DNA of 33,253 nucleotides, taken from contig JAISDC010000247.1 of assembly GCA_031265105.1 (NCBI GenBank), positions 1 through 33,253 of the forward strand, written 5' to 3'. The notes beneath the pieces are model-generated. The model did no database searches and was not told the origin of the DNA. It worked only from the letters and a program-made list of their open reading frames with translations. Source of the stretch: Verrucomicrobiales bacterium (GTDB lineage: Bacteria > Verrucomicrobiota > Verrucomicrobiia > Methylacidiphilales > JAAUTS01). A program made the position numbers and the translations under genes. This document shows positions 1 to 33,253 of the stretch, in pieces; position 1 is the first letter of the stretch; every line of letters begins with the position of its first letter.

Positions 1-13
1 GCGCTCCCAGTGT

Positions 14-206
14 CAGCCCCAACGGGGCGGCGGCATAATAGCCTAGGGCAACGCCCTAGGTTTTATTAGGGCCGAAGGGCCAGCCCTGTAGGGGCGGCGC
101 ATCTCCCTTGTACTTTGCACCGCCCCTACAGGGCTACCCTTTTCACCTTAACTAAACCTGGGGCGTTGCCCCAGGCTGTTATGCGGCCGCCCCTTCAGGG
201 CTAAGA
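14..206. repeat. Nested imperfect inverted repeat (MITE/REP-like)
   Basis: Outer arms pair imperfectly: agccccaacggggcggcggcataatagcctagggcaacgccctagg (left) against the reverse complement of cctggggcgttgccccaggctgttatgcggccgccccttcagggct (right). Inner perfect 16-bp stem agccctgtaggggcgg (82-97) / ccgcccctacagggct (120-135). Two further hairpins, cctagggcaacgccctagg (42-60) and cctggggcgttgccccagg (158-176). Confidence 0.8.
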
Positions 207-265
207 CCCCTGCTCGGGATGACGGGGGAGGGGAATATAAACGCTGATGGTGACGGCATCGCTGA

Positions 266-325
266 CCTATGGAGCGCCGGCTTCCAGTCGGCAACGAAGC
301 GGGCGAGACGCCCGCGCTCCATAGG
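266..325. repeat. Short palindromic repeat at the 5' end of the transposase remnant
   Basis: Perfect 12-bp terminal inverted repeats cctatggagcgc / gcgctccatagg, with inner cggcttccagtcggc and gcgggcgagacgcccgc blocks. Confidence 0.75.
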
Positions 326-729
326 CCGGCAGACAACCGGCGGTTTATTAACGCAGTGCTGTGGATCTTGCGCACCGGGGCGCCGTGGCGTGATTTGCCG
401 CCGGATTACGGTGGCTGGAGCAACACCCACCGGCGCTTCATCCGGTGGCGGGACGCCGGGCGTTGGGAGCGTCTGCTGAATGCCTTGATCCAGGAGCCGG
501 ATTTCGAGTGGTTGATGATTGACGCTTCGCACGTCAAGGTGCATCAGCATGACACTGGGACCAGGGGCGGCAACCAAGACATGGAAATGACCAAAGGGGG
601 CGCAATTCCAAAATACACCTGGCCGTGGATGCGCATGGTCTGCCGGTCCGAGTCCTTGTTACGGCAGGTCCCGTGGCGGATGGCACTAAAGTTGCGGACT
701 TGACCGCAGGCTTTGCCGTCGAACATCTA
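320..729 (+). pseudogene. IS5-family transposase remnant (5'-truncated, frameshifted, 3'-truncated)
   Basis: RPADNRRFINAVLWILRTGAPWRDLPPDYGGWSNTHRRFIRW...MIDASHVKVHQHDTGTRGGNQDMEMTKGG is IS5-like. Similarity continues in another frame after about 600 (NSKIHLAVDAHGLPVRVLVTAGPVADGTKVADLTAGFAVEHL), then stops. Confidence 0.8.
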
Positions 730-784
730 AGGCACGAAGTTGGGAGAACGGCGCTCCATGCCGGTGTCACGAGGTCAAGGTGAA

Positions 785-1840
785 TCAGATCACCGTATGG
801 AATGTGGCATCGCTGCGCAGCCGGATGGTTTTGGCCTTGAGGTTGTGCACCGCCTTGATGTAGCGGACGGTGCGGCTTTTGGCGCGCATCAGAATCGAGT
901 GGGTGATGGCGGTCTCGCCGATGAGTTTCACGCCGGGCAGCATGGCGCTGTCGGTGATGCCGGTGGCGCAGAAAATCGCCCCGGCGCCCGGCACCAGGTC
1001 GCGGGCCAGGAAAATACGCCGCAGGTCGCGCGCCGCGACGGCCCCGGCGGTGGCGGCGCGCTGCCGCTCGTCCTTGAACCACATGCGCAACTGGAGGTCG
1101 CCGCCCAGGCACTTCAACGCCGAGGCGGCCAGGATGCCTTCCGGCGCGCCGCCGATGCCGTGAAACAAGTCCACGCCGGAATCCGCCAGCGCCGGCGCCA
1201 CCGCCGCGGTGACATCGCCGTCGGCGATCATGCGCAGCGCCGCGCCCGCCCGGCGCACCGCGGCAATCAGCGGCGCGGAGCGGGGGCGGTCGATGGTGGC
1301 CACCACCAGCTCGGGCACGCGCTTGCGCAGGGCGCGGGCGACGAAGTCCAGCAGCGGCCCGACCGGGGCGGCGAGGTGGACCGGGTGGGACGGGTGTTGC
1401 CGCATGGCGGCGACCACTGGCGGGCCGTAGGCCAGTTTTTCCACGTAGAACGCGGGGATGTTGATCATCGCCGGAATTTCCGGGTCTTCGCGCTGCGCGG
1501 CGCTGATGACGGAAATCGCGTTGGGCAAGCCTTTGCCGACGTTGGTGGTGCCGTCAATCGGGTCGAGCGCGATGTCGAAGCAGGGCGTGTCGGGCGCCCA
1601 GGTGCCGAGGTGTTCGCCGAGAAAGATGCCGGGGGCGTTGTCCTTGATGCCTTCGCCGATCATCACCGCGCCGCGCATGGGCACGGTGTCGAACACGCCG
1701 TAAATCGCGTCGCAGGCGGCCGCGTCGGCCAGTTCCTTCTCGCCGCGGCCGAGCCACTTGATGGTATTCAGGGCGGCGTTCTCCGTGGCCCTGACAAATT
1801 CAAACTCGATGGTCCGCTCAAGATCCTGGCGCGTGGTCAT
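785..1840 (-). CDS. glpX: Fructose-1,6-bisphosphatase class II (GlpX)
   Basis: 351 aa; RATENAALNTIKWLGRGEKELAD, DTVPMRGAVMIGEGIKDNAPGIFLGE, DIALDPIDGTTNVGKG motifs of the GlpX family. Confidence 0.95.
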   Translation of the reverse strand: MTTRQDLERTIEFEFVRATENAALNTIKWLGRGEKELADAAACDAIYGVFDTVPMRGAVMIGEGIKDNAPGIFLGEHLGTWAPDTPCFDIALDPIDGTTNVGKGLPNAISVISAAQREDPEIPAMINIPAFYVEKLAYGPPVVAAMRQHPSHPVHLAAPVGPLLDFVARALRKRVPELVVATIDRPRSAPLIAAVRRAGAALRMIADGDVTAAVAPALADSGVDLFHGIGGAPEGILAASALKCLGGDLQLRMWFKDERQRAATAGAVAARDLRRIFLARDLVPGAGAIFCATGITDSAMLPGVKLIGETAITHSILMRAKSRTVRYIKAVHNLKAKTIRLRSDATFHTVI

Positions 1841-1891
1841 GGATTAAATATGACCGCTGCCGGCGGGGTTGCAACGCCGGCAGTCGCACGG

Positions 1892-2491
1892 TCAGCGGCG
1901 GGTGGGCGGGCCGCCCGGCGTCGCGTCGTGCAGGTAAATCGGCTCCAGCGCCAAGTCTGGCTCGGCGGGGCCGTCCAGCATCGCCCGGCCCAGGTCCGCC
2001 GCTGACGGTGACTCCGCGCGCGTGGCGAACGGCAGCGGGCCGACGCCGAGGCTGAGGTGGTGACGGGTGGCGAGCTGCCGCACCTCATCGTCAGCGACCA
2101 GCCGCGTCGGCGTGACCAGCGCGCCGCCGGCATAGGCGGTGTAAAAAAACTTGCCGCGCCGCGCGTCGGCGAAGATGCCCAGGTCGGGTTCGGCGCGGTG
2201 CCGCCACGCCAGCGCGCGGGTGCTGCGCGCGGGAATCACGCGGCAGCCGAGCGCGGCGGCCAGTCCTTGCGCCGTGGCGATGCCGACGCGGATGCCGCTG
2301 AACGAGCCGGGGCCGACGCCGACGATGACGGCGGTCACGCCGCGCAGTGCGCCGCTGACGGCGCGCAACCCCGGCGCGAGGCTGCCGGAGGCCCGCCCGC
2401 TGACGGTGGCGCCGGCGATCCGCTCGCCGTCGGCGAATAACGCCCAACTGGCCGGCTCGGCGGAGGTTTCGATGACGAGGAATTTTTTCAT
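1892..2491 (-). CDS. tsaB: tRNA threonylcarbamoyladenosine biosynthesis protein TsaB
   Basis: MKKFLVIETSAEPASWALF...VGVGPGSFSGIRVGIATAQGLAAALGC. Start placed at the ATG at 2491, overlapping the tsaE stop by 4 bp. Confidence 0.9.
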   Translation of the reverse strand: MKKFLVIETSAEPASWALFADGERIAGATVSGRASGSLAPGLRAVSGALRGVTAVIVGVGPGSFSGIRVGIATAQGLAAALGCRVIPARSTRALAWRHRAEPDLGIFADARRGKFFYTAYAGGALVTPTRLVADDEVRQLATRHHLSLGVGPLPFATRAESPSAADLGRAMLDGPAEPDLALEPIYLHDATPGGPPTRR

Positions 2492-2919
2492 GGCGCGGGC
2501 GCCTCGATGCGCCGCCGGGTGGCGCCGCTGACGGTGATGGTGATGTCGCGGCAGTTTTTTTCCGGCCACGGGCCGGGGTAACGGTCGGGCCACTCGATGA
2601 CCGTCACGCCGCGGGCGTTGGGCAACTGTTCCGGCAGGTCGAGCAGCGACCAGTCAGTGTCAGCGCCGAGCCGGTACAAATCCCAGTGAAAAACCGGCAG
2701 CCGGCCGTCGCGGTATTCATGCAGCAGGGCGAACGTCGGGCTGGTGACCCTGGCCGTGGCGTCGAGCGCGGCGACGAAGCCTTGCAGCCAGGTGGTTTTG
2801 CCCGCGCCAAGGTCGCCGCGCAGCCGCAGCACCGCGCCGGCGCCGATCCCGGCGGCCAGCCGCGCCGCGTGGGCGCGGGTGTCGGCGGGGGAACGGGAAA
2901 GAAACACCGGGGATGACAT
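2488..2919 (-). CDS. tsaE: tRNA threonylcarbamoyladenosine biosynthesis ATPase TsaE
   Basis: LRGDLGAGKTTWLQGF Walker A, SPTFALLHEY, HWDLYRLG: TsaE signature. Confidence 0.93.
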   Translation of the reverse strand: MSSPVFLSRSPADTRAHAARLAAGIGAGAVLRLRGDLGAGKTTWLQGFVAALDATARVTSPTFALLHEYRDGRLPVFHWDLYRLGADTDWSLLDLPEQLPNARGVTVIEWPDRYPGPWPEKNCRDITITVSGATRRRIEAPAP

Positions 2920-2938
2920 AAGCCGGCCCGCCGCGCGA

Positions 2939-3571
2939 TTATTTTTTCCCGCTGTCTGTTGACAGGGCGCGCAACAATTGGCCGGCCTCGGCCTGGTAGC
3001 TGCTGCCGAGGTCGCGCGCGAGAAAGTCGGTCAGCGTCTGGCGCGCCGCGCTGACGTTGTGCTCGGCCAGATACCCGCGGGCCAGGGCGACCGCCGCGCC
3101 GCCCGCGTAGGGGTTGGCCGGCTTGGCGCTGACGATGGCCAGATAGGCGGCCTGGGCCTCGCTCTGGCGGCCGGCGGCGGCGAGGCATTGCGCGCGGGCG
3201 AATTGCGCGGGGGCGGCCAGCGGACTGTTAGCGCGCTGTTGCGCGTAGCACGCGTACAGTTCGGCGGCGGCAAGATAATCCTGCTGTTCCTGTTGGCCGG
3301 CGGCGGTGAACAGCAGCGCGGCGGCGCCGGCGGCGGTGGCGGGGTATTGGTCGGCGACCTGCTGGCATTGTTCCGCGCCGACGGCCTTGGCCAGCGCGGC
3401 GGCGGCGGTTTCCTCGGCGTGTTGCCGCTGGTGCCGATACCACAGCACGGCGACCACGACGCTGACGATGACGAGCAGGCCGATGAGAATGCCCCGCACG
3501 GTCCGGCCCAAACTCTGATCCTCGACCAGCACGGGCTGATCATTGAAAATGTTATTGCTAGGTTCTGCCAT
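2939..3571 (-). CDS. Membrane-anchored tetratricopeptide-like (YfgM-type) protein
   Basis: N-terminal TM segment GILIGLLVIVSVVVAVLWY followed by Ala-rich helical repeats. Start probably the ATG at 3571 (MAEPSNN...); the ORF track extends to 3616. Confidence 0.6.
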   Translation of the reverse strand: MAEPSNNIFNDQPVLVEDQSLGRTVRGILIGLLVIVSVVVAVLWYRHQRQHAEETAAAALAKAVGAEQCQQVADQYPATAAGAAALLFTAAGQQEQQDYLAAAELYACYAQQRANSPLAAPAQFARAQCLAAAGRQSEAQAAYLAIVSAKPANPYAGGAAVALARGYLAEHNVSAARQTLTDFLARDLGSSYQAEAGQLLRALSTDSGKK

Positions 3572-3850
3572 AAAACCATTGAGCATGGGAACAGTTTGTC
3601 CTTTAGACAAGCGCAAAGTTGCGCCGGCGGAGTTGGTCGATTCGCCACCGGCAACCAGCCGTTCCCCGCCGCCAGTCCGGGCGGAGCCGAGGCAGCGGAC
3701 GGCCCGGCGTCACGCTGACAATGAATCGATTGTTATGCGATTGCGGGCTTGACGCCGCTGACCGGCCGCCGCTGACACTGACGAGGGCAAGATATTTTAG
3801 CGGGATAAAATTTACGTAATCTGTTTATTTACAAAAAGTTTCGATAAAAA

Positions 3851-3879
3851 TTGACCTTGGTGGGAGATTATGGTTTAAA
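3851..3879 (+). promoter_or_regulatory. Putative sigma70-type promoter of the dcw cluster
   Basis: TTGACC (3851-3856), 17-bp spacer, TTTAAA (3874-3879), upstream of mraZ. Confidence 0.5.
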
Positions 3880-3900
3880 AGGGGACGTTATGGCGGAAAA
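3861..3900 (+). promoter_or_regulatory. Putative MraZ operator (10-bp-periodic TGG/GGG boxes)
   Basis: Four consecutive decamers TGGGAGATTA / TGGTTTAAAA / GGGGACGTTA / TGGCGGAAAA immediately upstream of mraZ; MraZ is known to bind tandem TGGGN boxes with about 10-bp period upstream of its own operon. Confidence 0.6.
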
Positions 3901-3921
3901 AACCGCGATAGGCAGGGAATT

Positions 3922-4374
3922 GTGACGATGAGTGACGCGTTAAAATTGGTTTATACCGATACGTTTGAGCACGCCTTTGACGAAAAGGGACGCCTCACTG
4001 TGCCCAGGGAATGGCGGGGCGACGGGTTTGAAACCCGTCTGTACGTCATGCCGCCGGAACCCGGCTGCCTGAAAGTTTACCCTGGCAGTTGGCTGGGGGA
4101 AAAAATGCGGGCGCTGGCGGGGGCGGCCATTGATGATCCGCGGCGCAAGAGCTTTGAGCGCCTGGCCGCGCAGATTCAGGGCGTGGAGCTTGACCGGCAG
4201 CACCGCATCACCGTGCGCGAGCGCCTGCGCGCCGCCGCGCAACTGGGCCGCAACGCGGTGCTGACCGGGCGGTTCGATCATTTTGAAATCTGGAGCCGGG
4301 AGAAATGGCGCGGCGACGCCGGCCAACTTGGCGCTTTGACGGTTGATAGTGTATTGCGGGAGGCCGGCTTATGA
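3922..4374 (+). CDS. mraZ: Transcriptional regulator MraZ
   Basis: FEHAFDEKGRLTVPREWR...LDRQHRITVRERLRAAAQLGRNAVLTGRFDHFEIWSREKW; located upstream of rsmH. Confidence 0.93.
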   Translation: MTMSDALKLVYTDTFEHAFDEKGRLTVPREWRGDGFETRLYVMPPEPGCLKVYPGSWLGEKMRALAGAAIDDPRRKSFERLAAQIQGVELDRQHRITVRERLRAAAQLGRNAVLTGRFDHFEIWSREKWRGDAGQLGALTVDSVLREAGL

Positions 4375-4499
4375 GCCGGTCGGCGCGGGAGCGGGCAGAC
4401 CGGCGGCGGGCCAGGATCAGCCGTTGCCGGGATTGGCGGCGAAAAAAAACGGCGAGGGAACCAGGGCCGGACGAGCCGCCGGCCACCCGGCTGAGTTGA
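4371..4499 (+). CDS. Possible small basic ORF between mraZ and rsmH (42 aa)
   Basis: ATG overlaps the mraZ stop (ATGA). Reads MSRSARERADRRRARISRCRDWRRKKTAREPGPDEPPATRLS; no homology recognised. Confidence 0.25.
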   Translation: MSRSARERADRRRARISRCRDWRRKKTAREPGPDEPPATRLS

Positions 4500-4528
4500 A
4501 TTGCCGGACGGGATGAATATTCAAGCGC

Positions 4529-5443
4529 ATGGCAGACGGGCACACACCGGTGTTGTTGAGGGAAGTCATGGAAGTATTGCAACCAGGCGGAGGCAGGCGA
4601 ATGCTCGACGCGACTTTTGGGCGCGGCGGGCACAGCCGCGCCATGCTGGCGACCGGCGCGTCCGTGGTGGCGCTGGACCGGGACGCTGACGCCGAAGTCG
4701 CGGCCCAGTCGCTGACAGTGGAGTTTCCCGGCGCGTTCCGGTTTCGTCGGGCGAATTTTTCCGCACTGTCAGCGGTCGCGGAGGAATGGGGGCCGTTCGA
4801 CGGCATTTTGCTCGACCTGGGCGTGTCATCGCCGCAACTGGACACGGCGGCGCGCGGCTTCAGTTTCCAGCAGGACGGGCCGCTGGACATGCGGATGGAC
4901 CAGGCCGCCACGGTCAGCGCCGCCGAGTTGGTGAACCGCGCCGCCGAGCCGGAGCTGGCGGAGTTGATTTTTAAATTCGGCGACGAGCCGCGCGCGCGGC
5001 GCATCGCCCGCGCCATCGTCAGCGCCCGCGCGCGGGAAAAAATCACCCGCACCGCGCAACTGGCGGCGGTGGTCGAGGCCACGGTCGGCGGCCGGCGCGG
5101 GGCGAAAATCCATCCCGCCACCAAGACGTTCCAGGCGCTGCGCATCGCGGTCAACGACGAGCTGGGCGCGTTGCGCGCGGCGCTGACGGCCGCGCCGGCG
5201 GCGCTGACAATGGGCGGGCGGCTGGGCGTCATCAGTTTTCACTCGCTGGAGGACCGCCTGGTGAAGCAGTTCATCGCCACCCGCAGCGAACCGGAATTGC
5301 GCGGCGAGGGCCAGGCTTTCGGCTGGCCGAATCCCGATTATTGTTTCAGGAAAATCGGCCGCTGGCTGCCCGCTGACACTGAGGTGGCCGCCAATCCGCG
5401 CGCCCGCAGCGCCCGCTTGCGCGGCGCGGAAAGGATCGCATGA
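4529..5443 (+). CDS. rsmH: 16S rRNA (cytosine1402-N4)-methyltransferase RsmH (MraW)
   Basis: HTPVLLREVMEVLQPGGGRRMLDATFGRGGHSRAML, DGILLDLGVSSPQLD, RGFSFQQDGPLDMRMD, FHSLEDRLVKQF. Confidence 0.96.
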   Translation: MADGHTPVLLREVMEVLQPGGGRRMLDATFGRGGHSRAMLATGASVVALDRDADAEVAAQSLTVEFPGAFRFRRANFSALSAVAEEWGPFDGILLDLGVSSPQLDTAARGFSFQQDGPLDMRMDQAATVSAAELVNRAAEPELAELIFKFGDEPRARRIARAIVSARAREKITRTAQLAAVVEATVGGRRGAKIHPATKTFQALRIAVNDELGALRAALTAAPAALTMGGRLGVISFHSLEDRLVKQFIATRSEPELRGEGQAFGWPNPDYCFRKIGRWLPADTEVAANPRARSARLRGAERIA

Positions 5444-5811
5444 GCCGCAACCGCATCAAATCCGCCAACAGTTTGCGGCCCCGCTGGCTGGGGTGGGTGA
5501 TTGTCGTCACGATAGTGGCGGCCGGTCTCGGCGGTCTGTACGTGTATTGGCAAAACAAAATCGATGTCCTCGCCAAGGATAACAAAAAACTGGAAGCGGA
5601 GCTGGCGGATTGGCAAAAGAAAAACGGCCGGCTGGCCCTGCAACGCCAGAGCTTGACCACGCCGAATTCGCTGGTCCGGCGGTTGGACTATTTTCATATC
5701 GAGATGGTGGCGTTGAACAAATTACCGGTGCTGGACGCGCAAAGTTTCCGCGCGACCGAACCCTCCATGCTGGCGCGCGGCCCCAGGCCGGGCGGGGAGA
5801 GTTATCCGTGA
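5440..5811 (+). CDS. ftsL: FtsL-like small bitopic division protein
   Basis: 123 aa, one TM helix followed by a coiled-coil stretch (QNKIDVLAKDNKKLEAELADWQKKN); sits between rsmH and ftsI with ATGA/GTGA overlaps. Confidence 0.65.
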   Translation: MSRNRIKSANSLRPRWLGWVIVVTIVAAGLGGLYVYWQNKIDVLAKDNKKLEAELADWQKKNGRLALQRQSLTTPNSLVRRLDYFHIEMVALNKLPVLDAQSFRATEPSMLARGPRPGGESYP

Positions 5812-7580
5812 ACCACGCGTTGCAACTCCGGGCGGTGTGGGTGCTGCTGTTGTTCGCGGTCGGGTTCACCGTCGTGTCGGCGCGCCTGATTCAGTTGCAG
5901 ATATTGCGCCATGCCAAATACCAGGAGGAGGCCATGCGCGCGCAATGCCGCGTGATTCCGGTGCCGGCGCTGCGCGGCCGCATCCTGGACTGTCAGCGGC
6001 GGATTTTCGCCCAGAGCGTGCCGGTGGTGGATTTGTACATCGACGGCAAGCTGGCGACGGAAGATCCGGGCAGGCTGGACCAGGTGGCCCGGTTGCTCGG
6101 CCTGCCACCCGCAGAGTTGCGCGCTAGGCTGTCTCCGGCCAGGCGGAACGAATTGCTCCAGCCGGAACTGGATCCCGCGGTGGCCGACCAGTTGCGCGCC
6201 TTGAACCCGAAATACCGGCCGCTGATTTTCACCGACCGGATCAAGCGGGTTTACCCGAACGGCTGGGAGGGCAGCCATGTCATCGGTTTCACCAACCAGG
6301 TGCCGCTGCAAATGGACGACTGGGAAAAAGCCATCAATACCGAACAGGGGATGCTGGGCATCGAGCAGGCGCTGGACTATTATCTGGCGGGCCGCGCCGG
6401 GGAACGCCGGGTGGTGCTGGACAAGACCGGCCGGGAAATCCCGGCCTACCGGATGTCCGACCATCAGCCGCAGAACGGTTGCGACATCGTGCTGACCATC
6501 GACCAGGTGATCCAGCACGCGATTGAGGAGGAGGCGGACCAATTGATGCGGCAATACACGCCGGCCACGGTGAGCATTCTGGTGCTGCGGCCCGCCACCG
6601 GGGAGGTGCTCGGCCTGACCAATCGCCCGACCTTCGACCCGGGCAACCGGCGGACGATGAGCGACCTCGCCAGCCTGCGCAATTGCACCCTGACGGATAT
6701 CTATGAGCCAGGCTCGACCTTCAAGATTGTCACCGCCGCGGCGGTGTTGAGCGAGGGCGTCGCGACGCTGGAGACACCGATTTATTGCGAGAACGGCGCC
6801 TTTTATTACGCCGGGACGACCTTGCGCGACACGCACGAGAACGGCACGCTGACCGTGCGCCGGGCGCTGGAAGTTTCCAGCAACATCGCGTTCGCCAAGC
6901 TGGGGCTGGCGCTAGGGCCGGACAAGCTGTACCGGCAAATCCGGCTGATGGGCTTCGGCGAGCGCGCGCAGGAGACGAAATACGCGCTGCCCGGCGAGCA
7001 GAAGGGCTTGCTGCGCCCGACCGACAAGTGGAGCAAAATTTCGCTGACCCGGGTGCCGATTGGCTATGAAATCGGCGTGACGAATTTGCAGATGACCATG
7101 GCCATGGCCAGCGTCGCCAACGGCGGCCAACTGGTGCGGCCGCTGTTTATCAAGGCGATTGTTGATGCCAACGGCCGGGTGGTGCGGGAGTTTGCGCCGC
7201 AGGTGGTGCGGCGGGTGATTCCGGCCGACGTGGCGGCGCAACTCCGCCAGACGCTGGCCGGGGTGGTGTCCGACGAGGGCACCGCGCAGGGGGCGCAGGT
7301 CGAGGGCTGGACCGTGGCGGGCAAGACCGGCACCGCCAGGAAATTCATCAACGGTCATTACGAACACGGCGCCTACTACAGCTCGTTCATCGGTTTTGTG
7401 CCCGCCGACCAGCCGCAGTTCCTGATTTCCATCATGGTCAACCAGCCGCGCGGGCAGGTGTACGGCGGCAAGGTGGCGGGGCCGGCGTTCAGCAGCATCG
7501 CCACCAAGGTCGCGCAACAACTGAACATGATCGCCGGCGGGCCGCCGCGCGAGCTGGCGAAAGGAGCGGTCAGCCGATGA
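5808..7580 (+). CDS. ftsI: Peptidoglycan transpeptidase FtsI/PBP3-like
   Basis: GSTFKIVTAAAVL (SxxK), SSNIAFAKLG (SxN), AGKTGTARKF (KTG). Start placed at the GTG at 5808; the track ORF begins upstream at 5610. Confidence 0.94.
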   Translation: MNHALQLRAVWVLLLFAVGFTVVSARLIQLQILRHAKYQEEAMRAQCRVIPVPALRGRILDCQRRIFAQSVPVVDLYIDGKLATEDPGRLDQVARLLGLPPAELRARLSPARRNELLQPELDPAVADQLRALNPKYRPLIFTDRIKRVYPNGWEGSHVIGFTNQVPLQMDDWEKAINTEQGMLGIEQALDYYLAGRAGERRVVLDKTGREIPAYRMSDHQPQNGCDIVLTIDQVIQHAIEEEADQLMRQYTPATVSILVLRPATGEVLGLTNRPTFDPGNRRTMSDLASLRNCTLTDIYEPGSTFKIVTAAAVLSEGVATLETPIYCENGAFYYAGTTLRDTHENGTLTVRRALEVSSNIAFAKLGLALGPDKLYRQIRLMGFGERAQETKYALPGEQKGLLRPTDKWSKISLTRVPIGYEIGVTNLQMTMAMASVANGGQLVRPLFIKAIVDANGRVVREFAPQVVRRVIPADVAAQLRQTLAGVVSDEGTAQGAQVEGWTVAGKTGTARKFINGHYEHGAYYSSFIGFVPADQPQFLISIMVNQPRGQVYGGKVAGPAFSSIATKVAQQLNMIAGGPPRELAKGAVSR

Positions 7581-9049
7581 AACTCGCCGACTTGACGCAA
7601 GGGGTGACGGTCAGCGGGCGTTACGGCGCCGCTGACGGTGACGTGGAAATTTCGTCGCTGGCGTATGACGCGCGGCAGGTGACGCCGGGGGCGTTGTTCT
7701 GCACGTGGCGCGGGTTCAAGTCGGACGGGCACCGTTTTGTCGCCGACGCCGTGCGGCGCGGCGCGGCGGCGCTGCTGGTGGAAAAAGTGCCGGAACCGTT
7801 GCCGCAAATTCCGACGCTGACGGTGGCGTCGGGGCGGCGGGCGCTGGCGCTGCTGGCGGCAAACTTTTACGGCCATCCGGCGCAAGCGCTGGATTTGACG
7901 GGCATCACGGGCACCAACGGCAAATCGTCCACCGGCTTTTTGCTGCATTATCTCAAGGAACAAGCGGGCCGCAAATGCGGGCTGCTCGGCACGGTCGAGT
8001 ATCGCGCGGGGGACGAGAAAATCGCCGCGGCGCGCACCACGCCGGAAAGCTCGGACTTGCAGGCGCTGCTGGCGCAAATCCGCGCCGCCGGCTGCCGGTC
8101 GGCGGTGCTGGAGGTGTCCTCGCACGCGCTGGAACTCGACCGCGTGTACGGTGTGCCGTTCCGCGCCGCGGTGTTCACCAACCTGACGCGCGATCACCTG
8201 GACTTCCACGGCACCATGCAGGACTATGGCCAGGCCAAGCGCAAATTGTTCGCCACGCTGCCGGCGGGCAGCCTGGCGGTGATGAATCTCGACGACCGCT
8301 ACAGCGCGCGCCTGCTGGACGCGGTGCCGCTGACCGCGCGGACCGTGACCTATGGATTCGCGCCGCCGGCGAGTTATCGGGCGGAAAACATCCAATTAAG
8401 CGCCAACGGCAGCGTCTTTGACCTGGTCACGCCGAACGGCACGCTGCTGGCGCGCTCGCCGTGGCTGGGCCGTTACAACGTCGCCAACACGCTCGCGGCG
8501 CTGACGGTGATGGCCGCCGGCGGCGAGGCTTCGCTGGAGGAACTGGCCGACTGGTTGCCGGCCGCGCCGTATGTGCCGGGCCGGTTGCAAAAGGTGCCGC
8601 ACGGCGGCGGGTTCACCGTGCTGGTGGATTACGCCCACTCGGACGACGCGGTGCGCAACGTGCTGCAAAGCCTGCGCCCGCTGTGCCGGGGCAAATTGAA
8701 AATCTTGCTCGGCTGCGGCGGCGACCGCGACTGCACCAAGCGCCCGCTGATGGCGCTGGCGGCCTGCGAACTGGCGGACGAGGCGGTGTTCACCGCTGAC
8801 AATCCGCGCAACGAAGACCCCGCGCTGATTTTGCGCGACATGCAGGTGGGCGTGGCGAATTTCAGCAATTACCGGGTGATTCCCGACCGGGCGCAGGCGA
8901 TTGCCGCCATTCTCCAGCACGCCGCTGACGCTGACCTCATCGTGCTGGCGGGCAAGGGGCACGAGACCACGCAGGAAATCAACGACGCGCGGCACCCGTT
9001 TGCCGACGCCGCGGTGGCCGCGCAAATCCTGAACGGAGGTGCCGCGTGA
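7577..9049 (+). CDS. murE: MurE-type UDP-MurNAc-tripeptide synthetase
   Basis: GITGTNGKSSTGFLLHYL, TTPESSDLQALLAQI, EVSSHALELDRV, FTNLTRDHLDFHGTMQDY, DNPRNEDP. Confidence 0.95.
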   Translation: MKLADLTQGVTVSGRYGAADGDVEISSLAYDARQVTPGALFCTWRGFKSDGHRFVADAVRRGAAALLVEKVPEPLPQIPTLTVASGRRALALLAANFYGHPAQALDLTGITGTNGKSSTGFLLHYLKEQAGRKCGLLGTVEYRAGDEKIAAARTTPESSDLQALLAQIRAAGCRSAVLEVSSHALELDRVYGVPFRAAVFTNLTRDHLDFHGTMQDYGQAKRKLFATLPAGSLAVMNLDDRYSARLLDAVPLTARTVTYGFAPPASYRAENIQLSANGSVFDLVTPNGTLLARSPWLGRYNVANTLAALTVMAAGGEASLEELADWLPAAPYVPGRLQKVPHGGGFTVLVDYAHSDDAVRNVLQSLRPLCRGKLKILLGCGGDRDCTKRPLMALAACELADEAVFTADNPRNEDPALILRDMQVGVANFSNYRVIPDRAQAIAAILQHAADADLIVLAGKGHETTQEINDARHPFADAAVAAQILNGGAA

Positions 9050-10461
9050 GGGCCATGCCGTTGGGAACCGTGGCGGAACTGGCCGGCGGCCGGCTGGCGA
9101 GCGGGCCGGCGGCGCGTCACGCGCTGCGCGTGACCACGGACACGCGCGCGCTGCGGCCGGGGGATTTGTTCGTGGCCTTGTGCGGCGGCCGTTTTGACGG
9201 CCATGATTTTGTCGCGCAAGCGGCGCAACAGGGCGCGGTCGGCGTATTGGTGAGCCGGACGGACTCAGCGTCAGCGTTGCCGGCCGGTTGCGCGGTCATT
9301 CAGGTTGAGGACACCCTGGCCGGGTTGCAGCGGCTGGCGAAAAATTACCGGCGGACGCTGACCGTGAAAATCGTCGCGGTCACCGGCAGCAACGGCAAGA
9401 CCAGCACGAAGGAATTTGCCGCGGCGGTGCTGGGCGCGCGCTTCAAGGTGCATAAAACGGCGGGCAATTTGAACAACCACATCGGCGTGCCGCTGACGGT
9501 GCTCGGCATTGACGACACGCACGCCTACGCCGTGGTGGAGCTGGGCATGAATCATCCGGGCGAACTCGCGCCGCTGGTGGAGATTGCCAGACCGGACATC
9601 GGCATCATCACCAACATCGGCTGGGCGCACGTCGAGGCGTTCGGCGGGCGGGATGAAATCGCGCTGGAAAAGGCGCGGGTGTTCGCGGCGCTGCCCGCCG
9701 ACGGTCTCGCCGTGGTGAACGGCGACGACGAGCTGTCGCTGACGGTGGCGCGGCCGCTGACGGCGGCGCGGGTTGTGACCGTTGGCACCGGCGCTGACGG
9801 TGATTACCAAATCGTGTTAAAAAACAGCTCGCCGGCGGCCACGGAATTTTGGTTCGGCCGTACCAGCGCCGGCGCTGACGGGGTCGTGGTCGCCCTGCCG
9901 CTGGCCGGCTGGCACCTGGCGCGCAATGCGTCACTGGCAGCGGCGCTGGGCGCGGAACTGGGCGTGGCGTGGCCGCGCATCGCCGCGTCACTGGCAGCGG
10001 TGAAATTGCCGGGTAATCGTTTGTCGGTGAGAAAATTTCGCCGCGGCTGGCTGCTGGACGACACGTACAACGCCAGCCCCGATTCGATGCTGGCGGCGTT
10101 CGCGACACTGCAAAACTTGCCCGGCGCGGGATTCCGGGTCGCGCTGCTCGGCTCGATGGGCGAACTCGGCGCTGACAGCGAGCGGTTGCACCGCGAGGTT
10201 GGCGCGGCCGCGGCGCGGGCGGGATTCGAGATTTTGCTGGCGCTTGGCGACCACGCGCAGGATTTGGTCGCGGGTGCCGACACTGAAAGCGGCGGCAAGG
10301 TCTGGGCGAAGCATTTCGCCGACCATCAGGCACTGTCAGCGGCGTACGCGCGGGTCGCGCGGGCGGACGACAAGATTTTGGTGAAAGGCTCGCGCAGCCA
10401 GCGGATGGAACTGGCGGTGCGGGAACTGGAACGATTGGAGCGGTCATGTTGTATTTCCTGA
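9046..10461 (+). CDS. murF: UDP-MurNAc-tripeptide:D-Ala-D-Ala ligase MurF
   Basis: VAVTGSNGKTSTKEFAAAVL, NNHIGVPLTVL, ELGMNHPGELAPLVEIARPDIGIITNIGWAHVE, DDTYNASPDSMLAA. Confidence 0.95.
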   Translation: MRAMPLGTVAELAGGRLASGPAARHALRVTTDTRALRPGDLFVALCGGRFDGHDFVAQAAQQGAVGVLVSRTDSASALPAGCAVIQVEDTLAGLQRLAKNYRRTLTVKIVAVTGSNGKTSTKEFAAAVLGARFKVHKTAGNLNNHIGVPLTVLGIDDTHAYAVVELGMNHPGELAPLVEIARPDIGIITNIGWAHVEAFGGRDEIALEKARVFAALPADGLAVVNGDDELSLTVARPLTAARVVTVGTGADGDYQIVLKNSSPAATEFWFGRTSAGADGVVVALPLAGWHLARNASLAAALGAELGVAWPRIAASLAAVKLPGNRLSVRKFRRGWLLDDTYNASPDSMLAAFATLQNLPGAGFRVALLGSMGELGADSERLHREVGAAAARAGFEILLALGDHAQDLVAGADTESGGKVWAKHFADHQALSAAYARVARADDKILVKGSRSQRMELAVRELERLERSCCIS

Positions 10462-11543
10462 GTTATTGGCAAGATGAGTTCGGCCCGCTGCGGATGTTCG
10501 AATACGTGACCTTCCGCGCCGTGATGGCCGCGTTGTGCACCTTTGGGTTCACGCTGTGGGTGGGGCCGACGGTGATCCGGGCGCTGACGCGCCTGAAGCT
10601 CGGCCAGCCGATTCGCGGCCGGGAGGAGGTGCGCGAACTGGCGGATTTGCACGGCGGCAAAAAAGGCACGCCGACCATGGGCGGGCTGCTGATATTGTGT
10701 TCGCTGACGATGGGGGCGCTGTGCTGGTGCCGCACTGACAATCATTTCCTGTGGATGGTGCTGGTGCCCACCTTGCTGTTAGGCGTCCTTGGTTTTGTGG
10801 ACGATTACCAGAAAATCCGCCAGAAGAAATCCGCCGGCATCAGCAGCCGGCAGAAATTCCTGTGGCAAAGCGTCATCGCGCTCGCGGCGGGCGCGGCGCT
10901 GCTGTTGCATCCGGCGACCGCCGACGGCGCGCGGCTGTTGCAGGTGCCGTTTGTGAAACTGCCGGTGATTGACCTGGGCTGGCTGGCGCTGGGGTTGTTC
11001 GTGCTGGTCATTGTCAGCGCGTCGAACGCGGTGAACCTGACCGACGGGCTGGACGGGCTGGCGGCGGGCTGCACGCTGCCGGTGACGATGTTCTACGGCG
11101 TGCTGGCGTATCTGGTCAGTAATAAAATCTCGGCGGACTACCTGCTGCTGCCGCGCGTGCCGCAGGCCGAGGAATTGACGGTCTACGCGGCGGCGTTGGC
11201 GGGGTCCTGCCTGGGTTTTTTATGGTTCAACTGTCATCCGGCAAAAGTGTTCATGGGCGACACGGGGTCGCTGGCCATCGGCGGTTCCATCGCGCTGCTG
11301 GCGATTTGCGTGGGGCAGGAACTGCTGCTGGTGGTGGTGGGCGGCGTGTTAGTGATGGAGGCGGGGTCGGTGATTTTGCAGGTGGCGTCGTTCAAGCTGA
11401 CCGGCCGGCGGATTTTCGCCATGTCGCCGATTCATCATCATTTTGAACTGAAGGGATGGAGCGAAACCGCGGTGGTGGTGAGGTTCTGGATTTTGTGTCT
11501 GGTCTTCGCCGTCATCGGCCTGGCGACGTTGAAAATACGATGA
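10446..11543 (+). CDS. mraY: Phospho-MurNAc-pentapeptide transferase MraY
   Basis: KKGTPTMGGLLIL, GFVDDYQKIRQKKSAGIS, NAVNLTDGLDGLAAG, FMGDTGSLAIGG, MSPIHHHFELKGWSE. Confidence 0.97.
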   Translation: MLYFLSYWQDEFGPLRMFEYVTFRAVMAALCTFGFTLWVGPTVIRALTRLKLGQPIRGREEVRELADLHGGKKGTPTMGGLLILCSLTMGALCWCRTDNHFLWMVLVPTLLLGVLGFVDDYQKIRQKKSAGISSRQKFLWQSVIALAAGAALLLHPATADGARLLQVPFVKLPVIDLGWLALGLFVLVIVSASNAVNLTDGLDGLAAGCTLPVTMFYGVLAYLVSNKISADYLLLPRVPQAEELTVYAAALAGSCLGFLWFNCHPAKVFMGDTGSLAIGGSIALLAICVGQELLLVVVGGVLVMEAGSVILQVASFKLTGRRIFAMSPIHHHFELKGWSETAVVVRFWILCLVFAVIGLATLKIR

Positions 11544-12865
11544 AGGAAAATTTTGTCAGCGGCCGGCGGGTGGTCGTCATGGGACTGGGGGAAAGCGGCC
11601 GGGCCGCCGCCGAACTCTTGATACAGAAAGGAGCCGAGGTGATTATACGGGACAGTTATTTGAATGAGCGCATCGACCAGATGGCGCGGCAGTTGCAACT
11701 GCGCGGCGCGCGCGTGGAAACCCAGCCGGCGGGCTTCACGCCCTGCCGCTTCGACCTGGGCGTGCTGTCGCCCGGCATTGATCCACAGGTGCCGCTGGTG
11801 CGGCAACTGCGGCGCGAGCGCGTGCCCGTGGTCGGCGAGGTCGAGCTGGCCGCCCGTTTCTGCGACACGCCGGTCGTGGCGGTCACCGGCACCAACGGCA
11901 AAAGCACCACCACCGAGCTGGTGGCGGCGGCGCTGACCGCGGGCGGCTTGCGCACCACGGCCTGCGGCAACCTCGGCGTGCCGTTCAGCGACGTGGTGCG
12001 CGGCGGGGATTTTTACAATGTCATCACGCTGGAGGTGAGTTCGTTCCAACTGGAAACCATCGAGCGCTTCCGCCCGCGGGTGGCGGTGTATCTGAATTTC
12101 ACGCCCGACCATCTGGACCGTTACCCGACGCTGGCAGCGTATCGCCAGGCGAAAATTCGCATTTTCATGAACCAGACGGCGGAGGATTTTGCGGTGGTGA
12201 ATCCCGCTTGCGAGTTGCCGGCGCTGGCGGCGAAGAAAATCACCATCAGCGTTGATCATGATGACGCGGACTACACCTTCCGTGACGGGACGCTGTACGC
12301 GGGCCGGCAACCGGTTCTGGCGCAGGAATCAACCAACCTCCGCGGCCCGCACAACGCGGAAAACCAACTGGCGGCGCTGGCGGTGGCGGATCTTTACGGC
12401 GTGGCGCGGCCGGACGCGATCGCGGCGTTGCGCGCCTACCGCGCGCTGCCGCATCGTTGCGAGCCGGTGCGCGAACTGGACGGAGTGACTTACATCAACG
12501 ACTCCAAGGCCACCAATCTTGACGCGCTGGAAAAGGCGCTGGCCGGGCAGACCCGTCCGGTGGTGCTGATTGCGGGCGGCAAGGACAAAGGCTTTGATTT
12601 CGCGCCACTCAAGGCGCTGATGGTGAAAAAAGCCAGGGCGGTGGTCGCCATCGGCGAGGTGCAAAACCAACTGGTGCGGGCGTGGGGCCAGCATGTGCCT
12701 TGCCATCGCGCGGCGGATTTTGCCGAGGCGGTCAGCCTGGGCCGCCGCCTGGCGAAGCCGGGGGACACGGTGCTGCTGTCGCCGGGCTGCTCCAGCTACG
12801 ACATGTTCAAGAATTTTGCGGACCGGGGACAGCAATTCAAGGAACTGGTCGCCAAATTGTCCTGA
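11540..12865 (+). CDS. murD: UDP-MurNAc-L-Ala:D-Glu ligase MurD
   Basis: VAVTGTNGKSTTTELVAAAL, EVSSFQLETIERFRPRVAVYLNFTPDHLDRY, INDSKATNLDALEKAL, LLSPGCSSYDMFKNFADRGQQFKELV. Start at the ATG at 11540 (ATGA overlap). Confidence 0.96.
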   Translation: MKENFVSGRRVVVMGLGESGRAAAELLIQKGAEVIIRDSYLNERIDQMARQLQLRGARVETQPAGFTPCRFDLGVLSPGIDPQVPLVRQLRRERVPVVGEVELAARFCDTPVVAVTGTNGKSTTTELVAAALTAGGLRTTACGNLGVPFSDVVRGGDFYNVITLEVSSFQLETIERFRPRVAVYLNFTPDHLDRYPTLAAYRQAKIRIFMNQTAEDFAVVNPACELPALAAKKITISVDHDDADYTFRDGTLYAGRQPVLAQESTNLRGPHNAENQLAALAVADLYGVARPDAIAALRAYRALPHRCEPVRELDGVTYINDSKATNLDALEKALAGQTRPVVLIAGGKDKGFDFAPLKALMVKKARAVVAIGEVQNQLVRAWGQHVPCHRAADFAEAVSLGRRLAKPGDTVLLSPGCSSYDMFKNFADRGQQFKELVAKLS

Positions 12866-12897
12866 AAACAACATCAAACCGATAAGGAGAACATACC

Positions 12898-13767
12898 ATG
12901 AATGAGGAAATGAATGAGCAAAACGCAAAGACCCTGGCCAGCCCGAAGTTGTCCAGGATGGCATTAATCGTGGTGCTGGGAGTGCATGTGCTGGCGATTA
13001 CCGGCTTCATCGTTTATAGCCTGTTGAAGGGGAATGTCAGCGGCAAGGACCATGCCGAAATGATCGCCGGCCCGGAGGATAGCGGCGAGACCGCGACCGT
13101 TGCCGCCGGCGGCAGCCAGCCGACCATTGAAACCAATGCCGGTGAAGCCAATGTCAGCGCCCCGATGGCGGCGGACCTGACCGTGTCCGCGACCGCGGCG
13201 CCGGTAACGCCGATGCCCGGCCCGCAGGAGCCGATTTGGCATCCGACCACCGGCGGCCCGTCGGTCCCCGCGCCCGCGCCGGCTCCGGTGACGGCAAACG
13301 CCGGCGTTGTCTATACGGTGCAAAAGGGGGATTCGTTATATAAAATCGCCCGCCAGAGCGGGATCACCGTGGCGGAACTGAAGCAGGCCAACGGGCTGGT
13401 CTCCGACGCGCTGCAACCCGGCCAGACGCTGAATCTGCCGGCCGCGCTGACGGTGCCCGCCGGCGGTCAAGTCGCGTCAGCGTCGGCGCAGTCCGCGGCG
13501 CGCGCCGTCGCGACTGGCAGCGCCGCGGCGTCGTTCCAGAGCTACAAGGTGGCGCCGGGTGACACGTTGTGGAAAATCGCCCGTCAGTTCAACACCAAAC
13601 CCGACGTAATTGCCAGGGCCAACAACATCAGCGACCCGTCGAAATTGAAAGTCGGCATGGAAATCAAGGTGCCGGTGCCGGCCCGCGAGACCGCGCAACC
13701 GGCGGCGCAACCGCAGGCGGCGGTGCCCGACGTGGACGTGGCGGCGCTGCCGCATATCCGGAGTTAA
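12898..13767 (+). CDS. Bitopic protein with two LysM domains inside the dcw cluster
   Basis: N-terminal TM (ALIVVLGVHVLAITGFIVYSLL); Pro/Ala linker; LysM VYTVQKGDSLYKIARQSGITVAELKQANGL and YKVAPGDTLWKIARQFNTKPDVIARANNI; aaggag RBS upstream. Confidence 0.88.
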   Translation: MNEEMNEQNAKTLASPKLSRMALIVVLGVHVLAITGFIVYSLLKGNVSGKDHAEMIAGPEDSGETATVAAGGSQPTIETNAGEANVSAPMAADLTVSATAAPVTPMPGPQEPIWHPTTGGPSVPAPAPAPVTANAGVVYTVQKGDSLYKIARQSGITVAELKQANGLVSDALQPGQTLNLPAALTVPAGGQVASASAQSAARAVATGSAAASFQSYKVAPGDTLWKIARQFNTKPDVIARANNISDPSKLKVGMEIKVPVPARETAQPAAQPQAAVPDVDVAALPHIRS

Positions 13768-13772
13768 ACCGC

Positions 13773-14915
13773 ATGGGCAAATTCAGCGCCATTATTCTGC
13801 TGGGAGCGGTGTCGGCCCTCGTCGCCATCGGCTTCGTGATTCTGACCAGTGTCAGCGCCTTCGCTCCCGCGAACAATGGTAACGCCTATTACTTTGTTAT
13901 CCGCCAGGCGATTTTCCTGGGCGCGGGCGCGGGCGTTTGCTGGCTGGCCGCCAAGTGGGATTATCACCAGTGGAGCCGGTTTTCCCCGGCGCTGCTGGTG
14001 CTCGGGCTGGCGCTGATGGCGGCGTGTTTTTTGCCGCATTTCGGCGTGCGCGTCAATGGCGCCAACCGCTGGATCAACCTGGGCTTCATCCGGGCGCAAC
14101 CGGTGGAGCTGGCCAAGTTCGGGTTGATGGCCAGCCTGGCCTGGTGGCTGGGGACGCGCGCCGGCCAGTTGAAAAATTTCCGGGTCGGCGTGCTGGCGCC
14201 GCTGGGCATGTTGGTGGCGCTGGCGGTGCTGTGCCAGTGGCAGGATGATATCGGCAGCGCGGCGCTGATGCTGCTGGTGGCGCTGGGGCTGATGTTTGTC
14301 GCCGGCACCAGGCAACGTTACCTGGTCGTGATCCTGGCGCTGGGGGTTGGCGCCATTGGCTTGATGGCGTATGTCAAGCCGCAGAAATGGGCGCGGCTGA
14401 CCGCGTTTACCAACGTCGAACAACTGACCGACGGCATCAACCTGCAACCGCACAACGCGCTGATCGCCTTCGGCTCCGGCGGCATCAGCGGGCGCGGCCT
14501 CGGCCAGGGGGTGCAAAAAATGAAGTATCTGCCCGAGGCGCACACGGATTTTATCTTCCCGAACATCGGCGAGGAACTGGGCGTGATTGCCACGCTGCTG
14601 GTGGTGCTGGCCTTTCTGTTGCTGGTGCTGGCGGGCTGGGAAATCGCCTGCCATGCGCCGGATCAGACCGGTTTGCTGCTGGGGCTTGGCGCCACCTCGC
14701 TGATCGGTTTGCAGGGGCTGATGAACATGGCGGTGGTGACGGCGCTGATGCCGACCAAGGGCATCGGCCTGCCGTTTATCAGCTATGGAGGCTCCAATCT
14801 GTTGTTATGCTTTTTGCTGGTCGGGATTTTGTTGAACATTCATTTTCAGGCGATTTACGAACCGCGCAAGCGCCGGCCGGCCAGTCTGCCGGCTGCCATG
14901 ACGGCGCGGATGTAG
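13773..14915 (+). CDS. ftsW: SEDS-family glycosyltransferase FtsW
   Basis: NGANRWINLGFIRAQPVELAKFGLM, FGSGGISGRGLGQGVQKMKYLPEAHTDFIFPNIGEELG, PTKGIGLPFISYGGSNL. Confidence 0.95.
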   Translation: MGKFSAIILLGAVSALVAIGFVILTSVSAFAPANNGNAYYFVIRQAIFLGAGAGVCWLAAKWDYHQWSRFSPALLVLGLALMAACFLPHFGVRVNGANRWINLGFIRAQPVELAKFGLMASLAWWLGTRAGQLKNFRVGVLAPLGMLVALAVLCQWQDDIGSAALMLLVALGLMFVAGTRQRYLVVILALGVGAIGLMAYVKPQKWARLTAFTNVEQLTDGINLQPHNALIAFGSGGISGRGLGQGVQKMKYLPEAHTDFIFPNIGEELGVIATLLVVLAFLLLVLAGWEIACHAPDQTGLLLGLGATSLIGLQGLMNMAVVTALMPTKGIGLPFISYGGSNLLLCFLLVGILLNIHFQAIYEPRKRRPASLPAAMTARM

Positions 14916-14924
14916 GGACTGGTT

Positions 14925-16034
14925 ATGGCGAACATCGGCATAGCATGCGGGGGCACCGGGGGGCATCTTTATCCCGGACTGGCGGTGGCGGAGGCGCTGA
15001 CGGCGCGGGGCCATGCCGTCCGGTTGTATGTTTCCGCCAAGGACCTTGACCGCGCGGTGCTGGCCGATTACCCGGCCTTCGACAGTGTGACGCTGCCGGT
15101 CATCGGCTGGCCGGGCCTTGGTCCGCGGCTGCTGAAGTTCGCGCTGAACTTCTGGTCGGCCTGCCGTCTGGCCGGGCGCGAGACGCGCCAGCAGCAACTC
15201 GACGCGGTGCTGGGCATGGGCGGGTTTACCTCCGCGCCGCTCATCGTCAGCGCTACGCGGCGGGGGGTGCCGACGTTGCTGCACGAGTCCAACGCCATCC
15301 CCGGCAAAGTGACCCGGCTGCTGGCCAAGCGAGTGGACTCGGTGCTGGTCGGGTTCAACGAATGCGCCAGACAGTTGCCGAACGTCAACACCAGGTACAC
15401 CGGCACGCCGGTGCGTCGCACGCTGCATAAGCTGGCGCGAGAACAGGCGGCGAAGTTTTGGGGGTTGGCGGCGACGCCGTTCACCGTGGCCGTCATCGGC
15501 GGCAGCCAGGGGGCACGGGGGCTGAACCGGCTGGTGATTCAGGCGATGGTGGACTGGCAGCCGCTGAAAAATGACCTGCAATTCATCCACCTGGCCGGGC
15601 CACAGGAAAGCGATTTATTAGTAGCCAATTATCAGCGCAACGGGTTGCGCGCCGCGGTGCGGCCGTATTGCCGCGCGATGGAAAATTTGTACAGCCTGGC
15701 CGATTTGGTGATTGCCCGCGCGGGGGCGGCGTCGCTGACCGAAATCAGTTATTTCGGTTTGCCGTCGATGCTGGTGCCGTATCCCGCCGCCGCTGAGGAT
15801 CACCAGACCCGCAACGCGCAAATTTTTGTCAAGGCCGGCGCGGCGCTGCTGGTGCCGGAAGGCAAGCGCGCCGCGCCGCAGTTGGCGCGCGCGGTGTCGG
15901 ATTTGCTGGCCGACCGCGACCGGCTGGCGCGCATGTCCGCCGCCGCGACGGCGCTGAGCGTGCGCGACGCGGCGCGGCGCGTGGCCGAGGAAGTGCAACG
16001 GGTTTTGCCCGCGACTGACGGAGGGAGCGCGTGA
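14925..16034 (+). CDS. murG: UDP-GlcNAc:undecaprenyl-PP-MurNAc-pentapeptide transferase MurG
   Basis: IACGGTGGHLYPGLAVAEAL, GMGGFTSAPLIVSAT, HESNAIPGKVTRLLA, VIGGSQGARGLNRLV, RAGAASLTEISYFGLPSMLVPYPAAAEDHQTRNA. Confidence 0.95.
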   Translation: MANIGIACGGTGGHLYPGLAVAEALTARGHAVRLYVSAKDLDRAVLADYPAFDSVTLPVIGWPGLGPRLLKFALNFWSACRLAGRETRQQQLDAVLGMGGFTSAPLIVSATRRGVPTLLHESNAIPGKVTRLLAKRVDSVLVGFNECARQLPNVNTRYTGTPVRRTLHKLAREQAAKFWGLAATPFTVAVIGGSQGARGLNRLVIQAMVDWQPLKNDLQFIHLAGPQESDLLVANYQRNGLRAAVRPYCRAMENLYSLADLVIARAGAASLTEISYFGLPSMLVPYPAAAEDHQTRNAQIFVKAGAALLVPEGKRAAPQLARAVSDLLADRDRLARMSAAATALSVRDAARRVAEEVQRVLPATDGGSA

Positions 16035-18406
16035 ACCCCGACCGGCAAATCGACATGGCCGCGGCTTTATTGCACCAGCGCGGCGCGCGCGTCCACCTCG
16101 TCGCGGTCAGCGGCAGCGGCATGATCGGCCTGGCCAAATTGCTGCTCGACGCCGGCCTCACCGTCAGCGGCTCGGACTTGCAGCGCGGGAAACAAATCGC
16201 CGCGCTGGAACAACTCGGCTTGAAATTTTATCAGGGCCACGCCGCGCGGCAGGTGGACGGCGCGACGTTGCTGGGTTATTCGTCGGCGATTGGCGCTGAC
16301 AATGTCGAGCGCCGGGCCGCCGCTGACGGTGGCATCCCGCAATTCCGGCGCGCGGAAATTCTCGCGGCGCTGGCGCGGCGCCAGCGGCTGCTGACTGTCA
16401 GCGGCACGCATGGCAAGACGACGACGACGCTGATGCTCACGCGCATTTTCCAGGCGGCGGGGCGCGACCCCGGTTTTTACATCGGCGCGGACGTGCCGGA
16501 TTTCGAGTTCAGCGCGGGATTGGGCGCCGCTGACGGCGACCTGATTATCGAGGCCGACGAGAGCGACGGGACGCTGGCCTGTTACGCGCCCGCCGCCGTG
16601 CTGGTGCTGAATATCGAGCCGGACCATCTCGACCACTACGCTGATCTTGCACACATCAAGACGGCATTCCTCGCGCTGGCGCGGAAGTCCGGGACCCCGC
16701 CGGTGCTGTGCGCTGACGATGAATGTTGCCGCGAGTTGGCGCAACAGTTGCCGCTGGCGGTGACTTACGCGCTAGGGTACGACGCGGAATTTCGCGCGGC
16801 CAACCTCACGGTCAGCGCCGGCGCCTCGTCGTTCGACGTGACGCGGCGCGGCGCGACGCTGGGCGCGCTGACAGTGAACCTGCCGGGCCGACACAACGCT
16901 AGCAACGCGCTCGGCGCGGTGGCGCTGGCGCTGACCGCGGGCGTGCCGTTCGCCGACTGTCAGCGGGCGCTGGCCGCGATGCGCGGCGCGGCGCGGCGGT
17001 TTGAAATTTTGCACCGCGACGAAGATTATCTCGTGGTGGACGATTACGCCCATCATCCGTCGGAAATCCGCGCCACCCTGGCGGCGGCGAAAGATTGCGG
17101 CGCCCGGCGCGTGCTGGCGACGTTCCAGCCGCACCGGTACTCGCGCTCGTTGCATTTGCAACACGAGTTCGCCGGCGCGTTCGCTGACGCTGACCGCGTG
17201 TTCATCACCGACATTTACAGCGCGGGCGAGCCGCCGATTGACGGCGTGACGGGAGCGGCGTTCGCCGCCACGGTTGGCGAGCACGTGACTTACGCGCCGA
17301 CGCTGGACGATTTGCAGACGGCGCTGGCGCTGACGTTGCAGCCTGGCGATTGCGTGCTGACGATGGGCGCGGGCGATATTTGCAAAGTCAGTGTCAGCGT
17401 GGCGCGCGACTTGTGGATGTTTCGCCGGCTCCAGCAATTACTGACACCGTCGCCCCGTCATCCTGAGCGAAGCAACGAAGTTGCGCAGTCGAAGGATCGC
17501 GTTGACCCATCGAACGCTGACAGTGAGTTGCAAGCGTCTGGCGGGTCGGTGGTGAAATTGTACGAGCCGCTGAGTCGGCACACCACGCTGCGGGTGGGCG
17601 GGCCGGCGCAGTTCTGGGTTGAACCCGCTGACGATGAGGCGCTGCGGCGCGTGGCGGATTTTTGTCGCGCGCAAAACCTGCCGCTGACGGTCATCGGGCG
17701 CGGCTCGAATTTGCTGGTGCGCGACCACGGCATGCGCGGCGTGTGCGTTCATCTCGGCGCGCCGGCGTTTGGCGCAATCACCGTCAGCGGCGCTGAAATC
17801 AAGGCCGGGGCCGGCGCGCGCCTGCGCGACCTCGTCCACGCGGCGAAACGCGCGGGGTTGGGCGGGCTGGAATTTCTGGAGGGCATTCCGGGCAATCTCG
17901 GCGGGGCGCTGCGGATGAACGCCGGCGCGTTCGGCGGCGCGCTCGGCGAGGTCATCGTCAGCGTCCGCGCGCTGGCGCCCGACGGCAAAATCCTGGAACT
18001 TCCGCGCGCGGCGCTGACGATGAATTATCGCGACACGCCGCTGTTCGCCGACCATATCGCGCTCGGCGCGACCCTGCGCGGCGCTGCCGGTGACGCCGCC
18101 GCCATCGGCGCGAAACTCGACGACTTCCGGGCGCAACGCCACGCCGCGCAGCCGAAGCAGCCGAGCGCGGGCAGCACGTTCCAAAACCCGCCGGCACTGT
18201 CAGCGGGGCGGTTGCTGGAGGAACTCGGCTTGAAGGGAAAAAAAATCGGCGGCGCGCAATTTTCGGCTGTACATGCCAATTTTATTATCAATGATGGGAG
18301 CGCGACGGCCACGGACGCGCTGGCGTTGATTGAACTGGCGCGGCGCGCGGCGCGGGAGCGGCGCGGCGTGGAGTTGGAACTGGAAGTGAAGGTGCTGGGT
18401 GACTGA
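16031..18406 (+). CDS. murC-murB: Bifunctional MurC-MurB fusion (UDP-MurNAc:L-Ala ligase / UDP-MurNAc dehydrogenase)
   Basis: MurC half: TVSGTHGKTTTTLMLTRIF, IIEADESDGT, LNIEPDHLDHY, DDYAHHPSEI. MurB half: LSRHTTLRVGGPAQFWVEP, GRGSNLLVRD, GIPGNLGGALRMNAGAFGG, PSAGSTFQNP. Confidence 0.94.
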   Translation: MNPDRQIDMAAALLHQRGARVHLVAVSGSGMIGLAKLLLDAGLTVSGSDLQRGKQIAALEQLGLKFYQGHAARQVDGATLLGYSSAIGADNVERRAAADGGIPQFRRAEILAALARRQRLLTVSGTHGKTTTTLMLTRIFQAAGRDPGFYIGADVPDFEFSAGLGAADGDLIIEADESDGTLACYAPAAVLVLNIEPDHLDHYADLAHIKTAFLALARKSGTPPVLCADDECCRELAQQLPLAVTYALGYDAEFRAANLTVSAGASSFDVTRRGATLGALTVNLPGRHNASNALGAVALALTAGVPFADCQRALAAMRGAARRFEILHRDEDYLVVDDYAHHPSEIRATLAAAKDCGARRVLATFQPHRYSRSLHLQHEFAGAFADADRVFITDIYSAGEPPIDGVTGAAFAATVGEHVTYAPTLDDLQTALALTLQPGDCVLTMGAGDICKVSVSVARDLWMFRRLQQLLTPSPRHPERSNEVAQSKDRVDPSNADSELQASGGSVVKLYEPLSRHTTLRVGGPAQFWVEPADDEALRRVADFCRAQNLPLTVIGRGSNLLVRDHGMRGVCVHLGAPAFGAITVSGAEIKAGAGARLRDLVHAAKRAGLGGLEFLEGIPGNLGGALRMNAGAFGGALGEVIVSVRALAPDGKILELPRAALTMNYRDTPLFADHIALGATLRGAAGDAAAIGAKLDDFRAQRHAAQPKQPSAGSTFQNPPALSAGRLLEELGLKGKKIGGAQFSAVHANFIINDGSATATDALALIELARRAARERRGVELELEVKVLGD
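17457..17501. repeat. GTCATCCTGAGCGAAG...GTCGAAGGATC palindromic repeat inside the murC-murB ORF
   Basis: gtcatcctgagcgaagcaacgaagttgcgcagtcgaaggatcgcg: arms tcctgagcg.. / ..gtcgaagga with internal gcaac-gaa-gttgc hairpin; resembles a widespread intergenic repeat type. Confidence 0.7.
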
Positions 18407-19301
18407 CATGGATTTACGTGATAAACATACGCTGGTGCTGAAGGGCGGCGTGTCCGCCGAGCGCGAGGTGTCGTTGCGCAGCGGCGCGGCCATCGCGGCG
18501 GCGTTGCGGTCGCGCGGGTTCACCGTCAGCGAGCTGGATGTCACGACGCGGGATTTTCAATTGCCCGCTGACACTGACTTGGTGTTCATCGGCCTGCACG
18601 GCGTGTTTGGCGAGGACGGCGAGTTGCAGGAACGGCTGGAGCGCGCGGCTGTTCCGTTCACCGGCAGCGGGTCGGCGGCCAGCCGCAACGCTTTCGACAA
18701 ATTACGCGCCAAAAGTTTGTTGCTGAAAAGCGGCGTGAAGGTTGCCGCCGGCGAGTTGTGGAATCCGGCGCTGCCGCTGACCGTGCCCTGCGTGCTGAAG
18801 CCGGTGGCCGAGGGGTCGAGCGTCGGGCTGTCCATCGTGCGGACGGCGGCGGACGTGTCGCGCGCGGTCGCGGCGTCGCTGGCGGTGGGCAAACCGATGT
18901 TAGTGGAGGAATTCGTCGCCGGGCGCGAGGTGACGGTCGGCATTCTGGGGGATGCGCCGCTGCCGGTGATTGAGGTGGAGCCAAAGGGCGGCGATCTCGA
19001 CTACGCGCACAAATACACGGCGGGGCTGGCGGTGCACACCTGTCCGGCGAAGTTTGACGCGGCGCTGACGGCGCGGATTCAACACGTTGCGCTGGCCGCG
19101 CATCGCGCGCTGGGTTGCGCGGTGTATGCGCGGGTGGATTTGATCGTGCCCGCTGACGGTGACCCCGTGGTGCTGGAGGTGAACACGCTGCCGGGGATGA
19201 CCGAGTTGAGTTTCATCCCTGAGGCGGCGCGCGCGGTGGGCCTTGGGTTCGCGGCGCTGTGCGAGAAAATTTTAACCCTGTCCGTGGAGGCGGCCCGCTG
19301 A
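18399..19301 (+). CDS. ddl: D-alanine--D-alanine ligase
   Basis: VLKGGVSAEREVSLRSG, FIGLHGVFGEDGELQ, VEEFVAGREVTVGIL, ARVDLIVPADGDPVVLEVNTLPGMTELSFIPEAAR. The start may instead be the ATG at 18408. Confidence 0.95.
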   Translation: MTDMDLRDKHTLVLKGGVSAEREVSLRSGAAIAAALRSRGFTVSELDVTTRDFQLPADTDLVFIGLHGVFGEDGELQERLERAAVPFTGSGSAASRNAFDKLRAKSLLLKSGVKVAAGELWNPALPLTVPCVLKPVAEGSSVGLSIVRTAADVSRAVAASLAVGKPMLVEEFVAGREVTVGILGDAPLPVIEVEPKGGDLDYAHKYTAGLAVHTCPAKFDAALTARIQHVALAAHRALGCAVYARVDLIVPADGDPVVLEVNTLPGMTELSFIPEAARAVGLGFAALCEKILTLSVEAAR

Positions 19302-20164
19302 TGGCGAGATCCTGGCATACGGTTGGCGGCCGGCGGCGGAATGTGTTGCACGTCGAGGTGCAGAAACGCAGCCGGTCGAAAAAGGCGCGGTTGCTCGCGC
19401 TGAAATGGGGCGGCGTGCTGGCGCTGTCGGTGGCCCTCATCGCGGCGCTGTGGTTCGGCCTGCTGGCGGTGCTGGAACACGCGCTGTACCGCAACCCGGA
19501 TTTTGCGTTGCGCGAGGTGGAGGTGCAGGTGCAGGGCGCGGTGTCGCGCGCGGAAGTGTTGCGGACGGCCGGGTTGCGGACGGGGCAGAACATCATGGCG
19601 CTGGACCTTGGGAGAATCCGCCAGAGTTTGCGGCAGATTTCCTATGTGGACACGGTGCGGGTGGAGCGGGCGCTGCCGTCGCGATTGAAAATCGTCATCG
19701 AGGAACGGCAGCCGGTGGCGCGCATTGATCCACGGTCAGCGAGCGGCAACGAGCTGGCGCAGGCGACTTATTATATCGACGCCGAGGGCTACATGATGCG
19801 GCCGAAGCCGGGCGAGGAGTTGAAACTCCTGCCGGTCATCAAGGGCGTGCCCGCCGACCAGGTGCAGGACGGGCAGCGGACCGACCGGCCGGAAATTCTC
19901 AGCGCGTTGAACCTGCTGCGGCTGGCCGATTACGCGGCCTTGAAGGGCGATTTGGATTTGACCCAGATCGGCGTGGACAGCAAGGGCTATCTGGTGTTGA
20001 ACACGCGCGACCAGGGGCGGATTCATTTTCGCACGGATTTTCTGGCGGAGCAGGTGCGCCGCTTGAAAACCATCCTGGAATACGCGCATGAGCGCGGCCT
20101 GGTCATTCGGACGGTGGATTTGACGCCGGAACGGAACGTGCCGGTGGTGTTTGCCAATTTATAA
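19301..20164 (+). CDS. ftsQ: Division protein FtsQ/DivIB-like
   Basis: Basic N-terminus, TM, then POTRA-like REVEVQVQGAVSRAEVLRTAGLRTGQNIMALDLGRIRQSLRQISYVDTVRVERALPSRLKIVIEERQPVA; between ddl and ftsA. Confidence 0.88.
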   Translation: MARSWHTVGGRRRNVLHVEVQKRSRSKKARLLALKWGGVLALSVALIAALWFGLLAVLEHALYRNPDFALREVEVQVQGAVSRAEVLRTAGLRTGQNIMALDLGRIRQSLRQISYVDTVRVERALPSRLKIVIEERQPVARIDPRSASGNELAQATYYIDAEGYMMRPKPGEELKLLPVIKGVPADQVQDGQRTDRPEILSALNLLRLADYAALKGDLDLTQIGVDSKGYLVLNTRDQGRIHFRTDFLAEQVRRLKTILEYAHERGLVIRTVDLTPERNVPVVFANL

Positions 20165-20175
20165 ACGGAGGCTGT

Positions 20176-21411
20176 ATGTTTTGGAAAAAGAAAGAAAGTT
20201 GCGCGATTACGGCGGTGGACGTGGGCACCAGCAAGATTGCGGTGGCGGTCGGCGAGTTGCGCCCGGACGGCTCGCTGGTGCTGCTGGGGGTCGGCGAGTC
20301 ACCGTCAGCGGGCATTCGCAAGGGCGAAATCGTGGATTTTCAACTGGCGCAACAGGCGATTGAGCAAGCCCTGGCGGACGCGGAGGCCAAGACCGAATGC
20401 CAGATCGAGTATGTGTATCTCAGCCTGACCGGGATGCATCTGGAGCCGAAAACCATCCGCCTGAAAACGCCGATTGACTCGGAAGACCATCGCATCACCG
20501 CGGCGCACGTCGAGCGGCTAGGCGAGCAGATGGAAAATTACGCCATCCCGGCGGAGCATGAAATCATCCACAGCGCGGTGCAGCATTACTATATCGACCG
20601 CAACGCGCCGACCGCCGACCCGATCGGGTTGAACTCGCAGACCCTGGAGGCCAGTTATCATATCGTGCACGGCCTGCGCACGCGGCTGGAGACCCTGTTC
20701 CGTTGCGTGATGGAACTGGATATCAAGGTGGTGCATTACGCCCTGTCGTCGTACGCCAGTTCGCAGGCGATTCTGACCCGGCAACAAAAGGCGCTGGGCG
20801 CGGTGGTCATCGACATGGGGGCGGGAGTGACCGATTACCTGGTGTACGCTGACGGTGCGGTGGCGCACACCGGCGTGCTGGCGGTGGGCGGCGACCATGT
20901 GACCCAGGATCTGGCCCTCGGCTTGAAACTGCCGTTCTCCAAGGCGGAGCAGTTGAAAATCAAGCACGGCAACCTGGCGCTCGGCGCGGAACGGCCCAAC
21001 GCCCGGCTGACCATCGAAAAGGACATGAATTCCGACGAGCGCAGCGTGTATGTGGAGTCGCTCGGCAAAATCATGGATTTGCGCATCCGGGAAACCCTGG
21101 AGTTGATTCGCGACGAAATTGACAGCAAGGGATTGTGGGCGCGGGTGTCCGGCAACGTGTATCTCACCGGCGGCGCCTCGCAAGTGCCCGGCCTGCAACG
21201 GCTGGCCGGCGAAGTGTTTCCCGCGCCGGCGCGGCTGGCGCATGAGTTTTTGCTGGAGGGCGACCAGACCTACAACAAGCGCCCGGATTTGTCCACGGTG
21301 CTGGGGCTGTTGCGGTATGCGCAGCATTACGACTTGCAGCACGAGCGGCTGACCGGCTGGGCGCGGTGGCGGCGGCGGGTGCAGGATTGGGTGCCGCTGC
21401 GGATTTTTTAA
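20176..21411 (+). CDS. ftsA: Division protein FtsA
   Basis: ITAVDVGTSKIAVAVGE, VVIDMGAGVTDYLVYADGAVAHTGVLAVGGDHVTQDLALGL, VYLTGGASQVPGL; C-terminal amphipathic GWARWRRRVQDWVPLRIF. Confidence 0.95.
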   Translation: MFWKKKESCAITAVDVGTSKIAVAVGELRPDGSLVLLGVGESPSAGIRKGEIVDFQLAQQAIEQALADAEAKTECQIEYVYLSLTGMHLEPKTIRLKTPIDSEDHRITAAHVERLGEQMENYAIPAEHEIIHSAVQHYYIDRNAPTADPIGLNSQTLEASYHIVHGLRTRLETLFRCVMELDIKVVHYALSSYASSQAILTRQQKALGAVVIDMGAGVTDYLVYADGAVAHTGVLAVGGDHVTQDLALGLKLPFSKAEQLKIKHGNLALGAERPNARLTIEKDMNSDERSVYVESLGKIMDLRIRETLELIRDEIDSKGLWARVSGNVYLTGGASQVPGLQRLAGEVFPAPARLAHEFLLEGDQTYNKRPDLSTVLGLLRYAQHYDLQHERLTGWARWRRRVQDWVPLRIF

Positions 21412-21423
21412 CACGGAGACAAC

Positions 21424-22761
21424 ATGATTGATTTCAAAAACGACGGGGAATTTCAGGCGCCGACCGCGGCCAGCCTGGCCGGTCACGTCATCATCGGCCT
21501 GGGTTCCGCCGGGGTGAACATCGCGGACCAACTGATGCTGGAGCACCGCGAGCACGGCGCGGTGTTCGGCTTTGACACGGACGAGCAGGTCATCCGCGGC
21601 TCAATCGCGCATGACAAGCTGTTGCTGGGCCTGCGGCGGATTCACGGGCTGGGCGCCGGCGGCGATCCGGCGCTGGCGGCGGAGATTGCGCGCGAGGAGC
21701 GCCGGGAAATCAGCGACCAGTTGCAGGGCACGCGCAGCGCGGTGCTGGTCACCGGGTTGGGCGGCGGCACCGGCAGCGGCATGGCGCCGGAGTTCTGCCG
21801 GCTGTTGAAACAGCTCGGCGCCACGGTGGTGGTGCTGGCGGTGACGCCGTTCGCGTTTGAAGGCCGGCGCCGGTTGCAGCAGGCGGCGGAGGCGCTGGCG
21901 AGTCTCCGGCGGGAAGCCGACGCGGTGCTGTGCCTGTCGAACAGCCGGTTGCTGGGATGTTTCGGCCCGGAACTGGACCTGCGCCAGGGATTTGCCGCGA
22001 TGAACGGTCTGGTGGGGCGGGCCAGTGTGAATTTGCGCGCGGTGCTGCATCAGACCGGGCCGATGCAAATCCATCTGGCCGACTTGCGGAATGTGCTGGC
22101 GGCCCATGCCGACGACGCGGCGACGCTGGAGAACTGCTGGGCCGGCTGCGGCCTTGGCGCCGGCGCTGACCGTGCCCGCGCGGCGGTGGACGAGGTGCTG
22201 GGCGGCCCGTTGTTCGCGGACGGCTGCGCCTGGTCGAGCGGCACGGCGGTGATTGCCTGCCTCAGCGGCGGCGGGAACCTGTCCATCGGCGAGTTTCAGA
22301 CGACCATCGAATATTTGCGACAGGAAATCCCGGTGGAGCTGCCGATTTTGGCGGGCATGGCGCTGGAACCCGGCGAAACCGAGGTGTTAGGGCTGACGCT
22401 GCTGGTGGTCGGCCAGACGGTTGCGGAGGGAGTGACAACCGAGTCGAAGGCGCGGGAAGAGTTGGCGCTTGAGCCGGCGCCGGCACACGCACCGTCAGCG
22501 GCGGCAGATTCCCGCCGGCCGGTGGAAACGCCGCCGGCCGCCGGCCGGCCGGTCAGCGCCGGGGCGGATGAGTTGCCCGCGCTTGCCGATGAAACCGGCA
22601 ACCAGGGCACGGAGCAAAAATATTTCGTGCAGCAGGAGGAATTGCCGCTGGACCAGAAAATTTACCGGGGCCGGTTCGAGAAATCGGCGGCCACCATTTG
22701 CCACGGCGAGGATTTGGATCAGCCGACATTCATGCGGCGCAATGTCAAAATCCGTCTATAA
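21424..22761 (+). CDS. ftsZ: Divergent FtsZ
   Basis: Tubulin-type loops VIIGLGSAGVNIADQL, GFDTDEQVI, TGLGGGTGSGMAPEFC, VVVLAVTPFAFEGRRR; directly after ftsA; C-terminal GEDLDQPTFMRRNVKIRL resembles the FtsZ tail peptide. Confidence 0.85.
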   Translation: MIDFKNDGEFQAPTAASLAGHVIIGLGSAGVNIADQLMLEHREHGAVFGFDTDEQVIRGSIAHDKLLLGLRRIHGLGAGGDPALAAEIAREERREISDQLQGTRSAVLVTGLGGGTGSGMAPEFCRLLKQLGATVVVLAVTPFAFEGRRRLQQAAEALASLRREADAVLCLSNSRLLGCFGPELDLRQGFAAMNGLVGRASVNLRAVLHQTGPMQIHLADLRNVLAAHADDAATLENCWAGCGLGAGADRARAAVDEVLGGPLFADGCAWSSGTAVIACLSGGGNLSIGEFQTTIEYLRQEIPVELPILAGMALEPGETEVLGLTLLVVGQTVAEGVTTESKAREELALEPAPAHAPSAAADSRRPVETPPAAGRPVSAGADELPALADETGNQGTEQKYFVQQEELPLDQKIYRGRFEKSAATICHGEDLDQPTFMRRNVKIRL

Positions 22762-24002
22762 TGCAACCCATGAACAAGACGCTGGCCGGTCTGTGCCTGT
22801 GCGGCCTGCTGGGCGGGTGGTGCGCCGGCGCCCAGGCCAGGGTGCTGGTCGGCATTGACACCTTGCGGGCGCTGAACTTCCCCGGTTTGGCGGGCAAGCG
22901 GGTCGGGCTGGTGACCAATCCGGCCGGCGTGGACGCTGACGGTGTGCCCACCTGGCAGATTTTGCGGGCCGCCAAGCAAGTGCGGCTGGTGGCCTTGTTC
23001 GGGCCTGAGCACGGCGTGTACGGCACCGTCAAGGCCGGCGCCAAGGTGGCCGACCAGCTTGACGCCAACACGGGGCTGCCGGTGTATTCGCTGCACGGCG
23101 TGACGCGGAAGCCGACGCCGGACATGTTGCGCGGCATCGACGTGCTGATTTACGATGTGCAGGACATCGGCGCGCGCAGTTACACCTACATCAGCACGCT
23201 GGGGCTGGTCATGCAGGCGGCGGCGGAGCTGGGGATTGAGGTGTACGTGCTGGACCGGCCCGATCCGCTGGGCGGGCTGCGGGTGGAAGGCGGCGGGGTC
23301 AGCCCGGATTACCGTTCCTTCGTCGGGCAATACGACATCCCGTATGTGTACGGCCTGACGCCGGGCGAGCTGGCGTTGTGGATCAACGACCGCTGGCTGA
23401 CGACGCCCTGCAAGTTGAAGGTCTTTAAGATGAACGGCTGGACGCGGCGCATGACCTGGCGGGATACCGGGCTGCGCTGGGTGCCGACCTCGCCCAACAT
23501 CCCCACTCCGCAGGCGGCGGTCGGTTACGCGGCGACGGGTTTGCTGGGCGACATCGGCGTGACCAACGGCGCCAATGTGACCGCCTACCCGTTCCAGGTC
23601 ATCGCGGCGGAAAACCTGGACGCCGGCGGCATGACCCGGCGCTTCAACGCCATCGGCCTGTCCGGCGTGACGGCGGATCCGTTCTCATTTTACCCCGCCG
23701 GGGGCAAATACGCCGGGGTGAGATACAGCGGCATCCGGCTGGATTTGGATCCGCACGCCCGCGCCAACCTGCTGGCCATCAATTTCCGGGTGCTGGATGT
23801 GTTGCGGGTGATGACGCCGCGGAAGAATTACTTCAAGCGCGCCAGCGCTGACGGTGTCAAAATGTTCGACAAAATCAACGGCGGCCCCGCCAACCGGACG
23901 GCCTGGCTGGCGGGCCGGAACGGCGACCTGATTGCCCGCTCGTGGCGGGTCAGGGAAGCCAGTTGGCTGGCGGAGCGCAAGCCCTACTTGCTCTATCAGT
24001 GA
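22761..24002 (+). CDS. DUF1343 protein, NamZ-like exo-N-acetylmuramidase
   Basis: VLVGIDTLRALNFPGLAGKRVGLVTNPAGVD, ALFGPEHGVYGTVKAG, YSLHGVTRKPTPDMLRGIDVLIYDVQDIGARSYTYISTL, VLDRPDPLGG; signal-peptide-like N-terminus; TAATG overlap with ftsZ. Confidence 0.88.
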   Translation: MQPMNKTLAGLCLCGLLGGWCAGAQARVLVGIDTLRALNFPGLAGKRVGLVTNPAGVDADGVPTWQILRAAKQVRLVALFGPEHGVYGTVKAGAKVADQLDANTGLPVYSLHGVTRKPTPDMLRGIDVLIYDVQDIGARSYTYISTLGLVMQAAAELGIEVYVLDRPDPLGGLRVEGGGVSPDYRSFVGQYDIPYVYGLTPGELALWINDRWLTTPCKLKVFKMNGWTRRMTWRDTGLRWVPTSPNIPTPQAAVGYAATGLLGDIGVTNGANVTAYPFQVIAAENLDAGGMTRRFNAIGLSGVTADPFSFYPAGGKYAGVRYSGIRLDLDPHARANLLAINFRVLDVLRVMTPRKNYFKRASADGVKMFDKINGGPANRTAWLAGRNGDLIARSWRVREASWLAERKPYLLYQ

Positions 24003-24011
24003 GCGCGCGGG

Positions 24012-24052
24012 GGAATTGATTATTGATTATTGAAAATTGATTATTTGGTAAT
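24012..24052. repeat. AT-rich short repeat (attgattattgattattgaaaattgattattt)
   Basis: Iterated TTGATTATTG units at the convergent junction of the DUF1343 gene and ybeY; contains the ybeY stop. Confidence 0.6.
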
Positions 24053-24527
24053 GGGCCGGTCGCGGGCGCAATACTTGGTTGCGGACGCGGGTCTGCCGGC
24101 GGCGCAGGCGTTGGAAATCCCGCTCGGTGTGATCGTCGTAACCGCACAGGTGCAGGCAGCCGTGGATGATGTAGGTGAGCACTTCCGCTGCCAGTGACAG
24201 TTTTTCCAGATGGCGCTGACGCTCGGCCACGGCGGGGCAGACGATGAGTTCGCCGTGGTCGAAGGTGATGACATCAGTGGCGGCGGGGTCGGCCAGAAAC
24301 TCCCGGTGAATACGCGCGCTTTCACGGGCGCTGACCATGACCACGACCAATTCCCGCACACGGCCCGGCCAGGCGCGGCCCAGCGCGGCGACGGCCAGTT
24401 CAGTTTGCCGGCGCAGCAGGCGCAGCGGCAGCCGGTGCCGCTTTTGCCGGTTGAGGATTCTTATCCTTGGCCCGGGCGGCGGGGTCCTGGTCTTTTTTTG
24501 GTTTGGCGGGGTATTCGGGGCGCGCAT
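24027..24527 (-). CDS. ybeY: Endoribonuclease YbeY (start uncertain)
   Basis: RILNRQKRHRLPLR, ATDVITFDHGELIVCPAVAER, LTYIIHGCLHLCGYDDHTERDF. N-terminal extension overlaps the upstream gene. Confidence 0.88.
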   Translation of the reverse strand: MRAPNTPPNQKKTRTPPPGPRIRILNRQKRHRLPLRLLRRQTELAVAALGRAWPGRVRELVVVMVSARESARIHREFLADPAATDVITFDHGELIVCPAVAERQRHLEKLSLAAEVLTYIIHGCLHLCGYDDHTERDFQRLRRRQTRVRNQVLRPRPAHYQIINFQ

Positions 24528-26037
24528 GGAGCATGTTTTTCAGGGTGAAGATGAGCCGCTTGGTAATCAGGGAGATTTCGTTGAAGCTGAGTTGGGACTC
24601 GTCGAGCTGGCCTTCCTGCACCCGGCCCTTGATGACTTCGCGCACCAGGTTCTCCACCCGCTGGGCGGTGGGGTTTTTCAGCGAGCGCGAGGCGCTTTCC
24701 ACCGCGTCGGCCAGGGAGACGATGGCCGATTCCTTGGTTTGCGGGACGGGGCCGGGGTAGCTGAACGAGCGCGGGTCAACCTCAGGGATGTCCTCCTCGC
24801 GCAGCCGCAGAATCTTGCCCCCCTCGCGGGCGTCCTGCTGCTGTTGCAGCGCGCGCTTGTAAAAATAATACACCAACGAGGTGCCGTGGTGCTCCTTGAT
24901 GACATCGATGATGGGCTGGCGCAAGCCGTGCTTGAGCGCGAGGTCGATGCCCTCCTTGACGTGGCTGATGATGACCAGCGCGCTCATCGAGGGGGTGAGC
25001 TGCGCGTGCGGGTCCTGGCCGGGGATGACGTTCTCGGTGAAATACTGCGGCTTGTCGAGCTTGCCGATGTCGTGGAAGTAGGCGCAGACGCGGCACTGGG
25101 TGGAATTGGCGCCGATGGCCTCGGCGGCGGACTCGGCGAGGTTGGCGACGTTCAGGCTGTGATGATACGTGCCGGGCGCCTCCTCGGCGAGTTGCTTGAG
25201 CAGCGGATGCTTCAAGTCGGCCAGCTCGACCCAGGAAATATCCGTGATGCGGTCAAACAGCCACTCGAACACCGGCAACACCGCGGCGACGATGAACGAA
25301 GTGACCACCCCCAGGACAATCGCCAGCACCCCCTGGGAGACCAGGAACAGCGTCTTGCTGGGAATACTGTGCGCGTTGCCCAAATCCAGCACCCCGCCAA
25401 GCAACAACGCGCACGCCAGGCCGACCAAGCTGATCTTCACCCCGGCCATCAGGATGTCGGCACGGCGGCGGATGTGTTGGCTGAGCTGCGCGGCGGTCAG
25501 CCCGGTAATCAAACTGCTCAGGAACACCCCAGGGTCAGCGCCGATGAACAACATGCCGGACACCGACAGGATAAAAGCCGTGATGAACCCCGCCGCCGGC
25601 GAGATCAAAATAGTCAGCAACATCGGCGCCAACGCCGAGGGCAGCAGCAGCATCGGAATCTGCTCCCCGGTGATTTTCGTGACATTGGTGTACAGGAAAA
25701 TGTACTTGTTGACCGCCAGATTAATCACCAGGCAGAGCATCGTCAGCAGCAGCAACTGATTGCTCTTCCAGACCTCCTTCGACGACAGCGGCAGCAGGAA
25801 CAGAAACAGCGTGAGAATCAGCACCGTCAGCACGAAAATCTCATACGCCGGCGCCTCACTGGCCCACAACCCGATGCGCATCAGCACCGCGAAGAACGCC
25901 CCCAGCATCAGCCAGCGCGCCGCCGCGCTCTGCTCGAACCAGTCGCGCCAGTCCGTGTCCTTGTCCTGACGGCGCGTCTTGCCGCAGGACAAGCCCTTGC
26001 GCTCCAGCGACTTTTTCTTGAGCCATTGCAAAATCAT
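24400..26037 (-). CDS. 7TM-HD domain phosphodiesterase (PgpH/YqfF-like)
   Basis: Multiple TM helices, then ELADLKHPLLKQLAEEAPGTYHHSLNVANLAESAAEAIGANSTQCRVCAYFHDIGKLDKPQYFTEN and HGTSLVYYFYKRA; adjacent to ybeY as in other bacteria. Confidence 0.9.
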   Translation of the reverse strand: MILQWLKKKSLERKGLSCGKTRRQDKDTDWRDWFEQSAAARWLMLGAFFAVLMRIGLWASEAPAYEIFVLTVLILTLFLFLLPLSSKEVWKSNQLLLLTMLCLVINLAVNKYIFLYTNVTKITGEQIPMLLLPSALAPMLLTILISPAAGFITAFILSVSGMLFIGADPGVFLSSLITGLTAAQLSQHIRRRADILMAGVKISLVGLACALLLGGVLDLGNAHSIPSKTLFLVSQGVLAIVLGVVTSFIVAAVLPVFEWLFDRITDISWVELADLKHPLLKQLAEEAPGTYHHSLNVANLAESAAEAIGANSTQCRVCAYFHDIGKLDKPQYFTENVIPGQDPHAQLTPSMSALVIISHVKEGIDLALKHGLRQPIIDVIKEHHGTSLVYYFYKRALQQQQDAREGGKILRLREEDIPEVDPRSFSYPGPVPQTKESAIVSLADAVESASRSLKNPTAQRVENLVREVIKGRVQEGQLDESQLSFNEISLITKRLIFTLKNMLHARPEYPAKPKKDQDPAARAKDKNPQPAKAAPAAAAPAAPAN

Positions 26038-26186
26038 ACGGTGTTACACCTGCTCCCGCGCCCGCGGTGTTGTTGGTCCGCGGCGACCATCCTGCCGACC
26101 AGCGGGAGCCGGATCACATCCTGCTCCTGGAAACGGTAAAAAGCAATCCCGTTGCTCCAACGCCGCCAACCGTGGGCATACCTATG

Positions 26187-26265
26187 TTTAACCACGGATG
26201 GACACCGATGCACACGGATAAAACCAAAAAACATCCGTGTTCATCCGTGTCCATCCGTGGTTAAA
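26187..26265. repeat. Inverted repeat of the CCACGGATGGACACCGATG / CATCCGTGTCCATCCGTGG family, copy 1
   Basis: Left arm tttaaccacggatggacaccgatgcacacggat, short loop, right arm atccgtgttcatccgtgtccatccgtggttaaa. Confidence 0.9.
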
Positions 26266-26272
26266 GAAACGG

Positions 26273-26712
26273 AAGAGGCGGCGCGGTCGCCAAGCGCGGT
26301 GGCGCGGTCGCTGAAGGAGGTGGCGCGGTCGCCAAGCGCGGTGGCGCGGTCGCTGAGGGAGGTGGGCGCAGTCACTGAAGGAGGCGGCGCGGTCGCCAAG
26401 CGCGGTGGCGTGGTCGCTGATGGAGGTGGGCGTAATCGCCAAGCGCGGCGGCGCGGTCGCCAAACGCGGTGGCGTGGTCGTCAAACGCGGCGGCGCGGTC
26501 GCTGAGGGAGGTGGGCGTAATCGTCAAGCGCGGCGGTGTGATCGCCAAGCGCGGCGGTGTAATCGCCAAACGCGGCGGTGTTAATCGCCAAGCGCAGCGG
26601 TGTAATCGTCAAACGCGGCGGTATTAATCGCCAAACGCAGCGGTGTAATCGCCAAACGCGGCGGTGTAATCGCCAAGCGCGGCGGTGTAATCGCCAAGCG
26701 CGGCGGTATTCA
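26273..26712. repeat. Degenerate 21-bp tandem repeat (minisatellite), about 20 units
   Basis: Units such as ggcgcggtcgccaagcgcggt on the left, alternating with cgcggtcgctga(a/g)ggaggt, grading to gtgtaatcgccaagcgcggcg on the right; occasional 22-bp units (gtgttaatcgcc). Confidence 0.9.
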
Positions 26713-26904
26713 TGCCGAGGAAAGTGCCTCTCCCGCTGATAGATACGTCTCTCACGACAGAAGAAACTCCACTGTCAGCGCCCACCCCGCCATCCGCAAC
26801 CCCAACCCCCAACCCATCAACCAAACGCACCGGCCTAACCCCCGCGACACCATCCTCCCCAACCAACCCAACCCTCCGCGCTCTCCGCGTCTCCGCGTTT
26901 AAAT

Positions 26905-28167
26905 CTAACCAACCCCCGCCCCCGCCGCCGGCACAATGATCGCGTCACTCATACCGTGGATGATTTTCTTGTCCGCCGGCGTAATCGTCACCAACACCCC
27001 CTTCAACACCGCCTGGCCGTCCTCGACAAAATAGTACGGGCACAGCCGCGCCCGCCCCGGCAGCACCGTCAGCGCCCGCGCCGCCTCGTCCCAGAACGGA
27101 TGCTCGACCATGCGGCCCTTCACAAAACGCTGCATGATGCGCGGCGACTCCGCAAACTCCGCCAGCGCCCGCGCCACCGCCGCGCGCCACTCCTCCCCGC
27201 TCACATCGAACCCCATCGTCACGCCGCGCGAACCCCACGCCAGCGGCGAAAACCCGGACACCTTCAACACCAGCGCGCGCTCCTTCTGCGAGAACGCCGC
27301 CACCTCGCGCCAGCTCTGCACCTCCAGGCCGGGCAGCACCGCCGACGGCGGCAACTCAGTCGGCTCCACCACCCAACTGGGCGGAATAATCGCCTGCAAA
27401 TCGCGCCAATAACGGTCGCCCAACTCCTGCCGCCAGAACTCGCGCAGCGGCCGCAGCCAGAACAGCGCGAGCCACAACTTTTCCTCCAGAAACGGCTTCA
27501 GCGGCGGGTCCATTCGCACCGTCGGCGAATAACTCGCTGACAGCGACGGCAAATTCCGCCAGTCGAAACACTCGAAGAACCGGTACACCGGCTCCCCGCT
27601 GAACGTGTACCGTTCCGCCGCGCGCACCCGCCGCGCGCCGTAAAGCCACTCCATCTCCGGGCGATAATCGGCCGCCTCCGCGCTGATGACGACACTGCCG
27701 GCGGGAAAATGCCGGCGCGCCGCTGCCGTCATCCCCGTCGCGCCGCCGACGACCGGCTCGCCGAGCGCGGCGTAAGTCTCGTTCAACCACGCCGTCAGCC
27801 CCACCCCGCCGGGCACGGAATCAATCTCCGACAACGCGAACCCGCCGTCAGCGAGAATCAAATCGGGGCGGATAATCGTCGGCAAATCGTTCTTGACCGC
27901 CGCTGACCGTGCCAGCTCCACCAACTCGCGCGGCTTGCCGAGATCGAGCCATTCCGCGATCCACGCCGGCGCCCGGCCCTGCCAACTCTTGCGGTACAAC
28001 AGATTCGCCGCCTGCAAGAACTTGTGCAACCGCGGCCCGAGCCGGGCCAAAAACTCCACCGTCGCCGCGTCCAGCGGAAACGCTGACGGTGACACCCGCC
28101 AAGTCTTCCCCGCGAACAGCCCGCTGGCGGGCATGGCGCGCTTAATGTGTGCGATTCTTTCAGTCAT
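26905..28167 (-). CDS. Conserved-looking hypothetical protein, possibly ATP-grasp-like
   Basis: Long ORF with non-random composition; IIRPDLILADGGFALSEIDSVPGGVGLTAWLNETY, ALVLKVSGFSPLAWGSRGV, IMQRFVKGRMVEHPFWDE. Start placed at the ATG at 28167, because the upstream ATG at 28188 lies in a repeat. Confidence 0.65.
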   Translation of the reverse strand: MTERIAHIKRAMPASGLFAGKTWRVSPSAFPLDAATVEFLARLGPRLHKFLQAANLLYRKSWQGRAPAWIAEWLDLGKPRELVELARSAAVKNDLPTIIRPDLILADGGFALSEIDSVPGGVGLTAWLNETYAALGEPVVGGATGMTAAARRHFPAGSVVISAEAADYRPEMEWLYGARRVRAAERYTFSGEPVYRFFECFDWRNLPSLSASYSPTVRMDPPLKPFLEEKLWLALFWLRPLREFWRQELGDRYWRDLQAIIPPSWVVEPTELPPSAVLPGLEVQSWREVAAFSQKERALVLKVSGFSPLAWGSRGVTMGFDVSGEEWRAAVARALAEFAESPRIMQRFVKGRMVEHPFWDEAARALTVLPGRARLCPYYFVEDGQAVLKGVLVTITPADKKIIHGMSDAIIVPAAGAGVG

Positions 28168-28180
28168 GGTCGAGTTTCGG

Positions 28181-28336
28181 TTAACCACGGATGGACACCG
28201 ATGGACACGGATTTCTTTACAAAGAGAACATGGAGGAATTGGAGGGGGCCTTTGGTTGCAGCCAACCTTCCTCCAAGAACTCCATGTGCTCCTGGTAAAA
28301 AAAATCCGTGTCCATCCGTGTCCATCCGTGGTTGAA
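28181..28336. repeat. Inverted repeat of the CCACGGATGGACACC family, copy 2, with nested second inverted repeat
   Basis: Outer arms ttaaccacggatggacaccgatggacacggat / atccgtgtccatccgtgtccatccgtggtt; inner acatggaggaattggagg / cctccaagaactccatgt. Confidence 0.9.
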
Positions 28337-28337
28337 A

Positions 28338-29216
28338 TTATTTCGTCAACAACCTCGCCGTCAACGTCAGCGCCGCCAGCAAACTGTCCGCCGAGGCCAG
28401 GTTTTTGCCGGCCAGCTCTGCCGCGGTCCCGTGGTCGGGTGAGGCGCGCCAGAACGGCAAGCCCAAAGTCAGATTAACACCTTCCGCGAACGCCAGCAAC
28501 TTGAACGGAATCAGCCCCTGGTCGTGATACAGACACAGCACGGCGTCGAATTGGCCCGCGACGGCGGCGTTGAACACCGTGTCCGCCGGCCACGGGCCGC
28601 TGACGGTGGCGCCGCGCTTCTTGCGCAGGTGCCGGACCGCGGGCAGCACGATTTTTTGTTCCTCGTCGCCGAACAGCCCGCCCTCGCCCGCGTGCGGATT
28701 CAAGCCGCACACCGCCAGCCGCGGCCGCGCGACGCCGATTTTTCGCAACAGCGTCAGCGTCCGCTCCGCGTGCGTGACGATGCGCGCCGGCGTCAGCAAT
28801 TTAATCGCCGCTGACAATGAGCAATGCGTCGAGACCAGCGCCACGCGCAATTTTGGCGACTGCATGGTCATCGTCACATCACCGTCAGCGAGGCCGCCGG
28901 CGCGGGCGTAAAACTCCGTCTGGCCGGGAAAATTGAAACCGACACGCGCGAGGTTTTCCTTGCACACCGGCGCGTTGACGACCGCCTGGATTTCGCCGTT
29001 GCGCAACAACCGCGCGGATTCATGCAACGCCGCCAGCGCCGCTGACGCTGAGCGTTGGGAAAGTTTGCCCGGCGTGAACCCGGCGGCGCTGCCGATGACG
29101 CGGACGCTGACGCGGTGTCGCGACGGCCGGAACACCGTCAGCGCCTTGGCGATAATCTCCGGCCCGATGCCGCACGGGTCGCCGACGGTGAGACCGATGA
29201 CGGGGAGTGGTTGCAT
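28338..29216 (-). CDS. pdxA: 4-hydroxythreonine-4-phosphate dehydrogenase PdxA
   Basis: VIGLTVGDPCGIGPEIIAKAL, NAPVCKENL, FPGQTEFYA, VCGLNPHAGEGGLFGDEE, GPWPADTVF, LYHDQGLIPFKLLAF, ASPDHGTAAELAGK. Confidence 0.95.
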   Translation of the reverse strand: MQPLPVIGLTVGDPCGIGPEIIAKALTVFRPSRHRVSVRVIGSAAGFTPGKLSQRSASAALAALHESARLLRNGEIQAVVNAPVCKENLARVGFNFPGQTEFYARAGGLADGDVTMTMQSPKLRVALVSTHCSLSAAIKLLTPARIVTHAERTLTLLRKIGVARPRLAVCGLNPHAGEGGLFGDEEQKIVLPAVRHLRKKRGATVSGPWPADTVFNAAVAGQFDAVLCLYHDQGLIPFKLLAFAEGVNLTLGLPFWRASPDHGTAAELAGKNLASADSLLAALTLTARLLTK

Positions 29217-29247
29217 GGCCTCAAGTTACGCGGCGGGGGCGGGTTTG

Positions 29248-29406
29248 AGAACTCAAAACTCAAAACTCAGATCTCAAAACCACAAGGCAAAACGCAAAAC
29301 TACGCCTGCGGCGCCGGACATCGACATCAACTGGTTTTAAATTAATCAGTTGTGGTTTTGCGTTTTGAGATTTGAGCTTTGAGCTATGAGCTTTGCGTTC
29401 TCAAAA
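29248..29406. repeat. Inverted repeat of the AACTCAAAACTCAAAACTC...GTTTTGCGTTTTGAGATTTGAGC type
   Basis: Left arm gaactcaaaactcaaaactcagatctcaaaaccacaaggcaaaacgcaaaac, right arm gttgtggttttgcgttttgagatttgagctttgagctatgagctttgcgttctc, lying in the pdxA-surA-like gap. Confidence 0.85.
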
Positions 29407-30411
29407 GAACATCTTGATGAACGCCTTGGCGCGCAGGCTGTCGATCCATTCCTGTTGCAGGCGCTCGCGCTCCTGTTGCAGCAGCAGATTCTCGATATTG
29501 TCGCGCACCTGGGAGAGCGCGATGACCGAGGATTTCTTCACCTCGTCCACCATCAGGATGTGATAGCCGTCGTCGGTCGTGATAATCGGGCTGTTCTGGC
29601 CGGGGCGCAGCTTGAAGGCCGCGTCGGCCAGCTCCTTGCGCAGCGACGCGGCGCTCACCCACCCCAGGTCGCCGCCGTTGGCGGCTTGCGCGCCCTGCGA
29701 GTAGGATTTGGCCAGGTTGGCGAAGTCCGAGCCGGTGGCCACTTTGCTGAGAATTTCCTGCATTTGCAGATACTGCGGGTCCACCTCGATTTCCTTGCCG
29801 TCGGCATCCTGGCGCTTCTCCTGGTACAACGCCTTGCGCATGAAGATATCGCGCAACTTGACCTGCTCCGGCTGGACGAACTGCTTGATGTTGTCCTGGT
29901 AGTATTGCTCGATGTGATAGGGCGAGACAATCACCGCCGAGTGTACGTGGAGATTGCGCATGGATTGCGCGATGAGGCGGTTTTTGGTGAGTTCCTTGAA
30001 ACTGTCCATGGAGATGCCGCGCGCTTGCAGGGTCTTGACGAACGCGGCGCGGTCCCCGCCGTAGCGCTCCTTGATGTCATTGGCAATCTGCGCGTCCACC
30101 ACGTTGGGCGGCATGAAATAGTGGTTGGACTCGAAATCCTGGATAATCAACTGCTGCTCGATCAACGCCTTCAGCGCCCCGAGCCGCGCCTCCTGGATTT
30201 TTTCGTACAGCTCCAGTCCGTTATACAATTGCGCATACTGCTGTTCCTGCGGCTCGACTTCCTTGCGGATCTCGGAGAGGGTGATGACTTTGTCGTTGAC
30301 CACGGCGGCCACGCCGTCAGTGACCGGCTGGGCGGCTTGGCACGGCGCCCAGGTCAGCAGGACGGACGCCAGCGCGGCGCCGGCCGTTAATTTTTTAGCG
30401 CGGTAATCCAT
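29401..30411 (-). CDS. Periplasmic SurA/PpiC-type peptidyl-prolyl isomerase
   Basis: Signal-peptide-like MDYRAKKLTAGAALASVLLTWAPCQA; DGVAAVVNDKVITLSEIRKE (SurA N-domain); GSDFANLAKSYSQGAQAANGGDLGWV...FKLRPGQNSPIITTDDGYHILMVDEV (rotamase). Start placed at the ATG at 30411. Confidence 0.88.
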   Translation of the reverse strand: MDYRAKKLTAGAALASVLLTWAPCQAAQPVTDGVAAVVNDKVITLSEIRKEVEPQEQQYAQLYNGLELYEKIQEARLGALKALIEQQLIIQDFESNHYFMPPNVVDAQIANDIKERYGGDRAAFVKTLQARGISMDSFKELTKNRLIAQSMRNLHVHSAVIVSPYHIEQYYQDNIKQFVQPEQVKLRDIFMRKALYQEKRQDADGKEIEVDPQYLQMQEILSKVATGSDFANLAKSYSQGAQAANGGDLGWVSAASLRKELADAAFKLRPGQNSPIITTDDGYHILMVDEVKKSSVIALSQVRDNIENLLLQQERERLQQEWIDSLRAKAFIKMFF

Positions 30412-33253
30412 TGTTCGATTTCCTGAAGTTTCGCTTTTATTTGGGTTTTGGCAAGCCGCGGAAATTTGCCGCTTACCATGATATAATCGTTGTTCCTGAA
30501 CAGCATCAATTTGTTCTCTTTCACTTCCACTCCCGTTATGCCCGCCAGGCCGGCCTGCACCCTGACCCGGTGGAACCACAAGAGCGCCTCCACCGTCGCC
30601 GGCCAGCGCCCGTAACGGTCCTTCCAGCCGGCCCGCAGGGCGGTCCATTGCGCCAGGTTTTGCAGTTCCGCCAGCTCGCGGTACGCGGCGATGCGCCAGC
30701 GCGCCTCCGTCATGTAAGAGGCCGGCACCTGCGCGCCGTCATCGTCAGTGCCGCCGCCCACCGCCAGGAAGTCCAGCCGCAGCCTGACCTCTGGCAACTC
30801 ATTATGTCGCTCGCCCCGGCAAGAGGCAATCGCTTTTTTTAGCAGGCGGCAATACAAGTCGAAGCCGACCGCCACGATGTGCCCGCTCTGCGCCGTGCCG
30901 AGCAGGTTGCCGGCGCCGCGGATTTCCAGGTCGCGCATGGCGATTTTGAACCCCGCGCCCAGCTCGGAGTACTGTTGGATGGCCTGCACCCGCTGATTCG
31001 CGTCGCCGCTGATCAGGTCGCGCGGCAGCAACAGCAGCGCGTAGGCCCGCGCCTGGCCGCGGCCGACCCGGCCCCGCAACTGGTACAAGTCCGCCAGCCC
31101 GAAGCGGTCGGCGCGGTCGATGATGATGGTGTTGGCGTTGGGAATATCAATGCCGCTCTCGATGATGGTGGTGGACACCAGCACGTCGGTCTGGCCGCTG
31201 ACGAACCGGTGCATCACGTCCTCCAGTTGCTCGTCCGCCATCTGCCCGTGGCCGATGTCAATGCGGGCATCCGGCGCCAGGAAGCCGATTCTTCTCGCGA
31301 TGCTGTCAATGCTGGCCACCCGGTTGTGCAGGTAATACACCTGCCCGCCGCGCTGGAGTTCGCGCCGGATGGCGCTGACGATGACCCGCTCGTCGTAGGC
31401 GCAAATCGTGGTGTCCACCGGCAGCCGGTTCGGCGGCGGCGTCTCGATGCCGCTCATGTCGCGCGCGCCCATCAGCGAGAAGTACAGGGTGCGCGGAATC
31501 GGCGTGGCGGACAACGTCAGCACGTCGATCATCCGGAAATTCCGCTTGAACGCCTCCTTCTGCCGCACGCCGAAGCGCTGCTCCTCGTCAATGATCACCA
31601 GGCCGAGGTTCTTGAATTTGACATCCTTGGAAATCAGCCGGTGCGTGCCGACCACGATGTCCAGCTCACCGTCAGCGAGTCGCTGGATGACCTGCCGCTG
31701 CCGGCGCGCGGTCTGGAAGCGGCTCAACAGGCCGATGTTGACGGGATAATCCGCCATGCGCTCGCGCAGCGTCTCGTAATGTTGCTGCGCCAGCACGGTG
31801 GTCGGCGCCAGGAAACCGACCTGCTTGCCCGTCGTGGCCGCCTTGAACGCCGCGCGAATCGCCACCTCGGTCTTGCCGAAGCCGACATCGCCGCAAATCA
31901 GCCGGTCCATCGGCCGCGGACTCTCCATGTCGCGCTTGGTGTCCTCAATGGCCTGCAACTGGTCGGCGGTCGGCCGGTATAAGAACGCCTCCTCGAACTC
32001 CCGCTGCCACTCACCGTCAGCGGGGAACGCCGTGCCGGGCAGGCTCTCGCGCTCGGCCTGGATTTTCAGCAATTCCGTGGCGTAATCCAGCACCGCCTGT
32101 TCCGCCTGGCGCTTGGCCCGTTCCCAGCGGTGGCCGCCCAGCGTGTCCAGCGCGGGATGCCGTTTGCCGACCCCGACGTAGCGCGACACCAGGTACGCCT
32201 GCGCCAGCGGCACATACAGCTTGGCGTCGCCGGCGAATTGCAGCGTCAGCACCGACTGCCGCCGGCCGCGCCGGTCACCGTCAGCGGGCAGCTCGCTCAT
32301 GCCGCAATACAGCGCGATGCCGTGGTCGGCATGCACGACGTAATCGCCGTCCCGGATGTCGGCGAAATCCAGCGGCGCGCGCCCCACCTGCCGCGTCCGG
32401 GGCCGCGCCGCGCGGCGCAAGGCGCGCAACGACTGGTAGCGCCCGAAAATCTCCGCCAACTCAAAAACGGTTTCCGTGCGCATCTTGCTGCCGGTTTCAA
32501 AGGGAAGGGGCTCCGCCCCGCAGGAGAATTGCAGCAGCATCTCCGGGCGCCTTTCACCCATCCGCCGAAGGTACGCGTCGCAGATGAAGTTGGCGTAAAT
32601 ATCTCTCTCCGCGGGGCCGGCGGTATCACGGCGGGTCAGCGCCTCCGCCATCTCCTCCTCGGTGACAAAACGGTATGTAATATCGGTTGAAAAGTGCGAG
32701 GCAATGTTCAATATCTCCGCATACGGTATCTTTTCAATGAAATGTTCAACGGCGGCAATCGCGTCCCGCGGGCTCTGAATCGTCTTCTGAACGCTGCGCT
32801 TTGAGGGGCCGAGCGTAACGGGCAGCGGCGGTCCCGGAACATCTTGATTCCAACTGTACTCAAGTTCCACAAGTGCGGTGTCGAACTGTCCCCACTGGGC
32901 ACGGGTGAAAAATGACCATTCCAGGCTGTAATCAAACAAATCGCTGCACGCGGGATCACGGCGCACCCACTCCGTGACAAACCGTTCGATGTTCGCGCGT
33001 TTTGCCACCGCGCGTCCCCAGTCCTGACTGGTTCGCTCGCGGATCAAGTCGTTCAGCTTGCGCCAGTTCGCGGGCGTTATTTCCTCGTCCCAGCCGTAGA
33101 GGTCCCGAAGAATGATTCGGACGCCCCAGAAGCAACTGGTATTTTGAATCCTGGGGATAAACGGAACCGCCCGTTCGATACGCGCAAGCCGCTCGTCGCA
33201 GTCCAGATCGTCCAAACGTCCGCCGTCCGGGCATCCCGCCGCGTAAAAATCGG
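30387..33253 (-). CDS. mfd: Transcription-repair coupling factor Mfd core fused at its N-terminus to a uronate-isomerase-like amidohydrolase fragment (ORF open at the window edge)
   Basis: Mfd part: DFADIRDGDYVVHADHGIALY (RID), DRLICGDVGFGKTEVAIRAAFKAA, DEEQRFGVRQKE, LSATPIPRTLYFSLMGARDMS, LYQLRGRVGRG. About 260 N-terminal residues instead read NTSCFWGVRIILRDLYGWDEEITPANWRKLNDLIRER...ASHFSTDITYRFVTEEEM...LLQFSCGAEPLPFETGSKMRTETVFELAEIF. The track start at 33215 is a TTG, but the frame is open to 33253. Confidence 0.85.
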   Translation of the reverse strand, partial: DFYAAGCPDGGRLDDLDCDERLARIERAVPFIPRIQNTSCFWGVRIILRDLYGWDEEITPANWRKLNDLIRERTSQDWGRAVAKRANIERFVTEWVRRDPACSDLFDYSLEWSFFTRAQWGQFDTALVELEYSWNQDVPGPPLPVTLGPSKRSVQKTIQSPRDAIAAVEHFIEKIPYAEILNIASHFSTDITYRFVTEEEMAEALTRRDTAGPAERDIYANFICDAYLRRMGERRPEMLLQFSCGAEPLPFETGSKMRTETVFELAEIFGRYQSLRALRRAARPRTRQVGRAPLDFADIRDGDYVVHADHGIALYCGMSELPADGDRRGRRQSVLTLQFAGDAKLYVPLAQAYLVSRYVGVGKRHPALDTLGGHRWERAKRQAEQAVLDYATELLKIQAERESLPGTAFPADGEWQREFEEAFLYRPTADQLQAIEDTKRDMESPRPMDRLICGDVGFGKTEVAIRAAFKAATTGKQVGFLAPTTVLAQQHYETLRERMADYPVNIGLLSRFQTARRQRQVIQRLADGELDIVVGTHRLISKDVKFKNLGLVIIDEEQRFGVRQKEAFKRNFRMIDVLTLSATPIPRTLYFSLMGARDMSGIETPPPNRLPVDTTICAYDERVIVSAIRRELQRGGQVYYLHNRVASIDSIARRIGFLAPDARIDIGHGQMADEQLEDVMHRFVSGQTDVLVSTTIIESGIDIPNANTIIIDRADRFGLADLYQLRGRVGRGQARAYALLLLPRDLISGDANQRVQAIQQYSELGAGFKIAMRDLEIRGAGNLLGTAQSGHIVAVGFDLYCRLLKKAIASCRGERHNELPEVRLRLDFLAVGGGTDDDGAQVPASYMTEARWRIAAYRELAELQNLAQWTALRAGWKDRYGRWPATVEALLWFHRVRVQAGLAGITGVEVKENKLMLFRNNDYIMVSGKFPRLAKTQIKAKLQEIEQWITALKN

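Follow-up and report, generated by a model that had tools for sequence, protein, structure and literature searches.

A REP-type palindromic element in frame at the seam of a MurC–MurB fusion gene in a verrucomicrobial genome

How does a repeat of a type usually found between genes come to lie inside the reading frame of a conserved enzyme? The question is raised by the murC-murB fusion gene at 16031–18406 on the plus strand of the window, by which we mean the whole stretch of 33,253 nucleotides that was analysed. The gene has a GTG start and encodes 791 amino acids, with a complete MurC signature at residues 21–455 (TIGR01082, 406 bits) and a complete MurB signature at residues 507–790 (NF010480, 308 bits). 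MurC and MurB are enzymes of peptidoglycan synthesis, essential in most bacteria, and the fused frame sits in a dcw cluster, with murE, murF, mraY, murD, ftsW and murG upstream and ddl, ftsA and ftsZ downstream. The same fusion, MurC followed by MurB, is known from another member of the Verrucomicrobia, Verrucomicrobium spinosum, as a protein of 770 residues; the difference is that the available passages of that report do not mention a repeat insert (PMC4803751).

The extra sequence lies at the seam between the two domains. The inserted stretch, at about 17444–17542 on the plus strand, covers codons 472–504 (33 codons, a net +31 to +32 against relatives) and is shared with only one other genome. 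It consists of a C-rich run like that found before many copies of the repeat, a 47-nt REP-type palindromic arm (CCCGTCATCCTGAGCGAAGCAACGAAGTTGCGCAGTCGAAGGATCGC, 17454–17500, plus strand) and a tail of about 42 nt (17501–17542, plus strand). A preliminary description of this DNA had already recognized a repeat in frame between MurC and MurB, and it had the coordinates, frame and peptide right: GTCATCCTGAGCGAAGCAACGAAGTTGCGCAGTCGAAGGATC begins at 17457, is in frame with the 791-residue ORF and is translated as PRHPERSNEVAQSKDRVD, flanked by ...DLWMFRRLQQLL and ...LYEPLSRHTTLRVGG. A peptide spanning the linker is, for example, HPERSNEVAQSK. The repeat is real, but the extent originally given to it, 17457–17525, has to be redrawn, since the element proper is the 47-nt arm and the whole insert is longer.

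The first 16 bases of the repeat occur once in the window and, with at most one mismatch, 21 times in the genome, with 0 occurrences of the reversed pattern used as control. Copies were gathered from the genomes by pattern searches, model searches and fetched stretches, and a covariance model was built from 13 other copies, with the window copy excluded. This model finds the window copy with 69.6 bits (E 7e-19). The question of whether the repeat occurs elsewhere in its own genome (G000, a draft of 289 contigs; G001 to G006 are relatives) is answered by 40 model matches; G002 has 42, G003 has at least 150, and G001, G004, G005 and G006, four other members of the genus or family, have none. In the 47-nt element the tetranucleotide CGTC occupies columns 3–6, each at least 90% conserved, just before an outer ATCCT/AGGAT stem, and the layout continues with unpaired but conserved stretches, and with an inner stem of 5 bp whose loop is 3 nt long. 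In the window copy this inner hairpin, GCAAC-GAA-GTTGC, lies at 17472–17484 on the plus strand (alignment columns 19–31); its arms covary across copies, with the pairing preserved through changes on both sides, and in one copy an outer C-G pair is swapped to G-C. The secondary structure has 13 pairs, with 88.5% of cells paired, and its covariation score of 0.314 compares with 0.117 for shuffled alignments (0 of 500 shuffles reach it), all slid controls being far lower. The repeat is a dispersed short palindromic family of REP type and not a product of chance. No Rfam family matched the stretch, a search of the literature for the exact string GTCATCCTGAGCG gave no match, and the stability of a single 47-nt arm by itself is not unusual. 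A shorter variant that lacks the inner hairpin, of the GTCATCCTGAGCGGAGCCGAAGGATCGG type, occurs alongside the 47-nt form in the same genome, for example at loci L007, L015, L063, L066 and L076.

The anatomy of the family is best seen in G003, where 120 of the 129 sampled arms are paired with an inverted one, most commonly in a unit of 140 bp. One of these doublets, taken as single-stranded DNA, forms one hairpin of -53 kcal/mol (z -10.9), and the heptamer CGCTGAC is present in 64 of the 129 spacers, against an expectation of about 0.14 per spacer. The G003 doublets are REPIN-like in their anatomy. The murCB copy is by comparison a single arm, with no further covariance-model match near it. 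The first 30 nt or so of its tail are like the spacer of some G003 doublets, in register, and their best score was matched by 1 of 60 shuffles, which is suggestive only of homology between tail and spacers. The insert is probably a part of a REP doublet; the right arm is absent, and may have been lost or may never have arrived. G003 also stands out by number, its matches being mostly doublets of about 140 bp and numbering at least 150 against about 40 in each of the sisters G000 and G002, which suggests that the mobile unit multiplied in a burst in this one species. In G003 again, locus L153 (G003:C13:4300-24000) holds 27 REP-arm matches in less than 20 kb, far denser than the other sampled loci.

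The tail of the insert also contains an occurrence of another kind of repeat. The preliminary description had pointed to an iterated motif following the palindrome, and CGCTGACAGTGAG is indeed located at 17515–17527; the core CGCTGACAGTGA (17515–17526, plus strand) belongs to the roughly 1,760 copies of CGCTGACNGTGA in the genome and is kept in G002 as CGCTGACGGTGA. The window holds 19 copies of CGCTGACNGTGA where 0.03 are expected (for example at 2000, 2526, 7630, 16158, 17515 and 32275), with a logo of about G.CGCTGACGGTG. Genome-wide there are 1,758, equally divided between the strands (859/899), and the reversed control gives 0. The motif is frequent in G002 (1,539 copies), G003 (1,107) and G004 (1,224), whereas G001 has few copies (32) and other genera of the family have practically none (at most 2). 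Non-palindromic, strand-balanced, restricted to the genus and present about once per 1.7 kb, it resembles a DNA uptake sequence or some other chromosome-wide signal, and it is a more unusual lead than the repeat insert itself.

Where the REP family normally resides was surveyed in part, over about 116 units (17 in G000, 17 in G002 and 82 in G003), by looking for open frames that span a unit by 50 codons on either side; no gene caller was used. By this partial open-frame survey the family is predominantly extragenic, in agreement with the preliminary description of the repeat as one usually found between genes, and among the surveyed units the murCB copy, in G000 and G002, is alone in lying within a conserved enzyme. 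Five other in-frame candidates (L125, L153, L180, L187 and L195) were set aside once their translations had been read, being gene tails, leaders, joined neighbours or low-complexity frames. At L153, a 913-residue frame (12373–15111) joins two neighbouring PEP-CTERM-type proteins via short REP copies between them, a possible case of natural read-through of an intergenic REP, such as the preliminary description pictured for murC-murB. As for what moves the repeat, Y1_Tnp genes number 4 in G000, 5 in G002 and several in G003, with none in G001. Because Y1 genes occur in G000, G002 and G003 and are lacking in the repeat-free G001, a Y1 (RAYT-like) enzyme is a plausible mover; REPs lie within 1.5 kb of the transposase at only 1 of 17 loci, so arrival of the insert by Y1 transposition is something we infer. 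G001, a member of the same genus, combines 0 REP matches and no Y1 transposase match with its 32 CGCTGACNGTGA copies.

The relative age of the fusion and of the insert can be read from the seam in other genomes. A match to the murC-murB protein was found in 59 of the 60 genomes searched, our own included, the closest named relatives being mostly Verrucomicrobia. In the 27 aligned relatives other than G002, MurC runs into MurB with essentially no linker (the comparison leaves out locus L037, where the longest frame is not murCB). G003, the next relative, reads RRRL-TGSVVKL across the seam and lacks the insert, which is confined to G000 and G002; the proteins of these two are 92% identical. The linker peptide, whose possible conservation in distant fusions the preliminary description had raised, is absent from the other aligned MurC–MurB fusions. 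As judged from these alignments, the fusion is order-wide and old and the repeat is younger. Since the seams elsewhere are linker-free and the insert is present in G000 and G002 only, the insertion falls on the branch to these two genomes. Neither a target-site duplication nor the exact empty site can be read at this locus, because even G003, the closest relative without a linker, is no more than about 74% identical.

Taken together, these observations are very probably to be explained by the insertion of a REP, in frame, into the MurC–MurB junction after the two genes had fused, where it would be tolerated and translated as a disordered linker. The element would have been a REP-type unit, probably one arm and part of the spacer of an inverted doublet of about 140 bp (REPIN-like), and it would have entered the MurC/MurB seam in the common ancestor of G000 and G002. 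Because it is free of stops when read in this frame and landed where a flexible stretch joins two independent domains, the enzyme could have tolerated it, and the translated insert would form a linker of some 31–33 residues, possibly a functionally neutral one. In an AlphaFold prediction made with 20 relatives (mean pLDDT 87.6), both enzyme domains are confident and the sole segment below a pLDDT of 50 is residues 474–503, a low value partly to be anticipated in a region for which the alignment offers no homologues; the linker of 31–33 residues is predicted to be disordered. This reading is one of the two origins offered in the preliminary description, that of a protein-tolerated insertion like the Rickettsia palindromic elements, and it is supported, since the repeat is dispersed, extragenic by habit, in frame, open in two species and of predicted disorder.

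The other origin offered there, a relic of a former murC/murB intergenic region that was captured when the two genes fused, draws on the normally extragenic home of the repeat and on the open frame in G003 in which a short copy joins two adjacent PEP-CTERM-type genes, showing that such read-through can exist. It fails on the near-zero linker of the order-wide fusion and on the confinement of the insert to two sister species, the closest genome being the only other one to carry it; there is neither support nor need for an unfused ancestor with a repeat between its genes, and we regard the relic as highly improbable. A still slighter chance attaches to an assembly artefact in which a repeat was misjoined into murCB. 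Repeats are a cause of misassembly and this draft is split into 289 contigs. Against an artefact, G002, which is a separate assembly, carries the insert at the same codon, its frame open and 13 of its codons different. A third possibility would be that the frame yields two products, with MurB re-initiated past the insert, from GTG 17549/17552 for example, and the repeat acting as a leader element between them. GTG and TTG codons do follow the repeat, and in the available passages on the V. spinosum fusion its MurB activity could not be demonstrated in vitro (PMC4803751). The same passages, however, describe that fusion as uncleaved and as complementing both murB and murC mutants, no stop between the domains was seen in relatives, and RNA folding of the 101-nt context of the repeat is not unusual (z +0.85), all of which makes re-initiation very unlikely.

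Somewhat more can be said for the idea of co-option, in which selection would now maintain the REP-encoded peptide as a functional MurC–MurB spacer. Between G000 and G002 the insert has 13 codon differences, 9 of them residue-changing, with frame and length unchanged. In codons 475–492, 4 of the 5 differences are synonymous, while the hairpin of the G002 DNA decays: that copy has lost hairpin pairs and scores 48.6 bits, with its frame still open. For codons 476–490, a Fisher test gives p of about 0.006, on approximate site counts and with boundaries set post hoc. These are, however, just five substitutions from one species pair, elsewhere in the insert the codon changes are 8 non-synonymous and 0 synonymous, and the linker is absent from all other relatives. 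Taken whole, the insert has changed more at the amino-acid level than any other part of the gene, equalled by 0 of 231 other 33-codon windows, and its dN/dS is 0.69, against 0.28 for MurC and 0.21 for MurB, figures that speak for tolerance of the inserted residues. Co-option is accordingly unlikely. The CGCTGACNGTGA bases in the tail are preserved between G000 and G002, with a single change, at N, and one might picture a 99-bp insert under two constraints, selection acting on the translated REP core while the palindrome decays and CGCTGACNGTGA being kept for DNA-level reasons; this too we consider a doubtful proposition.

In-frame insertion of a tolerated REP, the reading we prefer, has precedents. 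REPs inside ORFs, encoding about 20–30 residues, have been published for many bacteria, the largest number of GTAG-type intragenic cases being in Opitutus terrae, also of the Verrucomicrobia, and the largest number of CGTC-type cases in Rickettsia conorii (PMC3733652). The GTAG and CGTC elements of that study (BMC Genomics 2013, PMC3733652) are, like the present one, short, palindromic, mainly intergenic, sometimes contained whole in ORFs, and found as inverted dimers; what differs here is the target, a MurC–MurB seam. The CGTC next to the stem is a further point of likeness, but the CGTC REPs have one stem of 8–9 bp with a loop of 4–5 nt and end in CCA at the 3′ side, whereas the present element has outer and inner stems of 5 bp each, separated by conserved unpaired stretches, and ends in CGG (PMC3733652). 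Because the single 8–9-bp stem is absent in spite of the CGTC, we have not filed the element under the CGTC families. With the REPINs it shares inverted doublets of near-fixed length that form one long hairpin, high copy number, a mainly extragenic location and compensatory changes, but the murCB copy is single-armed and a nearby Y1 transposase gene was seen at only 1 of 17 loci (PMC3116915). The Rickettsia palindromic elements RPE-1, RPE-4 and RPE-6 (described in PMC3733652) are likewise translated in frame in housekeeping genes and tolerated by the protein. They occupy many genes, compared with one confirmed in-gene copy here, and the likeness is one of pattern, with no membership claimed.

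The phenomenon of in-frame REPs in genes is therefore already known, and it is the murCB case that is new and well polarised. In it, the linker-free fusion as it was before insertion, the branch on which the insertion happened and the early decay of the palindrome are visible together. A repeat found between fused domains is not necessarily a leftover of the gene fusion, and it is the comparison of relatives that decides. There is published evidence already that protein segments in Verrucomicrobia can come from REP-type elements, and this case adds to it.
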